From: a virus | Virus record (IMG/VR): IMGVR_UViG_3300047557_001236 | Coordinates: 1 to 60,069 of that record | Length of the DNA stretch: 60,069 bases | Reading direction: 5' to 3' (one strand) | Shown: piece by piece, positions 1-60,069 of the stretch | Layout of the letters: every line of letters begins with the position of its first letter | Position numbering within the stretch: the first letter of the stretch is position 1 | The notes under the pieces: generated by a model | What the model was told of the DNA's origin: nothing | Databases searched by the model: none | The model's input: the letters and a program-made list of their open reading frames with translations, nothing else | Translations under genes and position numbers: made by a program

Positions 1-44
1 ATTTAAGAAGAACCCTTGCAGAGTTAGAAAGAGCGGCTAAGTGA
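1..44 (+). CDS. 3' end of an unidentified gene upstream of the DNA polymerase (partial)
   Basis: Only the last 13 codons of an open frame are present. They end in a plausible charged, helical C-terminus (LAELERAAK) and a TGA at 42-44. The stop overlaps the GTG start of the polymerase gene (GTGA at 41-44), the same stop/start coupling used throughout this operon, which supports it as the real upstream gene. Function cannot be judged. Confidence 0.55.
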   Translation, partial: LRRTLAELERAAK

Positions 45-1879
45 ACACGCTTACCATCGACTTCGAAACCTATTACGCTACGGACTTCTCGTTGACTAAG
101 TTAACGACAGAGGAATACATCCGTGACGATCGGTTTGAAGTTGTCGGAGTTGCGATCAAAGAAAACGACTCACCCACCAAGTGGTTTAGTGGAACGCACA
201 AAGAAATACAGCATTGGCTAACACAGTTTGACTGGGACAACAGTTTTGCATTAGCCCACAATGCTATGTTTGATGCCGCCATTTTGAATTGGATATTTGG
301 GATAAAACCAAAAGCTTGGTTCGATACTTTATCTATGGCTCGTGCAACAGATGGTTTAGAAGCGGGTAATAGTCTTGCAAAACTTGCCGTGAGATACGGA
401 CTAGGGGTTAAAGGCACAGAAGTTGTTGATGCCAAGGGTAAACGACGGGTGGACTTTAATCCGATTGGATTACTCAAGTATGGCGAATACTGCAAAAATG
501 ATGTCAATATTACTTATGACCTCTTTAACCTACTACTGCCACGGTTTAGCCTTCACGAATTAAAGTTAATTGATTTGACGCTACGGATGTTTTATGACCC
601 GTTGCTGTTTCTAAATACTCCCCTTCTTGAGCAACATTTGATGCAAGTTAAAGCTCGTAAAGATAAATTACTTGCTGCTTGCGTAGCAAATAAAGACACT
701 CTTATGTCTAATATAAAACTAGGGGAACTACTAATATCTATGGGGGTTGAGCCACCCATGAAAATATCCCCTGCTACGGGAAAGGAAACGTATGCCTTTG
801 CCAAAAATGATGAAGGATTTAAAGCACTCGCTGAACACCCTGATGAACGAGTTCAGGCTATCGTTGCCGCTAGACTGGGTACTAAATCCACCCTTGAAGA
901 AACAAGAACGGATCGTTTTATATCTATTTCTAAGCGGGGGCGCATGCCTGTACCTCTTAGGTATTATGCTGCTCATACTGGTCGTTGGGGTGGTGATGAC
1001 AAACTAAACCTTCAAAACCTTCCAAGAAAATCATTACTCAAAGAAGCAATTGTTGCGCCGCAAGGACATGTGTTGATTGATGCCGACTCTAGCCAAATTG
1101 AAGCTAGAATCGTAGCATGGTTATCAGGTCAGAACGACCTAGTCAAAGCCTTTGAGGAAAAAGAAGATGTATACAAAATTATGGCGTCCTCCATATATAA
1201 CAAGACGCAAAAAGAAATCACGCCTGAAGAGCGGTTCGTGGGTAAGACAACAATCCTCGGTGCGGGTTATGGCATGGGCTCTACCAAGTTTGCATTACAA
1301 CTCAAAACTTTTGGGGTGGAAATCGACGATGCGGAGGCGGCTCGGATTATACAAGTCTACCGAGACACATACCCTCGGATCCCTAAACTTTGGAAAGAAG
1401 CTAATAGTGCCCTTAACGCCCTTATTGAAAAAAAGGCTGCGCCTGTTGGGTGTCAAACCCAAGCACTATGCCTTACGGAATCAGGTTTTTTATTGCCAAG
1501 TGGGCTCTACTTAAATTACAGAGACTTACAGCCTGCAGAGGATGGGTTTACTTATTATTCAAGAAATGGTCGCATAAAAATTTATGGTGGTAAAGTCGTT
1601 GAAAACTTGTGTCAAGCACTAGCCCGTTGTATTATTGGTGAACAAATGCTACGCATTTCAAAGCGGTATCGTGTAGCATTAACGGTGCATGATGCCGTAA
1701 TGGCAGTAGTGCCTAAAGAACAAGTAAAAGACGGTTTGTTGTATATCAATGAGTGTATGCGTTGGCGACCCTCCTGGGCTACCACTTTACCTCTTGCTTG
1801 TGAATTAGGTATCGGCAGAAGTTATGGCGATTGCAGTAACAAGCAAAGTATTGAAGAGTGGAATGTTAATGGAGAATGA
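41..1879 (+). CDS. polA: Family A DNA polymerase with 3'-5' exonuclease domain
   Basis: This is the replicative DNA polymerase, 612 residues, acting in the cytoplasm on phage DNA. The N-terminal proofreading domain shows Exo I (DFET, D7/E9), Exo II (AHNAMFD near residue 78) and Exo III (YCKND). The polymerase domain has motif A (DADSSQIEAR, catalytic D349), motif B on the O helix (K402 to Y410-G411) and motif C (VHDAV, catalytic D551). Two positions are unusual. The residue equivalent to E. coli Pol I Phe762 is Leu406, and the Glu normally following the motif C Asp is Ala552. The start is GTG, preceded by an A/G-rich site (GAAAGAG) and overlapping the previous stop. There is no 5'-nuclease domain, as in T7-type polymerases. 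The family assignment is secure. Confidence 0.96.
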   Translation: MNTLTIDFETYYATDFSLTKLTTEEYIRDDRFEVVGVAIKENDSPTKWFSGTHKEIQHWLTQFDWDNSFALAHNAMFDAAILNWIFGIKPKAWFDTLSMARATDGLEAGNSLAKLAVRYGLGVKGTEVVDAKGKRRVDFNPIGLLKYGEYCKNDVNITYDLFNLLLPRFSLHELKLIDLTLRMFYDPLLFLNTPLLEQHLMQVKARKDKLLAACVANKDTLMSNIKLGELLISMGVEPPMKISPATGKETYAFAKNDEGFKALAEHPDERVQAIVAARLGTKSTLEETRTDRFISISKRGRMPVPLRYYAAHTGRWGGDDKLNLQNLPRKSLLKEAIVAPQGHVLIDADSSQIEARIVAWLSGQNDLVKAFEEKEDVYKIMASSIYNKTQKEITPEERFVGKTTILGAGYGMGSTKFALQLKTFGVEIDDAEAARIIQVYRDTYPRIPKLWKEANSALNALIEKKAAPVGCQTQALCLTESGFLLPSGLYLNYRDLQPAEDGFTYYSRNGRIKIYGGKVVENLCQALARCIIGEQMLRISKRYRVALTVHDAVMAVVPKEQVKDGLLYINECMRWRPSWATTLPLACELGIGRSYGDCSNKQSIEEWNVNGE

Positions 1880-2063
1880 CAAAGTGGAATACTCAACTTT
1901 TTACCTACACGCAGTAAAAGAAATTAAATCAGCACATGATGCGTTGGTGGCTAATGATTATCAAAAAGCGTATGACCACTGCTTGAATGCTCAAGTAGAA
2001 ATTAAATTAATGGGTGGCGCAATCCGCACATGGATACCAGTAAATGATACGGAAACCGTTTGA
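1863..2063 (+). CDS. Small hypothetical protein
   Basis: A 66-residue acidic, mainly helical protein (HAVKEIKSAHDALVAN and following) of no recognised family. It starts inside the 3' end of the polymerase gene with GAAGAG just upstream; a second ATG two codons later is an equally possible start. Its 3' end overlaps the next gene. Length, overlap and codon use match the other tiny early genes. No motif points to a function. Confidence 0.6.
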   Translation: MLMENDKVEYSTFYLHAVKEIKSAHDALVANDYQKAYDHCLNAQVEIKLMGGAIRTWIPVNDTETV

Positions 2064-2466
2064 ACAAGACTTATTTGATGCGTATGATGAGCCTGCAAAA
2101 AAGGCAATCGCTACATATATTGAAAGCGTATCTGACGTGCTAGTTTATGCCAATCCCGATCAGTATGGAGTTGACTTGTTATTAGTCAAAGACGATGAAG
2201 TATTGGGTGCGGCAGAAGTAGAAGTAAGGCAGTGGTTTGAATGTGGATTTAGCACTATTCATGTATTACAGAGAAAGCAAAAGTATTTTAATAACCGGAC
2301 ATTGTTTTTTGCTTTATCAAAAGACTTGAAGAATGCTCATTGGATTGAAACTCACAAAATTGATAAGTTTCCTTTGGTTGAAGTTAGTAATTACAAAGTT
2401 GCAAACGGAGAAATGTTTTTTGATGTGCCCATTGGGGAATTTACACGGATTGAACTAAATGCCTAA
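2044..2466 (+). CDS. Hypothetical protein, possible PD-(D/E)XK nuclease fold
   Basis: A 140-residue protein lying between the polymerase and a RecB-like nuclease. Residues 38-62 read as a strand-turn-strand with an Asp (YGVDLLLV) followed by a strand carrying Glu-x-Glu-x-Arg (AAEVEVR). This resembles the D...ExK core of restriction-endonuclease-like folds, but the canonical Lys is replaced. The rest alternates strands and helices, as in small resolvase or Vsr-type enzymes. The ATG overlaps the preceding stop by 20 nt and its stop overlaps the next start by 8 nt. The nuclease suggestion is inference; it may simply be an uncharacterised phage protein. Confidence 0.55.
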   Translation: MIRKPFEQDLFDAYDEPAKKAIATYIESVSDVLVYANPDQYGVDLLLVKDDEVLGAAEVEVRQWFECGFSTIHVLQRKQKYFNNRTLFFALSKDLKNAHWIETHKIDKFPLVEVSNYKVANGEMFFDVPIGEFTRIELNA

Positions 2467-3133
2467 CTTTACTTGGTCGTACTCATCGCTCAGTATGTTT
2501 CAGCAATGCCCCAAAAAGTATTATCACTTACGGGTTGCAAAAGACATAGTTGAGCCTGAGAGCGAGCACTTGACATACGGCAAAATGGTTCATGAAGCAG
2601 CCGAAAAACATATCAAAGATGGGGAACCAATACCAGAAAAGTTCTCATTCCTTACACCAGTATTGGATATTCTTAAAGCTATCCCGGGTCAGAAACATTG
2701 TGAATACAAAATGGGTTTGACCGAGCAGTTGGAGCCATGTGGCTTCTTTGATAAAAATGTGTGGTTCAGAGGCGTAGCCGACCTGATTATTATTAACGAT
2801 AACTTAGCTCACATCGTCGACTACAAGACTGGCAAAAGTAGTGAGTATGCCGACACTAAACAGCTTGAACTTATGGCGCTGTGCGTATTCAAGCACTTCC
2901 CCATAGTTGAGCGAGTCAAGGCGGGCTTAGCGTTTGTGGTTTGCGAAGACTTTGTTAAATCAAACTATGACAAATACAGTGCGCCTGAGAAGTGGCTTGT
3001 TTGGATTCAAGAAATAGATCGGTTAGCTGCGGCACATGATAGCGGTGTATGGAACGCTAAACCAAACTTCACATGTCGCAAGCACTGTCCAGTAAAAGAA
3101 TGTGAGCATAACGGCAAGGGAAATTACAAATGA
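2459..3133 (+). CDS. RecB/Cas4-like PD-(D/E)XK exonuclease, probable Fe-S cluster
   Basis: A 224-residue nuclease of the PD-(D/E)XK superfamily, probably a DNA exonuclease in replication, recombination or host-DNA degradation. The N-terminus has the family opening SYSSLSMFQQCPKKYY with a conserved Cys, then YGKMVHEAAEKH. The active-site core is HIVDYKTGK (D...DYKTGK), followed by a QLELMAL helix that supplies the QxxxY-like motif. Three Cys near the C-terminus (CRKHC, then C five residues on) pair with the N-terminal Cys in the arrangement of Cas4/AddB 4Fe-4S nucleases. It sits directly after a smaller nuclease-like gene and overlaps the next gene by ATGA. Confidence 0.85.
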   Translation: MPNFTWSYSSLSMFQQCPKKYYHLRVAKDIVEPESEHLTYGKMVHEAAEKHIKDGEPIPEKFSFLTPVLDILKAIPGQKHCEYKMGLTEQLEPCGFFDKNVWFRGVADLIIINDNLAHIVDYKTGKSSEYADTKQLELMALCVFKHFPIVERVKAGLAFVVCEDFVKSNYDKYSAPEKWLVWIQEIDRLAAAHDSGVWNAKPNFTCRKHCPVKECEHNGKGNYK

Positions 3134-3318
3134 ATGAAGAAGATTTACGAGATTGTTTTGCGATGTTTGCGTTGTGTGGGATTTTATCTTGCGATTATTC
3201 AGTTGATGAAGACCCCGCAGTTTTGGCATACAAATATGCAGATGAGATGTTAAAAGCCCGTAGTAAAAGAGAACCCGAAATTGGGATTGTTGCAGTTAAA
3301 TCAAGGAGAAGAAAATGA
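3130..3318 (+). CDS. Small conserved-type phage protein
   Basis: A 62-residue protein starting MNEEDLRDCFAMFALCG, with a helical middle that ends AYKYADEMLKAR and a basic tail (KSRRRK). Tiny proteins of this pattern (an RDYFA/RDCFA opening followed by a YxYADxML helix) are common in phage early operons but have no assigned role. Start and stop both use ATGA overlaps, with the nuclease gene upstream and a signal-peptide protein downstream. Confidence 0.75.
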   Translation: MNEEDLRDCFAMFALCGILSCDYSVDEDPAVLAYKYADEMLKARSKREPEIGIVAVKSRRRK

Positions 3319-3446
3319 AAAAAGTGCTATTTGTTGCAGCAGTTTTATTTGCAGTAAATGCGTATGCATGTCAAATTGTCACCATCATTCAAGACGGCAG
3401 AATTGTCAACTGTACGATATGCGGAAACGTCATAAATTGCAATTGA
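3315..3446 (+). CDS. Tiny exported, Cys-containing protein
   Basis: A 43-residue ORF with a strong AAGGAG site 6 bases upstream and an ATGA overlap with the preceding stop. It begins with a classic signal sequence: KK, a hydrophobic core (VLFVAAVLFAV), then NAYA|C, which can be read as a signal peptidase I site (AYA) or a lipobox-like Ala-Cys. The mature part is about 25 residues with four Cys, two of them in a CTIC pair. It would act in the periplasm or envelope; superinfection exclusion is one speculative role. The family was not recognised. Confidence 0.65.
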   Translation: MKKVLFVAAVLFAVNAYACQIVTIIQDGRIVNCTICGNVINCN

Positions 3447-3658
3447 TTGAGGTACTTGACGAAGCCTTGCAACTATTACCAAAACCCAAATATTACATAC
3501 CTAAATTTGAGGATCATTACTTTGAATTTGTACCTAATTTACGACGAAAACAAAGAACTTATGCGCAAGGTTTCAAGACGAGAAGAAGCCGACCAAATCG
3601 TAAGTATGAGAACTGGGTGGACGTACAAACTATTACGTTGCAAGAAGAAACCGATTGA
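3419..3658 (+). CDS. Possible small ORF overlapping its neighbour in another frame
   Basis: A 79-codon frame opening at an ATG inside the preceding gene (MRKRHKLQLIEVLDEALQLL). Its first 40 residues look protein-like (amphipathic helix, then KPKYYIPKFEDHYFEF). The second half is strongly basic and overlaps, in another frame, the better-supported gene at 3528. There is no good ribosome binding site. It may be a real gene with a long overlap, or its first half and the next gene may be one protein separated by a frameshift. Confidence 0.3.
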   Translation: MRKRHKLQLIEVLDEALQLLPKPKYYIPKFEDHYFEFVPNLRRKQRTYAQGFKTRRSRPNRKYENWVDVQTITLQEETD

Positions 3659-3689
3659 TTTATCACAACTAGGAGAAGCATTAATATGA
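3528..3689 (+). CDS. Small conserved-type phage protein (TTG start)
   Basis: A 53-residue protein reading YLIYDENKELMRKVSRREEA, then an aromatic strand (GWTYKLLRC) and a C-terminal LSQLGEALI. This three-part pattern (YDENG-type strand, EEA helix, DL..xxEALx tail) is typical of a widespread family of tiny phage proteins without known function. No ATG exists in the right place; TTG at 3528 is the likeliest start, with GAGGAT upstream. Its TGA overlaps the next ATG (ATGA at 3686), which supports this frame over the alternative one. Confidence 0.6.
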   Translation: MYLIYDENKELMRKVSRREEADQIVSMRTGWTYKLLRCKKKPIDLSQLGEALI

Positions 3690-3883
3690 AAATTAAGACC
3701 AAATTAGTAAAAGAACTACCCGATGGTTCAGCAATCATCATGGTCGATGCCGACACAGAAGCAAGAGAAATGCTTATTGCTCATGGCTTCGTTGATCTTG
3801 TCAAAAAAGTTGTCAAAGAATCCAAAACATATATCAACAAAAAAGAAGTAGCCAAACTAACTGCAAAGAAAACTAAAAAATGA
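3686..3883 (+). CDS. Small basic hypothetical protein
   Basis: A 65-residue protein with an alpha/beta N-terminal half (LPDGSAIIMVDADTEAREML) and a Lys-rich C-terminal tail (KKEVAKLTAKKTKK) that could bind nucleic acid. TAGGAG lies 11 bases upstream of the ATG. It is coupled by ATGA to both neighbours. The family was not recognised; the tail is the only functional hint. Confidence 0.7.
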   Translation: MKIKTKLVKELPDGSAIIMVDADTEAREMLIAHGFVDLVKKVVKESKTYINKKEVAKLTAKKTKK

Positions 3884-4425
3884 ACTTCACGTCTGATTGG
3901 GTTACGCCCAATATACCTAACTTAAAAAAGTGTATGGATGTACTAGGTGACGAGCGTCATAAGTTTTTAGAAATAGGCTGTTTTGAAGGTCGGGCTACAT
4001 GTTGGTTCTTGCAAAATGGTTTAACTGACAACGGTTTTATGGTTTGTATTGATACGTTTAAGCCATATTGGTATGAGGGCAGTGATTTGTTAGAAGTTTT
4101 TAATACCAATATACGAGAAGTTAAAAAGAAAAACCAAGTAATTTCAACATTTGCTATGGATTCTAAAAAAGCACTGGCACAGCTAATTCAACAAAAACAA
4201 AATTATGACTTTATTTATATTGATGGCGACCACTCTGCCGAAGGTGTAATGACGGACGCAACCATGGCTTGGCAACTATTACGTAGCGGTGGCGTTATGT
4301 TGTTTGACGATTACGAGTACGAGGCCGAGCCTACTAAATGCGGGATTGACGGATTTTTGATGGGGTTTGTGGGCAAGTACGATCTGTTATTGAAGAACTA
4401 TCAATTGGCGGTAGTAAAAAAATGA
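3880..4425 (+). CDS. Class I SAM-dependent methyltransferase (Methyltransf_24 type)
   Basis: A 181-residue Rossmann-fold methyltransferase. Motif I is FLEIGCFEGRAT (residues 29-40), the acidic residue after strand 2 is in VCIDTF, and the post-II/IV strand is YDFIYIDGDHSAEGV followed by GGVMLFDDY. The IDGDHS...DDY signature is typical of the Methyltransf_24 group that often modifies sugars or other small acceptors rather than DNA; no target-recognition domain is present. It opens a run that also holds two glycosyltransferases and an FkbM methyltransferase, so a role in making or decorating a glycan is inferred. The acceptor is unknown. Confidence 0.85.
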   Translation: MNFTSDWVTPNIPNLKKCMDVLGDERHKFLEIGCFEGRATCWFLQNGLTDNGFMVCIDTFKPYWYEGSDLLEVFNTNIREVKKKNQVISTFAMDSKKALAQLIQQKQNYDFIYIDGDHSAEGVMTDATMAWQLLRSGGVMLFDDYEYEAEPTKCGIDGFLMGFVGKYDLLLKNYQLAVVKK

Positions 4426-4832
4426 AGTTTGACCCCAAAAAAGAACCAATGTGGTTAAGTGACGAGATTGGTATCCGATTGTTTAACTGGTGCTTGTGTA
4501 TTGATGAGAAAGCCTATGTCAAAGCCTTATCCCAGTTAGCTAAAGAGGGTAAACATTTGACCCCTAATTGGCCTGACGATGGTGCGAGGTGCCAATTTGT
4601 AATGTGTAATGGAGAGGCAACCGATTGCGTTGTAATGCTTGTTGAAAAGGAAGACCCGATTGAAAACGCAGTTTTGTTGGTGCATGAAGCTGTGCATATT
4701 TGGCAGATGTTTTGTCAAAGCATAGGGGAAAGAAGCCCAAGCGATGAGTTCATGGCATACACCATACAGAACATTACCCATCGGCTATACCACGCTTATC
4801 AGATGGCGCTAGAACACAGGGAGAAGAAATGA
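4422..4832 (+). CDS. Small HExxH metalloprotease-like protein
   Basis: A 136-residue protein with the zinc-binding motif LVHEAVHIWQ near residue 90 and a downstream Glu (PSDEFMAYTIQ) placed as the third ligand of a gluzincin-like site. Two Cys occur in a CQFVMC stretch. It is much shorter than secreted metalloproteases, with no signal peptide, so it would act in the cytoplasm. A second protein with the same His-Glu-x-x-His arrangement is encoded at 45,907-46,569. Peptidase activity is not proven; such proteins are usually annotated only as hypothetical in phages. Confidence 0.65.
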   Translation: MKFDPKKEPMWLSDEIGIRLFNWCLCIDEKAYVKALSQLAKEGKHLTPNWPDDGARCQFVMCNGEATDCVVMLVEKEDPIENAVLLVHEAVHIWQMFCQSIGERSPSDEFMAYTIQNITHRLYHAYQMALEHREKK

Positions 4833-5002
4833 ACGCATACGAATTAGCAGATTATTTAGAAAAAGATTTTCAAATTCAAGAAGCAGTAATTGATATGTTA
4901 TGCCAACAAGCAGACCTTATAAAACAAGCGTCTCAATTTATTCAAGAACAAGGATTGGAAAGACAATGGATTATTTGGTCACAGAAAGCAAGTGAGAAAT
5001 GA
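4829..5002 (+). CDS. Small acidic hypothetical protein
   Basis: A 57-residue helical protein (MNAYELADYLEKDFQIQEAV) ending QKASEK. The ATG has GGGAGAAG upstream and overlaps the previous stop; the TGA overlaps the next ATG. Its first part resembles the NAxELAD helix of small phage proteins that often precede envelope or metabolic genes. No catalytic motif is visible. Confidence 0.65.
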   Translation: MNAYELADYLEKDFQIQEAVIDMLCQQADLIKQASQFIQEQGLERQWIIWSQKASEK

Positions 5003-5136
5003 AAAAAGCAATTAGCTTATTGTTGGCAATTACATTACCCATTTGGGTGCTGCCAGTCTTTATCGTTGGCGTAATAAGTGTTGGGATTTATGAAGCATAT
5101 CTAAAAATCGACAACTTTTTGTGGGGCAAGAAATGA
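4999..5136 (+). CDS. Single-span small membrane protein
   Basis: A 45-residue protein consisting of one hydrophobic segment (about residues 5-32, AISLLLAITLPIWVLPVFIV and following) and a short polar tail (LKIDNFLWGKK). It has two Lys before the hydrophobic stretch and no cleavage site, so it is probably inserted in the inner membrane. It is coupled by ATGA to genes on both sides. Its location among early genes argues against a holin; its role is unknown. Confidence 0.65.
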   Translation: MKKAISLLLAITLPIWVLPVFIVGVISVGIYEAYLKIDNFLWGKK

Positions 5137-5360
5137 ACAATGAACCAGTAGCATGGATGCACAAAGAAAGTGGACAAGTATTTGCTGGCTTGGGTAGTCC
5201 AATGAAGCCAAATGACTTTATTCCACTCTACACCACACCACAAATAAAAGAGTTAAGTGATGAGGAAATACAAAATATTTGGTATGAACATGAAAAATGG
5301 CTGGCTACTGTGCCATTGTCTTTTGCTAGAGCAATACTAAAAAAAGCGAGTGAGAAATGA
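5133..5360 (+). CDS. Small phage protein of the EPVAWM...PLYTTP type
   Basis: A 75-residue protein with the very common phage layout: NNEPVAWMH at the N-terminus, IPLYTTP in the middle and a LSDEEIQNIW helix at the C-terminus. Proteins with these landmarks recur across unrelated phages of Gram-negative hosts, and their function is unknown. The start at 5133 (ATGA overlap) is preferred over an in-frame ATG at 5121, because the longer form would sit inside the upstream coding region and lacks a better binding site. Confidence 0.75.
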   Translation: MNNEPVAWMHKESGQVFAGLGSPMKPNDFIPLYTTPQIKELSDEEIQNIWYEHEKWLATVPLSFARAILKKASEK

Positions 5361-6103
5361 CTGCACCCGCCGTAGTTATAACACCCACAACAGGTCTGCC
5401 ATTCTTGGCGGATGCTATGCGGTCTACTAACAACCAGCCATGCGAGCACTGGATCGTGATTGATGGCGAGGAGCATGCCCAGAAGGTGGCGGACATTCTA
5501 ACCGCTGGAGATTACGTCAATAAGAAGATTATCTTGTTGCCTGAAAATACGGGAAAACCACACGAACACTGGAGCAAAAAAGAGGGAGTTAAGTTCTTTG
5601 GCAACCGAGTGTATGCTGGTATATCCAATCTAGTCAATGCAGAGCATGTATTGTTCTTAGATGAAGATAATTGGTTTGAGCCTAACCATGTAGAAACGAT
5701 GCTACAAATGTTCAGGATGCCAAATCGAGAGCATGAGTGGTGCTATAGCCTACGCAAGTGCGTCAATCAGCAAGGCGAGTTTGTATGCAACGACGATTGC
5801 GATAGCCTCGGTATATTTGCTAGCTGGCGTAATATCAACCTAGTCGACATGAACTGCTATTGTTTTAAGACTGAGTTTTTAATGAAGATTAATAGCACAC
5901 TACAGACCGATTACTATTGGACTGACCGACTGCTTTCAAGGGTAGCGGTATCTACGGCAAAAGACTTTGATAGCTACGGATGCACAGGACTATATACGGT
6001 GAACTATCGAGTGCGCCCCGATGCAGAACATTTTTTTAAAGAAGGCAATGAGTTTATGAATAAGTTGTATAACGGCAATTTTCCATGGAGAGCTAAATGT
6101 TAG
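5357..6103 (+). CDS. Glycosyltransferase, GT-A fold (GT2-like)
   Basis: A 248-residue GT-A type glycosyltransferase. The N-terminal strand PAVVITPTTGLPFLADAM binds the nucleotide, and a DxD-like metal/nucleotide-sugar motif appears as VLFLDEDNWFEPNH near residues 97-110. The C-terminal part contains the acceptor-side strands and a short helix bundle. No membrane anchor is seen. It is coupled by overlap to a second glycosyltransferase downstream and lies between two methyltransferases. Donor sugar and acceptor are unknown. Candidates are host surface glycan, virion protein glycan or hypermodified DNA; no enzyme for base hypermodification is visible here. Confidence 0.82.
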   Translation: MTAPAVVITPTTGLPFLADAMRSTNNQPCEHWIVIDGEEHAQKVADILTAGDYVNKKIILLPENTGKPHEHWSKKEGVKFFGNRVYAGISNLVNAEHVLFLDEDNWFEPNHVETMLQMFRMPNREHEWCYSLRKCVNQQGEFVCNDDCDSLGIFASWRNINLVDMNCYCFKTEFLMKINSTLQTDYYWTDRLLSRVAVSTAKDFDSYGCTGLYTVNYRVRPDAEHFFKEGNEFMNKLYNGNFPWRAKC

Positions 6104-6873
6104 AGAACGTACCAGCAGTAGAGACAAAGAAACCAGCCATTTTATTTGTGGCAACGCCGATGTATGGCGGTCTATGTAACGGTGGATACACCATGGGAAT
6201 CCTTAATTGCACCCAAGTATTTATGCAACACGGTATCAAGATGTATTACTCGTACATGCAGAACGAGTCTTTAATTACCCGTGCTAGGAATGGATTGGCT
6301 TATGACTTTTTAAGTACGCCGGATGCAACACACCTAATGTTCATTGATGCAGACATTAGCTTCAAGCCAGAAGATATTGTTCGCATGATCCACGCAGACA
6401 AGGATATTATTTGTGGTTTATACCCCAAAAAAGAAATTAACTGGCAGTTAGTGGCAGAAGCCGTCAAAAAAGGTGTGGACTATAAAGATTTACCTAACTA
6501 CACAGGATCGTTCGTAGTGAATTTAGTGGGTGGTGCTACTGAAAGCACAGGGAATATCAACGAACCCATGGAGATTGATAACGGCGGTACAGGCTTTATG
6601 TTGATTAAACGAGAAGTATTTGAAGCCCTCAAGCCCAAAGTCCCAACCTACACCAACGACATGATCCTGATTATTGATAAAAACCCTGTAAAGAAGATCA
6701 TCCATGAGTTTTTTGCTACAAGTATCGACGAACAATCCAACCGTTTGCTTTCTGAGGATTATCACTTTTGCAAACTGGCTAGACAAAATGGCTTTAAAGT
6801 ATATGCGGCACCTTGGGCTACGTTAGTTCATAGCGGTACGTATAACTTTGCTGGTTCTTTACCGAGGGCATGA
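6097..6873 (+). CDS. Glycosyltransferase with DAD motif (phage GT-A family)
   Basis: A 258-residue glycosyltransferase. It has the pattern seen in a phage GT-A group: an opening strand AILFVATPMYGG, SLITRARNGLAYDFL, then HLMFIDADISFKPEDIVRM with the DxD-type motif near residue 82, and ICGLYPKK. A second substrate-side motif reads GGTGFMLIKREVFE, and a C-terminal SEDYHFC motif fits the catalytic ED(Y/F) region of GT2-like enzymes. It overlaps the preceding gene by 7 nt and couples by ATGA to the FkbM methyltransferase. The acceptor is unknown. Confidence 0.84.
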   Translation: MLENVPAVETKKPAILFVATPMYGGLCNGGYTMGILNCTQVFMQHGIKMYYSYMQNESLITRARNGLAYDFLSTPDATHLMFIDADISFKPEDIVRMIHADKDIICGLYPKKEINWQLVAEAVKKGVDYKDLPNYTGSFVVNLVGGATESTGNINEPMEIDNGGTGFMLIKREVFEALKPKVPTYTNDMILIIDKNPVKKIIHEFFATSIDEQSNRLLSEDYHFCKLARQNGFKVYAAPWATLVHSGTYNFAGSLPRA

Positions 6874-7607
6874 TGCTACCTAACTGCGAACTTATAAACT
6901 GCTTTGGTACGCAATACTTGGTATTTAAAGGTAATGACTTAATCTCTAACGCAGTAAGGCAAAAAGGATACGAGATTGAAGTCTATGCTATATCTCATAA
7001 ACTTTTGGAGAAACACCAAGATGGGGTAATTCTAGATATTGGAGCAAATCTTGGTACATTTTCAGTTCCTTTAGCCAAAAACAACCCTCGCTTTACATTT
7101 CATGCCTTTGAACCCCAGAGGATTGTCTATTACCAGCTCTGTGCCAATACTTTTATAAACGGGCTGGATAACCTTCACTGCCATAATTTTGGGCTTTCTG
7201 ATAAGCGAGATCGGTTTGAAGTAGTAGTACCCGACTATGCAACGGAGACCAATATCGGTGCGTTTAGTATTGATGATGAAACCCGTAAAAACGATTATGA
7301 GTGCAAGACCGAGGGCATGAAAGAAACCACAGTGATATTTCCGTTAGATGATGGGCAACATGCAAATGTGCGTCTTATTAAAGTCGACGTTGAAGGACAC
7401 GAACTTGAGGTGCTAAAGGGCGCCAAAAATACAATCAAGCACAACAACTATCCGCCTATTATTTTTGAAGCCTGGAACTGGAAGCCGTGGTTTGAGCCAA
7501 AACGTAAAGATTTGTTTCAGTTTTTGCAAGACATGGGATACCAGATTACCGAAGGGGGTAATAACAACCTTGCGCAACATCCTAAATTTGGGGAGATGCT
7601 TAAATGA
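6870..7607 (+). CDS. FkbM-family methyltransferase
   Basis: A 245-residue SAM-dependent methyltransferase. Motif I is VILDIGANLGTFSVPLA (about residues 50-66) and the acidic post-I residue is in FHAFEPQ. The FkbM hallmark VRLIKVDVEGHELEVLKGA is present near residue 170, followed by the strand PPIIFEAW. FkbM enzymes typically O-methylate sugars or polyketide hydroxyls. Placed directly after two glycosyltransferases, it most likely caps or decorates the same glycan; this is inference. The start could be either of two consecutive ATGs at 6870 or 6873; the first overlaps the preceding stop. Confidence 0.9.
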   Translation: MMLPNCELINCFGTQYLVFKGNDLISNAVRQKGYEIEVYAISHKLLEKHQDGVILDIGANLGTFSVPLAKNNPRFTFHAFEPQRIVYYQLCANTFINGLDNLHCHNFGLSDKRDRFEVVVPDYATETNIGAFSIDDETRKNDYECKTEGMKETTVIFPLDDGQHANVRLIKVDVEGHELEVLKGAKNTIKHNNYPPIIFEAWNWKPWFEPKRKDLFQFLQDMGYQITEGGNNNLAQHPKFGEMLK

Positions 7608-7822
7608 TGGAGCCGATTCCGTTTGGTGGTTGGATTGATGTAGATTCACAGACTAAAAGCAAAGAGCAAGTCGAAAAGATACTTAAAGATATGCTTGGTA
7701 ATGACCCACAAAGCGACATAAAATACGTCATATTAGCTGATGGGTCAGTTTATTTTTTTCGTAAAGAAGGAGATCGTTATGCCATATGTGAACAAACCCC
7801 GCCCTTACAAGAAGGAATATGA
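7604..7822 (+). CDS. Small hypothetical protein
   Basis: A 72-residue acidic protein (GGWIDVDSQTKSKEQVEKIL, then a hydrophobic strand DIKYVILADGSVYFF). It begins with an ATGA overlap after the FkbM gene and its 3' end overlaps the HNH gene by 44 nt in another frame. No family recognised. The long overlap is unusual, but both frames look protein-like. Confidence 0.6.
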   Translation: MMEPIPFGGWIDVDSQTKSKEQVEKILKDMLGNDPQSDIKYVILADGSVYFFRKEGDRYAICEQTPPLQEGI

Positions 7823-8072
7823 ACAATATGATGGTACGCCGGCGGTCAAAAAGAAACGTGCACAACGTAACAAAGCTCGTAGGATTATGGAGAAAGCTGG
7901 GCTTGTCCACAAAGGCGATGGTAAAGACGTTGACCACAAAACCCCGTTATCAAAAGGGGGAGCAACTACAAGATCTAATCTTAAAGTTAAATCAGCCAGC
8001 GATAATCGGTCGTTTAGCCGAAACTCAGATCACACAGTAAAAAAGAATAAACCCAAAAATGGAAATAATTGA
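7779..8072 (+). CDS. Small HNH-type endonuclease-like protein
   Basis: A 97-residue basic protein. The start at 7779 is fixed by a very strong binding site (AAGAAGGAGAT); an in-frame extension upstream lacks one. A Lys/Arg-rich region (KKKRAQRNKARRIME) precedes the HNH core DVDHKTPLSKGGATTRSNL, with the His of strand 1 in DVDH and the Asn in the SNLK helix. The terminal His is replaced or displaced (SASDNRSFSRNSDH). Small proteins of this form are common in phages and may nick DNA during recombination or packaging; activity is unproven. Confidence 0.75.
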   Translation: MPYVNKPRPYKKEYEQYDGTPAVKKKRAQRNKARRIMEKAGLVHKGDGKDVDHKTPLSKGGATTRSNLKVKSASDNRSFSRNSDHTVKKNKPKNGNN

Positions 8073-9615
8073 TAACAAAGCAATTTTAATTACCACAAAA
8101 AGACCACATCTTGTAACTGAGTGTATTCCAAGAAGTCAGATAGTTGAGACTAATGGTGAGTTGCATAAAGTAGCGGTGCGGTGGGGTTTAGAAGAAGCAC
8201 AAGCATTATCTAAACTGAAAATTAAAAATGTGCCTTCTCCAATCCAACGGGACTATAAGTGGCCTGGTTTATTTAAACCAATGGATCATCAAAAAGAAAC
8301 AGCTAATTTTTTAACCCTTAATAAACGTGCCTTTTGCTTTAACGAGCAAGGTACTGGTAAAACCGCATCAGCTATTTGGGCGGCTGACTACCTAATGGAA
8401 ACCAAACGTGTATATCGTGCGTTAATTATTTGCCCTTTATCTATTATGCAGTCGGCTTGGCAGGCTGATTTATTTAAATTTGCCATGCATCGTAAAGTAG
8501 GTATTGCTTATGGTGATCGTGATAAAAGAAAAGCAGTTATTGAAAGTGATGCTCAATTTGTTATTATTAATTACGATGGCGTTGAAATCGTAGCCGACGA
8601 TATTGCAAAACAAAATTTTGACTTAATTATTGTCGATGAAGCAAACGCATATAAAACCATAACAACCAAGCGTTGGAAAACTCTTAACCGCATCCTGACC
8701 CCCCGAACTTGGCTATGGATGATGACGGGTACACCAGCAGCACAAAGCCCAACCGATGCGTTTGGCTTGGCAAAAATGGCAGTACCCGACAACGTTCCTA
8801 GGTTTTTCGGTGGATTTCGTGACCAAACTATGGTACAGATTACTAAGTTTAAATGGTTACCAAAACCCGACGCTGATAAAACTGTTTTTGATGCACTGCA
8901 ACCTGCAATCCGCTTTAGAAAAGAAGATTGCCTTGACCTACCGGAGGTGACATATGTTTTTCGGGACGCCCCCCTTACTGCGCAACAGAAGAAATACTAC
9001 AAAACCCTCAGAGACGAGTTCCTTATGGCAGCGGATGGGGAAGAAGTTAGTGCTGTTAATGCAGCGGTTAAGATTAATAAACTATTACAAATATCAGGAG
9101 GTGCTGTCTATTCTGATACCGGTGCTGTCGTTGAGTTTGATGTTAGTAATAGGTTACAAGTTATCACAGAGGTAATTGAAGAAGCAAGTCATAAGGTTCT
9201 TGTATTTGTGCCTTTCACTCATACAATAGAGTTGCTCAAAGACTATTTGAGAGGGGCAGGTATTAACTGTGAAATTATTAATGGGCAGGTTCCCGTAAAT
9301 AAGCGAACTGATATATTCAAGCGGTTTCAAGAAGAAAAAGATCCACGGGTGCTTTTAATTCAACCACAAGCAGCTGCACACGGAGTAACACTAACAGCTG
9401 CTGATACGATTATTTGGTACGCTCCAGTAACATCTATAGAAACCTACTTGCAAGCAAATGCACGTATTAATCGTCAAGGACAAAAAAATGCCATGACTAT
9501 TGTGCACATTAAGGGTAGTCCCGTAGAGACCAAACTATACAATATGCTGCAAAATAAGTTGGATGTGCATACAAAAATAATTGACTTGTACCGACAAGAA
9601 GTTGACGAAAAATAA
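8059..9615 (+). CDS. SNF2/superfamily 2 helicase (DEAD/DEAH-like ATPase)
   Basis: A 518-residue two-domain ATPase that probably remodels or translocates on DNA during replication or recombination. Domain 1 has a Q-like region (LFKPMDHQKETANFL), motif I NEQGTGKTAS (about residue 96), Ia LIICPLSIMQSAW, motif II LIIVDEAN and motif III MMTGTPA. Domain 2 has VLVFVPFTHTIELL (IV), LLIQPQAAAHGVTLTAA (V) and YLQANARINRQGQ (VI), the arrangement of SNF2-type enzymes. No methyltransferase or nuclease domain is attached. The ATG overlaps the HNH gene by 14 nt. A promoter for the next operon follows its stop immediately. Confidence 0.92.
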   Translation: MEIIDNKAILITTKRPHLVTECIPRSQIVETNGELHKVAVRWGLEEAQALSKLKIKNVPSPIQRDYKWPGLFKPMDHQKETANFLTLNKRAFCFNEQGTGKTASAIWAADYLMETKRVYRALIICPLSIMQSAWQADLFKFAMHRKVGIAYGDRDKRKAVIESDAQFVIINYDGVEIVADDIAKQNFDLIIVDEANAYKTITTKRWKTLNRILTPRTWLWMMTGTPAAQSPTDAFGLAKMAVPDNVPRFFGGFRDQTMVQITKFKWLPKPDADKTVFDALQPAIRFRKEDCLDLPEVTYVFRDAPLTAQQKKYYKTLRDEFLMAADGEEVSAVNAAVKINKLLQISGGAVYSDTGAVVEFDVSNRLQVITEVIEEASHKVLVFVPFTHTIELLKDYLRGAGINCEIINGQVPVNKRTDIFKRFQEEKDPRVLLIQPQAAAHGVTLTAADTIIWYAPVTSIETYLQANARINRQGQKNAMTIVHIKGSPVETKLYNMLQNKLDVHTKIIDLYRQEVDEK

Positions 9616-9644
9616 TTGACATAGTAAAGTTGTAGTTGTAGTAT
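9616..9644 (+). promoter_or_regulatory. sigma70-type promoter for the SSB-like/primase operon
   Basis: A consensus -35 box TTGACA (9616-9621) is followed by a 17-bp spacer and TAGTAT (9639-9644, 4 of 6 to TATAAT). It lies in the only real gap of this part of the operon, 42 bases before the ATG of the next gene. A small stem (CGGG...CCCG, about 9652-9665) is within the predicted leader, and AAGGAAAC serves as binding site. It fits host RNA polymerase. Confidence 0.7.
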
Positions 9645-9685
9645 TAATAAACGGGCTAAGACCCGATATAAATAAGGAAACTAAA

Positions 9686-10105
9686 ATGAACGATGCCGAA
9701 GCGGTAGTACAACCTGTCGTCGACGTTGACGAGTTAGTCAAGATCTATATCAAGATACGTGATGCTCGTGACCAAATCCGACGTGAACTAGAAGAAAAAG
9801 AAGCTGACCTCAATGAGCAGCTTGCCATTATTGAACAAGGATTACTTGAAGCATGCAAAGCAACTAATGCCGACAGCATTAAGACTAAACATGGGCTTGC
9901 CATGCGCTCAATCAAATCTCGTTACTGGACTAGTGACTGGGAGAGATTTTACGAATTTTTACACGAGCATGAAGCACCTGACTTGCTCGAGAAACGCATT
10001 CATCAATCCAATATGAAGCAGTTTTTGGAAGAGAATCCGGATTTGCATCCCGCCGGTTTAAATGTGGATCGCACATACGCAATTACTGTTAGGAGAAGCA
10101 AATGA
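9686..10105 (+). CDS. Helical phage protein preceding the ssDNA-binding-like gene
   Basis: A 139-residue protein. Residues 10-60 form a long charged coiled-coil-like helix pair (IYIKIRDARDQIRRELEEKE), followed by KTKHGLAMRSIKSRYWTSDW and a C-terminal domain ending in a strand (RTYAITVRRSK). The combination of an N-terminal helical hairpin and a 'T.HG.....K..Y...DW..F..F' region is found in a phage family next to SSB-like genes, with a Gam-like helical feel but no proven activity. First gene after the 9616 promoter, coupled by ATGA to the next gene. Confidence 0.75.
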   Translation: MNDAEAVVQPVVDVDELVKIYIKIRDARDQIRRELEEKEADLNEQLAIIEQGLLEACKATNADSIKTKHGLAMRSIKSRYWTSDWERFYEFLHEHEAPDLLEKRIHQSNMKQFLEENPDLHPAGLNVDRTYAITVRRSK

Positions 10106-10998
10106 GTAACGTCGCCTTATTTAATAACCAAATGCCCGACTACCTTAAGGAAGTCGAACTTGATGATGTAACCAAAGCCCTATCGGGTGGCGGTTCGCAA
10201 GTTAAGCGTATTGCGCTTGGCAATAACAAATTTGTGCTTAAAGTTGATGGTACTGAAGTATCCAAGACCAACACGGATAAGCTAGAAGTTGTTATTGTTA
10301 ACGCTTCTAAACATATCTCAAGAACATTTTATGCGAAAGCATGGGATCCTAAAGCCGATGCAGCACCGCCTGATTGCTGGTCTAACGATGGTGAGAAACC
10401 CGACCCATCTGTGAAGAGCCCACAGAGTGCAACTTGTATGGGATGCCCTCAAGATATTAATGGTTCTGGGCAGGGTAATACCAAAGCATGCCGTAAAAAT
10501 CGTCGTATTGCAGTAGCACTAGCAGGTGATTTAGGGGGTGACGTCTATCAAATGACGCTTCAATCCAAGTCAATCTTCTATGACATGAAAGACCCTGGTG
10601 ATTTAGATCATATGCCGTTTAATCAGTACGCTAAATATGTTGGCTCACAAGGCTACAATTTAAATAGCTTAGTTACTGAAATGCGGTTTGATGAAGATTC
10701 AACTGTTGGCAAACTGTTCTTTAGACCAGTGCGTTTCTTAGAGCGTCATGAATGGGATCAAGCTAAAAAACTTGGCGAAACCCCAGCTGCTAAGAACGCA
10801 ATCACAATGACTGTAGCACAGGCAGATGGACTAAAACCTAAACTAGCTGCACCAGCAAAAGCTGAAGTTGGTAGCGTATTTGTAGAGGCTGAGGCTGTTC
10901 CTGAACCCAAAAAACGGGAAGAGAAAAAAGAAACACCTACTCCAAAACGAGACTTAAAAGCAGTTATGAGCGGATGGTCTACTGACGACGAAGCATGA
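10102..10998 (+). CDS. Putative single-stranded DNA-binding protein
   Basis: A 298-residue protein of a family conserved in podovirus replication modules and commonly considered ssDNA-binding. The core (about residues 25-220) has strand-rich segments (VLKVDGTEV, KLEVVIVNA, SRTFYAKAWD) around a four-Cys cluster (C of PPDCW, CMGC, and KACRKNRR) that could hold zinc, as T4 gp32 does. The C-terminal 70 residues are a low-complexity linker rich in Ala, Pro, Glu and Lys. They end in an acidic tip (GWSTDDEA), like the protein-interaction tail of SSBs. It lies between a helical accessory gene and a DNA-binding regulator, just ahead of the primase. Role inferred from layout. Confidence 0.7.
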   Translation: MSNVALFNNQMPDYLKEVELDDVTKALSGGGSQVKRIALGNNKFVLKVDGTEVSKTNTDKLEVVIVNASKHISRTFYAKAWDPKADAAPPDCWSNDGEKPDPSVKSPQSATCMGCPQDINGSGQGNTKACRKNRRIAVALAGDLGGDVYQMTLQSKSIFYDMKDPGDLDHMPFNQYAKYVGSQGYNLNSLVTEMRFDEDSTVGKLFFRPVRFLERHEWDQAKKLGETPAAKNAITMTVAQADGLKPKLAAPAKAEVGSVFVEAEAVPEPKKREEKKETPTPKRDLKAVMSGWSTDDEA

Positions 10999-11222
10999 GT
11001 TTAAGAGGTTATAGTTTACGTCTTGTTGATGCAATAAAAGCTGCGAACCCTCGGCATCCCGGGGTTCGTCTTGGCAAATATTGCATTGCTAAAGGTATAC
11101 CGGTAAACCAAATGGCGAAACGCTTTGGTGTATCTCGAATGACGATGTACACCTGGTTTACTGGTACTGGAGTGCCACGCAAAGATAAGATCAAACTAAT
11201 TGAAGAACTATTAAGTAGTTAA
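10995..11222 (+). CDS. Small helix-turn-helix DNA-binding protein
   Basis: A 75-residue protein with a helix-turn-helix in its second half: IPVNQMAKRFGVSRMTMYTW, where QMAKRFG is helix 2 and SRMTMYTWF the recognition helix. The N-terminal part is basic (RLVDAIKAANPRHPGVRLG). It resembles Cro/XRE or transposase-type HTH proteins too short for enzyme activity, so a transcription regulator or origin-binding protein is likely. It overlaps the SSB-like gene by ATGA and is followed at once by a folded RNA/terminator, so it is the last gene before a possible transcription checkpoint. Confidence 0.75.
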   Translation: MSLRGYSLRLVDAIKAANPRHPGVRLGKYCIAKGIPVNQMAKRFGVSRMTMYTWFTGTGVPRKDKIKLIEELLSS

Positions 11223-11231
11223 CGTCTACGG

Positions 11232-11293
11232 GGGCAGCTAGCTCGACGGAGCGAACTGGGATATTGCCGAATCCCTTGCTGCCCTTATTTTTT
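11232..11293 (+). ncRNA. Three-way-junction RNA ending in a U-tract (terminator-like)
   Basis: A 7-bp closing stem, GGGCAGC (11232-11238) with GCTGCCC (11278-11284), encloses two hairpins: GCTC-gacg-GAGC (11241-11252) and GGGAT/ATCCC (11258-11262 with 11271-11275, 8-nt loop). A U-rich tract (TTATTTTTT, 11285-11293) follows directly. Everything lies between the stop of the HTH gene and the primase start. The U-tract suggests an intrinsic terminator or attenuator; the junction is more elaborate than a normal terminator. The 7-bp stem, a two-base TA and a 4-bp stem recall a tRNA acceptor/D-arm, but there is no anticodon arm. Confidence 0.6.
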
Positions 11294-11308
11294 CGGTGTT
11301 GAGGAACT

Positions 11309-14137
11309 ATGGCAACAACAGATTTGTTATCAGCAGTATTAGCACCCGAGGGGGAGGGATGGTACTGCATAGTAGGACTACGACAAGACGGCTCAAAACC
11401 ACCTAAACAATCTTTTCATCAGACCTTAGCTGAAATAGATACAAAAGTTAGCGAGTTGGTGGATGATAAGTACGATGTGTATTTTGCATGCTCTAAGTTT
11501 ATAGATCCACAAAATGGCAGGATCCAACCCAACGCAAACATAATCAAAGCATTTTGGCTTGACGTTGATTGTGGTGAGGGTAAACCCTATGCAAATCAAA
11601 TTGATGGTTTATATGCCCTCAAAGCATTTTGCAAAAAGATTAAGATGCCGTTACCGACTGTGGTTAATTCCGGTCGAGGCGTGCATGCTTACTGGAGATT
11701 AACTTCTGTAATAGACCGAGCACAATGGAAGCCCGTAGCCGAGCGCATTAAAGCTCTGTGCGAAGAACATGAGTTTGCGGCTGACCCATCACGGACCGCA
11801 GATAACGCATCTATTTTACGTGTACCAGAAACTTTTAATTTCAAGGACGAGCCGCCGTTACATGTAACAATTTTGGGTATCCAACCTGAAGTTGATTACG
11901 AGCTTATTAAGCAAACCATCGGCGTATTAGTTGCACCTGACTGGGTGCCTAGGCAATATAGCGAGTCGGCTTTATCACTTTTAGGTAATAAGCAAAGCAG
12001 GTTTAAGACCATCATCATGAAGACCATGAATGGTCAGGGCTGCGCTCAAATAGAAAATATTGCAGTAAATCAAGATACTATTGAAGAACCATTATGGAGA
12101 GCAGGGCTGTCAATAGCGGCAGTCTGCGTAGACCGAGATGAAGCTATTCACAAAATTTCAGAGGGGCACCCCGAATATACGCCAGAGAACACTGAACGCA
12201 AGGCTAATAAGACAAATGGCCCTTACACTTGCCAGACATTCGAAAAGCTCAACCCTAGCGGATGCGAAGGATGTCAGCACAAGGGAAAGATCTCATCGCC
12301 CGTGCAACTTGGATCGGAGATTGCAGCTGCGGAAGATAATATCATTGTCGAAAAAACAGAGACTGGTCAAGAAGAGACTTTTGAAATACCACCGTATCCG
12401 TATCCGTATTTTAGAGGTAAAAATGGCGGCGTCTACATCGAAATAAAAGAAGACGAAGATACGGTTGATGCTAGAAATATATACGAGCACGACCTATATA
12501 TAGTTAAGCGCTTACACGACCCAGCCAAAGGCGAGTCAATTTGGTTAAGGTTGCATTTACCAAGAGACGGAGTCAAAGAATTTGCAATGCCGACATCGGA
12601 TGTAATGACGATTGAGCGGCTACGGGAAAGGCTTGGCTTTCATGGCGTTATAGCGCCCAAGAAACAGATGGATGCAATTATGAGTTATGTAATTGCGTCG
12701 GCTAAAAACTTACAACATTCCATGGAGTTAGAAGTTATGCGTAATCAATTTGGTTGGACTGACAAAGATAAAAAATTCATTATAGGAGAACAAGAGGTGT
12801 CTGCAGAAAAAGTAGCTTATAGTCCCCCATCCGTAGCCACTGGTTCATTGGCCGACCATTTAAAACCTGCTGGTAGTTTTGAAGCTTGGCAAAAAATTAC
12901 TAAAGTTTATGACACACCAGGTTTTGAGCCGCATGCGTTTGGCTTTTTTACTGCTTTTGGCGCTCCGCTACTTAAGCACCTCAAACTTAAAGGTGCCATC
13001 ATTAACTTGGTAAACAATACTTCCGGTACAGGTAAGTCAACTATCCTTAAGATGTGCAATAGCGTCTGGGGGCATCCTGAAGAACTAATGCTTCAATGGA
13101 AAGACACCATGAACTCTATGATTCACCGTCTTGGGGTTATGAATAATTTACCCGTGACTATTGACGAAGTTACCAAAATGAGCGGCGATCACTTTTCAGA
13201 CCTGCTTTATGCTGCATCGCAAGGTAGGGGCAAGAACCGCATGAAACAGCATGAGAACGTCGAACGTGCAAATGCCACCAAGTGGGGCACCATTGTATTG
13301 ACCAGCTCAAATGCATCGTTTTATGACAAGCTAGCTACCCTTAAAGCTACTCCTGATGGCGAGTTTATGCGTCTGTTGGAGTACAAAATTGAACTAACCG
13401 GTAATTTATCTAAGCAAGAAGCCGAAGAGATATTTAATGCGCTATATGACAACTATGGACACGCAGGCGTTAAGTATGCCCAATACTTAGTAAGTGACTT
13501 AGAAGGCGCTATGGACCTCGTAATGCAGGTTCAGCAGCGTTTAGATAAGGCAGTTGACATGAGCAACCGTGAGCGATTCTGGTCAGCTGTGGCGGCTTGC
13601 AACATAGCTGGTGCTTTAATTGCTAAAGATTTAGGGATTATTGACTTTGACATTCTTAGGGTTTACGAGTGGATTGTTAAAGAACTCAAAGTCATGCGGC
13701 ATGAAATTAAGGCGCCTACCGTTGGCACTATAGATGCAATTAGTGAGTTTATTAACGAACACCGTGGCTCTGTATTAGTTATCAATGACGAGGTCGACAA
13801 CCGTACGGGTATGGAGCAACTGCCAATTGTAGAACCAAGATTAGACAAGTTATACATCCGTATCGAGCCTGATACTAAAGAGATGTACATTAACGCTAAG
13901 CAATTCAGAAAGTATTGCACCGACAATCAGATTACTTTAAAAGACGTCCTTGCCGCATTGCAGGCAGATAAGGCATACCTAGGTATTAAGAAAAAACGCA
14001 TCTCCAAGGGTACTAAGATTAAGTCTGGAGCTATAGATTGCTTTGCTTTTGACCTGTCGGCTAAGTGTTTTGAAGAGGAGCACTTGATTGATATAACGGC
14101 TGAAGATGCTGATACACGGGCTCAACTTTCAAGTTAA
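11309..14137 (+). CDS. Primase-polymerase/helicase fusion (AEP-like primase with DUF927-type ATPase)
   Basis: A 942-residue replication protein. The N-terminal 220 residues look like an archaeo-eukaryotic-type primase: catalytic acidic pair in FWLDVDCGEG, the SGRGVHAYWRL motif and DPSRTADNASILRVP. A short Cys cluster (GCEGCQHKG, with an upstream YTCQTF) near residues 310-330 may bind zinc. The C-terminal half is a ring-type ATPase like DUF927 proteins: Walker A NNTSGTGKSTI (about residue 570), Walker B NLPVTIDEV, then a sensor strand TIVLTSSNAS. It would unwind DNA and prime synthesis for the polymerase at the start of the window. GAGGA precedes the ATG. Confidence 0.87.
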   Translation: MATTDLLSAVLAPEGEGWYCIVGLRQDGSKPPKQSFHQTLAEIDTKVSELVDDKYDVYFACSKFIDPQNGRIQPNANIIKAFWLDVDCGEGKPYANQIDGLYALKAFCKKIKMPLPTVVNSGRGVHAYWRLTSVIDRAQWKPVAERIKALCEEHEFAADPSRTADNASILRVPETFNFKDEPPLHVTILGIQPEVDYELIKQTIGVLVAPDWVPRQYSESALSLLGNKQSRFKTIIMKTMNGQGCAQIENIAVNQDTIEEPLWRAGLSIAAVCVDRDEAIHKISEGHPEYTPENTERKANKTNGPYTCQTFEKLNPSGCEGCQHKGKISSPVQLGSEIAAAEDNIIVEKTETGQEETFEIPPYPYPYFRGKNGGVYIEIKEDEDTVDARNIYEHDLYIVKRLHDPAKGESIWLRLHLPRDGVKEFAMPTSDVMTIERLRERLGFHGVIAPKKQMDAIMSYVIASAKNLQHSMELEVMRNQFGWTDKDKKFIIGEQEVSAEKVAYSPPSVATGSLADHLKPAGSFEAWQKITKVYDTPGFEPHAFGFFTAFGAPLLKHLKLKGAIINLVNNTSGTGKSTILKMCNSVWGHPEELMLQWKDTMNSMIHRLGVMNNLPVTIDEVTKMSGDHFSDLLYAASQGRGKNRMKQHENVERANATKWGTIVLTSSNASFYDKLATLKATPDGEFMRLLEYKIELTGNLSKQEAEEIFNALYDNYGHAGVKYAQYLVSDLEGAMDLVMQVQQRLDKAVDMSNRERFWSAVAACNIAGALIAKDLGIIDFDILRVYEWIVKELKVMRHEIKAPTVGTIDAISEFINEHRGSVLVINDEVDNRTGMEQLPIVEPRLDKLYIRIEPDTKEMYINAKQFRKYCTDNQITLKDVLAALQADKAYLGIKKKRISKGTKIKSGAIDCFAFDLSAKCFEEEHLIDITAEDADTRAQLSS

Positions 14138-14303
14138 TTGGAAAAATTTTGTGGTCGGGTCGTCTTTTTTTATTCCTTGTTTGGATACAGATGAGGCTTT
14201 AAATCAAGTACTTAGGACTACAAAACGCCTTGGATATACCGTAAAAACCCGCACTGTTGTGGAAAAGGGGATCAATGGCTTGCGAGTATGGCGGATTAAG
14301 TAG
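14106..14303 (+). CDS. Small hypothetical protein at the end of the early operon
   Basis: A 65-residue protein overlapping the primase gene by 32 nt. It reads as strand-helix-strand: FVVGSSFFIPCLDTDEALNQ, a basic helix, then LGYTVKTRTVVEKG and a strand LRVWRIK. This pattern (DTDEAL helix and basic strand pair) fits small phage DNA-binding or regulatory proteins, but the family is not recognised. It is the last rightward gene before the convergent terminator. Confidence 0.65.
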   Translation: MLIHGLNFQVNWKNFVVGSSFFIPCLDTDEALNQVLRTTKRLGYTVKTRTVVEKGINGLRVWRIK

Positions 14304-14315
14304 TATTATGTAGTC

Positions 14316-14388
14316 GTAGCCGATGGCTACTTCATTTGTTTCCTTGTTGATTACAACACTTTACCCCCGCTACGGCGGGGGCTTTTTT
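14316..14388 (+). terminator. Intrinsic terminator at the convergent early/late boundary
   Basis: The main hairpin is CCCCCGC (14364-14370), loop TACG, GCGGGGG (14375-14381), followed by T6 (14383-14388): a classic rho-independent terminator for the + strand operon. A smaller stem (GTAGCC-GAT-GGCTAC, 14316-14330) precedes it. The minus side lacks a T-run, so it mainly stops rightward transcripts running into the late genes. The last codons of the leftward giant gene overlap the T-run. Confidence 0.85.
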
Positions 14389-17300
14389 AGTCGTTTGGAT
14401 CGCCGTAGTCGTTTAGTTCTGATAGCTGCCCAATAAGTTTTTTATTAAGTGGCATACCACCATTAGCCTCAGCTAAAGCTCTTTGCTTGTACCGAGACGT
14501 TACAGAACGGCTTAAGTTTTTGCCATTTATGGCAGCCCCAGGATTAGCTGCATTAAAGTTGCTAATTTTATCAAGGGTTTCTTCAACTAAATCAGAATCT
14601 CCATTATCTATACCCATAAAAAACGCATCTAGCAAAGCCTGCCTGCGATTTAATATCTTTTGCTCAATGGTCTTCATCTCAATATTAGATTTTTGACGTT
14701 GAGCTAAACGCTCTGGGGTAAAGCCTAATAATTGAACGCCGGCTTCATATCCAGTAACGTCGCCTAAAAGCTCATTACCTTTTAATGTAGTGGCACGACC
14801 TTCACTTGCAAGGCGAATACTCTTTAGAGCATTTTTAAGAAATGCTGGTGAGCCAGTTTCAAAAGCCCTTTCAATATGTCCACTGTTATATTGTTTAACG
14901 GCTTCAAGCCCATTAATAGCTAACCCAGCTGAAGGACCTAAGAAGTTAAATACCATGTCTTTAAACGTAGCAACTTCATCTGGGCTATATCTAATATCCC
15001 TAAACCACATGTCATTTAAGCTTAAGCGGCTAGCAAGGTCTCCGCCAAGCACTTGGGATGCTACACCACGGGATATTGAATCACCAACAAAACCACCAAA
15101 GGTTTCATTGCACCAGTTTTTAAACCAGTTTTCAAAGTCCCACTCCTCTTCGTCATCGCCAAATACTGATTGCAGGGCATTAGCTACACCAGCTACAGCC
15201 CACCATAAGGGTAAACCTCCAGCCCCCGCAAACACTGCGGTCATACCTAAAGTGCCAAATAGTCTATTACGAGCTTCTATTTGCACGTCTGCAATAAATT
15301 GATCTACAGCCGCATCAAGTTCTGTTTCTGTAAGTGGGGGTAAATCAGGTGTATTTTGCCTACGATCTTGCCTAATCATGTCGGCTATATCTTTATACAT
15401 GTTAAGCCTAGGATCATCTGGATCTAATCTTTGTATTTCTTTTCGTTGGGCAGTAGTAAGAACGCTTCTTTGCCATTCATATACACTTCTTGCCAACAAA
15501 TAAGTCATCTGCTGAGCAAACTGTTTAAATTGGAAAATAACTTTGGCATAAGCGGGTTGGAACCAACGAGGTTTGTTTAACGTTGAATAGTCAAACATAG
15601 CTTTATAGGTAAGCTCTTTAGTTACCTCAATTGCTTTATTAAAAGCAGCTTCGTCTGCATAACCATCTTTTTTAGCTTTTTCATAAGCCATGTCAAACAC
15701 GCTCATGCCTACAACTTCACGGTTAAATTTCTCAGCTCCATGGAACAAGCCGCTTAACCATTTCATAGCAGTGTGTGATTTGCCAGTGTACAAATTAGAC
15801 GGCGCTTCAGCCATGCCAACTATATCGTGAGACAAAGTAATATCAAATAGTCCATCGACTACAAGTTTGTCATATGCACGTTGTTGTAGTGGAGTTAATA
15901 CGCCGTCTTTGTTATTTAACGACGGGAATGCAACATTACCTTCTTTATCTCTGAATCCAGCACTGGCAAACTTTTTAGCCATTTCAGCCATTTTTGCTGC
16001 TGTTTTTGTGTTGCCATATCTTGCACCTACTACTGGCATACCGACTGCCACAACACCTAGCATATTGACTAATGCCGACGCAGGTGAAGTCATATACCAA
16101 ATAAATGAGGCATTTGATAAAAATGCGGGTAAACCCCCAGTATCGGTTGGGTTCATTATGTATTTAAGGCGTTTTTCTAGTTCGGCTACGTACTCTTGGT
16201 CAATCTTGCCTTCTCTGCCGCCTTTAAATTTAGTAACAGCTTCTTTAGCAGTAGCTAAATCATCAAACATACCACGGCTAAATTTGTACCTAGAATGCTG
16301 ATACGACATGTGAAAAGCCGAAGACGTAAACGCACGAAGCATATCAAGTTCCATACCAGGTGTGCCTTTACGACGTATAAACATTTTACGTACGCTTTGG
16401 TCTGGTAGGGTAAGGAAATACAGCTGCTCAAGGTTTTCCTCGATATTATTTTTAAGTGCTTCATTAGACTCGCCTTTGCCAGACCGAACAATATTCTTTA
16501 GCTCTTCTAAAAAAGTAAAGTCACGCATGTTTTCGTTAACCAGATCTTGAATTTGGTTACGAGGTTTAACCTCATTGTCTAAAAGTTTGCGCCCTAAGCT
16601 TTTTTCTAGTTCAGCTTTACGCTTTGCTATGAATCTATTGCGTTGACCGGCGCTTTCAAACATATAAAATTCTTTTTGGTTGCCCTCTAAAAACTGCACT
16701 GAGAAACGACCAAAGCGGCGAATTGGAAAGTACACATCTATTTTGTGTTTAGCAAAGTATTCTTTTACTTTACTTATATCTTCTAAGGCGTCTTGATATG
16801 CTTTTGCGCTTACTCCAGTTGGATCTTGAAGTAACAAGTCGTTATAGTGGGTATCAGCAAGCGTGCCTTTTCTACCAATATCAGTTGGGCTTTGACTAAG
16901 AAGTTTGGTTTCTTTATCGTATTCAGCTTTTTGTCTTATTTTGTCACCAACAGTTCTGTATTGAGCACGTTTATTTTCAGTAATACTTTCAACATAGTCG
17001 GCTAAGCTGTCTTTATAAAAATCACGTACTTGTCTATAAATGGCACGTCCTTCGTCATCAAGTTTTTTCCATGCAGCATCAACTTCAGCCCTATACGTTG
17101 GTCCCTTATCGGGATCTTTATTAATTGAATACCTTGCACCTAGTTTAGATATATAAGCTGGGCGATCATCTAACGTAACGTCAATCATTAATTTGTTAAG
17201 CAACATGGCTAGCTCAGGATGATCTTTTTGCCAGTTTTGCCATTTCAATGCAATCTTCCTTACTTTTTCAAGGCGTTGATTACGATCGTCCAGCATACCT

Positions 17301-20300
17301 TCTACTTTTTCAATAAAAGTTCTGAACTGAGGAATGCGGTTACCAGCCAAATCATTTAGCTGCCGCAGAGTAAACCCACCCAAATAATACTGACGAGCCG
17401 TGTCATTTACACTTTCAAGGAAGCCTTGCATACCATCTTTAACCATGCTCCACTCAGGGCGACCCATTAACCGCTTATCTATAGTCTTTAAGAAGTTAGG
17501 ATTAAATGGTCGATTGCCTTTTAAAGTACTTTGACCTCGAACTCTAAATGCTTTTAAATCTGCCGTTGTAGCCGGAGGAGCTTGTAGGATTATGTTGGCA
17601 TTTGCAAGGGTATAGCCCAGCACGTTATCCATACCAAATAGCTTGACGATAAAGCTAGTGAACTTATCCCACAGGCTCTTTTGAGTACCTTCATATTTGA
17701 TATCACGTAAAAACTCTTGGAAGTTTTCATTTGAAAATGCTTCCGACACAAACTCTTCAATATCTTTGAAACCGTAAGTTGAGCTCTTCTCTCTTAAAGT
17801 TTGCTTATCTGATTCAGATAAAGCTTCAAATTTATTTTTAGCGTACTCATACAAATTCTTTAGTTCTACTACAGCATCCTGCTGTTCTTTACTAAGTTTG
17901 TTAAAGTTGTCTGGATCAAGAGCGTAGCTTGTGCCCGCATGTGTTGTCTCATGTAGTAATACATATGTGCTTAACCCACCACGTTTTGGATTAAGGCTAA
18001 TAGTATTTTCGCCTCTACCGTAATAGTAAACACCAGCAGCATCTATATTGCCAACAGCTTTACGGTATGCCTCAAGTGTAGAGTTTAGTTGGCCAATAAC
18101 GGGGGGTATGGCATCATTTGCAAAAGATAATCGTTTTGACGCAAGATCTTCTAAACCCTTTAAATTATTGCGAAACACTTCTTCTCTGTCTAAAGGCTGG
18201 TCAAACATGTAATGCTTAATAAAGCCTTCACCCCATTCAAACAACTGTAAATGGTTTAGAAGAGTCCGTTTAGCTTTGTATGCACCAGCATCAATAGTCT
18301 TTTCAGCATAAGCAAGTTCATTACCAATATCTACTTTGGTTTGTAAGTTAAGACTTAAAAGTCGTTTAGCATAGTTAGATATGAACTTGACGTAGTCAGA
18401 AGCAGGACCTTTAAGTGTTTTGTATGCACCGGATACAGAGGACTCAGTTAGTAATTTAAGCGCTCCATTCAAATCATTAGCTTCTAAACGAGCTAAAACC
18501 GCAGGGTGTATTGGGTAAAACAACTTAGGATCAGGCGTATCAACTTTGCTTGGCGGCATGTATTGAGCAAGCCCAGCGTTAAATACAAAGCCTTCTGCTT
18601 TACCAGTCGGCGCACGGGATATAGTTTGAATGTATTTGCGAGCTACGCCACCTTCTTTTTTAAGCTTATCAGCTCGCTCGACTGCAGCATCGGCTCTAGA
18701 TACCATTCTTTGGTATGCAGCAACAGTAGCATCAAAACGTCTAAGTTCTCTAGCAGGTAAGTTTTCTTCAACCCACTTTCTAAATAGCTCAGCCTGTTGT
18801 TTATTTTGATCTTTGTGTATTACGCCAGAATAGCTTGTATCTTCTACACCTAAATCAAACGCTGCCGAGCGCATTGCTAAGCTGTATGTCGGATAGCCAT
18901 TTTTACCACCAAAGTAAGCATAGGCTGCTTTTTGCTCTGGAGTTCTTGTACTTGCTTGAGTGTTATCTAACTCTACCAGTGCTCTTTGTATTTGTTGCGC
19001 AAGATATGGCTCTAGTTTATTAAGCTCTTCTGTAATTTCAAAAGGCAATACCGTCTCTTCTATACCAATGCGAGAGCGTTCGTATTTGTTAAGTGCGTCT
19101 TTTAGTTGTTTACTAAAGTCGTTGATACCTCTAACAGTGTTTAAATTAGGGGCAGACGTTAACGATGCTAATGCTTCTGACTGCGATTTAACATCCATAC
19201 CTGCAAAACGCTGCGATAGTGCAGAAGTAAATACTTCTCGTTCTTTGGGCGCAATACTTAAACTATCAAAAAATTGATTTAGGTAAGCTAAACGATTGTT
19301 TAACTCAGCTCCAGTTAGTGGTGCACTGACATCAGGACCTTTTGGTGGCTCTGGGGGAGGACCTATTGGACGCCCTTTTTCATCTCTTTTTACGTAGCGA
19401 GCTACCTCTTGACTAGTCTTAAACCCAAGAAACTCGGACACATCATCAAGCATGTTTCTTACTTTATCTTTAAAAGCTACTGCTTGAGCAGGATTACCTG
19501 TGCTTGGTTTTAGGCTATTAAAGAACGCAGTTAGAGGCTTTAGTGGGCTATCTGGCGTACCAATTAGCATCATCTTTGCCCGCTCACCCTCTGGTATCGG
19601 CGTTATACCTTCAACATCAGGAACATATCCTGGAGGAGCTTCTAGTTGAAACTCGTCTGCTTTCCCTTCTATCCTACGTTGAGTGCTTTCGCCTGGTGGC
19701 TCTCCAAAGTCAAAGCCAGGTTGGCTGGGCGCACCAAAAGATTTAAATTTTTGTTCGGCTTGAAGTTCTTTAATTACTTCTTCTATTTCTTCAATGCGTG
19801 GATCATTTGGGTCAAATGCAGCTATTTTTGCTTGCTGCCCCCTTAACTCATTTAATTGATCGTCGAATTTCTTTTTTCGTACTCCAGCATCTGTAGTAGA
19901 TCCAGTAGTTCCGCCCAAGCCCGTTTCGAGAGATTCTCCAGTTCCGGTGTCAGTTGTACCTTTTCCGAGTCCTTTTTGGTCAAGTAGCGAAACGCCAGGC
20001 TCACCTCCTCCGGTGTCAGCTTCAGTACTGTATTCTCTTGCTTCATCTATCGCACTCCTTCCAGTCTCCTCCGCTACTTCTAATTGCCGTTGACGTCGTC
20101 TTTCTAGATAAGCACCAGCTCCTGCCCCCGCTACTCCAAATACTCCGCCACCAACTGCGCCACGTACGGATGACTCAATAATACGATTAAATTCTTTACT
20201 ACCCCAAAGTTCAGGGTTTTCTTGTACAAATTTTTCTGCCGTAATACTAATTGCTTCTTGAGCACCTTCAGTTAAACCTTCAGTAGCGGCACCACCAACA

Positions 20301-21106
20301 GTAGCGCCAACAGCTTTTCTAGCTACCCCTGGTGCCATACCAGAGCGCTCTAGTAATTTTTCTACTACACCTGCTTTTGCAGACGGCCCTAGTTGTTTAA
20401 GAATTGCAACAGGTAACACAGAATCCAACGCAGCCGACACCGACCCAGCTAATACAGCAGCAGCTGGCTCCATTTGTCCTGTTTCTTCATAAATATTTTG
20501 AAACACTTCTGGTGCATTAAGTGCGTAAGAACCTAAGAAAGTACCACCAATCTGCCCACGACCAACGCCTTGAGCAGTTTTCATAGCTGCATATCTTGCT
20601 CCAGCTTCAGTAGCTTCTCGCTCGGCTAACTTTTTAGCGGCTGCACTAGCAGCCATACGTCCACCAGCTACTCCAAACCCTGCACCTGGGACAAGCGCAG
20701 TTGCCATACCTGGAACTTGTTCGGCTACAGTTTCTAAAGCAAACGGTATGTAATCACCAATACCTTTAACGTCTTCTAAAGTTTTATACCTAGCACCATA
20801 TTTTTGCTCAATCTCACGCTGAGTTTGTGCAGCTTCTTCCATTTGCTTAGCCGCATATTCTTCAGCGCCAATGGCTTTGGCTGCCATGGCTGGTAATACA
20901 TCACCAAGTAAAGATCCTGTTTGTTTTGCACCACGAACAAGTGCACGCCCTGTCATACTCATGAGCCCTGTGTCTTTAGTAGGCTCTGGTTCCGTCGGCT
21001 TTAATTGTGCCTGAACAGCAGCATATGCTTGAGCATCAGTTAAATCGGTAGGTGAATCTACCTCAAACTTGCCTTGACCAGGTACATCAATCTCGTATTT
21101 AGGCAT
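14387..21106 (-). CDS. Giant virion protein (internal/ejected polyvalent protein, PLxRFG type) with HExxH motif
   Basis: A 2,239-residue protein, the largest in the window and last of the late operon. The N-terminus (YEIDVPGQGKFEVDSPTDLT) is a short domain shared by large phage virion proteins. Gly/Ala-rich hydrophobic stretches follow near residues 120-155 and 315-340. A zinc-protease motif LLHETTHAGT has H1052, E1053 and H1056. The YFPIRRFGRF motif at 1460-1468 matches the PLxRFG signature of large phage proteins. Further membrane-like segments lie near 1680 (FIWYMTSPASALVNMLGVVA) and 1950-1990. The size, membrane-active segments and position suggest it is packaged and ejected with DNA, like podovirus internal proteins. 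Peptidoglycan or protein cleavage by the HExxH part is inferred. Confidence 0.8.
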   Translation of the reverse strand: MPKYEIDVPGQGKFEVDSPTDLTDAQAYAAVQAQLKPTEPEPTKDTGLMSMTGRALVRGAKQTGSLLGDVLPAMAAKAIGAEEYAAKQMEEAAQTQREIEQKYGARYKTLEDVKGIGDYIPFALETVAEQVPGMATALVPGAGFGVAGGRMAASAAAKKLAEREATEAGARYAAMKTAQGVGRGQIGGTFLGSYALNAPEVFQNIYEETGQMEPAAAVLAGSVSAALDSVLPVAILKQLGPSAKAGVVEKLLERSGMAPGVARKAVGATVGGAATEGLTEGAQEAISITAEKFVQENPELWGSKEFNRIIESSVRGAVGGGVFGVAGAGAGAYLERRRQRQLEVAEETGRSAIDEAREYSTEADTGGGEPGVSLLDQKGLGKGTTDTGTGESLETGLGGTTGSTTDAGVRKKKFDDQLNELRGQQAKIAAFDPNDPRIEEIEEVIKELQAEQKFKSFGAPSQPGFDFGEPPGESTQRRIEGKADEFQLEAPPGYVPDVEGITPIPEGERAKMMLIGTPDSPLKPLTAFFNSLKPSTGNPAQAVAFKDKVRNMLDDVSEFLGFKTSQEVARYVKRDEKGRPIGPPPEPPKGPDVSAPLTGAELNNRLAYLNQFFDSLSIAPKEREVFTSALSQRFAGMDVKSQSEALASLTSAPNLNTVRGINDFSKQLKDALNKYERSRIGIEETVLPFEITEELNKLEPYLAQQIQRALVELDNTQASTRTPEQKAAYAYFGGKNGYPTYSLAMRSAAFDLGVEDTSYSGVIHKDQNKQQAELFRKWVEENLPARELRRFDATVAAYQRMVSRADAAVERADKLKKEGGVARKYIQTISRAPTGKAEGFVFNAGLAQYMPPSKVDTPDPKLFYPIHPAVLARLEANDLNGALKLLTESSVSGAYKTLKGPASDYVKFISNYAKRLLSLNLQTKVDIGNELAYAEKTIDAGAYKAKRTLLNHLQLFEWGEGFIKHYMFDQPLDREEVFRNNLKGLEDLASKRLSFANDAIPPVIGQLNSTLEAYRKAVGNIDAAGVYYYGRGENTISLNPKRGGLSTYVLLHETTHAGTSYALDPDNFNKLSKEQQDAVVELKNLYEYAKNKFEALSESDKQTLREKSSTYGFKDIEEFVSEAFSNENFQEFLRDIKYEGTQKSLWDKFTSFIVKLFGMDNVLGYTLANANIILQAPPATTADLKAFRVRGQSTLKGNRPFNPNFLKTIDKRLMGRPEWSMVKDGMQGFLESVNDTARQYYLGGFTLRQLNDLAGNRIPQFRTFIEKVEGMLDDRNQRLEKVRKIALKWQNWQKDHPELAMLLNKLMIDVTLDDRPAYISKLGARYSINKDPDKGPTYRAEVDAAWKKLDDEGRAIYRQVRDFYKDSLADYVESITENKRAQYRTVGDKIRQKAEYDKETKLLSQSPTDIGRKGTLADTHYNDLLLQDPTGVSAKAYQDALEDISKVKEYFAKHKIDVYFPIRRFGRFSVQFLEGNQKEFYMFESAGQRNRFIAKRKAELEKSLGRKLLDNEVKPRNQIQDLVNENMRDFTFLEELKNIVRSGKGESNEALKNNIEENLEQLYFLTLPDQSVRKMFIRRKGTPGMELDMLRAFTSSAFHMSYQHSRYKFSRGMFDDLATAKEAVTKFKGGREGKIDQEYVAELEKRLKYIMNPTDTGGLPAFLSNASFIWYMTSPASALVNMLGVVAVGMPVVGARYGNTKTAAKMAEMAKKFASAGFRDKEGNVAFPSLNNKDGVLTPLQQRAYDKLVVDGLFDITLSHDIVGMAEAPSNLYTGKSHTAMKWLSGLFHGAEKFNREVVGMSVFDMAYEKAKKDGYADEAAFNKAIEVTKELTYKAMFDYSTLNKPRWFQPAYAKVIFQFKQFAQQMTYLLARSVYEWQRSVLTTAQRKEIQRLDPDDPRLNMYKDIADMIRQDRRQNTPDLPPLTETELDAAVDQFIADVQIEARNRLFGTLGMTAVFAGAGGLPLWWAVAGVANALQSVFGDDEEEWDFENWFKNWCNETFGGFVGDSISRGVASQVLGGDLASRLSLNDMWFRDIRYSPDEVATFKDMVFNFLGPSAGLAINGLEAVKQYNSGHIERAFETGSPAFLKNALKSIRLASEGRATTLKGNELLGDVTGYEAGVQLLGFTPERLAQRQKSNIEMKTIEQKILNRRQALLDAFFMGIDNGDSDLVEETLDKISNFNAANPGAAINGKNLSRSVTSRYKQRALAEANGGMPLNKKLIGQLSELNDYGDPND

Positions 21107-21107
21107 C

Positions 21108-21914
21108 TTAGCCTACTTTTTTAACTGTTACGCCTTGTGGTATTGCAGCAGGTGTATTTTGAGGCGTCATACCAATAGCTCCTAAATATTCTGCAACTTT
21201 AGCATTACGTATTTCCTGAAGTTTTTGTATATCTTCTGGTTTCTTACTAAACATTAACTGTGGATAGGCTTGAGATATAAAAGTATCGGCTTTAACGTAG
21301 GCGTTGAGTCTAGCTGTGTCATCCTGAGAAGTAAGCGACCTTCTAAATTTCTCAAATGCGGCTGGATCAGTTTTAAATGCTTCATACTGACGCTCAAAGT
21401 CACTAGCTCTAGAAGCTTGAATACCAGCAACCTTGAGGGCATTTTGCATTTCAGCCACTCTAAGCTGACGATTTTCATAACTATCAAATGCTTTTTGAGC
21501 GGCGTCTCTATCACCACGAGCTTCGGCACGACGAGCTTTTTCAAGATCAACTTGCATCTTCTTAGCTTCAAGCTCCATAGCATCTTGAGTTTTACGGGCT
21601 GCCTCAACACCAGTTGCATATTCACCAAGACCAGCTGCAGCTGCCTGCATAATGCCACCAGGCGCAGGAGTAGAAGCAAATTTGAGGAACCCTTTAGCCA
21701 TAGCCATACGCTCATCACGGCTTAATCTTTCCCCGCTTTTACCTAAGCGCTCACTAATAAATTTTTCAAAGTCAGCACCAAGCTCACCTTTGGGCCCCAT
21801 TTCTTTTTGTTCTGCTAAAAAGTCGGCTGCAGTTTTTGCTTTAGTAATTGGAGATCTTGCTCCCGCAGAACTGTCATATCTCTTCTTTTGGTGCAGGTGG
21901 TTTAGCTGCTGCAA
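21108..21914 (-). CDS. C-terminal half of a virion protein, probably expressed by +1 frameshift
   Basis: A frame of 268 codons whose only upstream start is a TTG at 21914 without a ribosome binding site. The first 14 residues (QQLNHLHQKKRY) look like out-of-frame translation. From DSSAGARSPITKAKTAADF onward it reads as a normal helical, Ala/Lys/Glu-rich virion protein, with a long coiled-coil middle (ELEAKKMQVDLEKARRAEAR). Homologous arrangements in related phages are, to my knowledge, a single gene, so this is best read as the C-terminal part of the ORF ending at 21874, joined at 21876. An internal ATG start (MGPKGELG) remains possible. It overlaps the upstream ORF by 41 nt. Confidence 0.6.
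   Translation of the reverse strand: MQQLNHLHQKKRYDSSAGARSPITKAKTAADFLAEQKEMGPKGELGADFEKFISERLGKSGERLSRDERMAMAKGFLKFASTPAPGGIMQAAAAGLGEYATGVEAARKTQDAMELEAKKMQVDLEKARRAEARGDRDAAQKAFDSYENRQLRVAEMQNALKVAGIQASRASDFERQYEAFKTDPAAFEKFRRSLTSQDDTARLNAYVKADTFISQAYPQLMFSKKPEDIQKLQEIRNAKVAEYLGAIGMTPQNTPAAIPQGVTVKKVG
21870..21890 (-). other. Candidate +1 frameshift site (AUA-UGA-C)
   Basis: On the minus strand the upstream ORF ends GAA-GAG-ATA-TGA followed by C. Skipping the U of the stop reads GAC and continues into the 21,108 frame. This copies the RF2 (prfB) frameshift context, in which a sense codon is followed by UGA-C and a purine-rich, SD-like stretch (AAAAGAAGAG here) lies just upstream. A one-base sequencing or assembly error is the main alternative. 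Confidence 0.5.
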
Positions 21915-23520
21915 CCGGAGCTGGGGCAGGTGCTGGAGATACTTTGTCTCTAAGCATTGGATTTGAAGCTAACATGCGTTCAGCCGCAACTGGAGAAGCA
22001 TCTTTTAAGAAGTTATATTGGTCAATATCTTTTTGTAACTGTAGTTGTTCTATGCGTAGCCGATCCATGGTTTGATCTCCACCACCAAACTCAGGGTTTA
22101 TCATACCTAAGCCGCCATCTGAAAAAGCAACAATACCACCACCTGCCATACCTTGTGATTCAAATGCTGGTCCACCAGCCATAGCAATACCTGATACACG
22201 AGCTTTTTCTTGCTGCATTTTTTCAGCTAATGCTTCTTGGAATATCTGACGCTCACCAGGAGTTAATGCTGGATCACGTAATCGAGCCTGTAGTTGCTCG
22301 ACAGTAAGGTCATCAGCCATGGCCTCAAGTTTTGGCTCAGATATTAACGTGCCATATTTATATCCAGGGGCTGCGCTAGCAATGCCACCTTCACGGTATT
22401 CTTTAATTGCACCGCCACCTGCTTTACCAAATAACGATGCGCCAGCACCAAGTAAGCCAATCGCTTGTTGAGTAGTAGTCGGCTGCGCCTGATAAAGCTG
22501 GGTTGTTTGAGATTGCAACGGTAAACCACGCAACATATTAGACATAAATCCTAACTGCATGAGCGGATACTGTTGTTGAATAGCGTAGTTTTGAACAGCT
22601 TGATTAATAATATCTTGCTGGCGTTGTTGCTGCAAGGCACCCATTTGCTGTTGAGACCTTAAGCGATCTAAATCAGTTGCTTGTTGAGCAGTTCCTAATT
22701 GACCTAACGTACCAGCAGCTTGTCCAGCTTGACCTAAACCTTGCAAGCTAGCTTGAAGTCCTTGTAAACCAAGTCCAGCGCCAAACTGTTGAGCTTGTTG
22801 AGCTTGTTGAAATGCTTGTTGTGTGCCAGCTGCTTGAATATTCTGTAACTGTTGATTGAGATTACGCTGGGCTTCAGACTCAACAATAGCTTGACGACTA
22901 CCACCAAACGCCCCAGCGCCGACTGCTTGAGCTTTTTGAGCTTGTAGTTGTTTAGCATAATCACGAGTAGCTTCAAACTTTTGGCGGTCAACCGCATTCT
23001 GCATATAGGGTGACATGAAAGCACCCATAGCCTCTGGGCTAGTAGCTAATGAATAATAATCAGCTCCGGTACCAGCAGCTTGTCCAGCAATACCTAACGA
23101 ACCAAGACCTGAAGCTGCAGCAAGACCAGTAGCAGGTGCAAATTGACCGGGTTGTTGTAAGTTAGCTACACCTTTAAATGCTTGTTCTTGTTGTGGACTA
23201 AATGGTGCTACATAAGCAGTAGGGTCTGTGCTGTATGGGGTATATGGTTTAAATCCAGTAATTTGTCCATCTGATGTTTCAAAAAGTTGCTTTTGTGTGG
23301 CCCCCAACATGGACTGTACATATGGCCTAGCATACTCTGGAATGTTAGTGTTATACGCAGTAGTTTGAGTAGGGGCTGGAGCAGGAGCGCCACCACCACC
23401 GCCGCCTTTACCACCACCGCCGCCACAAATGTATCCACCGCCTAGTTTGCGCTGAGTAACGCTATCGCCTAGGGGTTCGCCAAAGGCTTCTAATTCTCTA
23501 CGAGACCAATTCAGTTTCAT
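21874..23520 (-). CDS. Gly/Gln/Ala-rich internal virion protein (N-terminal part)
   Basis: A 548-residue late protein. A Gly-rich N-terminal patch (residues 27-44) is followed by NIPEYARPYVQSMLGATQKQ, a region common in phage internal or tail proteins. Next comes a long Gln/Ala-rich segment (residues about 180-330) and a C-terminal part with repeated glycine-turn signatures (YREGGIA, MAGGGIVAFSDGG). The FSDGG-type elements are typical of large virion proteins in short-tailed phages of aquatic bacteria. The C-terminus is a Pro/Ala linker (SPAPAPAPVAAAKPPAPK) that stops at TGA 21876, where it appears designed to continue into the next frame. Located between an acetyltransferase and the giant protein. 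Confidence 0.7.
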   Translation of the reverse strand: MKLNWSRRELEAFGEPLGDSVTQRKLGGGYICGGGGGKGGGGGGAPAPAPTQTTAYNTNIPEYARPYVQSMLGATQKQLFETSDGQITGFKPYTPYSTDPTAYVAPFSPQQEQAFKGVANLQQPGQFAPATGLAAASGLGSLGIAGQAAGTGADYYSLATSPEAMGAFMSPYMQNAVDRQKFEATRDYAKQLQAQKAQAVGAGAFGGSRQAIVESEAQRNLNQQLQNIQAAGTQQAFQQAQQAQQFGAGLGLQGLQASLQGLGQAGQAAGTLGQLGTAQQATDLDRLRSQQQMGALQQQRQQDIINQAVQNYAIQQQYPLMQLGFMSNMLRGLPLQSQTTQLYQAQPTTTQQAIGLLGAGASLFGKAGGGAIKEYREGGIASAAPGYKYGTLISEPKLEAMADDLTVEQLQARLRDPALTPGERQIFQEALAEKMQQEKARVSGIAMAGGPAFESQGMAGGGIVAFSDGGLGMINPEFGGGDQTMDRLRIEQLQLQKDIDQYNFLKDASPVAAERMLASNPMLRDKVSPAPAPAPVAAAKPPAPKEEI

Positions 23521-23950
23521 GTTTTACCCGCTCCCTAATCCAGCGACAATCAGCCTTATTCATTTCAAATACTACTAAATCACCACCATCGCAGTGCATA
23601 CCAGGGAATCGTATAGCTTCTTTAAACCCTAGTTTTTTATCGTACTCCATAGCTTTGGTATTAAGGCTATTTACAATACCAAACACTTTTTCTAACCCTA
23701 AATAATTAAAAGGATAATCAAATGCACCAAAAAGTAAGCCTTTGGGTGTATAGCCTCCTTTTAAATTAACCATGTGCATTTGGCAAGTCTTTCCTATAAA
23801 GGCTGTGTAGCCAATAACCCATTCAATCTGATTATCCTGCCCAACCCAAAATAATGCTTGAAAATCTGCACAAGGTTGCACACCCGCATGCTCAAGTAAA
23901 TAGGCTTGTGCAATGGCTTTAGCTTCATTAGATTGAGCACTTTGTAACAT
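23498..23950 (-). CDS. GNAT-type N-acetyltransferase in the late operon
   Basis: A 150-residue protein with the GNAT fold outline. Strands (EWVIGYTAFIG) lead to an acetyl-CoA-like loop region (GGYTPKGLLFGAFDYPF), then LGLEKVFGIVNSLNTKAMEYDKKLGFKEAIR, where the NxxA...Y.KxGF element is the C-terminal GNAT signature. It is embedded between virion genes and overlaps the next one by 23 nt. Such acetyltransferases recur in phage structural clusters; they might acetylate a virion or host protein, but the substrate is unknown. Confidence 0.8.
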   Translation of the reverse strand: MLQSAQSNEAKAIAQAYLLEHAGVQPCADFQALFWVGQDNQIEWVIGYTAFIGKTCQMHMVNLKGGYTPKGLLFGAFDYPFNYLGLEKVFGIVNSLNTKAMEYDKKLGFKEAIRFPGMHCDGGDLVVFEMNKADCRWIRERVKHETELVS

Positions 23951-25663
23951 CTATGCTGGTAAGTATTTTTCGGCTTTAACTGCGGGGGCTTGTTTCTTTT
24001 TACCCGTCCTTGCAGCACGAATCTTATCCATCATCTTGTACAACTTACGAGCACCAGCATCGGTAGATCCATTACCCAAATGGCTAACTACATCTGCTGG
24101 AACAACAAATTCACCGTCGGCCAAACGAGCTGGTTGCTTACGTCCAATCGTTGCTGGAATATGGTCAGACATACCATCACCAGGGCCTTTAAGTAGACGA
24201 CCACCATCTGAATAATCACCTAAGTGAGCAACGCCACCTTTAGCAGCTGTGTCTGACATATCACCACCAAGAGCTTTAATACCTGTTTTTGGCATCTGCG
24301 CCATAGGAATACCAAAGCGACCCATTAATTTTTTACGGCGTAATTCAGCGGCGTCTAAAGCACTTAAACCTTTTGTAGAGGGATCTGTGTCTCTATATGT
24401 ACCAGCGTCACCTTTGGGTAAATACTGCGCAACATTACCTCCTTTATTCATACCCATAGGTTGTAAACCAGTAATTGGATTAACTGGGGTGTCATAGTCA
24501 GACGCTACAACTTCCATGCTGGCAGGGCGTTGCGTAGGTGTAGCGTAGTAAGTTTTATCAATCATTCCTTGTGGATACATGCCGGGCTGTTGTCCCATCA
24601 TAGACATACGTTCTACTGGGCCACTAGGTTGCCCACCTGCGGCTAGCTTCATAATTCCACCTTCTGCTGCATATCTATAGTCTTTATACGTAGGTGTATA
24701 AACGTTAGGTACAGCAGTATACGGTTGGAAATTGGGTGATAAAGTATATAAACCCATAGGATTTTGTTCAACTGGAACGCCTGGCATAGTCGGCGTTGTA
24801 GAAGCTGGACCCATCAAAAATGGGGTTGCCGCTGCAATAGCTTGCATGGGACGTTGTTTTACTACGTCGTAAACGTTAGTGCCAAATGTTGTTGGGCTAA
24901 ATCCCTGTGGACCAAAACCAATACCACGCTTTAAATTTTCAAAAGACATAGGGCTGGCACCGGTGGCAGCTGGAACTCTCTGAGCAAATTCTTGAGAAAA
25001 AGTAGCATACTGTTCAGGAGTTATTGCGCCTTTACTCAACAAACTAGCTGCTTGAGCAGGACTTGATATTGAAGGTATGCTTGGAGCTACGTTAGACATT
25101 GCTTGGGCTGCAGCATTAATAGACGCTGGTGTGGTTTGAGCTGCGGACAATACTTCTGGCATCGCCGAAGGTATATTTTTCATTGCTTCAGCAGCGGCAT
25201 TAATAGATGCAGGTGTGGTTTGAGCTGCTGATGTTACTGTTGGAAGTCCGGAAGTTACGGCTTGTTGTTGAACCGCTTGAGAAGCACCTTCAGCGGCAGC
25301 TTGAGTTGCACCAGCTTCAGATAGTCCTTGGAGTAGACCTGATCCACCATATGCACCAATACCGGACATTATGCCTTGCACTAAACTACCACCTGTGGCT
25401 AGAGTTAAACCACCAGCTACGGCAGCTCCAATAAATGGATTCATTGTTATAGCACCAGCAGCGACACCCGCTACTGTCGGCAAAATACCTTCTAAAAATC
25501 CGGCTTCGGGTAAACCCGTATCTGGGTTAATTGTTAAGGATCCACCATGCCGCAAAGCCAAAGCTTGAAGCCCTTTGACTTCACCTTTGGTCATGTGAAC
25601 AAGTTCGGTATCGTTATTTCTACCTTTGGATTTTAAATAGTGTGCTGTATGGTGTAATCCCAT
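23951..25663 (-). CDS. Virion protein with DGEFVVPADVVS motif
   Basis: A 570-residue structural protein. The start is ATG at 25663 because GAGGTGATT lies just upstream; the longer open frame has no binding site. The N-terminus is MGLHHTAHYLKSKGRNNDTE. It contains a glycine-zipper-like membrane region (about residues 60-110, ILPTVAGVAAGAITMNPFIG), two near-identical Ala-rich repeats (AQTTPASINAAAEAM), and glycine turns (AAEGGIMKLAAGGQ). Near the C-terminus is ARLADGEFVVPADVVSHLGN, a motif that recurs in phage virion proteins. The glycine-zipper suggests membrane insertion during ejection. Exact role unknown. Confidence 0.72.
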   Translation of the reverse strand: MGLHHTAHYLKSKGRNNDTELVHMTKGEVKGLQALALRHGGSLTINPDTGLPEAGFLEGILPTVAGVAAGAITMNPFIGAAVAGGLTLATGGSLVQGIMSGIGAYGGSGLLQGLSEAGATQAAAEGASQAVQQQAVTSGLPTVTSAAQTTPASINAAAEAMKNIPSAMPEVLSAAQTTPASINAAAQAMSNVAPSIPSISSPAQAASLLSKGAITPEQYATFSQEFAQRVPAATGASPMSFENLKRGIGFGPQGFSPTTFGTNVYDVVKQRPMQAIAAATPFLMGPASTTPTMPGVPVEQNPMGLYTLSPNFQPYTAVPNVYTPTYKDYRYAAEGGIMKLAAGGQPSGPVERMSMMGQQPGMYPQGMIDKTYYATPTQRPASMEVVASDYDTPVNPITGLQPMGMNKGGNVAQYLPKGDAGTYRDTDPSTKGLSALDAAELRRKKLMGRFGIPMAQMPKTGIKALGGDMSDTAAKGGVAHLGDYSDGGRLLKGPGDGMSDHIPATIGRKQPARLADGEFVVPADVVSHLGNGSTDAGARKLYKMMDKIRAARTGKKKQAPAVKAEKYLPA

Positions 25664-25703
25664 AATCACCTCATAAGGTTGATTTGTTTGAAGTTTATCA
25701 TTG

Positions 25704-26396
25704 TTAAGCGCTTGTGGGTAGTCTAGAAACAAACGTTATTGAGCCAATTACAGATGGAACTGCTGGTCTAGCATAAGGGTCTCCTCCAGCTACTGTCCAA
25801 GCATCGTCGTGGTAAATGTATATGCCTTCTACTGGGCCGACTGAATCATAAGCCTTTTCTGTAGCCCAATATAGTTCAATTTCATCACCTGCATTAACTG
25901 CAAAAGTTACTTCTGAATAAGCAGTTAAATATGACGGGACGCCAGCGCTTTTCCGTGCTGGAATACTAAATATAGTCGCTGAATTAATTACGTCTGAATT
26001 GTTTACTTTTAACCAAAATGTGGCGTTATGAATATCATTATCCGTATTAATTAGCTGAGCGCTGTACCTAATTGTGTATATACCAGACACACCAGCCGTT
26101 GCAGAACCAGGAGCGTTTAGGGTAAACCCTGATCCAGAATCTAAAGTGTCAAAATTTACGACTGTTGGAGTATCGTCTCCTGTAGCATACTGATCGGTAG
26201 AGTCTGAGGCTGCTATATGCGGGAAACTAAGGTATCCACCACCATTGGTATCTCCTAGCCCAAAACTAAAATTATCAATTTGATTGAAATAAAGGCGTAG
26301 GGCATTATTTAACTGGTCTTGATACAGCTGAGCGTAGGCAACTGGGGCAATTAATAAATTAGGAGCTTTAGGTGGTCTTATTGGTATATAAGCCAT
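25704..26396 (-). CDS. Virion protein with C1q/TNF-like jelly-roll domain
   Basis: A 230-residue protein. After a short N-terminal anchor (MAYIPIRPPKAPNLL, then a helix ALRLYFNQIDNF), residues 60-200 form a beta-sandwich pattern: GIYTIRYSAQLINTD, ATFWLKVNNSDV, SEVTFAVNAGDEIELYW. This alternation, with VNAGD before the last long strand, is typical of C1q-like jelly rolls found in phage fibres and capsid decoration. It overlaps the next structural gene by one base. Probably an exposed tail or capsid component. Confidence 0.72.
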   Translation of the reverse strand: MAYIPIRPPKAPNLLIAPVAYAQLYQDQLNNALRLYFNQIDNFSFGLGDTNGGGYLSFPHIAASDSTDQYATGDDTPTVVNFDTLDSGSGFTLNAPGSATAGVSGIYTIRYSAQLINTDNDIHNATFWLKVNNSDVINSATIFSIPARKSAGVPSYLTAYSEVTFAVNAGDEIELYWATEKAYDSVGPVEGIYIYHDDAWTVAGGDPYARPAVPSVIGSITFVSRLPTSA

Positions 26397-28600
26397 TATC
26401 TACGTCCATCATTACGAATATCGATACGGGGACTTCCAAGCTGCCAAGCAACACCTAAAGAATCAGACTGAATCCTAAATGCCATTTGTCGTCCACGCAA
26501 ACGTGTATACACCTGACCATCAAACTCTTGTACCGTATACACAGGAACATTTGTAAAGTTGTCAGCGCTTTCAACTGTTGGATTGTCTGCTGTTCCGTAA
26601 GGCGTACCAGAGTTACGTCTTGGTTTTACCTGCATGGTTACATAAGGTTTATTAGTGTTTGACCCATTAAAGTTAATGTCTGGCAATATGCGCCACACAA
26701 AACCAAAATTATGGCCGTCACCAATATCAAAGTCAGATGATTGAATGTACGACACAATTGGCACTGGAGCATCTCCAGAAACATCATCTACTGCAGACTC
26801 ATGGAATAAAATTCTATTGTTGTAATCAGCAGCCATTGGGAACTCACGAATACCAGAATCTAGCCACGCAGTTCTGGCTAAAGATCCGTAATACCATACT
26901 CGCTCTAGGTAATTGTAAATAACGTACTTATCAACCGTATTGCTGTTTTGCGAACAGTAGAACCACCAAACTTCGTTATATCCTTCGTTGCCTCCAGCAA
27001 ACACTTGGAATGATTGTGTTTTATTAATGTCTTCAAAAATGTATTGACGTAGTGCGCATGGTAACGTTTCTACACGTCCAGAGTAAACATAAAACTTATC
27101 AACGCCCATCCAATAAGTTACGTTGTTAACCGTAATCATGGAGTTTGGAGACATTACAGAAATGTTATCCATCAATATTTGAAACCCCCAAACATAAGGA
27201 GGCCCAAGATATTGCATGGAATATATGGCCGAATCTGTCCAAACTAAAATCTCTTGACGGGTCGGTTTGGCACCCATAATAAATGAACCGTTAGAAAGCC
27301 TAAACTCACCAGATTGATTGGTGGCTGCAGGAACCCATTCGTATGGATTTTCTTGGTCTGACCAACGAACCAGCATGGGATCAAAAGTAGTACCAGCAGT
27401 TACTGGATCATAAGGGTTTGCACCAAAAGCAATAATAAAACGTTGGATTGCTGAGGATACAATTTGAAACGTTGCCGTTGGAACCCTAGTTCCATCGTAA
27501 CCAGCCGCTGTTGATTGTGTTGCTAAAGACTGCGCTCTTGTCCCTAATCCACCAGGCGTAGCGTTTGGATAAACTTGATTGGCTGGTATCCAGTAGAAAA
27601 TTGATCCCCCACGGGGCGCTATAAAAAGTTGTTGCCCAAAATTGTCATTTGTCCAAAGTCTTAATTGCTGTCCAATACCAACGCTGGCTGCATCACCCCA
27701 TCCTCGAGTACCAGTTTGTGTATAAGCAATTACATTACCGCCACCAGTAGTGGTTGCATTAGCAGTAGCCTGAACCGTAATTGTGTATGCGTTAGCATTT
27801 GCCACGGTTGGATAAAACAATGTATTTAAGAAAACGCTTGCAACCCCGCCAGTAGCAGCCGCATTGGAGAAAATAACTGCTTGCCCGTTAGTCAAACCAT
27901 GGGCTGTTTGAGTAACTGTAACCACATTACTTCCGTTTGTGGTTGCAAATGGATCAGTTAGGCTTGTTGCTATCCCATCGACAGGCCAAGGCCCAGCACC
28001 CCAGCCGTTACCAAACGTATAAATATTTGATCCTATTGGTTGTTGATATGAGGCAATAATTGTATTTCCACCGCCAGTTGCGTTAGCATTAGCGGTTGCT
28101 GAAACTACGATTGTGTAAGCACTCAAGTTAACAATTGATGCAACCTCGTATTCTCGATTAAGAATAGTATTTGTTATATTGCTTGTGCTAATAGTATTAG
28201 CACCAGAAAAGGTTACATAATCGCCAATACTTGGGCTATATTGTGTATCAATTACTGTTACAACGTTTGATCCATTTGAGATGGTAAACACATTATTTAA
28301 TGCTGGGCTGGATACATACACCACAGGAGTAATGTCGTTATAGGTTCCGCCCTGCTCAATGTAGTATTTTATGTTTGTGCCAACGCCCAAATAATTGGCA
28401 CCACTTAATGCAACCCAATTCCATAGAGATCTGCAAACACCCAAAAACTGGGCTGTAGCCATACGAGTCCAACCACCAATTTTTTCTGGAAATCCAGAAC
28501 GAAAGCGTATTTTGTCACCGTCATACCAGCCACCCTCATTAGAGTAGTCAGTACCCTCTCGGTTTAAACCTGGTCTAAATTGTAGTTTTTGTAATGGCAT
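26396..28600 (-). CDS. Tail nozzle-like virion protein (734 aa) with two FCCH-like inserts
   Basis: A large structural protein starting PLQKLQFRPGLNREGTDYSN, an N-terminus common to a podovirus protein at this position. The core has repeated Trp-rich strands (GGWYDGDKIRFRSG, LWNWVALSGANYLGV, ILVWTDSAIYSMQYLG), compatible with a beta-propeller like T7 gp12 or P22 gp10 nozzle/hub proteins. Residues about 100-290 are interrupted by two modules containing NGSNVVTV..., HGLTNGQAVIFSNA and a closing strand (YTITVQATANAT), the same module found in three other virion proteins here. Function as tail tube/nozzle is inferred from fold pattern and neighbours. Confidence 0.7.
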   Translation of the reverse strand: MPLQKLQFRPGLNREGTDYSNEGGWYDGDKIRFRSGFPEKIGGWTRMATAQFLGVCRSLWNWVALSGANYLGVGTNIKYYIEQGGTYNDITPVVYVSSPALNNVFTISNGSNVVTVIDTQYSPSIGDYVTFSGANTISTSNITNTILNREYEVASIVNLSAYTIVVSATANANATGGGNTIIASYQQPIGSNIYTFGNGWGAGPWPVDGIATSLTDPFATTNGSNVVTVTQTAHGLTNGQAVIFSNAAATGGVASVFLNTLFYPTVANANAYTITVQATANATTTGGGNVIAYTQTGTRGWGDAASVGIGQQLRLWTNDNFGQQLFIAPRGGSIFYWIPANQVYPNATPGGLGTRAQSLATQSTAAGYDGTRVPTATFQIVSSAIQRFIIAFGANPYDPVTAGTTFDPMLVRWSDQENPYEWVPAATNQSGEFRLSNGSFIMGAKPTRQEILVWTDSAIYSMQYLGPPYVWGFQILMDNISVMSPNSMITVNNVTYWMGVDKFYVYSGRVETLPCALRQYIFEDINKTQSFQVFAGGNEGYNEVWWFYCSQNSNTVDKYVIYNYLERVWYYGSLARTAWLDSGIREFPMAADYNNRILFHESAVDDVSGDAPVPIVSYIQSSDFDIGDGHNFGFVWRILPDINFNGSNTNKPYVTMQVKPRRNSGTPYGTADNPTVESADNFTNVPVYTVQEFDGQVYTRLRGRQMAFRIQSDSLGVAWQLGSPRIDIRNDGRR

Positions 28601-28606
28601 ACTGGT

Positions 28607-29200
28607 TTACCCTAATACTGATTTAGCCTTTGCAATAGCTGCTTTTCGAGCATCCAACCCAAGCAGCCCACCATTAATTCTTTTTGTCATTGTCTCAATA
28701 TCATTCTTGTCTGCCAAGTCATTGAGATTATGTTTATTCCAAAACCATCCTGCACTTAGAGCCGCATATTTAGGATCCAATAACTTATCAGGATCACTGA
28801 CAAGATCCACACCCAAACCGGATCCGCATCGCTCATAGTTTTCCTTTCCTGTGAGCTGCTTAATGCCACGCCCACGATACTTCCAACCATCCCCAGTTTC
28901 TTCTGGGCCGTTACCCATCCGACCACCATAAACTTTATTGGCAATCTTTTCTGGCTGGCGGGCGTATTTGTTAGCCTCTTCTTCCGTTGGGAATCGGCTC
29001 GGCCAAGTAGCCATAAGCGCACGGGCGCTGTAATTTAGATTTTCTTGGAGCAGTTTAAATCCACCAGACTCATGCATACACTGCCCAATAAAACACGCTT
29101 GACGTTGAGGCGTATCAATATTGTACTTATCAAAAGTCTCTTTGAGTGGTTCTAGCCACTTACCATCAATACCGAGAGCAAGTAACTGCGACTCAAGCAT
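28607..29200 (-). CDS. GH19 endolysin (chitinase-like lysozyme)
   Basis: A 197-residue peptidoglycan hydrolase of glycoside hydrolase family 19. The catalytic acid region is FIGQCMHESGGF (E44). The substrate loop GDGWKYRGRGIKQLTGKENY near residues 105-124 is the family hallmark, and the C-terminal part contains SAGWFWNKHNLNDLAD and IKR-like INGG. No signal peptide or SAR anchor is present, so it needs a holin; two membrane proteins upstream are candidates. It overlaps the upstream membrane gene by 8 nt. Identification is firm. Confidence 0.94.
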   Translation of the reverse strand: MLESQLLALGIDGKWLEPLKETFDKYNIDTPQRQACFIGQCMHESGGFKLLQENLNYSARALMATWPSRFPTEEEANKYARQPEKIANKVYGGRMGNGPEETGDGWKYRGRGIKQLTGKENYERCGSGLGVDLVSDPDKLLDPKYAALSAGWFWNKHNLNDLADKNDIETMTKRINGGLLGLDARKAAIAKAKSVLG

Positions 29201-29603
29201 TCTTCTTTTCCTTTGACTTCATATCCATGATTTTTTCAAGGGTACGTCCACCAAAGTAAAAGCTCATTATTAACATGCCCCACTGGCCAAGCAACTCAAC
29301 ATATTTTTCATTGGCATTAGACCCAAATGCTGACATCATGGCAAATACAAAGTAAGCGCCAAGAATAAATATCAGGGTCATAGGGCGAATGTTTTTAGAC
29401 AACCAAGAGTCCGAAGTCATATCGGATTGTTGGCGTTTGGTTAGTTCTTGAGCCTCAATGTTATCGGCATTGAGTTCGGCAAGCCTGCCTTCTTGTTGCA
29501 TCTTAAGAAGTTCTTGCTGGGCTTTAGCCTTGGCTTCTGGGTCGGGGATAAACTTGTCTAAGACCTTCATCCCTACATCAAACAAAGCAGTTAATGGAAA
29601 CAT
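29193..29603 (-). CDS. Holin candidate, 3TM-holin-like
   Basis: A 136-residue protein beginning at ATG 29603, which has GGGAGG seven bases upstream; the longer open frame is not needed. An N-terminal amphipathic helix (FPLTALFDVGMKVLDKFIP) is followed by a charged coiled region (EAKAKAQQELLKMQQEGRLA). Two clear membrane spans come next (MTLIFILGAYFVFAMMSAFG and LLGQWGMLIMSFYFGG), then a basic tail KEKKNA. This is the layout of the GTA/3TM holin family. Directly upstream of the endolysin, it is the likely pore that releases it. Confidence 0.82.
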   Translation of the reverse strand: MFPLTALFDVGMKVLDKFIPDPEAKAKAQQELLKMQQEGRLAELNADNIEAQELTKRQQSDMTSDSWLSKNIRPMTLIFILGAYFVFAMMSAFGSNANEKYVELLGQWGMLIMSFYFGGRTLEKIMDMKSKEKKNA

Positions 29604-29604
29604 A

Positions 29605-29955
29605 TTACCTCCCAATTGCGGTTTGATTTTCACCTTTGTGAACCAACACCTTATCTTTATCAACTGCGACAGATACTGGGTCACGATCAGCCATACGGTC
29701 TAAGCGCTCAATAAGCTGCTTCATGATCTCAAACTCAGGCTTCTCTTGCTTAGGTGTTGCACCAGCCACACCATTCATCATCGAGATAAGGGCTGTTAAA
29801 GAAGCACCAAGTAGCCCCATCACCGCAGCCATTTTGGATTCTTCAAGGACAATAGAAGCGCCCACACCCATCGCCACAATAAGGGTGATGTAGATTAAAC
29901 CGTGCCGACCAATTGCTTTGCCAGCAACTTCTTTCGCTGACTCATGCTCATTCAT
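29605..29955 (-). CDS. Small membrane protein of the lysis cassette (second holin/spanin candidate)
   Basis: A 116-residue protein with a polar N-terminus (MNEHESAKEVAGKAIGRHG), two hydrophobic spans (LIYITLIVAMGVGASIVL and MAAVMGLLGASLTALISMM) and a cytoplasmic-looking C-terminal half with a helix (FEIMKQLIERLDRMADRD). It precedes the 3TM holin by one base pair and could be a holin, antiholin or membrane accessory. It has no lipobox, so an outer spanin is excluded. No separate i/o-spanin pair is visible. Confidence 0.7.
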   Translation of the reverse strand: MNEHESAKEVAGKAIGRHGLIYITLIVAMGVGASIVLEESKMAAVMGLLGASLTALISMMNGVAGATPKQEKPEFEIMKQLIERLDRMADRDPVSVAVDKDKVLVHKGENQTAIGR

Positions 29956-30161
29956 AGCGTGCTCCCACCAAACGACATATTAGCAACAACAATAGATACA
30001 TGTTGCTCAGGCTCTTCTAAGCTATGACCACAGTCACTACACATTTTGGCAGCAAGTTCCGCCTCAGAAACATCGTACCCGCAATTAGGACAATAAATTT
30101 CAATCGTATGGCGTGGTTTAAATTCACCGCCATTCATAGAGTCTTGGATTTCTTTAATCAT
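29952..30161 (-). CDS. Small zinc-ribbon protein
   Basis: A 69-residue protein with two CxxC knuckles, CPNCGYDVSEAELAAKMCSDCG, the spacing of a zinc ribbon. The N-terminus is polar (MIKEIQDSMNGGEF) and the C-terminus ends in a strand. It overlaps the lysis membrane gene by ATGA-type coupling. Zinc ribbons of this size may bind nucleic acid or stabilise a structural protein; no role can be assigned. Confidence 0.7.
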   Translation of the reverse strand: MIKEIQDSMNGGEFKPRHTIEIYCPNCGYDVSEAELAAKMCSDCGHSLEEPEQHVSIVVANMSFGGSTL

Positions 30162-30165
30162 AATT

Positions 30166-31287
30166 TTAAGTTTTAATAATAAAGTTGATGCCTAAATATG
30201 GTGGCAAGTTTGCATTTGTACCACTAGATCCAGCAGAAGCAACGGTTGTGGCAACAGAAACGCCTGTGGTTGCTGAATTAACCCCTACAGTTGCCATACC
30301 ATATGATCTAATATCAGCACGAACGTTAATTCCACCGCCAGCGTAATTACCAAGGAAGTTATTACCATTAGATGAGTGTGTATGGCCTGGGTCTGTAACA
30401 GATGAGGTTGCTGTATGTGTATGACTTACAACAATAGCATCTTTGCTACCGCCTGTTGTACCAATACTTGCAGCAATTGTTCCACTGCCAATTGGCATCC
30501 GATCACGGTAGTCTGGTAGGTTAAAAGTTGTAAGTCCATCACCACTACCAAATGTGGTTCCTATAATTGCAAATAATGCAGCATAGGTTGATCTTGATAC
30601 TGGAGTGCCATCGCACAATAAATATCCAGTTGGAGCAGATCCTGTTGGCCACATTAATAAAGAACCAGTAACGATTGAGTTCTGGTTTACAAACGCAGTT
30701 GTAGCGATTTGTGTGGTGTTTGTTCCAGCCGCTGCTGTTGGTGCAGTCGGCGTTCCAGTAAATGCAGGTGATACAGATGAAATTGCACCAGAAAATGTAG
30801 CTGTTGTTCCAGATAGGGCACCAGTTACAGATGCGTTGCCTGAAGTTGATAAGTCTCCAGATACAGTAAAACTACCAGCAGATCCTGTTAATCCGTTATA
30901 AAAATTTACACCGTCACAATAAACAAGGCAGGTTGCTCCGTTTGGAATTACTACACCAGTTCCAGAAGAGCCAATAATTCTAATTCCATAACCACCAGCC
31001 GTATTGTTTGTAACGGTATATAGCTTTTTAACAAGCGGTGGAATCACATTACGAATTGCGTTATTTGATCCATTTACAACTAAAACAGCACTTCTGGCTT
31101 CGTCTGTAATGCCATTAAAGCTGGTTAATGTGTAATTGGCATCCGTCATAGTAATTGACGTAACACCAGTAATTGCCTGCTCAACCAATGTACCTAGGTT
31201 TGTATTTGTAGTTTGCCCCCAAATACCAGACTGATCGCCATCACCAATCAGCGCTAACTTTAAACTGGTTGAATATGTTGTTGCCAT
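30166..31287 (-). CDS. Tail fibre with phage tail collar domain
   Basis: A 373-residue fibre. The N-terminus (MATTYSTSLKLALIGDGDQS, then WGQTTNTNLGTLVEQAI) is a common attachment domain. A Thr/Ala/Ser-rich shaft follows (TFSGAISSVSPAFTGTPTAP). The C-terminal part has the collar fold signature GSLLMWPTGSAPTGYLLCDG and FNLPDYRDRMPIGSGT, followed by His/Thr-rich loops (SHTHTATSSVTDPGHTHSS) and the closing NLPPYLGINFIIK. Collar domains form trimers that bind receptors or cap fibres. It starts the row of fibre genes reading away from the lysis cassette. Confidence 0.88.
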   Translation of the reverse strand: MATTYSTSLKLALIGDGDQSGIWGQTTNTNLGTLVEQAITGVTSITMTDANYTLTSFNGITDEARSAVLVVNGSNNAIRNVIPPLVKKLYTVTNNTAGGYGIRIIGSSGTGVVIPNGATCLVYCDGVNFYNGLTGSAGSFTVSGDLSTSGNASVTGALSGTTATFSGAISSVSPAFTGTPTAPTAAAGTNTTQIATTAFVNQNSIVTGSLLMWPTGSAPTGYLLCDGTPVSRSTYAALFAIIGTTFGSGDGLTTFNLPDYRDRMPIGSGTIAASIGTTGGSKDAIVVSHTHTATSSVTDPGHTHSSNGNNFLGNYAGGGINVRADIRSYGMATVGVNSATTGVSVATTVASAGSSGTNANLPPYLGINFIIKT

Positions 31288-31296
31288 AATTTATCC

Positions 31297-32280
31297 TTAA
31301 TCATCAAAGCCCGAAGGCACTAATACTTTTGTCCAATTCGGTGACTGACTTGGAGTAATTTCACCCCAACCAGGCGTTTGACTTGGACTAATTTCGCTCC
31401 ATCCAGCCACTTGGCTGGGGCTTATTTCGCTCCATCCAGCCACTTGGCTAGGACTAATATCCGCCCATCCAGCAATTTGGGCATCATCTACCAATCCCCA
31501 AACGTTTACGACATTAAGTTTAACAACAGCCTTAACACCTGTCACTAGGACAGTAGCCGACCCAGAAATCGCTACATCGCCAATCCTACCAACTGCAAAA
31601 GTACCCGTTACAAAGACTTCTGCGCCACCCGATACATCTACGTTTCCAAGCCTGCCAACGGCGTAAACGCCAGTTAAATCAACAATTACATCGCCTATAA
31701 CCGTAACCGAGCCTGTAACCCCAATTGCAGCTACCCCAGTTACCGTAACCACCGCACCAGCTTGGACGTCTACATTGCCAATGCGCCCTACCGCATATAC
31801 CCCAGTTAAATCTACAATCGCATCAGCATTTACAGTTACATCGCCAACTCGACCTACGGCAAATACGCCAGTAGTATCTACAGTGGCATCGCCAGTAATT
31901 TGTGCATTGCCAACCCTAGCAACCGCATAAACGCCTGTTAAATTAGTTACTGCGTTTGCTTGGGCGTCTACATCGCCAACCCGACCTACTGCATAAACAC
32001 CCGTGAAGTCTGCAGTACTATCCGCTTCGACGGTTACGGTACCAACTAATACGGGTGCTTTAATACCTGTTAATGCTACATTTGCTTGTGCTACAACTGA
32101 TACTGTTCCTACTTGACCAACGGCATTAACACTAGTGACATCTATATTTTGGTCAGTATTTACGTTAACTGTGCCTACAACACCGACAGCAGTTACGCCA
32201 GTAAGATTAACTAGCGCATCAACTGCGACCTGCCCTGAATCCGCAAACGGGGCGCCAGCATAGGGAAAACCCGCAAACAT
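31297..32280 (-). CDS. Virion protein built of eleven 22-residue repeats and four 11-residue repeats
   Basis: A 327-residue protein with N-terminus MFAGFPYAGAPFADSG, common in phage structural proteins. Residues 23-264 are eleven copies of a 22-residue unit of the type VDLTGVYAVGRVGDVxVxAxA, which predicts an extended beta structure. Residues 270-313 hold four 11-residue units (AGWSEISPSQV type) rich in Trp, Ser and Pro, then WTKVLVPSGFDD. It lies between a collar fibre and a cupin gene. A fibre shaft or capsid/tail decoration role is inferred; the repeat number probably varies between relatives. Confidence 0.72.
   Translation of the reverse strand: MFAGFPYAGAPFADSGQVAVDALVNLTGVTAVGVVGTVNVNTDQNIDVTSVNAVGQVGTVSVVAQANVALTGIKAPVLVGTVTVEADSTADFTGVYAVGRVGDVDAQANAVTNLTGVYAVARVGNAQITGDATVDTTGVFAVGRVGDVTVNADAIVDLTGVYAVGRIGNVDVQAGAVVTVTGVAAIGVTGSVTVIGDVIVDLTGVYAVGRLGNVDVSGGAEVFVTGTFAVGRIGDVAISGSATVLVTGVKAVVKLNVVNVWGLVDDAQIAGWADISPSQVAGWSEISPSQVAGWSEISPSQTPGWGEITPSQSPNWTKVLVPSGFDD
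31342..31473 (-). repeat. Four 33-bp tandem coding repeats
   Basis: Four in-frame 33-bp units encode AGWSEISPSQV-like undecapeptides. The central two copies are nearly identical at DNA level (for example CAGCCACTTGG recurs), indicating recent duplication by slippage or recombination. Confidence 0.75.
31489..32214 (-). repeat. Eleven 66-bp tandem coding repeats
   Basis: Eleven in-frame 66-bp units encode 22-residue blocks with a TGVxAVGRxGxV core. DNA copies have diverged more than the adjacent 33-bp repeats, so this array is older. It makes up three quarters of the gene. Confidence 0.8.
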
Positions 32281-32558
32281 TATCTATTCTCTGCAAAAAT
32301 ATTTACAAACACAGTACCATCTTCTAAAGCCTCAATTTCATGCCACTCATTTGCCAAAAGGTTCACTGGTTTGGTATCTTTTGTCATGACTAACTCTTTG
32401 TTTTCTTTACGAATAATGCAAGATCCAGCATTGCACATGGTTGCATGGCTATACAAATGTTCATGCCTTGGTAAACCCTGTCCTTTATTGGCATGAAACA
32501 CTGCAACGGTTACGCCGTTATATGTAAACGCATGCTTATGCGGAACTTGAATAATCAT
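32280..32558 (-). CDS. Small cupin-fold protein
   Basis: A 92-residue single-domain cupin: AVFHANKGQGLPRHEHLYSH provides the His-rich motif 1 (G..LPRHEH), and a second motif lies in the strand region NEWHEIEALEDGTVFVNIFAE. Metal binding is plausible through the three His. It sits between fibre genes and overlaps both neighbours by one to four bases. Cupins in phage tail clusters are often unassigned; enzyme or fold-stabilising roles are both possible. Confidence 0.78.
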   Translation of the reverse strand: MIIQVPHKHAFTYNGVTVAVFHANKGQGLPRHEHLYSHATMCNAGSCIIRKENKELVMTKDTKPVNLLANEWHEIEALEDGTVFVNIFAENR

Positions 32559-32854
32559 AAGTCTTGGGTACCAACGTTTTCCATTTGTTTCACTGGCTCT
32601 GCAGGTAACGGCACCACTAATGAAGCTATGACATTTGCATTAGGTATGCCAGCTTTTAGTCTTTCCATTCTTTCAATAACCCAAGACGGATATTGAGACA
32701 TAATTCTTTGCTCTAGTTCTTCGCCAGTAATATAGTTACCATCCTCTCCGATAGGTACGTCAATACCCCAAATGCCAACTATTTCACCGTTGTGCCGATA
32801 GGCTACAGTAATAGATCCTGTTTTTTCGTCAAAAGAAGTAATTTGGTATTCCAT
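32555..32854 (-). CDS. Small fibre-cluster protein
   Basis: A 99-residue acidic protein with a beta-rich N-terminal half (YQITSFDEKTGSITVAYRHN, EIVGIWGIDVPIGEDGNYIT), a central helix (ELEQRIMSQYPSWVIERMER) and a disordered C-terminus. The GxYITGEELEQRI element resembles small proteins next to phage fibres that may help assembly. No defined family. It couples to the cupin gene by a 4-base overlap. Confidence 0.68.
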   Translation of the reverse strand: MEYQITSFDEKTGSITVAYRHNGEIVGIWGIDVPIGEDGNYITGEELEQRIMSQYPSWVIERMERLKAGIPNANVIASLVVPLPAEPVKQMENVGTQDL

Positions 32855-32866
32855 ATTTAAGCTCCG

Positions 32867-33745
32867 TTAAGATATACCGCCATTGCGAGTTCCAAAGGCT
32901 AACCAAGTTATGTTTGAATTTCCAGTTACAGCAGCGCCACCAGCTCCTCCAAATCCTGGGCTTCCTGATGGAGCGGTTTGCCCTGCAGATCCCCAGCCTC
33001 CTCCGTTGCCTCCAGGAGAAGCTCCACCACCACCAGCACCGCCCGCACCGCCAGCAGCGGCAAATGTTCCAGCGCCGCCAGGGCTTCCTGGTCTATCTCC
33101 ACCGCCAGCTGCACCGCCAGCGGAGTTTGTTCGACCCGTTCTTCCACCACCGCCACCGCCACCGCCGTTTGTAAAACAACCGTCAAAATCACCCTGACCA
33201 CCACCGCCACCACCGCCGCCACCAGCAATGGTGCCGTTATTGGTAATAGTTATTGCAACCGACACTGCAAGGGCTGTACCACCCCCGCCTCCTGCTGTTG
33301 CAAAAGGGGGATTGTAACCACCGCCTCTTCCAGCAGCACCACCCATTCCATTAATGAAGCCGTTGTTGATTAAAAATACTCCAGCTGGGAAAGAGCCGTT
33401 AACAGTCAATCCTGGCGTCCCAGTTGAGTTTGATGAAACAACGATTCCATTTGCTATGGTTGCCTCAACAATATCTGCAGTGTTCCATCCAGCATTTATG
33501 GCAAGGGTTCTTAAATTTGCATTAGTTGTATCGGCAGAAATAGTAAAACTAAATGTTTTTGTTTTGCCATAAAAATTTGTCGGCACAATTATGGTGGATT
33601 GTGGTGTAGTTACGTTAGCCAAAGCTCTAACGTTCGTATCGTTAAGTGATACTTGTGCAGTAGCACTTTGTCCTAACTCGATATTAATTGATTCCCCTGT
33701 TACGGATCCCCCTAAACTAATTGGGCCAGATGCATTTAGTGTCAT
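32867..33745 (-). CDS. Polyglycine-rich adhesin-like virion protein
   Basis: A 292-residue protein. Residues 1-55 (MTLNASGPISLGGSVTGESI, LGQSATAQVSLNDTN) form a recurring phage attachment domain. Residues 60-135 are a beta domain (SFTISADTTNANLRTLA). The C-terminal half is dominated by poly-Gly blocks (IAGGGGGGGGGQGDF, TNGGGGGGGGRTGRT, GAGGAGGGGASPGGNGGG). Stacked glycine helices of this type form the receptor-binding tip of gp38-type adhesins of T-even relatives. The bases are GC-rich compared with neighbours because of the Gly codons. The receptor-binding role is inference by analogy. Confidence 0.72.
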   Translation of the reverse strand: MTLNASGPISLGGSVTGESINIELGQSATAQVSLNDTNVRALANVTTPQSTIIVPTNFYGKTKTFSFTISADTTNANLRTLAINAGWNTADIVEATIANGIVVSSNSTGTPGLTVNGSFPAGVFLINNGFINGMGGAAGRGGGYNPPFATAGGGGGTALAVSVAITITNNGTIAGGGGGGGGGQGDFDGCFTNGGGGGGGGRTGRTNSAGGAAGGGDRPGSPGGAGTFAAAGGAGGAGGGGASPGGNGGGWGSAGQTAPSGSPGFGGAGGAAVTGNSNITWLAFGTRNGGIS

Positions 33746-33760
33746 TTATGCCACCCATTA

Positions 33761-34417
33761 TTATTTATTTAGCGATGCTTTAATTTCTTTTATTTCTAAA
33801 GACATCTCCTTAATGGCTTCAATTAAAAGAGGCACTAATTTTTCGTATCTTACCGTTAAATATTGGCTATCGATTGGAGCAGGAGCTACAACCTCTGGCA
33901 TAACTTTTTCAACTTGTTGAGCAGACACTCCGACCTCTTTTTTAGGTTCGTAACCAAGCGCTTGAGCTGTTTCGTTAGCTTGATAATAGAACCCATCAAG
34001 TGTCATTAATTTTTCAAGAGCGTTTTCAATATTACCTAGTTTTGTTTTTAGTCGCTCGTCTGAAAAATAAGCAGTAATGTTATTAGTTGCTCTAATTTCA
34101 CCAGTTGTCCCAGAAGAAGAGGTTCCAACGCCTAAAGTTCTTACGTTATCTGTTAATACCCAAACATTTCCATTTGATCCAATAAAAGAACCTCTGTTTC
34201 CATATGGCGATGGCAGTCCAATATTTTCTACGGTCGTTACTGTATAAGATCCATTAGATGCATTTGAGTCTCCACCATTTAAAGTGCCTAAAGTAAATGC
34301 TCCTTGTTGTGGAACTTTAATAGCTTCCCAAACGGTACCGTCCCACCGCCAAGAATATCCATTATTGGTGTATATATCACCAGTAGATGGACTAGAAGGA
34401 AACAGTATTGCAGCCAT
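33761..34417 (-). CDS. Tail fibre with C-terminal intramolecular chaperone (peptidase S74)
   Basis: A 218-residue short fibre. The N-terminal tip (LFPSSPSTGDIYTNNGYSWR, WDGTVWEAI) is a common phage adhesin start. The C-terminal 110 residues carry an S74 autocleaving chaperone: SDERLKTKLGNIENALEKL followed by GFYYQANETAQALGYEPK, VGVSAQQVEKVMPEVV and a helical coil (LLIEAIKEMSLEIKEIKA). The Ser of SDERLK is the catalytic residue for self-cleavage after trimerisation. It sits between two other fibre genes. Confidence 0.88.
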   Translation of the reverse strand: MAAILFPSSPSTGDIYTNNGYSWRWDGTVWEAIKVPQQGAFTLGTLNGGDSNASNGSYTVTTVENIGLPSPYGNRGSFIGSNGNVWVLTDNVRTLGVGTSSSGTTGEIRATNNITAYFSDERLKTKLGNIENALEKLMTLDGFYYQANETAQALGYEPKKEVGVSAQQVEKVMPEVVAPAPIDSQYLTVRYEKLVPLLIEAIKEMSLEIKEIKASLNK

Positions 34418-34418
34418 A

Positions 34419-35222
34419 TTATGACCAGTTTCCGATAGTAATATTGGTTACGCCGCTGGTTCCGCTCATTGGGGAAATCTTAAAGTAAGAACCTACACCA
34501 ACTACTGCGGCGGCGGCAACACCCAATGAAACTTGAGGAATAACTGTTCCAGTCACAGTAATGTTAATTGTTCCTCTAATCCAAGCGTAACCAACAGTAT
34601 TGACTGATGCGGTTGCTAAGGTTGTGTTGGCTGCCGTATTGTATGTAGATTGCGTGGCTGTAGCAGTTGCTAATGTGGCAGTTCCCTTTTGTGCAATTGA
34701 CCACCAACGTTGTGTATAAGTTGCTGTTCCAGCTAAAGCAAATCCAAACGAACCAGATGACGCAGACATTGAAGATAACGAATAAAAACACTCAAATTGA
34801 TAGTTTCCAACTGGTAGAGTAATTGCGCCGTTAGCAGTGTTATTAAATAACCGTTGTGCAGCAGTTTGCGATGTAAGAGTGTATGTTGAATTTAAAACCA
34901 GCAAAGATTCAGCGGGCAAAGCGCCTCTTGCACTAGCTGCAAAGTCACCATAAAACACAGTGCCGTCATATTCGACAGCGCCAGCAGCGGGGGTGGTTAG
35001 GTTGGTTCCAGATGCAAGCTGCAAAGGCGGAACAGTTGTCGTTCCAGCAACTCCATTTAAAGCAGTTCCGTATGGCAAAGATGTCCATGCGGTTGTGCCA
35101 TCACCAATCTTTATTTTTTTGGTATCTGTTTCTAAAGCCCATTCTCCAGCCGCCAAAGTAGGATTGGCTGAAGTCCAGTTTGCTGCCGTATCTCGGCGTA
35201 CTTGTATAGTTACTGCTGGCAT
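34419..35222 (-). CDS. Tail protein with major tropism determinant-like N-terminal domain
   Basis: A 267-residue protein whose N-terminus (TIQVRRDTAANWTSANPTLA, then GEWALETDTKKIKIGDGTTA) matches the Mtd N-terminal domain fold that docks receptor-binding proteins to phage tails. The remainder is a beta-rich distal domain (YTLTSQTAAQRLFNNTANGA, NYQFECFYSLSSMSASSGSF) resembling C1q-like adhesin heads. The first ATG at 35222 overlaps the upstream fibre stop. No reverse transcriptase or variable-repeat pair was seen, so diversity generation is not supported here. Confidence 0.82.
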   Translation of the reverse strand: MPAVTIQVRRDTAANWTSANPTLAAGEWALETDTKKIKIGDGTTAWTSLPYGTALNGVAGTTTVPPLQLASGTNLTTPAAGAVEYDGTVFYGDFAASARGALPAESLLVLNSTYTLTSQTAAQRLFNNTANGAITLPVGNYQFECFYSLSSMSASSGSFGFALAGTATYTQRWWSIAQKGTATLATATATQSTYNTAANTTLATASVNTVGYAWIRGTINITVTGTVIPQVSLGVAAAAVVGVGSYFKISPMSGTSGVTNITIGNWS

Positions 35223-38200
35223 TATGTTGCACTCCCACCGTTAATTATTGAAATAGAGTTCCAATCTGTTATGTTTGCGGAACCGCCGTCAAATATAAAT
35301 TCTGCTTTTGTACTACCGCTAAAGTTGACCCATCTAGTATTGGATCCATCATTGTAATAAATATAATCAACACCAATATCGCTATCCCACCATAAACCTC
35401 CAGCAGCTACGGTTGGCGGTGTGGTAGTTGTGTCAACAGATACTGATGCTGTAACCGAAGCCCAAGTTTGGTCGCCACGCAGATAGGTGGAGCTGTTGGC
35501 AGTTCCAGTAGCAAGTCGGGCTGTCGCTATAGTACCAGATGAAATATTGGATGCATTAATATCTGTTAAGGTTGCGCCATTACCAGAGAAAGCACCACTA
35601 AAAGTAGTGGCTGTTATCGTGTTGGCACTGAAATTACCCCCAGCATCACGAGCCACAATAGTGGAAGCACCATTGGCAGAAGCAGCAGTAGTCCTGGCAT
35701 TGTCTATAGTCCCCGTAGTAATTGCAGAAGCGTTGATAGCGGTAATAGCAGAGCCGTTACCTGAGAAAGAATCAGCGGTTATAGCTCCAGCAGCGAAAGC
35801 ACCACCTGCGTCACGAAGAACAATAGTGCTAGAACCGTTAGAAGAATTAGCAGTGGTGTAGGCATTTCCAATTACTCCTGTGCTGATGTTAGAAGCATTG
35901 ATAGCTGTAATTGTTGCACCGTTACCTACAAAAGAAACTGCATTAACTGTATTAGCTTCAAAGCTACCACTTGAGTCCCTTAGAACAATCGTACTTGCAC
36001 TGTTAGAAGTATTGGCGGTTGTGCGAGCGTTCGCAATAGTTCCGCTTGAAATGTTGCTGGCGTTTATTGCGCTAATACTTGAGCCATCGCCGTTAAACGT
36101 TGCGGAAATAATGTTTGCGCCAAAACTGCCGTTTGCATCACGAAGCACTAAAGTGTTTGCACTGTTTGCCGTGTTGCCTGTGGTACGAGCATTTGCTATT
36201 GTTCCGCTGGTGATGTTGGATGCATTAATGTCGGTTAGAGATATAGCGTTACCAGTAATATTGGTAAAGTTACCATTTGTAGCACTAACGTTTGTAAAGG
36301 TCGCCGTGTTTGCTGTATTGCCACCGATTACGACATTATCTAAAGATCCACCAGTAATAGTTACTGCATTGGCATTCTGAGTTGACATAGTGCCAAGCCC
36401 AGTAATATCAGTGTTAGCAATCTGTTGCCAGCTTGGAGCTGCTGAGTTAGCTCCATCACCTTGTTGCTGTAAATATTTCTTGGTTGTTGTGATATTGCCA
36501 GGCAGTTTTGCAAGGCTATTTGTTGCGTCTGAATACAGTATGTCGCCAAGGACATAAGTACCAAAACCAGTACCACCATTAGTTGCGGCTAGATTTCCAG
36601 ACACTGCTGCACTTTGATTAAGTGCCAAGGCGTTCCACTCTATCTGTGTACCACTAGCATTGACTACCAACGGTTTATAAGCGGTGCCAAGAGGTAGCTT
36701 GCTCCATGTGTCTGTTGCTGAGCCATATAACAAATCACCAACGGCAACTGTATTAGCTCCAGTACCTCCATTGGTTGCACCTACCGTACCTGTTAAAGCA
36801 ATAGTCTGACCAGATACATTAATGGGGGCTGTGCCAGTGTAAGTAACAGAACCGCTAAACTGGGTATAGGTTAGGTTTGTATAACCAATAATAATGTTGC
36901 CAGGCGTAGTTAGTACATGAGAGTCACCAGCATTAATGTTGCCACTTTGAGTAAAGAAATAATCGCCTTCACCCAAGCCATTTGTGTCGGTTGGGCTAAA
37001 GTAATCAGCATCGGCAGCACGAGTTAATACCCATTGTGCAGAACCATTACCAGGGTTAGAAACTTCATAAACACCGTTTTCAGCTGGGTTTGTTTGCAGC
37101 CGAACCATAACTCGGTTGGTGTTAGCTAAAGATACCCCATCAACAACTAAAGCTACGTTAGCACCAGCATTAGTTAGTGTAGCGCCTACACCAGAATTAG
37201 CACGGGTAGCATAGGTTAAAGAAGATCCATTAGTAATGCCTGTATATTGCGCCCCACCAAAGTTGGTGGACAGTGTTAAGGCCGTTGAGTTTGGCGTTGA
37301 AAAAACAAAGTAAGCGGTATTAGCTGATAAGCCGTTACCAGCCGTTGAGGTCAGCCAAATTTGATCGTTTACAGATAATCCATGTGCTACAGACGTTACG
37401 ACTGTGTTTGGTGAAATGGTGTCTGTAATGTTAAATGTCGTACCGCCCTGAGCATAGGTGGCATTAAGGTTGCCAGTGGTCTCTACCAATACTGGCTCGT
37501 GGATATGAAGTCCCGCAGACGTAGAATTATCTACATACTCTTTTGTAACTAATTGGTTTGCTTGGGTAATTAAAGATACGTTTGAGCTGGCATAGGCAGC
37601 GGTTGTGAAATTTGCGTTGTTTGCCGCTACGTTTGCCGTAATAGATACGTTATTAGAAAAAGAAGCGTTTTGGTTTGTGTCTAATGTAACAACAATATTT
37701 GGGGTATTAATTCCACCAGTATGAACAATAACATTACCAGTGTTGCCTGTACCAACAACCAAGTTTGCAGAATTGACGCCATCACCAATTACATATAAAT
37801 AACCATCATTTGCTTTATGCAGCGGAAAATCTATCGAACTATAGCCTGAGCTACCAATACCAAGGTCAATGTAATTCTTAGTGTCATCACCCGTATCGTT
37901 CGTAGCCACATAATCAGTAGATGCGCCAGACCCACCAGACAAGTTTTGCTGGTTCATCTGAATAAAATTATTTATGGTGCCGAATGCCTGATATGTAGTG
38001 TTTGCAAGAGTATTACCTTCAGTGCCATCAATAGACACTGTAATAACACCATTTACTAACTTAAGATCGCCGTTAGTTTCTTGATAAATAGCCTGTTCTG
38101 CTGGCTGGGTAATAAATACTTCTAAATCACTACTGGTACTAAAATTAACTAATGCATTTGCGTTAGATGAAGAATAGACAAAGTCCCTAGACAAAGTGCT

Positions 38201-38404
38201 TGGGGATGTAAATGTGCCATATCCCACCTCCCACTCGCCATCATTTGGAGATGTCGTGTTGTGGATAGTGTAGTAAACAACTGACCCATTAGGTATGCAG
38301 GAATTAAACGTGCGATAGCCAGTATACGCACCAGCTAACGTAATCGATCCTGTGCCACTAGAGTTACTGAGTTCCTTAACTCGGTCTTGCAGTATTAAAG
38401 CCAT
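35222..38404 (-). CDS. Long tail fibre with tandem repeats (1,060 aa)
   Basis: The largest fibre. The N-terminal 110 residues (ALILQDRVKELSNSSGTGSI, GYRTFNSCIPNGSVVYYTIH) are a common virion-attachment domain. A shaft of Asn/Thr/Ser-rich strands follows. Near residues 320-370 it contains an FCCH-like module (TSVAHGLSVNDQIWLTSTAG). The distal third holds five copies of a roughly 55-residue repeat of the type INASNISSGTIANARTT...IVLRDxxGxF, ending in a short tip (AAGGLWWDSDIGVDYIYYND). Fibres of this kind are trimers that bind the host surface. Confidence 0.87.
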   Translation of the reverse strand: MALILQDRVKELSNSSGTGSITLAGAYTGYRTFNSCIPNGSVVYYTIHNTTSPNDGEWEVGYGTFTSPSTLSRDFVYSSSNANALVNFSTSSDLEVFITQPAEQAIYQETNGDLKLVNGVITVSIDGTEGNTLANTTYQAFGTINNFIQMNQQNLSGGSGASTDYVATNDTGDDTKNYIDLGIGSSGYSSIDFPLHKANDGYLYVIGDGVNSANLVVGTGNTGNVIVHTGGINTPNIVVTLDTNQNASFSNNVSITANVAANNANFTTAAYASSNVSLITQANQLVTKEYVDNSTSAGLHIHEPVLVETTGNLNATYAQGGTTFNITDTISPNTVVTSVAHGLSVNDQIWLTSTAGNGLSANTAYFVFSTPNSTALTLSTNFGGAQYTGITNGSSLTYATRANSGVGATLTNAGANVALVVDGVSLANTNRVMVRLQTNPAENGVYEVSNPGNGSAQWVLTRAADADYFSPTDTNGLGEGDYFFTQSGNINAGDSHVLTTPGNIIIGYTNLTYTQFSGSVTYTGTAPINVSGQTIALTGTVGATNGGTGANTVAVGDLLYGSATDTWSKLPLGTAYKPLVVNASGTQIEWNALALNQSAAVSGNLAATNGGTGFGTYVLGDILYSDATNSLAKLPGNITTTKKYLQQQGDGANSAAPSWQQIANTDITGLGTMSTQNANAVTITGGSLDNVVIGGNTANTATFTNVSATNGNFTNITGNAISLTDINASNITSGTIANARTTGNTANSANTLVLRDANGSFGANIISATFNGDGSSISAINASNISSGTIANARTTANTSNSASTIVLRDSSGSFEANTVNAVSFVGNGATITAINASNISTGVIGNAYTTANSSNGSSTIVLRDAGGAFAAGAITADSFSGNGSAITAINASAITTGTIDNARTTAASANGASTIVARDAGGNFSANTITATTFSGAFSGNGATLTDINASNISSGTIATARLATGTANSSTYLRGDQTWASVTASVSVDTTTTPPTVAAGGLWWDSDIGVDYIYYNDGSNTRWVNFSGSTKAEFIFDGGSANITDWNSISIINGGSAT
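35491..36235 (-). repeat. About five ~165-bp tandem coding repeats in the long tail fibre
   Basis: Each in-frame unit encodes about 55 residues beginning INASNIxxGTI and ending in a strand plus GNGxxIT. Copies are diverged but clearly register-matched; edges are approximate. Such arrays lengthen or shorten by recombination. Confidence 0.65.
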
Positions 38405-38417
38405 TCGGCTCCCCTAA

Positions 38418-38849
38418 TTAGGTAGCGGTCAAGCGAATAATTGCGCTGCTTGCGTCTGCCGTTGGGAAGTTAACTGCAAAAGTACCGTTAGTAGAGGTCT
38501 TGTCACCACCAAACGCCAATACACAAACAGCTGCATTTGATAAGCTGTTGTTGTATATCAAGGCACCGTTTGCGGTAATTGTTGCGTTAGCCCAAGAAGT
38601 ATTTGAAAACGAAATAAATGCTACGTTTCCAGAGTTGGTTGGGGTTACGCTAACCGTTAAGGTGTTTCCGCCAGCGCTGTAGTTTCCGGTTGAAGGCACT
38701 TCGTTGCTGGTGGTATATGCGGTTGTATTCTCATTAAGCGTAGCAGAGCTGGTATACAGCGCTAACTTAAACGTATCTGCTGAAAAATTATGCTGCCCTT
38801 CCAAAAGTTGCACCTTGAAAGAGGTAGCCATTGCTTGTGTAATTGCCAT
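38418..38849 (-). CDS. Virion structural protein, beta-rich
   Basis: A 143-residue protein beginning MAITQAMATSFKVQLLEGQH, followed by strands typical of a small jelly-roll: TFKLALYTSSATLNENT, NEVPSTGNYSAGGNTLTVS and a closing AIIRLTAT. The opening is characteristic of a phage structural family found just ahead of the long fibre. It could be a tail or capsid ornament. No catalytic residues. Confidence 0.7.
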   Translation of the reverse strand: MAITQAMATSFKVQLLEGQHNFSADTFKLALYTSSATLNENTTAYTTSNEVPSTGNYSAGGNTLTVSVTPTNSGNVAFISFSNTSWANATITANGALIYNNSLSNAAVCVLAFGGDKTSTNGTFAVNFPTADASSAIIRLTAT

Positions 38850-38863
38850 TTATTGCTCCTAAA

Positions 38864-39772
38864 TTATCTAACAGGCCCAGGGACAGGTAGCCTGAGTTGT
38901 CCATCACGGTATGCGCTTCTACGATCTTTACCATCACCCAAGTCTTTAAGCAATGCTAAGGATTCTTGATACTTCTGCTCGTAATAGGCAACCATGTCTT
39001 GTTCTCCCTTTTGGAAGATCACGGCTTCACGCAACGAGCCATACAGTAAAACTGTTTCAAAATTATCGCCCAACCAAGATGTGCCGGTTGGGTTATTAAT
39101 GGTGGATACTGGTATTGAAAATCCAGCTCCAGTATTACCAATGTTTGATGTTGCAGCACTTAATACATCGCCAACCACATAGAAAGATCCACCATCTTTA
39201 AGGGTTACAGTTGTTACTGCGCCCGCTGCAACCACAATATCAGCTATTGCATACTGTCCAGAGCCGCCAGTTAGCGGGACGTTTCTATATGAACCGTTTG
39301 TGTATCCAGATCCACCAGAAACAGTTCCAAGACCACCAATCACACCCTGCACAATTGAGACTGGATAGTAATAGTAGTGCAACTCAGTCTGATAATTCCC
39401 GTCAGGTGTTGGGCCTATTAGATAGGTGTATGGACTAAATTGGGAATAGTATTTAGGGGTTCCAGAATCGGTTGTTGGGTTTGGATATGACTGACGAATA
39501 AAGTTAACGTCTTTATCAATCAAATACTCATAGTTGCCAGACCCATCAATAACTGCCAAAGAAAAAGACGCAAGATAATCGTTTGGTAGCGCTAGATATG
39601 GGTCTCCGTTGGTAAAGTTACCGATAACATTTTTACGGATAGCAGGGATCTGAACGGCGTTATATACACGCTCTTCGCATTGTTGAACGAATACAGGAAT
39701 ATTCTGAACAAAAGATTGTTCATCCGATTCCGCATAGTTCTGAATGGCGTTATATAACTGTAAATAATTCAT
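38864..39772 (-). CDS. Head-tail/tail adaptor-like protein (SU10-adaptor or T7 gp11-like)
   Basis: A 302-residue protein. The N-terminal helix bundle (MNYLQLYNAIQNYAESDEQS, IPVFVQQCEERVYNAVQIPA) and the later FETVLLYGSLREAVIFQKGE with a C-terminal YEQKYQESLALLKDLGD helix follow the layout of phage adaptor or tail tubular A proteins. An inserted Gly/Ser-rich domain (about residues 150-215) distinguishes it from a minimal adaptor. It is one of two adaptor-like proteins in this block. It presumably forms a ring below the portal. Confidence 0.72.
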   Translation of the reverse strand: MNYLQLYNAIQNYAESDEQSFVQNIPVFVQQCEERVYNAVQIPAIRKNVIGNFTNGDPYLALPNDYLASFSLAVIDGSGNYEYLIDKDVNFIRQSYPNPTTDSGTPKYYSQFSPYTYLIGPTPDGNYQTELHYYYYPVSIVQGVIGGLGTVSGGSGYTNGSYRNVPLTGGSGQYAIADIVVAAGAVTTVTLKDGGSFYVVGDVLSAATSNIGNTGAGFSIPVSTINNPTGTSWLGDNFETVLLYGSLREAVIFQKGEQDMVAYYEQKYQESLALLKDLGDGKDRRSAYRDGQLRLPVPGPVR

Positions 39773-40038
39773 TAGCCCATTTTCCCGCTGATCTTACGTC
39801 CTTTGGTAGCTGCGCCATAACCACGCATTACACCAACACCGTATGGGTTCTCAGGAGCATAGTCGCCTTTACTAACCCCAGCAACCGATGGGTTCATTTT
39901 GTTTATGCGCTCTGCGCCAGTTTCGGTTTTTTGATATGTATCAACGTTAGTCTTTTTTGCATCCATCGTATGTGGGGCAGCATAGACCTCAGCTGGGCCT
40001 ACTTCTTTGCCGCCTTTTTTCATTGAATATTTAGCCAT
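39772..40038 (-). CDS. Small Lys/Gly-rich late protein
   Basis: An 88-residue basic protein (MAKYSMKKGGKEVGPAEVYA) ending GYGAATKGRKISGKMG. It carries the KKGGK element that recurs in this run of tiny late genes and overlaps the adaptor gene by one base. No fold recognised; probably a minor virion protein. Confidence 0.65.
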   Translation of the reverse strand: MAKYSMKKGGKEVGPAEVYAAPHTMDAKKTNVDTYQKTETGAERINKMNPSVAGVSKGDYAPENPYGVGVMRGYGAATKGRKISGKMG

Positions 40039-40220
40039 TATCGACCTCTTTGGTTAGCAATACGAGCCATATTACGGCCCATAGACTTCATGTTCTTATT
40101 TAAAGAACTCTTGTTAATTTTTGGTCCTTTATCAATATGTTTAGGACCATCGTTTGGGTATACCTTTGCATCGGTTCTACCTTTTTTAGCTACGCCATCT
40201 GCGTCTTTTTTATATCCCAT
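40038..40220 (-). CDS. Very basic small late protein
   Basis: A 60-residue Lys/Arg-rich protein: MGYKKDADGVAKKGRTDAKV, then NKSSLNKNMKSMGRNMARIA and NQRGR at the end. The ADGVAKKGRT element resembles the C-terminal tag (ADGVAVKGKT) of another protein in the cluster. Its charge suggests contact with packaged DNA. Overlaps its neighbour by one base. Confidence 0.6.
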   Translation of the reverse strand: MGYKKDADGVAKKGRTDAKVYPNDGPKHIDKGPKINKSSLNKNMKSMGRNMARIANQRGR

Positions 40221-40229
40221 TTTTAACTC

Positions 40230-40655
40230 CTAAGTTGTAGTTACTGTTACATTACCAACTAATACTGCTGGTGCCAAGTCATTTGGGGTTAACCCTGCAT
40301 CATTTGCCCTTGCACCACCTACAGGATTCCAACCCCACTGGATAATCCTACTACCTAACTCTGGACTACCAAACCCATCTGGCCCAACACCCGTAATATT
40401 TATCTGCAGTCCACTTTGTCCAGAAACCTGATAACTAACATCTGGACGAGGTTCCCGTACAGCTTGTGGATCGTTGACCGGATATAAACCCAATTGTAAT
40501 TGTGGATGATCTGGATCCCAACATGTTTTGCAAACTTTGACCCGGTACGGCTTAGTCTTAAGAGTCTGAATCCGTAACTCTTTAAGCTTGTACCGTTGTG
40601 CGCATCTATCGCACTCGGCAATCGCATATTTTCCAGAGGCATACTTATTTGGCAT
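40230..40655 (-). CDS. Zinc-ribbon virion protein
   Basis: A 141-residue protein with a four-Cys ribbon, CDRC at residues 15-18 and CKTCW near 42-46, inside a basic N-terminal domain (KYAIAECDRCAQRYKLKELR). A loop-rich C-terminal half follows (QINITGVGPDGFGS, GRIIQWGWNPVG-like), ending in a strand. Similar proteins lie beside adaptor genes in other short-tailed phages. It probably belongs to the neck or capsid; role not established. Confidence 0.7.
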   Translation of the reverse strand: MPNKYASGKYAIAECDRCAQRYKLKELRIQTLKTKPYRVKVCKTCWDPDHPQLQLGLYPVNDPQAVREPRPDVSYQVSGQSGLQINITGVGPDGFGSPELGSRIIQWGWNPVGGARANDAGLTPNDLAPAVLVGNVTVTTT

Positions 40656-40661
40656 AGCATA

Positions 40662-41597
40662 TTAACGGTAATAAAACATATTGCGTGGGACAACCCGTAG
40701 CGCTGCTTTTTCCCGGTCTTCTTGCTCGGCTAACGTCCACTGCTGTTCATAGTCGGCTTTGAGCATCATAATTCTATTAGGATCAACCCCAGGCATTTTG
40801 ACACTTAAGTGATAGGCCAATCCTGCAACCATGCAGGGGATAAAACGAAATGGAATGTCTTGAGTACGAATGCCAGACCCAGCATCTTGAATACGGCGCA
40901 TACGATAATACACAAAAGTGTACTGATTACCAGGCGGATTTGGAGTTGGCCAAACATTAATACAAGGCAAATTATTTACAAAAACATTAGCCCCATTTGA
41001 ATGTGTAGTAGCCGTAGTGCCGTTTTGACCCCGCCACGCATTCAAAATTTGATTGCCTACAATATTTTGATATCCAATTGTTTCATTCCCAACATTAATA
41101 AATCCTTGAGTTGGTAGATTTGACGCATTAGTTAGTGTAATGGTTGTCTGATCTGTAGAAGTTATAGCTGCCGCCAAGGTGGTCTGTGGGATGTTTGCTA
41201 CGTTCCCAGACTGACGATTAATGAATACCTGAATAGGGCGTCCAGTGGCGTTTTTATTAGGTATTGTTAAGTAAGTAGATTCACTAATACGATTAATATT
41301 AATATCAATTTGATTTGTGCCTTGCCCATTATTAGTACGGACAACCGTATCTAATAGGTCAATCGTATCTACCGGAATAGGATAAATAGCCTGCCCAGTG
41401 TTCATTACAATCTGGCCCTGCTCAACAGTCCAAAGATTAATACCCCGGTTTGCCCACTCAATCGTTAGAAGATTTAAGCTACGACGAGCGGTACGAAAGT
41501 CATATCCAGAACGAGACTCAAGATTGCAACGTTCAAACGCCTCCTCAATGAGGTCATTCATATCCAAGTTGAAGGTACTTGTTCCTGTAGTGGACAT
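40662..41597 (-). CDS. Tail adaptor/tubular-A-like protein
   Basis: A 311-residue protein. An N-terminal helical pair (DLIEEAFERCNLESRSGYDF, then RTARRSLNLLTIEWANRGI) and the strand QAIYPIPVDTIDLLDTVVR match the classic adaptor layout (P22 gp4/T7 gp11 functional class). A beta insert with an NLPTQGFINVGNE turn occupies residues 135-205. The C-terminal helices (AYHLSVKMPG, YEQQWTLAEQEDREKAALRV) complete the fold. It is the first adaptor gene downstream of the capsid module. Starts at an ATG overlapping the previous TAA (TAATG). Confidence 0.78.
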   Translation of the reverse strand: MSTTGTSTFNLDMNDLIEEAFERCNLESRSGYDFRTARRSLNLLTIEWANRGINLWTVEQGQIVMNTGQAIYPIPVDTIDLLDTVVRTNNGQGTNQIDININRISESTYLTIPNKNATGRPIQVFINRQSGNVANIPQTTLAAAITSTDQTTITLTNASNLPTQGFINVGNETIGYQNIVGNQILNAWRGQNGTTATTHSNGANVFVNNLPCINVWPTPNPPGNQYTFVYYRMRRIQDAGSGIRTQDIPFRFIPCMVAGLAYHLSVKMPGVDPNRIMMLKADYEQQWTLAEQEDREKAALRVVPRNMFYYR

Positions 41598-41845
41598 TAT
41601 TTAACCTTTCGGTATGACTTTACCTTTTGCTTTATTTTTTGGGGTTGTGACACGAACTGTTTTCCCTGAGCTTTTCCGGCTCGTTTTGCTCGAGTCGTTG
41701 CTGCGTACTCGGCGGGGCTTAGCGCTTGTATCGCTCTTTTTGGTAGATACCGCTCGCCTGTTTCGGACGACTTTTTTCCCGACTTGGTCGTCCACTCTTG
41801 CTTCGTCCAAGCTTTGAGGCTGCGTTGGGATTTTGCCAAAGCCAT
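41597..41845 (-). CDS. Small basic late protein
   Basis: An 82-residue protein, MALAKSQRSLKAWTKQEWTT, with the middle KRAIQALSPAEYAATTRAKR and a very basic C-terminus. The QRSLKAWTKQ...P.RA...LSPAEYAATTR pattern is common in aquatic phage late clusters. It overlaps the adaptor gene. The overlapping 91-codon frame at 41601-41876 is judged a shadow. DNA-binding or virion role likely. Confidence 0.75.
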   Translation of the reverse strand: MALAKSQRSLKAWTKQEWTTKSGKKSSETGERYLPKRAIQALSPAEYAATTRAKRAGKAQGKQFVSQPQKIKQKVKSYRKVK

Positions 41846-41872
41846 TAAATAATCTCCAGAACCAAGTTATCT

Positions 41873-42133
41873 TCACTTTTTCTTTAGCTTCGACAAAGTC
41901 TGAGCTAACCTCGCACGTTGTCCCATTTTACCGGGCTTCTTAGCCGCAGCAGCTAGTTTTTTAGCAGGGATCTTCTCGCCCTTCTTAACACCCATGGCTT
42001 GTTTTAAAGCACCAGGTTTTTTAATAGCAGACTGAATCCAATTAACCTTGCCACCTTTTTTAAAAACGCCTTTACCTTTTAGGATGTCAGCACGAGTAAC
42101 CTTGCCATCACCAGTTAAATCAGGAAAATCAGC
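41873..42133 (-). CDS. Small protein with an EF-hand-like loop
   Basis: An 86-residue protein starting at GTG 42133, which has GGAGG six bases upstream; an alternative GTG five codons earlier lacks one. The N-terminus is ADFPDLTGDGKVTRADIL, a Dx[S/T]xDGx-type calcium-binding loop (D...D..K..D) like dockerin or EF-hand loops. The rest is Lys-rich with KKGGKVNWIQ and several KKPG repeats. Calcium binding is a plausible inference; the remainder of the function is unknown. Confidence 0.72.
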   Translation of the reverse strand, partial: ADFPDLTGDGKVTRADILKGKGVFKKGGKVNWIQSAIKKPGALKQAMGVKKGEKIPAKKLAAAAKKPGKMGQRARLAQTLSKLKKK

Positions 42134-42416
42134 CACGATAACCTCCACCTTTTTCTTTGTAACGTTTTGCTAAGAGCTGCGCTTTACGAGCAGACCATTG
42201 ACCCGCCGCAGTACCTTGTACAGCAGATGCTTTAATACTCTCAAATAAAGCCTTGCGCATACCAGGCTTCGTATAGTTACCAGCTTTATTAACGCTAGAA
42301 GTTTTACCACCTTCTTTGTACATATCGACTTCATCAGGATTATCCCTACGACGAATAACCTTACCTTTAGGCATTTTGGATGGGTTTATGGCGCCCATGC
42401 CACGACTGGCTCTCAT
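42129..42416 (-). CDS. Small basic late protein of the MRASRGMG type
   Basis: A 95-residue protein opening MRASRGMGAINPSKMPKGKV, then DEVDMYKEGGKTSSVNKAGN and a long helix (GQWSARKAQLLAKRYKEKGG). Shares the K.GGK element with neighbouring genes. It overlaps the genes on both sides by about 4 nt. Common in phage late clusters; virion or assembly function assumed, not shown. Confidence 0.72.
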   Translation of the reverse strand: MRASRGMGAINPSKMPKGKVIRRRDNPDEVDMYKEGGKTSSVNKAGNYTKPGMRKALFESIKASAVQGTAAGQWSARKAQLLAKRYKEKGGGYRG

Positions 42417-42673
42417 ACGATTTTGCCCCGAGTTTTACCACGCATCGCACAACCATCTGCACGGGATGAAGCTGTGCCGCCTTTTTTCATCGGTCTTACT
42501 CCACGAGTAGCTTCTCTTCGAGCTTCTTTTTCTGCTTCGTCTCCAGCATCACTTGCAGCATACGCAGCTTTTCTAGGATTTAAAGGCCAGTTTGTTTTAT
42601 CTGACTCGTATTCCTTTTTTGCCTTTTCTTCAGCAGCTTTTCGTATTGCTTTTGGGTATTCTGTATCAGCCAT
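42413..42673 (-). CDS. Small late protein with C-terminal RADGCAxRGKT tag
   Basis: An 86-residue protein starting MADTEYPKAIRKAAEEKAKK at ATG 42673; a longer open frame from 42706 lacks a binding site. The body is helical and charged (EYESDKTNWPLNPRKAAYAA). The C-terminus is MKKGGTASSRADGCAMRGKT plus RGKIV, a tag shared with two or three adjacent genes. The tag has a single Cys and several basic residues. Role unknown; see the separate observation on the shared tag. Confidence 0.72.
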   Translation of the reverse strand: MADTEYPKAIRKAAEEKAKKEYESDKTNWPLNPRKAAYAASDAGDEAEKEARREATRGVRPMKKGGTASSRADGCAMRGKTRGKIV

Positions 42674-42675
42674 AA

Positions 42676-43134
42676 TCAAGCCCTCGTTTTTCCTCGTATG
42701 CAGCATCCATCAGCTCTTTGGGATGCAGTTCTCACTTTGCCACCAGCTTTATAGTTCTTCGTGATGTCACGGTTTGATTTAGGCATAGCACCGCCACCAC
42801 GAGTCACAGGTTCACCAAACCGTTTATAAGTCCGCTCATCTTTAGCGGTAACACGATGCTCTTCAGCCATTTTGCTTAATTTAGCTCTAGCTTCTTCTGC
42901 CCCACTTAAATCCAAAGTGCCTTGTCCAGCTTTAGCAGCTTTATTACGCTCTCTGGTTGTTTGCTTAGCTTCTTCGGCTTTAGTTTCAGCTTCTCGCAAA
43001 ATAGCACGCTCCTTAGCCTTTTCTTTAGCTTTCTGAACTTCTTCAGCGCTTTCAGTAGGCAATTCAGATAAAGCCCGCATTACCTTTTTAGGCTGCTCGG
43101 GTTCATCAAAATCAAAGGAGCCTTGTGTAGCCAT
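42676..43134 (-). CDS. Charged helical late protein with C-terminal RADGCCIRGKT tag
   Basis: A 152-residue protein of alternating charge. Its N-terminus is acidic (MATQGSFDFDEPEQPKKVMR), followed by a long Ala/Glu/Lys helix (EEVQKAKEKAKERAILREAE) and DERTYKRFGEPVTRGGG. It ends AGGKVRTASQRADGCCIRGK then TRA, nearly the same tag as the gene directly downstream. Possibly a scaffold-like or internal virion protein. Coupled within two bases to both neighbours. Confidence 0.7.
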   Translation of the reverse strand: MATQGSFDFDEPEQPKKVMRALSELPTESAEEVQKAKEKAKERAILREAETKAEEAKQTTRERNKAAKAGQGTLDLSGAEEARAKLSKMAEEHRVTAKDERTYKRFGEPVTRGGGAMPKSNRDITKNYKAGGKVRTASQRADGCCIRGKTRA

Positions 43135-43635
43135 TTAGCAAGCCTTTTTGCCTTTAGCCATGCCGCCATAAGACATTTTGATTTGTTTAGCTTTGGTTTT
43201 GCCTTTCACAGCAACACCATCAGCAGACTTATGTCCAGCAGACAAACCGCCAGAAGCCATCTTTTTGCCATGCATACGCTTCTCATGACCCTTAACAGCT
43301 TTGGCTGCTACCTTTTTCATCATGGGCTTATCTTTTGCAATATCCGAATGTTTCATTACTCCACCTTCCTTTTTGCCAACATACTTGGTTACGCTCTCGT
43401 TAGGGACATTAAGCTTGTAACCAAACTTACTACCAAAACGAGTCCTTGGTTTATTAATTTGATTCTGACCGCCGTACGTATATCCAGTGCTACCGCCAGT
43501 ACCAAACCGTTTGCCTTTATCGGCAGTTAAAAATTCCTCGCCAACAGAACGAGGCACTCCTACTCTTTTAGCAAATGCAGGGTTTTTAGCCACTGCTGCC
43601 ATAAAATTATGTTGTTTTTTACTTACGCTTGGCAC
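43135..43635 (-). CDS. Late protein with SKKQHNFMAAV domain and ADGVAVKGKT tag
   Basis: A 166-residue protein. GTG at 43635 (GTG-CCA-AGC) is the likely start, since the conserved opening of this family is PSVSKKQHNFMAAVAKNPAF. The longer open frame overlaps a membrane gene. The N-terminal domain continues RVGVPRSVGEEFLTADKGKR and resembles a small phage domain of unknown function. The C-terminal part has KSADGVAVKGKTKAKQIKMS and GGMAKGKKAC. The tag resembles those in neighbouring genes but with Val in place of Cys. Virion function suspected. Confidence 0.68.
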   Translation of the reverse strand: MPSVSKKQHNFMAAVAKNPAFAKRVGVPRSVGEEFLTADKGKRFGTGGSTGYTYGGQNQINKPRTRFGSKFGYKLNVPNESVTKYVGKKEGGVMKHSDIAKDKPMMKKVAAKAVKGHEKRMHGKKMASGGLSAGHKSADGVAVKGKTKAKQIKMSYGGMAKGKKAC

Positions 43636-43810
43636 GTTTAATCCACTCTTGAACTGTATCCGTTTCATAAATTCGGATACCTGTCCAAACAATCGTAAAT
43701 AAAGCAGCGATAGCGGGCAAAATTTCCACAAGGGCTCCTATTACAGTTATTACAGACAGCCCATCTAGGATGTGCTTTGTCCCTTCACTAAAATGCTCTT
43801 TCATACTCAT
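43619..43810 (-). CDS. Small membrane protein among late genes
   Basis: A 63-residue protein with a short polar N-terminus (MSMKEHFSEGTKHILDGLS) and one long or two short hydrophobic spans (VITVIGALVEILPAIAALFT and IVWTGIRIY), then a basic tail (EWIKRAKRK). It is far from the lysis cassette but could be a holin-like or virion membrane protein. Its start is coupled to the tagged gene upstream; its 3' end overlaps the next gene by 17 nt. Confidence 0.7.
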   Translation of the reverse strand: MSMKEHFSEGTKHILDGLSVITVIGALVEILPAIAALFTIVWTGIRIYETDTVQEWIKRAKRK

Positions 43811-44127
43811 ACCATCTTACCTTTGGTTTTTCCTCGCACTTCGCATCCACCACCTCGAACCTTACCACCTTCAGCGCAATTCCAAGCCCGTAAAGACTTA
43901 TTAATGCGAGAGTTTGGATCATTAGCAGTTTTAGCAGAAGTTAGTTTCTTTTTCATACCCTTCATACGGGCGCAGAACGAATCACGGCGGGGGCCGCCTT
44001 CGGGTTGTGGGGCTTTTAGCCCCGGTTTGCCTGGGTTAGCACGGTTGTAAGAAGCCCTGCCCTTAGCGTTCAAACCACCACTTGGGTTTTTACCTTCTTT
44101 GCGTTGCCATGCTGGAGTCTTAGCCAT
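43807..44127 (-). CDS. DUF6321-type late protein with a GGGCEVRGKTKGK tag
   Basis: A 106-residue protein matching the DUF6321 pattern: TPAWQRKEGKNPSGGLNAKG, then LKAPQPEGGPRRDSFCARMK and MKKKLTSAKTANDPNSRINK. It ends EGGKVRGGGCEVRGKTKGKM plus V, a version of the tag seen in neighbouring genes. The core has two Cys (FCARM and WNCAEGG). Widely conserved in phage late regions but of unknown function. Coupled by overlap to the decoration gene upstream. Confidence 0.78.
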   Translation of the reverse strand: MAKTPAWQRKEGKNPSGGLNAKGRASYNRANPGKPGLKAPQPEGGPRRDSFCARMKGMKKKLTSAKTANDPNSRINKSLRAWNCAEGGKVRGGGCEVRGKTKGKMV

Positions 44128-44605
44128 AAAACACCGTTGCAGTTACAGATGGCCCGCAGCCTACAAACATGCCATTTTTTAAATAAATACCTTCGCCTGG
44201 AATTAGAACAGGTAGTCCTACCGTGCTATAAGTATCAAGTTGTAAATTAATTTTGCTATAAGCAGAAACATTACCTGATGTAGAAATCGAATTTGCTGCA
44301 GTTACAGTAAAAGTATCGGGGTCTACAAGGGTAATTGCATACACGCCATCTCTTGAATTACCAGTAGTAAAGTCAAGAAAAACACGCTGCCCGTTAGTAA
44401 AACCATGTGCAGTAATTGTGCAAGTAATCGTGTTGGTTGTTTGGCTATAAGTTCCAGACTTCACTACAGTTGGATCACAAACCGCAATGTTACGCAACGA
44501 TGACGTAGCGCTTGTCACTGTGATGCACTTTAACCGCACAGGTTGCTGAGTTACAACGGTTCCTGTGCTGGATACACGGGTAGATTTAACGTCATATTGC
44601 ATCAT
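44120..44605 (-). CDS. Virion protein with FCCH-like module (copy 1)
   Basis: A 161-residue beta-rich protein. It contains the module TAHGFTNGQRVFLDFTTGNS, VYAITLVDPDTFTVTAANSI and the ending LIPGEGIYLKNGMFVGCGPS then TVFYG. It shares layout and final motif (IPGEGI...TVFYG/TIFYG) with the next gene, so the two are paralogues. A role as a capsid or tail ornament is likely. Confidence 0.75.
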   Translation of the reverse strand: MMQYDVKSTRVSSTGTVVTQQPVRLKCITVTSATSSLRNIAVCDPTVVKSGTYSQTTNTITCTITAHGFTNGQRVFLDFTTGNSRDGVYAITLVDPDTFTVTAANSISTSGNVSAYSKINLQLDTYSTVGLPVLIPGEGIYLKNGMFVGCGPSVTATVFYG

Positions 44606-44614
44606 GGTCTATTC

Positions 44615-45103
44615 CTATCCGTAGAAAATAGTCATGGTTACGGTAGTAGACGGTAACAAGCAAAATAACCCTTCTGTTGCAAGAATACCCTCACCAGGAA
44701 TCAACGTATAAAACGAAGTCCCACTTGAGCAGTCTAGCTCAGTAAGAATCTTGGGGTATAGAGTTACGTCGCCACTAGTCGTTAAACTTGCTGTAGTTAC
44801 AGTAAATGTATTAGTCGTTACGTTTGCTACAGTATAAGAGTCGTCCACCGCTGTACCGCTAGTAAAGTTAAGTCCTACTACATCACCATTTGACAAACCA
44901 TGGTTAGCAATAGTCACAGTACAGGTTGTTGAACCTGGAATATCGTAGGTTCCAGTTAAAGCGCCAGCGGTGTCTACCACACACGAATTAAATGTAGTAG
45001 ACGTAGATGGCGATATAACAATACCTTTTAAGCGGGTTCGCCCGTTATACGCAAGCGATGAGCTTGTTGCATGGTACGACAGAACGTCTGTTTGCATACC
45101 CAT
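44615..45103 (-). CDS. Virion protein with FCCH-like module (copy 2)
   Basis: A 162-residue protein. Its first residues (MGMQTDVLSYHATSSSLAYN, RTRLKGIVISPSTSTTFNSC) match those of its neighbour. The module reads ANHGLSNGDVVGLNFTSGTA and NTFTVTTASLTTSGDVTLYP, and the C-terminus is LIPGEGILATEGLFCLLPST then MTIFYG. It lies next to copy 1, consistent with tandem gene duplication and divergence. Structural role inferred. Confidence 0.75.
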   Translation of the reverse strand: MGMQTDVLSYHATSSSLAYNGRTRLKGIVISPSTSTTFNSCVVDTAGALTGTYDIPGSTTCTVTIANHGLSNGDVVGLNFTSGTAVDDSYTVANVTTNTFTVTTASLTTSGDVTLYPKILTELDCSSGTSFYTLIPGEGILATEGLFCLLPSTTVTMTIFYG

Positions 45104-45115
45104 AGGGGTCTCCTA

Positions 45116-45604
45116 TTAGACGTTTTCTGCGCCAGTATCAGCTACGAAATAACGAATAATTCCAGAGCAGTTACCAGAAGCTACACCGTTAGCTGCGGTA
45201 GTTACAACAACCAAGTTGGTTGCATTAGCTACGTTACCAACAGAAGCGCCAGCGCCAGAAGTGCCAATAGTAAAGTTAGCACGGGAAGCGGTAGAGCCAC
45301 CATCTAATAAGCCTTTAGCTACAGGAGTTCCAAGAGTTGTGCTTTGTCCTGGGCCAACTCCGACTAATGGGGTAAACCCTAAGTCAACAGCGCCAGTACC
45401 AGTTTCGGTAATGGTAACGTCAGTAACGATAGCGCCAGCTGGGAGGATCAAAGCCTCGGTGCCATCAGAATTGGTTACGTTTGCGCTTGCTGCGCAGTTA
45501 GAGATAAAAAACTGAGCTGCCATAACCATGGAGCCAGCAGTTGCAGTACGGGTTTGATCTCCACCAGTGGAGCGCCATACGCTAGAGGTAGTTGCTAAAG
45601 TCAT
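45116..45604 (-). CDS. Virion protein, decoration type
   Basis: A 162-residue Ala/Thr/Gly-rich beta protein, MTLATTSSVWRSTGGDQTRT, with ILPAGAIVTDVTITETGTGA, AVDLGFTPLVGVGPG and a last strand (SGIIRYFVADTGAENV). This looks like a head decoration or tail-collar ornament. It is the first late gene on this side of the plus-strand cassette. Upstream is a possible tiny ORF that overlaps it by ATGA. Confidence 0.72.
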   Translation of the reverse strand: MTLATTSSVWRSTGGDQTRTATAGSMVMAAQFFISNCAASANVTNSDGTEALILPAGAIVTDVTITETGTGAVDLGFTPLVGVGPGQSTTLGTPVAKGLLDGGSTASRANFTIGTSGAGASVGNVANATNLVVVTTAANGVASGNCSGIIRYFVADTGAENV

Positions 45605-45720
45605 GTTAATTGTCCTTCGTACAAAGATCCGCCTGTCAATTGTGTACGCATCTGCTGGGGCAGTTTGACAGACTCATCACCCAGATGTGTAGATATTACT
45701 ACTTTTTTAAGGTTCTGCAA
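45601..45720 (-). CDS. Possible tiny ORF before the decoration gene
   Basis: A 39-codon frame with a TTG start preceded by AAAAAGAAG. It reads LGDESVKLPQQMRTQLTGGS and ends in an ATGA overlap with the decoration gene, the coupling style of real genes here. The start is weak and the frame lies antisense to the leader of the plus-strand cassette, so confidence is low. No function inferred. Confidence 0.3.
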   Translation of the reverse strand: MQNLKKVVISTHLGDESVKLPQQMRTQLTGGSLYEGQLT

Positions 45721-45763
45721 CTTCTTTTTGATATAAATACAATAAATACATACAGGAGCCCCT
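45605..45763 (+). promoter_or_regulatory. Leader region of the plus-strand cassette inside the late region
   Basis: This gap must hold the start signal for the + genes. TTGACA occurs at 45665-45670, but the best -10 at 17 bp (TGTAGA) is poor. A TATAAA at 45732-45737 lacks a good -35. A strong AGGAG at 45754-45758 serves the first gene. No clear promoter can be chosen. Confidence 0.35.
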
Positions 45764-45910
45764 ATGAGCGCATGGTTAATTATTGTCACGGGTTTGATAT
45801 ACGCCTATATTGCTATTGAACAGGGTATCAAAGGTAACGTGCCCATGGCGGTCGTATATAGCGGCTATGCCTTTTCTAATGTCGGGTTATATATTCTGGC
45901 AACAAAATGA
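45764..45910 (+). CDS. Small two-span membrane protein
   Basis: A 48-residue protein (MSAWLIIVTGLIYAYIAIEQ) with two hydrophobic segments separated by a short polar loop (GIKGNVP), then VVYSGYAFSNVGLYILATK. The start has AGGAG six bases upstream. It is read opposite to the surrounding late genes and couples by ATGA to the next gene. It resembles small membrane proteins carried by phages to alter host envelopes or block superinfection, but this is speculation. Confidence 0.7.
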   Translation: MSAWLIIVTGLIYAYIAIEQGIKGNVPMAVVYSGYAFSNVGLYILATK

Positions 45911-46569
45911 ATAAGATCGAAGTCGACCTAAAAGCTTTGCCATCAGATGTTAGGGCTTGGGTCGAGTTTGAAGTTATGGCTAGTAACGCCCATGATATTG
46001 CCGTACACCTCCAACGCAAAAAGCAAGTACGTATGGACGGGATTATGGTGTCGGGGTTCTTTTGCAGCCACACAGATAGACTGTTTGTGGCTGGGCTATC
46101 CAAGGATTGGATACCCATTATGGTCCATGAAACCTGCCATCGTGACCAGTATACCGAGCAAGCCAAGGTCTGGAACGCAACCGTAAAAATTGATGGTGAA
46201 GATCAGGATCCTTTAACCGTTATGCACGACTGGTTAGAACACAAAATTGAACTTGGCCCATATAAAACAAAGCAAATGCTTGTTGGCGCTATGAATGTAG
46301 AACTAGATTGTGAACGCAGGGCGGCTAAGAAAATAGATGAGTTTTACCTACCGATTAATCTCAAAGAATACATACAAAAAGCTAATGCTTATGTGTACTT
46401 TTACTTAGCAATGCAACACACTCGGGAGTGGTACCCTAAGGGTAAAGCCCCATTTTCACTGCCAGAAGTATGGACTAAGATGCCTGCTGACTTTGATAAC
46501 GACTATACAAAGTTACCTAAAAAAATCAAGAACTTAATTTTGAGACATTCATACAATATGCGAGTTTGA
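45907..46569 (+). CDS. HExxH metalloprotease-like protein
   Basis: A 220-residue protein with the zinc motif IPIMVHETCHRDQYTEQ (H-E-x-x-H, residue about 78) and a downstream acidic helix near 140 (MNVELDCERRAAKKIDEFYL) that might provide a third ligand. There is no signal peptide, so it is cytoplasmic or carried in particles. The motif setting (Met-Val-His-Glu at the end of a strand) parallels the smaller protein at 4422-4832. It is on the + strand, inserted beside the capsid gene. Substrate unknown. Confidence 0.68.
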   Translation: MNKIEVDLKALPSDVRAWVEFEVMASNAHDIAVHLQRKKQVRMDGIMVSGFFCSHTDRLFVAGLSKDWIPIMVHETCHRDQYTEQAKVWNATVKIDGEDQDPLTVMHDWLEHKIELGPYKTKQMLVGAMNVELDCERRAAKKIDEFYLPINLKEYIQKANAYVYFYLAMQHTREWYPKGKAPFSLPEVWTKMPADFDNDYTKLPKKIKNLILRHSYNMRV

Positions 46570-46937
46570 TGCCTTACAAGGATCTAAAGGACCCAAAACG
46601 AAAAGAAACATACAAACGATACTACGCAAAACACGGATACAAAGTAAAAGCTGCTACTGCCAAACGCCGCAAAGAAGCACGGGAAAAATGGCAAGATTAT
46701 AAGAAAACTTTGTATTGTGTAGAGTGTGGGCAAAAGCACCCTGCAACTTTAGATTTTCACCACGTTATCAAAGATGATAAAAAAGTAGTCACGGATTTAA
46801 TTAGAAACGGACAGCTCAAACGAGCCATGGAAGAAGTCCAAAAATGTGTTGTTTTATGCGCAAACTGCCACCGCATTCATCACTGGGAAGAAATAAGAGC
46901 TAAAAGAAAAGCTAAAAAAGCAGCAAGAAAGAAATAA
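46566..46937 (+). CDS. HNH endonuclease with zinc knuckles
   Basis: A 123-residue protein. A basic N-terminus (KETYKRYYAKHGYKVKAATA) precedes an HNH domain with zinc pairs: YCVECGQKHPATLDFHHVIK supplies CxxC and the catalytic FHH, and CVVLCANCHRIHHWEE supplies the second CxxC with His ligands. Homing-type HNH enzymes are often found as free-standing genes between structural genes; here it closes a three-gene + cassette. A terminator for the converging capsid transcript follows. Confidence 0.88.
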   Translation: MMPYKDLKDPKRKETYKRYYAKHGYKVKAATAKRRKEAREKWQDYKKTLYCVECGQKHPATLDFHHVIKDDKKVVTDLIRNGQLKRAMEEVQKCVVLCANCHRIHHWEEIRAKRKAKKAARKK

Positions 46938-46961
46938 AAAACCCCACCTGGTAAGGTGGGG
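46936..46961 (-). terminator. Intrinsic terminator after the major capsid gene
   Basis: On the minus strand the hairpin CCCCACC/GGTGGGG (arms 46942-46948 and 46955-46961, 6-nt loop) is followed by T6 (complement of the A-run at 46936-46941). It sits 26 bp beyond the capsid stop and would end leftward transcription there, so downstream late genes may have lower or separate expression. The + strand cassette stop immediately precedes it on the other side. Confidence 0.8.
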
Positions 46962-46986
46962 CTTCTCGTTGGAACAAGGACCTTGT

Positions 46987-47895
46987 TTAGGCGCCTTGTG
47001 AACCAAACATACCGAGAGGATCGGACCAGCCGAAGCTATAACGCTCACGAGCCTTGTAACGTACGTTACCAGTATCGAAGTCACCGTCCATAGAATTCTG
47101 GAGCGGAACACGAACGAAATGCTTCATACCGTTAGGTACATCAGTGGTCAAGTACCAAGCATTGGTGTCGGTCAAGAAGTGGTTAATGGTATAACCCTCT
47201 GGAATCGAACCGTTGTTCTTGATTGCATTGATGTCGTTGTCGTTTGTACCAACACGGAGTTCGGTTTCTAGCAAACGAGTTGCAACGAACTGCAGTGCAG
47301 GTGGAACAATCAACTTACGTGGCTTAGCAGCGATCAACAGACCACGCTCATCAGTCCACAAGCTGATTTGAATAACGGCGGCTTCCAAAGAAGTCTCGTT
47401 AAGGTCAGCAGGGGTTGTTGGAACGTTGCTGTTAACACCACCAGATACGAGCGGATGGTTAGCGTTAAATAAAGAAACGCCGTCACCACCTGGGTATCCG
47501 TTGTCAAAGCCGTTGTTTAATACAGAAGCAGCACGGACTTGCTTGGTATAAGCCATGGAACGAGCGAGTGCCTTGGTATAACGAGCTGAGAGGCTGTCAT
47601 ACAAGTTATCTTCAATAGCTTCTTCAGTTAAGCTGAAGCCTTGAGCGATCGTTACGTGGGTATAGCGAGCTGTCCAAGCCTCTTGACCATTGTCATAAGC
47701 AATTGGTGCACCCTCGTTTTTCACGGGAGCAGCACTAAAACCTGATAACTTGGTCTCTTCTTCGAAGGAACGCTCAGAGGTCTCGGTTTCGTAGATCTCT
47801 TTGTGTTCTTCACCATATCTTGCATACTCTAAGCCAAACAAAGCGTTAAGGCCCGGTAGCAACTCTTTAAGTAGTTGTGCACGAGAAATAGCCAT
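46987..47895 (-). CDS. Major capsid protein (HK97-like fold)
   Basis: A 302-residue head protein, MAISRAQLLKELLPGLNALF. It carries the E-loop/spine region YIETETSERSFEEETKLSGF-like (residues 33-52) and SFLTEEAIEDNLYDSL-like sequence with the N-terminal helix LSLTEEAIEDNLYDSLSARY (about 90-105). The middle has VLNNGFDNGYPGGDGVSLFN and ANHPLVSGG, typical of phage capsid loops; LIAAKPRKLIVPPALQFVAT and a C-terminal strand SFGWSDPLGMFG complete it. Position after scaffold and decoration genes, and presence of a dedicated terminator, agree with a highly expressed capsid gene. No prohead protease is visible nearby. Confidence 0.88.
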   Translation of the reverse strand: MAISRAQLLKELLPGLNALFGLEYARYGEEHKEIYETETSERSFEEETKLSGFSAAPVKNEGAPIAYDNGQEAWTARYTHVTIAQGFSLTEEAIEDNLYDSLSARYTKALARSMAYTKQVRAASVLNNGFDNGYPGGDGVSLFNANHPLVSGGVNSNVPTTPADLNETSLEAAVIQISLWTDERGLLIAAKPRKLIVPPALQFVATRLLETELRVGTNDNDINAIKNNGSIPEGYTINHFLTDTNAWYLTTDVPNGMKHFVRVPLQNSMDGDFDTGNVRYKARERYSFGWSDPLGMFGSQGA

Positions 47896-47906
47896 TTATA
47901 TGCTCC

Positions 47907-48536
47907 TTAAGCTGTGTAATCGTTAGCCTCACCAGCAACTAAGTACTGATGATTGTTGAACTTAACTACAACTTCACGGAAAGTCGTAGCGCTTGCTGCA
48001 GTATCAGGTACTACGGCAATAACACGTAGTGGGAGAGCTGCTGCATTGCCTTGTGCATTAGTTGCATAGACAGATACACCAGAATCACCAGTGGTGTTAG
48101 AACCAGAACCTTGACGAACTGCAATGTTAGTACCAACGATGCTTTGGTTAACAGTAGTAACGGTAGCGTTACCGCTGAAAGTTACAGCAACTTTGAAAGC
48201 AGCCATAGGATCATCAACTACGTAAGCAATAGCGCTGGTAGCAGCAGCATTGCCAGGATAGTATTGAGCCTGAACGGTTTGACCTTGAGCGTTAACATAC
48301 TGAACACCAACAAAAACACCAACGGTGTTGTTTGCAGCGGCGGTAGTAGAGTCAACAGTTACGGTCGATTTTTCAATCTCGCCACCTGCAGCAATACGGA
48401 CGATGTCGCCGTTGTAGATTGGGGTGTTATAAGCAGAGTCGATAGGAATCTGACGAATAGCACCGGCATAGGGTAGTCCATCTACACGGTTAATCGGCTG
48501 TAAGCCGTAGGGAGCTGAAACGGTTGGATAAGCCAT
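47907..48536 (-). CDS. Capsid decoration-type protein
   Basis: A 209-residue beta-rich protein opening YPTVSAPYGLQPINRVDGLP, with ATVTTVNQSIVGTNIAVRQG and a final strand VVVKFNNHQYLVAGEAND. The sequence YGLxPINRVDGxPYAGA is a frequent start of phage head-decoration or minor capsid proteins, and it lies directly upstream of the capsid gene in transcription order. An external stabilising role is inferred; expression should match the capsid protein. Confidence 0.8.
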   Translation of the reverse strand: MAYPTVSAPYGLQPINRVDGLPYAGAIRQIPIDSAYNTPIYNGDIVRIAAGGEIEKSTVTVDSTTAAANNTVGVFVGVQYVNAQGQTVQAQYYPGNAAATSAIAYVVDDPMAAFKVAVTFSGNATVTTVNQSIVGTNIAVRQGSGSNTTGDSGVSVYATNAQGNAAALPLRVIAVVPDTAASATTFREVVVKFNNHQYLVAGEANDYTA

Positions 48537-48558
48537 TTATAAACTCCTAAATTAAAAA

Positions 48559-49008
48559 TTAAGAACCTTTTCCAAAGGAACTTGTAGTTTTCTGTTCATT
48601 AAACAGAGGCATACGAGTGTCGCTTTGGCGCATAAGAGTGTTCTCAACAGCTTCCATTTGAGCGTTAGATTGAGCGGAATAATATTTGTTCCGTTGCTCA
48701 ACAAACTCAACAGGAGTCTTGCAGAGTAACAACCCGCCAATCTCAATATTGTCTTTATATCGACTATTGGGATCGACTAGCATTTGAAATTTTGGTTGTT
48801 CTTCAATACGTACAGGTTCCCATCCTTCTCTGAGTTTGGCAGATAAGTTACGTGGGTCTGCTTGATTTAAAGATGCAACACGAATCCACCGGTAAGCATA
48901 ACCAGCCTGTTTGTCGGGTTCTGGTAATAACTCTGGAGGAGCCCAATGCGTGGGGCGCTCCACTGCGGTGCGTTTGTCTAATTCACGAGTCAGTCTGTTT
49001 TCAGCCAT
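48559..49008 (-). CDS. Head module protein, unassigned
   Basis: A 149-residue protein starting at ATG 49008 with GGAGGCTTCAA upstream. It reads MAENRLTRELDKRTAVERPT, then AYRWIRVASLNQADPRNLSA, KLREGWEPVRIEEQPKFQML and a central LGGLLLCKTPVEFVEQRN-like helix. The WEPVR...GLLLCKTP pattern is conserved in short-tailed phages between scaffold and capsid genes. It may be a minor head component. Its start is inside the 3' end of the scaffold gene. Confidence 0.72.
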   Translation of the reverse strand: MAENRLTRELDKRTAVERPTHWAPPELLPEPDKQAGYAYRWIRVASLNQADPRNLSAKLREGWEPVRIEEQPKFQMLVDPNSRYKDNIEIGGLLLCKTPVEFVEQRNKYYSAQSNAQMEAVENTLMRQSDTRMPLFNEQKTTSSFGKGS

Positions 49009-50002
49009 TTGAAGCCTCCAATTTACGTTGTTCACGGGCATAAATCTCTGGTGTTAGTCCTAATTTCTTAATTAGGGCCATCTGGGTCTGTTTTAGACGT
49101 ACCTGTTTGGAGGACGTCGACCTAGTCGCCGGAGCTACAACCGTTGCGGGCTTTGCTTTTGCTTGAGCTGTTTGTGGCTCTGCTTCTGGCTCTGCCTGAC
49201 TACTTTCTTCCTCGGTATCGAAATACTCTGGAAACTTTTTGCGCATTGTTTTGTCAATGTGCTTGAAGTACTTATCGGTGCCTACGATTGTTGGACCATA
49301 CTCATCAATAAGTTCTTCATGAATACCTACAGCAAAATTTGACATGGCTTTTTTGGAACCATACCAAGGATTTTCATCCAACCAAGCTTGTGTTTTGGCA
49401 TCAATCTTGGGAGCTTCTTGCTGCTTTTGTGTTATTTGTACATCATTTTCCTGCTCTTGTAAAGCAGATGGTTTGAAGTTCTTAGCTTGCTGTGCTTTGA
49501 AAGTAGCTTCTGAGACTTTGGCTTGAGCTTCTACAATCCGCTCCGTATCACCAGAATCTAATGCTTCTTTATATTCACGCTTAGCCATAGCTAGTTCAGC
49601 CTCGGCTGCGTTTTGCACAGTTTCGATATAAGTCTTTTCACCGGCGGTATATTGAGCACGAAGCTTTTTATTCTCGTCGGCTAGGCGTTGTGCAAGTGCA
49701 ATAGCTTCTTGTTGTTCACGCAAAGCTGCTTCTTTAGCACGACGCTCATCGTTCCAAACCTTCTTATATTGCTTGATACGCTCCTTCTGAGCTCTGGGAT
49801 CTAGCTCTTCTTGGTCTTCATCAGCAACTTCCAGCTTTTTAACAATTTCCTCTGGCATCGGCTTAACATTCCGATCTTCAGGGGGTGTGTCATCCTCGAT
49901 GATGTACTCAGGTTCATCCGCTGCAGCTTCCTGCTCTACGGGTTTACCCTTAGTTTCTTGCTCATCGGGAAACTTAAATTCTTCTTTTTCCATTTCAGGC
50001 AT
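49001..50002 (-). CDS. Capsid scaffolding protein candidate
   Basis: A 333-residue, highly charged protein. An acidic, disordered N-terminus (PEMEKEEFKFPDEQETKGKP, EPEYIIEDDTPPEDRN) is followed by a long coiled coil (about residues 80-185: ERIKQYKKVWNDERRAKEAA, EQQEAIALAQRLADENKKLR). Then come a small ordered part (DENPWYGSKKAMSNFAVGIH) and a basic C-terminal helix-turn-helix-like tail (LKQTQMALIKKLGLTPEIYA) that could bind capsid protein. The position between portal and capsid, with no enzymatic motif, fits a scaffold. Confidence 0.78.
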   Translation of the reverse strand: MPEMEKEEFKFPDEQETKGKPVEQEAAADEPEYIIEDDTPPEDRNVKPMPEEIVKKLEVADEDQEELDPRAQKERIKQYKKVWNDERRAKEAALREQQEAIALAQRLADENKKLRAQYTAGEKTYIETVQNAAEAELAMAKREYKEALDSGDTERIVEAQAKVSEATFKAQQAKNFKPSALQEQENDVQITQKQQEAPKIDAKTQAWLDENPWYGSKKAMSNFAVGIHEELIDEYGPTIVGTDKYFKHIDKTMRKKFPEYFDTEEESSQAEPEAEPQTAQAKAKPATVVAPATRSTSSKQVRLKQTQMALIKKLGLTPEIYAREQRKLEASNG

Positions 50003-50013
50003 GATTTAGCTCC

Positions 50014-50472
50014 TTATATAAATTTACGGGTTATGCCACGTGGATCCTCAACAACGGCCTCTACCGAGTCGTCATTAATAATCCTGAACTCTTTGCCATG
50101 AATAACTAGGCGAGTTCCGGCATTCGGTCTTACTAAAACAAAATCTCCGGGCTTACACCAAGGTCCTGTTGGGAACCTAGATGGGTCCTTATAACAATCC
50201 GGACCAAGTTCAATTACGAAAAGAATCGTAGTAAGAATCTCGTCCTTCTTGATTAAGTCATCCGGTTTAAATAGCTCAGACCCCTCAAATTGCTTTTCCA
50301 CGTCGGGGATAGCGCATAGGATGCGATAGCCTTGTGGTTTAGGAAGCTGTCTGCCTCTTTGCTCAATGGGAATGTACTCATCGCTGTTGATCGATGGCAT
50401 CGGGTTTCCAAGAGCGTCTGTTATTACTATTTGCTTCTTATCGGGGTTTGTGCCGATGAAGGCTTCACTCAT
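50014..50472 (-). CDS. GroES-like co-chaperonin (Cpn10 fold)
   Basis: A 152-residue protein starting at ATG 50472 (GGAGA upstream). The N-terminus is polar, then a beta-barrel pattern like GroES: RILCAIPDVEKQFEGSELFK, ILTTILFVIELGPDCYKDPS and CKPGDFVLVRPNAGTRLVIH, ending KEFRIINDDSVEAVVED. The segment between the first and second strands (FEGSELFKPDDLIKKDEILT) is in the place of the GroES mobile loop that docks GroEL. Like T4 gp31 it may help the host chaperonin fold the capsid protein. Coupled by overlap to the coiled-coil gene. Confidence 0.82.
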   Translation of the reverse strand: MSEAFIGTNPDKKQIVITDALGNPMPSINSDEYIPIEQRGRQLPKPQGYRILCAIPDVEKQFEGSELFKPDDLIKKDEILTTILFVIELGPDCYKDPSRFPTGPWCKPGDFVLVRPNAGTRLVIHGKEFRIINDDSVEAVVEDPRGITRKFI

Positions 50473-50659
50473 CAGATTTCTCCAATCTTTGTTTAAGGTC
50501 ACTTATTTCTGAAAGTGCAATCAGCAGACCTTTTATCTGACCGCACATGTGTTGGTACTCGTCGTAGTTTTTGGCTGCGCCGGCACCTAGACTCTCTTCC
50601 AGGGATTTGGCCTGTTCACCTAGCTTTTGGGCTAAGTGGTCGAGATATTTATCAATCAT
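50465..50659 (-). CDS. Small coiled-coil protein
   Basis: A 64-residue helical protein, MIDKYLDHLAQKLGEQAKSL, with YDEYQHMCGQIKGLLIALSE and a charged end. This YDEYxxxxGxIxGL pattern recurs in small phage proteins located between portal and scaffold genes. Coupled by overlap at both ends (the GroES-like gene and the portal gene). Could be a portal or scaffold accessory. Confidence 0.72.
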   Translation of the reverse strand: MIDKYLDHLAQKLGEQAKSLEESLGAGAAKNYDEYQHMCGQIKGLLIALSEISDLKQRLEKSDE

Positions 50660-53142
50660 TTACGTTTCTCCGTAGCACGGGTGCGTGCCATTTGATCTCT
50701 AGACTTGGCAATATCTACACCAATCCTAGTTCCTTCAAGCTGCTGCTTAGCAACAAGATTTGCCTTGTCTTGCTCAGCTTTAGCTCCAATCTGTGCTCCA
50801 GCAATTCGCTCTTGCGACTTGATACGCTCTTCTTCAAGTCTAATCTGGTCGGCTTTAGCTGCGGCATCAACTGCAAGTTTTCTTTCTTTAATACCAACTT
50901 CTGCCTGCTTAATCTGAAGTTCTTGCTGTTGCATTTGAATAATCGGATCTTGCGCTGCTTGCTGTGCGGCTTGAGCAGCTGCTTCGTTTTGATTGCGCTG
51001 CAACAACATTTGTGCAGCTTGTGCTGCCAGTTGTGATACACGTACTTCAAGTTCTTCTGGCATAACCTTGTCATCATCCTCATCGTTTGGATGATATGGC
51101 AAGTCAATACCCATCTGAGCTTCCATCTGTTTGCGATACTCAAACGCAATATGCTCATTAATATGAGCCATCATTGCAGCCTGCATAGCTTGAGCGTTGG
51201 GGTTTTGTCCAACTAACTGCATAATCTTTGGATCTTGTATAGCAGCCATATGCGTTGCAATGTGTGCTGGATGATCTTGATATAAGAATGCTTTAACTGG
51301 CTTCATCATGAGAATGTTCTGATTCTCAGTGATGGGGTCCTCAGGCTTTTGGTCCTCAGGTAACTTAACTAGCTTCTGAGCATTTTTAATACCCAACACA
51401 TCAAGCATCTGGCGATGGAGTTGTGGGAGGTTATATATCTGTGGTGCACCTTGAGCTAGCTGCAATACAGCTTGGTATTGTGTAATCTTCTGAGCCATGG
51501 TTGCTGCGTTTGGGTCAGAGACTGGAATGACATCGACGTTGTCATAGTCACTCTTCTTAGCACGTGGGCTACCAACATCTGGTTCGTAAGTGTAGGTATC
51601 TGGAGTGTAATCCCTAATGATGTCTCGAAGTAACCGAAGCTCCTCTTTGAATGAATAGTGGATGCGGGCTTGTACAGCGGACATTACTTTCAATGTACGC
51701 TCCAGAATCGCTAATGTTGTTCCAACCGGTGCTTGCGCACTCATGTCGGAAATCTGAAGATCTGCTGCAGAAGCAAAGCGACGACCTTCTTCGATGATCT
51801 TATCCATCAGCCCAGCTAATACCATGCTAGGTTCTTTGTACGGTAATGGTAAGAAGTTATCCCGCATTGTTCCAGCGGGTACATCTACATCACGCCACTC
51901 TCCTGGTGCTATCGGCGTGTCATCTCCTTTGACTCGCATGCCCCGAGCTTTGAAGCCGCCTGGTAAGTTAGACAAGCTTCCTGCATCAACCAATTGCCGG
52001 AGGATTGAAGTACCAGATTTAGCAAACGCCCCGATGAGGTGAATAAGACCAAAGCAGTAGAAACCAAAACCGGGAATATAACCATAATGCACAAAATGCG
52101 AACGCTTCTTCTTATGCTCATCTTCTGGCCTCCAGTTACGACGAATGGCAAGAATAGTACCATTAGCCTTCTCGATGGTGACGATGTAGGGTAGTGCTAT
52201 ACCTGTCGGCTTACCATTTTTGTCTACATCTTCATATCCGTCTAAGTCCAGATCTACCTGCATTTCAAGGAGCTTGTAGCGATCATCTACTGACGCTCTA
52301 AAGCCCATCTTCTCTGCAATCTTCTTCTCTACTTCATCGAACGCATCAACAGGTTCTGGCAACTCGACATCACGATAGAAGCCTGCGTGTTGCAACTTCT
52401 TAACCTCATTAGGAGTCTTGCGCATAACATGCGTGACTCGTGGTGAACTAGCTAAATCAGTTGCACCATAAGGCACAACCAAATCTTCCGCCGGTACAAA
52501 CATTGACACTTGTCGCCCAAGACTTGGATCAAAATAAACTTTTTTGAACGCATTACCAGATAGTCCCAAGCCCCAGAGCATGCGCTCATGCTCAGGTCTA
52601 AACTCAGGCATTTTTTCTGTGAGTTGATAGTTCATGTCATCACCAACTCGTTCAGCAGCGTCTTTCTTTTCTTGGGTTTCTTTACCAATAATGACGGTCT
52701 TTACTGGACCCATGGCTGGGAATGTCTCCATAATGGTCTCTGCTTGAAAGCGCACTAGAGTCTCGGATAGTAGTGGGTGATACACACCACATGCGCCTTC
52801 CCATGGCTCAGCACGTTCTTCAATAGTCATACCTAATAGTTGTAGCCCATCTACGTATGTCTGCATCCAGTCTTTGCGGCTACTGATGTCTTCATCAAAG
52901 TCACCCGCTAACTCACTTGCCAGCATTTGTAACTTGTCTTCACTCATGTACTCGGCTAAGTTGGCATCAAAGTCCTTATCACTAGGCTCTTCCTCTTCGA
53001 TACGCAAGATGGGTTGCCCATCAATACCAATCTCAACGGCTTCTGGATCTTCGATCTCAATCTCGATCTCCGGACCTTCTTCAAGAATCGGCATTGCGCC
53101 TAACCCCATCGGGGCTTGTGATAGTGCTTTATCTATTGCCAT
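50656..53142 (-). CDS. Portal protein (P22-like)
   Basis: An 828-residue portal. After an acidic N-terminal tail (EEGPEIEIEIEDPEAVEIGI) comes the core: SRKDWMQTYVDGLQLLGMTI, WEGACGVYHPLLSETLVRFQ, AETIMETFPAMGPVKTVIIG, PEFRPEHERMLWGLGLSGNA and KKVYFDPSLGRQVSMFVPAE. The clip/stem region includes ADLQISDMSAQAPVGTTLAI, and a long Gln/Ala-rich helical barrel closes the C-terminus (LAAQAAQMLLQRNQNEAAAQ). It forms the dodecameric ring that connects terminase and tail. Located immediately downstream of the large terminase, as usual. Confidence 0.93.
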   Translation of the reverse strand: MAIDKALSQAPMGLGAMPILEEGPEIEIEIEDPEAVEIGIDGQPILRIEEEEPSDKDFDANLAEYMSEDKLQMLASELAGDFDEDISSRKDWMQTYVDGLQLLGMTIEERAEPWEGACGVYHPLLSETLVRFQAETIMETFPAMGPVKTVIIGKETQEKKDAAERVGDDMNYQLTEKMPEFRPEHERMLWGLGLSGNAFKKVYFDPSLGRQVSMFVPAEDLVVPYGATDLASSPRVTHVMRKTPNEVKKLQHAGFYRDVELPEPVDAFDEVEKKIAEKMGFRASVDDRYKLLEMQVDLDLDGYEDVDKNGKPTGIALPYIVTIEKANGTILAIRRNWRPEDEHKKKRSHFVHYGYIPGFGFYCFGLIHLIGAFAKSGTSILRQLVDAGSLSNLPGGFKARGMRVKGDDTPIAPGEWRDVDVPAGTMRDNFLPLPYKEPSMVLAGLMDKIIEEGRRFASAADLQISDMSAQAPVGTTLAILERTLKVMSAVQARIHYSFKEELRLLRDIIRDYTPDTYTYEPDVGSPRAKKSDYDNVDVIPVSDPNAATMAQKITQYQAVLQLAQGAPQIYNLPQLHRQMLDVLGIKNAQKLVKLPEDQKPEDPITENQNILMMKPVKAFLYQDHPAHIATHMAAIQDPKIMQLVGQNPNAQAMQAAMMAHINEHIAFEYRKQMEAQMGIDLPYHPNDEDDDKVMPEELEVRVSQLAAQAAQMLLQRNQNEAAAQAAQQAAQDPIIQMQQQELQIKQAEVGIKERKLAVDAAAKADQIRLEEERIKSQERIAGAQIGAKAEQDKANLVAKQQLEGTRIGVDIAKSRDQMARTRATEKRK

Positions 53143-53153
53143 ATACGCCTGCC

Positions 53154-54725
53154 TTATACGTTGTAGTAACCTTTGTTACGTCTGGATCTAAACTCTAGTG
53201 GCTCGTCTTCTTCATCGGAGTCTAGCGGTATAAACCCACCTCTTCTAAACCGCAGCATCGCTTGGGTCATCGAGTCAACCAAGTCATCATGGTCTCCGCT
53301 TGGAAACGACGCTACCTCTTCAACTAATTCTTCCGCCCACGAGGTATTTGGAACCCAAACCCTCCCACTTGCAAATATATCAGCAACTGCGTTCAAACGG
53401 GCAATTTTATCGTTACCTTTTGATGGAACGTATTCCTGAACAGGTATACCCATTTGTCTAAGTTCAAATACTAGTGGTGCCCCCGACGCTTTAGCTTCTA
53501 CTATTAGACAGTCTGGTTCCCACTCTTTATAGTGTTCCATCGCTTTCTGTTTTAGCTCTGGAAACTCCATCCGCTCTTTAAATGCATTGAGCAGAATTAT
53601 ATTCGGGACATCTATCCCTCTAGCGTTGGGTTGGTAGAACACTCCCCAAGTAGTACAAGCGCAGTAGTCTGACCGCTGAGTCTTCAAAAACGCCGTATCC
53701 CAAGACTGTATAGTGAACTCGCAAAACGGCGGCGTCTCATGCTCCCAGATATTCCACCATTCTCGTTTAATGATTGCGCTCACGTCCGAGGTCGGCGCTT
53801 GCATATATTGTGCCATCCACTTGGCATTGGGCAACTCGGTCTTTAGAGCAGTTAACTCCTTTAAACTCCAAAAGTCAGGCCACAGCGGCAAGCCATCGGG
53901 CAAAATTGCAGGAAACTCAATGACTTCCCACTTCTCACCACTGCGTTGTTCGGCGGCTTTTACTACTTGTGCAGTCAAATCCTTCTTTGACCACCGTGTC
54001 ATCACAATAATGATGGATCCCCCTGGTTGTAGACGCTGACGAGGGCCTGATGTATACCACTCATATACTTTGTCATAGACTTCTGGGTTGCTCTCGGCTA
54101 AGGTTGCCTCTTGTTCCGAGTGAGGGTCGTCAATAATGAGGATATCCGCACCTTTACCCGTGACAGCACCACCCACACCGATAGCAAAATAGTCTCCCCC
54201 CTTGTTTGTTGCCCACCGCCCAGCAGCTTTAGAGTCAGCCTGTAGTCCAACTCCAGGGAAGATAGTCTTATAAACGTCGGAGTCCACAAGATTACGGACT
54301 TTACGTCCGAAGCCAACTGCAAGCTCGGCTGTATGAGAAGTCTGAATAATCTTTTTCTGTGGATACTTACCCAAGAACCAAGCTGGTAACAAGTATGAAG
54401 CAAACTCAGACTTAGTATGACGAGGAGGCATGTTAATAATAAGTCGCTTACACTCTCCAGCCGCAACTCGCTCAAAGGCTGCTGCCATTTCATCGTGGTG
54501 GGCTCCTTCTATAAAGTTAGGCCAGACTTTTTTGACAAAAGCCATGAAATTATCTTGCGCATCCTCGGTATCCACCTTTTCTACGGTGTCACCAAGCTTC
54601 TCATACCAAACACGCAGGTCAGCTTCGCCTAAATTATCTAAGTTATCAGCTAAAAACTGTAATTCAGCCGGAGTTAAATCGACTTTTTCGACTTTTTGTA
54701 TATTTTGAGAAACAATTTGGCTCAT
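53154..54725 (-). CDS. terL: Terminase large subunit
   Basis: A 523-residue DNA-packaging motor. The ATPase domain has a deviant Walker A (INMPPRHTKSEF, residues 97-108), Walker B ILIIDDPHSE (195-204) and motif III/C-like coupling IIIVMTRWS. The nuclease domain (RNase H fold) has IQSWDTAFLKTQRSDY with the first Asp, LIVEAKASG with the second acidic residue and GDHDDLVDSMTQAMLRFR with the third. Residues 1-95 are the lid/adaptor part. It cleaves concatemers and drives DNA through the portal. It lies between small terminase and portal. Confidence 0.95.
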   Translation of the reverse strand: MSQIVSQNIQKVEKVDLTPAELQFLADNLDNLGEADLRVWYEKLGDTVEKVDTEDAQDNFMAFVKKVWPNFIEGAHHDEMAAAFERVAAGECKRLIINMPPRHTKSEFASYLLPAWFLGKYPQKKIIQTSHTAELAVGFGRKVRNLVDSDVYKTIFPGVGLQADSKAAGRWATNKGGDYFAIGVGGAVTGKGADILIIDDPHSEQEATLAESNPEVYDKVYEWYTSGPRQRLQPGGSIIIVMTRWSKKDLTAQVVKAAEQRSGEKWEVIEFPAILPDGLPLWPDFWSLKELTALKTELPNAKWMAQYMQAPTSDVSAIIKREWWNIWEHETPPFCEFTIQSWDTAFLKTQRSDYCACTTWGVFYQPNARGIDVPNIILLNAFKERMEFPELKQKAMEHYKEWEPDCLIVEAKASGAPLVFELRQMGIPVQEYVPSKGNDKIARLNAVADIFASGRVWVPNTSWAEELVEEVASFPSGDHDDLVDSMTQAMLRFRRGGFIPLDSDEEDEPLEFRSRRNKGYYNV

Positions 54726-55342
54726 TTGACCTCTTTAACCTCAACGTCAACCGCTTCTTCTTTTGGTTTTAGCTGCGCTAGACGACTTTCTGTCTTACTT
54801 TTGTTCTCAATCTGTTGTTTTTGCATAAGTTGTGCAATTCTTTCCTTAATCGCAGCCTTCAACTCCTCGCTAGTGCGGTGCGTAATAGTGATTTCAGCAC
54901 GCTCAGTGAACAAATCTGATGCTTTTCCTAGTAATTCCAAGGCTTTGAGCGCTGTTTTGTTATCTTCGTCCTTGCTAATTTCCATCAATCTGTTGACTAC
55001 GATGGTCCGAACCTGAATTTTGTCTGCGACAACCTGCTTTTCGTACTCAGATATATAGTCACCCAGTTTTAATGCCACATTGACATTCTTTAACGCAACT
55101 TCGTTTGCGCCGGGTTTCTTATCTTTATCTTCTTGTGCTGGGTCTACCTGCATACGCTCGAACATTTCTTTAGCTTTTGCGTCTTCTTCAGGCGACACGC
55201 TAGTCTCGAGGCCGAGTTCTCGTAGCAGAAGTGCAGTGTTACCGGCGATCTTGGCTCGCTCAGTCATATTTTTGCCACCCTTACTATAGTGCGGGGCAAC
55301 AGGTATCGGTTTGTCGAGGTTTGGCTCAACGGGTATAGGCAT
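54722..55342 (-). CDS. terS: Terminase small subunit candidate
   Basis: A 206-residue protein, first gene of the late operon and directly ahead of the large terminase. The N-terminus is Pro-rich (MPIPVEPNLDKPIPVAPHYS), then helices (MTERAKIAGNTALLLRELGL), a central oligomerisation-type coiled region (SEYEKQVVADKIQVRTIVVN) and an alternating-charge tail. The ATG at 55342 has AAGAAGG upstream; an internal ATG at 55267 is a weaker start. No classic HTH is evident, so the DNA-binding assignment rests on position, size and helical make-up. Confidence 0.65.
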   Translation of the reverse strand: MPIPVEPNLDKPIPVAPHYSKGGKNMTERAKIAGNTALLLRELGLETSVSPEEDAKAKEMFERMQVDPAQEDKDKKPGANEVALKNVNVALKLGDYISEYEKQVVADKIQVRTIVVNRLMEISKDEDNKTALKALELLGKASDLFTERAEITITHRTSEELKAAIKERIAQLMQKQQIENKSKTESRLAQLKPKEEAVDVEVKEVK

Positions 55343-56001
55343 ACAACCTTCTTGTCAGGTATATATGTGCGGAGTTTAGCAGGAATTTGTAAAAAGAAAA
55401 GGGGTGTAGATTTGGCAGCTGTTTCGTGTAACGTGGAAAGCCGCAAAAACCGTTACTTGCTGCATCCTCTAGTGGCGGCTTAACCACCCCGCAAAATAAT
55501 ATACACCAAGGAGACGGGACTCCAAAATATTTGGTGGGGGGCCATTTCGCTATTAACGCAGCTGTACTTCCCATGGAAAAAAGTAGACCCCCCGGGGGGT
55601 GTAAGTTTAAATGAAAGTTTGGTTGCTGTATGTTTTAGGTTATGTATTACGTGAGAATAGGATAATTTAAAAGGGTGACAAAAAGTCGGGCTCATTTTTA
55701 AATTGCGTAATTGGTTGTGCAGATTATTGTGTATATATCGTTCTAGGTTCCATCAACTGTTATTTGGGGGGTCAGGTAGTGGTGGGGTGTGAACTTGCCA
55801 AAAATTTTATGGGCTATGCCTAGTTGTAATTAAATACTCCAATGCTAGTTATGTGGTCGAAATTTTTTTTGACCCTTTCGGCTCGGCTCGGCTTGTGTGC
55901 GGTTGTAGTCGTTTGCCTGTAAAAATCCTACACTATTACATTGGTTCAGGTAATATAAAGGTATGGGGTAATCAAGCCCTATATTATTTGCGAGGTGCAT
56001 T
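55343..56001. promoter_or_regulatory. Divergent non-coding region between late and early genes
   Basis: About 660 bp without a convincing gene. It should hold the late (leftward) and an early (rightward) promoter. On the minus strand, candidate boxes are TATATT (55503-55498) with TTTGGA 17 bp upstream, and TTGATG with TACACA 17 bp on near 55,735-55,765. On the + strand, TTGCCT at 55913 and TATTAC at 55934 are weak. Other landmarks are G/C runs (near 55,535, 55,587 and 55,765), a CGGCT triplicate near 55,880, and GCGAGGTGC serving the next gene. No box is close to consensus. Confidence 0.5.
55587..55600. other. Perfect 14-bp G/C palindrome near the terminase genes
   Basis: ACCCCCCGGGGGGT is a perfect palindrome in otherwise AT-rich DNA, 245 bp upstream of the small terminase start. 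Possible roles are a packaging (pac/cos) landmark or a protein-binding site. It has no loop or T-run, so it is not a terminator. Confidence 0.5.
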
Positions 56002-56187
56002 ATGACTAGAGGTATTTGGGTAGTTGAATGGATAAGTGGTAATGAAATGCTTACTAAGTTTTTTCATTATGAATCAGACGCTAGAAAGTTTTGCCAAGAT
56101 TTATATAACGAGTGCCTGATTGTTGGTGATGTGTTCCGAGATGATTACAGGGTTTATTCTGATCTCGCTGAGCAAGGTTTATTGTAG
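56002..56187 (+). CDS. Small early protein
   Basis: A 61-residue protein, MTRGIWVVEWISGNEMLTKF, continuing FHYESDARKFCQDLYNECLI and ending DDYRVYSDLAEQGLL. It has the look of a small beta-alpha phage protein (aromatic strand, charged helix). GAGGTGC lies upstream. It is the first gene of the right-hand early block. Family not recognised. Confidence 0.65.
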   Translation: MTRGIWVVEWISGNEMLTKFFHYESDARKFCQDLYNECLIVGDVFRDDYRVYSDLAEQGLL

Positions 56188-56273
56188 TGCGGTTTGAGGG
56201 TTGCCGATTCAGCCCTCGCTTTGCACAATTCAAGGTCGTATCTTGGTTTGTGCGTTTTTATGGAGATGTAATC

Positions 56274-57005
56274 ATGCCAAATAAGGCAAATACTAAAGTA
56301 GTAAACCCTTTTGAGGGTGTAGTGAATCAGGTTGTAAATCCCGATGGTTCTGTCGTTCCTGTGCAGTATGTGGCTAATCCTGCTGAGGTCTATAACTTAT
56401 CGGCTGAGGAGTTTGCCGATTTGACGGATTTAGCAGAGGATTGGTTCAATGGTTGCGACCTACTCGGCAAAGGTAAAACCTTGCGTTCTGATACCGCCAA
56501 GGCTATCAAGAAAATGCTTGGTGAGTTGCCTGAGTTTGCCAAGTATCACGCCTACCGCCAAGCATTTATCAATCAAATGCTTAGTTCGGGCAAAACCAAG
56601 AACGATACCTCGGCTGGTCAGATGTGGAACGAGTTGATCGATTTGGTGCGTGATATATGCAAACCCTTTGCTATACCCAAATCACCCAAGGCTAATGCTC
56701 AGCGTATGCAGTCAAAGCGAGATCAGGAACGCAAGGCGTTGGAATCGCTTAGTGATGATGAGTTGCTGTCGGCTTTGGCTAATTACACTGATAGCAAACA
56801 GTTCACCAAGTGCAATATGGTGCAGACTGTATTGACTCAGCGTGAAAAACTTAGGGTTAAAAATGACCCCAAGTTAATCAAGGCTCAAGAGGAATTGAAA
56901 GCCAAGCGGGATTCGATTATTGCAGATGTTCGCAAAATTAAATCTATGGATCACCTAGCCAAGATCCAATCATACATGGCTCAGTATGTTCCTAAAGTTG
57001 TCTAA
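56274..57005 (+). CDS. Early protein of unknown function (243 aa)
   Basis: The start is ATG 56274, with GGAGATG seven bases upstream; the longer open frame begins inside the previous gene. It reads MPNKANTKVVNPFEGVVNQV, PDGSVVPVQYVANPAEVYNL, then helices (SAEEFADLTDLAEDWFNGCD, LGKGKTLRSDTAKAIKKMLG) and a long basic C-terminal helix (LIKAQEELKAKRDSIIADVR). No catalytic motif stands out. A DNA- or RNA-binding role is possible from the Lys-rich helices. Two strong terminators follow it, so it ends a separate transcript. Confidence 0.65.
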   Translation: MPNKANTKVVNPFEGVVNQVVNPDGSVVPVQYVANPAEVYNLSAEEFADLTDLAEDWFNGCDLLGKGKTLRSDTAKAIKKMLGELPEFAKYHAYRQAFINQMLSSGKTKNDTSAGQMWNELIDLVRDICKPFAIPKSPKANAQRMQSKRDQERKALESLSDDELLSALANYTDSKQFTKCNMVQTVLTQREKLRVKNDPKLIKAQEELKAKRDSIIADVRKIKSMDHLAKIQSYMAQYVPKVV

Positions 57006-57021
57006 TTAGTCAGTTTTACCA

Positions 57022-57045
57022 AGCCCTCGAAAGAGGGCTTTTTTT
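57022..57045 (+). terminator. Intrinsic terminator 1
   Basis: AGCCCTC (57022-57028), loop GAAA, GAGGGCT (57033-57039), followed by a T7 run. It lies 17 bases after the stop of the upstream gene. A GNRA-like loop and a long T-run make it a strong terminator. Confidence 0.9.
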
Positions 57046-57046
57046 C

Positions 57047-57073
57047 GCCTAGCATTTTTGCTAGGCTTTTTTT
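57047..57073 (+). terminator. Intrinsic terminator 2, tandem with the first
   Basis: GCCTAGCA (57047-57054), loop TTTT, TGCTAGGC (57059-57066), then T7. It begins one base after the first terminator's T-run. Two back-to-back terminators insulate the non-coding hub downstream from upstream transcription. Confidence 0.88.
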
Positions 57074-57091
57074 ATTTCTTCACCCTCTTTA

Positions 57092-57198
57092 GTTCCCTAT
57101 CTCAATAGGGAACGGTCATTGTAGCAACGCAATAGCCCTTTCTGACTTCGGGCTTTTTGACTTATGCTGGAGTCCAGCATAACAAAATTTATTTTGTT
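57092..57198. promoter_or_regulatory. Cluster of perfect dyads (operator or origin elements)
   Basis: Several inverted repeats occur close together. GTTCCCTAT-ctca-ATAGGGAAC (57092-57113) is 9 bp per arm. AGCCC...GGGCT with T5 (57134-57158) looks like a third, weaker terminator. ATGCTGGA-g-TCCAGCAT (57164-57180) has 8-bp arms, and AACAAAAT-tt-ATTTTGTT (57181-57198) follows directly, also with 8-bp arms. Short central spacers in the last two fit dimeric protein-binding sites better than hairpins. They precede the repeat array. Confidence 0.65.
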
Positions 57199-57210
57199 TG
57201 TCAAGCGTGC

Positions 57211-57542
57211 ATTGTTCTAAAAAACCCCCCTATTGTTCTGTATTGTTCTATGCCCTTGGAACATTCCTAACCCCTTGATTTAACTAAGTTTTATTGCGTT
57301 TTTTGGGGTATTGTTCTATTGTTCTGTCAAACTACAAACGCCAACTTTTTTTAGCCCTTCGAGAGACCCCCTTCGCATAGTGCAGAGGTGTTCCAAAGAA
57401 AAATTTGCCCCCCTTAATATAATCTAATAGAACAATAGAACAATATACTAAAACTAACCGCAAAGCCAATACCAGCATGGTTTTCTATTGTTCTATCGCA
57501 CATAGAACATTATCGAACATTACGAACAATACACAGAACATT
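57211..57542. repeat. Array of about twelve ATTGTTCT(A/G) iteron-like repeats
   Basis: Forward copies of ATTGTTCTA or ATTGTTCTG start at 57211, 57232, 57242, 57310, 57318 and 57487. Inverted copies (TAGAACAAT) start at 57428 and 57436. Degenerate inverted copies (GAACATT or GAACAAT cores) start at 57503, 57513, 57522 and 57534, and a GGAACATTC lies at 57258. Two forward and two inverted copies overlap as doublets, forming a 17-nt inverted repeat pair (57309-57325 and 57429-57445). The region has no gene and is AT-rich, as expected of an origin or multi-site operator. Confidence 0.78.
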
Positions 57543-57601
57543 CAACCCACAAAGCCCATGCCTACACACGCACACACAAGTAAAATAAATCCTACAAACT
57601 C

Positions 57602-57630
57602 TTGACAAAGTAAGGTATTTGTGGTATACT
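57602..57630 (+). promoter_or_regulatory. Near-consensus sigma70 promoter for the right-end early operon
   Basis: TTGACA (57602-57607, 6 of 6), a 17-bp spacer and TATACT (57625-57630, 5 of 6). It follows the repeat array and precedes the next ATG by 96 bases, leaving an approximately 90-nt leader. The downstream gene has AAGGAGATG as binding site. This is the strongest promoter seen in the window, and repeats directly upstream could control it. Confidence 0.85.
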
Positions 57631-57725
57631 TAAAGAATGGGATATCGTCTAAATTTTTTGCAACCAAACCCAACCCGCACATTTCAAGTTCCCATCTTGA
57701 TTTGTGCAACACAAGGAGATGTTAT

Positions 57726-57992
57726 ATGTATCAAGCAAAGTTTCAAACCAACACCGCATACGATACGCACATACTATGCACCGTATGTCATTTCCCCAAA
57801 GTCACCCAAGGTCGCTACGACCACCTCAAAAGCATCAAACAACGCATTACTTGTCATGCCTGCGGTGAGAAGATTGCCGAGCAAGAATCCCGCAAAAAGC
57901 AAAGCCGAGTATTACCCATCAACAAAAGCACCCCGACTTACATCAGCGACCCTGAGATGCTCAAGCAACTAAACCCAAAGAGGACGACATGA
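57726..57992 (+). CDS. Small zinc-finger early protein
   Basis: An 88-residue protein starting MYQAKFQTNTAYDTHILCTV, with two Cys pairs, ILCTVCHFP and ITCHACGEK, spaced as a zinc ribbon or treble clef. A basic linker (RYDHLKSIKQR) and a Lys-rich tail (EQESRKKQSR) point to nucleic-acid binding. First gene behind the strong 57,602 promoter. AAGGAGATG lies upstream of the ATG. A transcription or replication regulator is plausible. Confidence 0.75.
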   Translation: MYQAKFQTNTAYDTHILCTVCHFPKVTQGRYDHLKSIKQRITCHACGEKIAEQESRKKQSRVLPINKSTPTYISDPEMLKQLNPKRTT

Positions 57993-58354
57993 ACAGGCTA
58001 CTAACAACAGAAAAACTACGGCAAGAAGTAGACGAAATATGGACAAAAACCCAAGCCTATGAAAAAGGCTACCAAGAAGGAAAGGAATACCAAATGAGTG
58101 AACCAAGAGAACCAAGATTTGAAGATGATTTTGATTGCGATACCGACCCTCAAGAACCCATGCCACCCGCATGGTTTGAAACCACTATCGAGGACATTGC
58201 AATCATGAAGTCCCACATCTACGCACAAGAGTATGACCCACACGCAGGCAGGGTCGTGCAAAAGGGCAATTACGCAGAAATCAAGGAAGCATACAAGGCG
58301 GGCTTTCTTGATGGCTTTACCCACCGCCTAACACAACTTAACACAGGAGAATAA
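57989..58354 (+). CDS. Early hypothetical protein with acidic middle
   Basis: A 121-residue protein, MNRLLTTEKLRQEVDEIWTK, then AYEKGYQEGKEYQMSEPREP, a strongly acidic stretch (FEDDFDCDTDPQEP), and a helical end KEAYKAGFLDGFTHRLTQLN. It couples to the zinc-finger gene by ATGA. The AYKAGFxDGF element is found in small phage proteins of unknown role. No enzyme motif. Confidence 0.68.
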   Translation: MNRLLTTEKLRQEVDEIWTKTQAYEKGYQEGKEYQMSEPREPRFEDDFDCDTDPQEPMPPAWFETTIEDIAIMKSHIYAQEYDPHAGRVVQKGNYAEIKEAYKAGFLDGFTHRLTQLNTGE

Positions 58355-58356
58355 GT

Positions 58357-58539
58357 ATGACTACCTTCACAACCGAAGACCGCATCAATGCGGAAAAAAC
58401 TCAAGAACTTCAAGCCGAGATACGCAATCTCAAGATCGAACTCAAGCACCAAAAAGAACGGGTCGAGAATTGGAAAGCGGCATACGACAAAGTCATGGAC
58501 TACAACAAGAAACTCCTCGCAAAGGGGTGTGACAAATGA
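58357..58539 (+). CDS. Small coiled-coil early protein
   Basis: A 60-residue coiled coil: TEDRINAEKTQELQAEIRNL, KIELKHQKERVENWKAAYDK, ending NKKLLAKGCDK. Heptad-like spacing of Leu/Ile and charged residues is clear. Preceded by GGAGAATAAGT, overlapping the next gene by ATGA. Possible oligomerisation partner; unknown role. Confidence 0.68.
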   Translation: MTTFTTEDRINAEKTQELQAEIRNLKIELKHQKERVENWKAAYDKVMDYNKKLLAKGCDK

Positions 58540-58625
58540 AGTCGTTTTTGCAGATAGGGTTATTCCTACTCATGATCGCCGTATGCGTAGTCTTGTGGTC
58601 AATCAAGTTGGAGTATGGGTTATGA
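58536..58625 (+). CDS. Tiny single-span membrane protein
   Basis: A 29-residue ORF, MKSFLQIGLFLLMIAVCVVL plus WSIKLEYGL. Almost entirely one transmembrane helix. Its start overlaps the preceding stop and its stop overlaps the next start (both ATGA), which argues that it is real. Function unknown. Confidence 0.58.
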   Translation: MKSFLQIGLFLLMIAVCVVLWSIKLEYGL

Positions 58626-58807
58626 CTGAATACTACAAGGGACAACGCATTAGTGAGTTGTTGGGTGAGATTGACAGGCTGACCAAGATATTGGACACCT
58701 TCAAATTCGAGACCCTAAACCAAGCCGAGCAAGACCATGTGACCAAAGCGTTCTCGCAAATGGCAATCATGAAAGCCAAACTCACCGCATTACAGGGGGA
58801 GAAATGA
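58622..58807 (+). CDS. Small helical early protein
   Basis: A 61-residue protein: MTEYYKGQRISELLGEIDRL, TKILDTFKFETLNQAEQDHV and a basic helical end (FSQMAIMKAKLTALQGEK). A longer frame extends upstream, but the ATG at 58622 is coupled by ATGA to the membrane ORF, so it is the likely start. Function not recognised. Confidence 0.65.
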   Translation: MTEYYKGQRISELLGEIDRLTKILDTFKFETLNQAEQDHVTKAFSQMAIMKAKLTALQGEK

Positions 58808-59052
58808 ACTCTATGCGTTTAGCCAAGCGAAGGTATCAGATGGAAATGCTGTTAGTTGACGCACTACCAGATGAGCCACCGAGCCCTCAAACTATTCTCG
58901 AGAAAGCCGTGAGTAGGGCAATCGAGGACTTGCAACAGGCTCAAGCAAGGGGTATCAATCGCCGACACAAAGACATATTGATTTGGAAGGCGTGTTTTGA
59001 TTTACGACAAGCATTGGAGAAAGCAAATGAAACAAAGAAAAATAGTAGTTGA
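58804..59052 (+). CDS. Small early hypothetical protein
   Basis: An 82-residue basic protein, MNSMRLAKRRYQMEMLLVDA, then helices ILEKAVSRAIEDLQQAQARG and KDILIWKACFDLRQALEKAN. Predicted helix bundle with no conserved catalytic residues. Preceded by a GGGGAG site and coupled by ATGA to the previous gene; its 3' end overlaps the next gene by 26 nt. Confidence 0.65.
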   Translation: MNSMRLAKRRYQMEMLLVDALPDEPPSPQTILEKAVSRAIEDLQQAQARGINRRHKDILIWKACFDLRQALEKANETKKNSS

Positions 59053-59287
59053 AGGCTTAGACATGACCACATATACAGGGACAGAAGACCCATACCATGT
59101 GGTAGGTAGAACTTATCGAACCACAAGCGAGGCATTTAGAGATGCAGAGTATGCGTGTGCCATAGAAAAGCACACCTCAGACTTTCGCCATGCAGTTAGA
59201 TGGTTCTCGGACTTTTTTGTAGCACTATCGTTGGGGAGTATAGCCATATCCCTGCCGATATTCCTTCTTTTATGGCTAACCAAGTAA
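59027..59287 (+). CDS. Small protein with C-terminal membrane span
   Basis: An 86-residue protein. ATG 59027 is preferred because TTGGAG lies nine bases upstream. The polar part (MKQRKIVVEGLDMTTYTGTE, DPYHVVGRTYRTTSEAFRDA) is followed by a hydrophobic tail (FFVALSLGSIAISLPIFLLL, then WLTK), so it is probably a tail-anchored inner-membrane protein. Not recognised. Confidence 0.65.
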   Translation: MKQRKIVVEGLDMTTYTGTEDPYHVVGRTYRTTSEAFRDAEYACAIEKHTSDFRHAVRWFSDFFVALSLGSIAISLPIFLLLWLTK

Positions 59288-59344
59288 TGCACAAATCAAG
59301 GCTTAGTCTTGAAATGTGTTCTTTTAACTAACCAAGGAGTAATT

Positions 59345-59863
59345 ATGAATCAAGAAGCAAATGCAGTATTAGAAAAAGCGAAGTCTAACTTATCATCACC
59401 TGACTTCAAAACCATGTCCATCATGGAATCCACCAAGTGGTGTGTAGAGCGTGGTTATGACAAGCCTGCGGACATCTCAAGTATCACAGGCAAAAAAGCG
59501 GGGGTTATCAGCACCGCCTTGTGGAAGATCCGCAACCCCAAGAGGGTCAAGGTTCTAGCCCGTCGTGCCGCTAAGAAAAAAGCGGCGGCTAAGAAAGGTA
59601 GCCCTGCCGTTATGAAGACCAAGAAACCCAAGGTCAAGAACGGCTACTACGAAGATGGTATGGAGACCCCATTCCTTGATGCTTTGAACCGCAGAGGTGT
59701 TTTCCCTGAGTTTGTAAAACCAAAGAGTTTGGAACTAGCAACGGAGTGGCTTGGTGAAACCAAAACCACCACGATTCACAACGAACTCATTGCAGAAAAC
59801 CGCAGGCTCAAGGTTTTGGTCGAGCACTACGAGTCCTTACTTTTTGGTAAGGGAGGCAAGTGA
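59345..59863 (+). CDS. Early DNA-binding-like protein with Lys/Ala-rich linker
   Basis: A 172-residue protein starting MNQEANAVLEKAKSNLSSPD at ATG 59345 (AAGGAG upstream). Residues 20-70 contain a helix-turn-helix-like segment (YDKPADISSITGKKAGVIST, ALWKIRNPKRVKVLARRAAK), where IxxxTGKKxGVISTALWKI resembles a recognition helix. A histone-like Lys/Ala linker follows (KKKAAAKKGSPAVMKTKKPK), then a C-terminal helix pair with a Leu-rich coil (ELIAENRRLKVLVEHYESLL). A regulator or origin-binding role is possible. Confidence 0.68.
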   Translation: MNQEANAVLEKAKSNLSSPDFKTMSIMESTKWCVERGYDKPADISSITGKKAGVISTALWKIRNPKRVKVLARRAAKKKAAAKKGSPAVMKTKKPKVKNGYYEDGMETPFLDALNRRGVFPEFVKPKSLELATEWLGETKTTTIHNELIAENRRLKVLVEHYESLLFGKGGK

Positions 59864-60069
59864 TGTATAGATCCTCGATGTATAACTCAGCAAGATTGCC
59901 GAGTATCGCCAATTACGACATGGCTAAGAGGATCTACCAAGAGGCTCGACCCATTCGTGGGCGATACCCCGAGGAGAGACCGCTTGGTAAGAACCGCAGA
60001 TACTCATGGATGCAAATTCATGAACGGGTAAGAAGCATAGAGTCTGAAGGTAATCCCGTAGGCGAGTAT
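59863..60069 (+). CDS. Start of a small phage protein cut by the window end (partial)
   Basis: Sixty-nine codons are open to the last base. ATG 59863 overlaps the preceding TGA. The sequence MYRSSMYNSARLPSIANYDM, AKRIYQEARPIRGRYPEERP and LGKNRRYSWMQIHERVRSIE has the NYxxAKRxY...PIRGR.PE.RPLG.RR pattern of a phage family of unknown function that normally continues past this point. So the window ends inside a gene. Confidence 0.72.
   Translation, partial: MYRSSMYNSARLPSIANYDMAKRIYQEARPIRGRYPEERPLGKNRRYSWMQIHERVRSIESEGNPVGEY

Follow-up and report, generated by a model that had tools for sequence, protein, structure and literature searches.

The locus examined here raises the question of what a gene-free stretch crowded with repeats and transcription signals does in the genome of an uncultured phage. 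We analysed a single virus record of 60,069 bases (the window), in which the gene-free interval extends from the end of a rightward gene at 57,005 to a zinc-finger gene at 57,727. The longest stop-free run within it covers 60 codons and its conservation is of the type seen in blocks of noncoding DNA, in keeping with the first-pass annotation, which had found no gene in 57,006–57,725 and had proposed a replication origin or a master switch. The interval holds two terminators, a palindrome, a leftward promoter, a repeat array, a rightward promoter and a leader hairpin. Leftward of the array the gene order is terminase, portal and structural genes, and rightward it is early genes followed by replication genes, so that the array itself stands between the leftward terminase genes and the rightward early genes. 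The window breaks off at its right end within a gene whose continuation is found in L040, a near-identical contig, so that several kb of early genes are probably missing between base 60,069 and base 1 of the record. The early genes of L040 (among them those for a MoxR-like ATPase and a DUF2201 protein) are apparently absent from the window. With the missing early genes allowed for, a circular map probably has the replication genes at 1–14 kb following the array on its downstream side.

The rightward gene at 56,274–57,005 is closed by two tandem intrinsic terminators (57,021–57,066, plus strand), whose stem-loops at 57,021–57,040 and 57,047–57,066 are each followed by a T run, as the earlier reading had it; similar tandem terminators are found in L008 and L042. 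The promoter previously described as near-consensus is a rightward early sigma-70 promoter (TTGACA-17-TATACT with an extended −10, TG; 57,602–57,630, plus strand) that scores 11/12. A leftward sigma-70-like promoter (TTGACA-17-TATGCT, 10/12; 57,176–57,204, minus strand) is matched in about one-third of the relatives under a strict pattern. The inverted repeats reported earlier in the interval are also present, among them a palindrome with 10-bp arms (TTATGCTGGA-G-TCCAGCATAA, 57,162–57,182) that spans the −10 of the leftward promoter. The sequence of this palindrome varies among the relatives and its palindromy is kept in most of those aligned; it is possibly an operator or a hairpin.

The 5′ UTR of the zinc-finger gene contains a leader hairpin (GCACATTTCAAG...CTTGATTTGTGC, 57,677–57,707, plus strand) that belongs to a repeated family. 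Near-palindromic hairpins of this kind lie ∼ 5–25 nt upstream of the Shine–Dalgarno sequence and start codon of many early genes, at 56,223, 57,677 and 59,289 (plus strand) in the window, at 4,880–12,326 in L040 and throughout the early region of L041, L045, L049, L055, L082 and L213. Their position and structure are constant and their letters are entirely unlike between groups (GCACAnnTCAAG-N-CTTGnnTTGTGC in the group of the window and GACAAAGTGTCA-N-TGACACTWWGTC, with ∼ 10 copies in 13 kb, in that of L041). These hairpins, which may act as signals for translation or for the processing of transcripts, recall the start-associated sequences of cluster K mycobacteriophages.

Analysis of the repeats showed that they are not equally dense elsewhere in the window: 14 TGTTC/GAACA cores fall in 57,200–57,545 (all of them within 57,211–57,540), where 0.6 would be expected, and the densest other 346-bp stretch has at most four. 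The sequence ATTGTTCT occurs 11 times across the window (whole-window expectation 3.2), with eight of the copies inside 57,211–57,494. The first-pass count of about twelve repeats in 330 bp was fair, although the unit is better written as TAWTGTTCY, as derived from 362 sites in related loci, and occurs in both orientations. The tandem spacing of the units is 8–13 bp, 8 bp being the commonest. The repeats are laid out as two inverted arms ∼ 110 bp apart, an arrangement absent from the first-pass annotation. The left tandem arm is ATTGTTCTATTGTTCT (57,310–57,325, plus strand); the right tandem arm (ATAGAACAATAGAACAATA, 57,427–57,445, minus strand) is inverted with respect to it, and the tandem pairs at 57,310–57,325 (plus) and 57,429–57,444 (minus) are mirror images. 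Outside the arms are a left outer group of iterons (57,211–57,263), with cores at 57,213(+), 57,234(+), 57,244(+) and 57,259(−), and a right outer group (57,487–57,540), with cores at 57,489(+), 57,505(−), 57,515(−), 57,524(−) and 57,536(−).

The array is found at the same place in relatives of the neighbouring proteins, and its conservation, on which the earlier proposal had been made to depend, extends to dozens of relatives. A scan of IMG/VR with the right-arm motif returned 44 stretches, most of them with 8–15 cores per 500 bp and the two-arm plan, which is shared by ∼ 35 of the 44 contigs. Alignments of the relatives showed three elements in common, namely a left block (GGAACGGTCATTGTAGCAACGCAATAGCCC, 57,109–57,138), a central box between the arms (AGACCCCCTTCGCATAGTGCAGAGG, 57,364–57,388) and a right block (ACCGCAAAGCCAATACCAGCATGGTTTT, 57,457–57,484). 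The noncoding blocks are 77–82% identical to those of the relatives, compared with mostly 65–70% for the flanking coding DNA. A short inverted repeat at 57,457–57,484 recurs with changed letters in most relatives, as judged by eye and uncounted. A hairpin reading of the central box was rejected because its pairing breaks down in L049 and L055, and we treat the box as a sequence element.

Outside this set of contigs, a near search of phages with a 10-kb region as the query gave no match, and a search for distant matches to the array among phages and plasmids gave short chance matches or none. Among the matches listed for the right-arm motif in GTDB genome contigs there was no array; these matches were AGAACAAT microsatellites and single chance sites, many of them in Bacteroidota. 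The microsatellite-like tandem repeats of AGAACAAT (e.g. in L094, L101, L119 and L152), many of which are likewise from Bacteroidota, contain the iteron sequence, probably by coincidence. We found no description of this origin in the open-access literature searched, and one may exist elsewhere.

Beside the left arm lies an IHF-type site (57,268–57,280, minus strand), an exact match to WATCAANNNNTTR (AATCAAGGGGTTA); it is a consensus match, in sequences from uncultured phages. The exact IHF consensus is present at 24 of the 30 array loci (a set from which most near-duplicates were removed and in which the window and the near-identical L040 were both kept), as against 1.8 expected from shuffles. 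Because IHF was absent from the search motif, this enrichment was not selected by ascertainment. Relative to the right arm, the consensus is mostly positioned between −133 and −160, its orientation differs between groups, and some of the loci without an exact match have a one-mismatch version at the same place. No DnaA box (TTWTNCACA) was found across the 30 loci; such boxes are common at iteron origins and are not required where the helicase loads itself. The right arm falls within the 45-bp stretch of lowest duplex stability in the window (57,413–57,458, rank 1 of 60,023), a DUE-like element that the first-pass annotation had missed. As the relatives were mostly found by the right-arm motif, their low stability is partly selected; the rank within the window itself is unaffected.

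This combination of a repeat cluster in noncoding DNA, an easily melted AT-rich element and an IHF consensus is that of an iteron origin, and the region is probably a replication origin, lying between divergent promoters and serving a DUF927 helicase encoded in the same genome. Support for the origin half of the earlier proposal comes from features read directly in the DNA: the array and the symmetry of its inverted arms, the IHF consensus, the unwinding-type stability minimum, conservation, and the linkage to the helicase together with the homology of the latter. The GC skew, which had been suggested as a check, does change direction close to the array, but because it appears to follow the gene strand it is uninformative.

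The candidate initiator is a DUF927 primase-helicase (11,309–14,137, plus strand), homologous to SCCmec Cch and SaPI Rep, which we propose as the protein that binds the iterons; the presumed phage replicase is a family A DNA polymerase (41–1,879, plus strand). The helicase matches the PDB entries 5dgk (Cch; E 7e-18) and 8tch (SaPI island protein; E 8e-9) and carries an N-terminal primase-like part. Its C-terminus keeps a basic KKR..KGTK motif and gives a weak match to HTH_56, the HTH domain of Cch (E 0.01, with three of nine members at E ≤ 1). Among the records searched, the helicase is present at 53–84% identity in nine array contigs and polymerase A at 65–84% in ten, and the array records without helicase or polymerase A are all ≤ 36 kb and maybe fragments. 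The reverse test took the helicase as the sole query for retrieving contigs and looked for TAWTGTTCY in 20 of the longer ones. Clear arrays were found in G018, G019 and G021, G024 ends inside one and G025 ends with a partial one; the remaining contigs appear to stop short of the place where the array is expected. The helicase gene lies ∼ 16–23 kb from the array and, in G002, G004, G018 and G019, roughly 16–22 kb downstream of it. Phage Rollin encodes a 34%-identical helicase, yet has no TGTTC array. In the window, the gap that separates a small HTH gene from that of the DUF927 primase-helicase contains an Rfam match to int-alpA RNA (RF02996, E 1.3e-4; 11,231–11,298), which might be a regulatory element for the proposed initiator.

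We infer that initiation at this site would proceed as follows. The C-terminal domain of the helicase would bind the TAWTGTTCY iterons in the two inverted arms, ∼ 110–130 bp apart, and IHF or a similar host protein would occupy its site and bend the DNA next to the left arm. Melting would follow at the right arm, which is AT-rich and unstable, and two helicase rings would load in opposite orientations, so that forks served by DNA polymerase A of the phage depart in both directions. The divergent promoters at both edges would start early transcription and may aid opening.

The same arrangement could be a multi-site operator, in which a phage regulator sits on the repeats and controls the divergent promoters, IHF shapes a repression or activation loop, and replication starts elsewhere. 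Such an operator would account for the place of the array between two divergent promoters, for the first iteron abutting the −35 of the leftward promoter, whose −10 lies within the palindrome, and for the HTH-type genes nearby (59,345 and 10,995). However, the iterons of the relatives are clear of the rightward promoter, stopping 14–116 bp upstream of its −35 with the exception of one extra far-end site in L076, and an operator needs neither a stability minimum nor paired inverted arms. We therefore regard the operator as unlikely to be the primary function of the array. The master-switch half of the first-pass proposal may survive as a side role, given the divergent promoters that flank the array, although the position of the iterons outside the rightward promoter in relatives speaks against it.

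The choice of binding protein bears on the same question. The first-pass annotation had nominated the product of the HTH-like gene at 59,345 and that of the zinc-finger gene. Members of the 59,345–59,863 family (L055, L059, L063 and L069) have swapped N-terminal domains, HTH- or winged-helix-like, and keep a coiled-coil-like C-terminal end. The N-terminal domain is an HTH in L072 and winged-helix-like in L069, and the right arms of these two loci are nearly identical; since the DNA-binding domain is exchanged and the arms stay unchanged, the iterons are unlikely to be bound by the 59,345 product. This also counts against an operator read by this regulator. The structural model of this product is weak (pLDDT 72) and its HTH-like matches are non-significant. 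The zinc-finger product is likewise a poor candidate, being variable among the relatives and unrecognised in the array-bearing G008. On these comparisons, the DUF927 helicase, ∼ 20 kb away on the circular map, is a better candidate than either. The family-1 proteins (56,274 and its paralogues) were also tried as iteron binders and rejected, because their identity between phages whose arms are nearly the same is only ∼ 25%. This family, although modelled well (pLDDT 86), had no significant PDB, Pfam or PHROG match. The all-helical family of 56,274–57,005 and its paralogues flanks the array at ∼ 30 loci, some phages having one copy per side.

A further possibility is a packaging site of the pac or cosB type, with the small subunit of the terminase binding the repeats together with IHF, as terminase small subunits and IHF do at the repeats of lambda cosB and P1 pac. 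The repeats and the IHF site head the terminase operon, ∼ 1.9 kb from the small-subunit gene, and five contigs (L051, L058, L077, G024 and G025) end in the array, as a genome terminus might cause. These ends, all of which lie inside the array or ≤ 200 bp from it, perhaps exceed chance placement; they may be assembly breaks on DNA common to co-occurring relatives, or a physical end. Many long contigs (the window, G002–G004, G018 and G019), in contrast, cross the array and have differing end points, which argues against a fixed end, and packaging has no need of a melting element.

Moreover, the repeats are not inherited with the terminase. G008 carries the array with a large terminase of phrog_2, not phrog_38, and has only early genes in common with the lineage (those for the MoxR-like ATPase, the DUF2201 protein and one or two more), one short weak match being its sole further similarity; the helicase was not found in the 32.8 kb of G008, which may be a fragment. 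In 023Pt_psg01, DSL-LC04 and HTVC027P, the named phages with the closest terminases (55–58% identical to that of the window), the primase and helicase are different, there is no match to the DUF927 helicase and the TGTTC array is absent; the largest cluster of cores among them, in 023Pt_psg01, has seven in 400 bp and falls within an annotated gene. The presence of the array in G008 with another terminase and its absence from these named phages indicate that the site travels with the early and replication module, and we consider a packaging site highly improbable.

Least probable of all, to the point that we give it almost no weight, is a role in partition, as a centromere, or in regulation, as a structured RNA. 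Tandem repeats and hairpins are indeed present, and there are weak Rfam matches at 57,010–57,075; these fall under the gathering scores and are due to the two terminators, and pairing between the arms is lost in L007, where the letters of one side alone change. Short of a systematic search, no gene for partition came to notice.

With the region read as an origin for the DUF927 helicase, its closest known counterpart is the origin of SaPI with its self-loading initiator helicase Rep. Both combine short iterons with an initiator helicase of DUF927 or related type, the phage helicase being a detectable homologue, and the SaPI initiator has a C-terminal DNA-binding domain. SaPI Rep binds its iteron origin via this domain, apparently as two hexamers (PMC7581432). 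SaPI origins, however, lie directly downstream of rep, whereas here the helicase gene is ∼ 20 kb from the array. Further differences from SaPI are the N-terminal primase-like part joined to the helicase, the iteron sequence (TAWTGTTCY), the presence of an IHF site and divergent promoters within the locus, and the carrier, which is a complete phage instead of a satellite. The array would thus work like a SaPI origin, and we do not class it as one because the origin is not next to rep.

Among the SCCmec proteins, Cch is the best structural-database match of the phage helicase (5dgk, noted above), and to our knowledge no origin has been established for Cch itself. Cch contains DUF927, and Cch2 binds a set of three direct repeats that lie downstream of the gene encoding it (PMC7581432); Cch2 is from another helicase family, and the origin of these SCCmec modules is putatively of the iteron type. 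Further parallels exist among other replicons with iterons. At ori and crr of the satellite phage P4, the alpha initiator, a fused primase and helicase, binds short iterons that also contain GAACA; P4 differs from the array described here in having two separate cis sites and a helicase of a different family. R6K gamma and pSC101 resemble the array in their iterons, IHF and AT-rich opening region, but their Rep proteins recruit the host helicase and they usually have DnaA boxes, of which there are none here.

More tentatively, and as a possibility that we hold to be short of probable, this could be a lineage-wide type of origin, in which inverted arms around an IHF-bent spacer load paired primase-helicases of the Cch/SaPI-Rep kind from a distant gene, and in which the divergent promoters and the covarying palindrome would make a combined replication and transcription switch within 450 bp. 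Known origins are scarce among uncultured phages, and the array would define one concretely, at the level of sequence, for a group that comprises dozens of metagenomic contigs. It would also tie an origin to the DUF927/Cch/SaPI Rep helicase family, which is known mainly from satellites and resistance cassettes. The motif TAWTGTTCY, in inverted arms ∼ 110–130 bp apart with an adjoining IHF site, may serve as a simple motif in testing self-loading initiator helicases outside the staphylococci.
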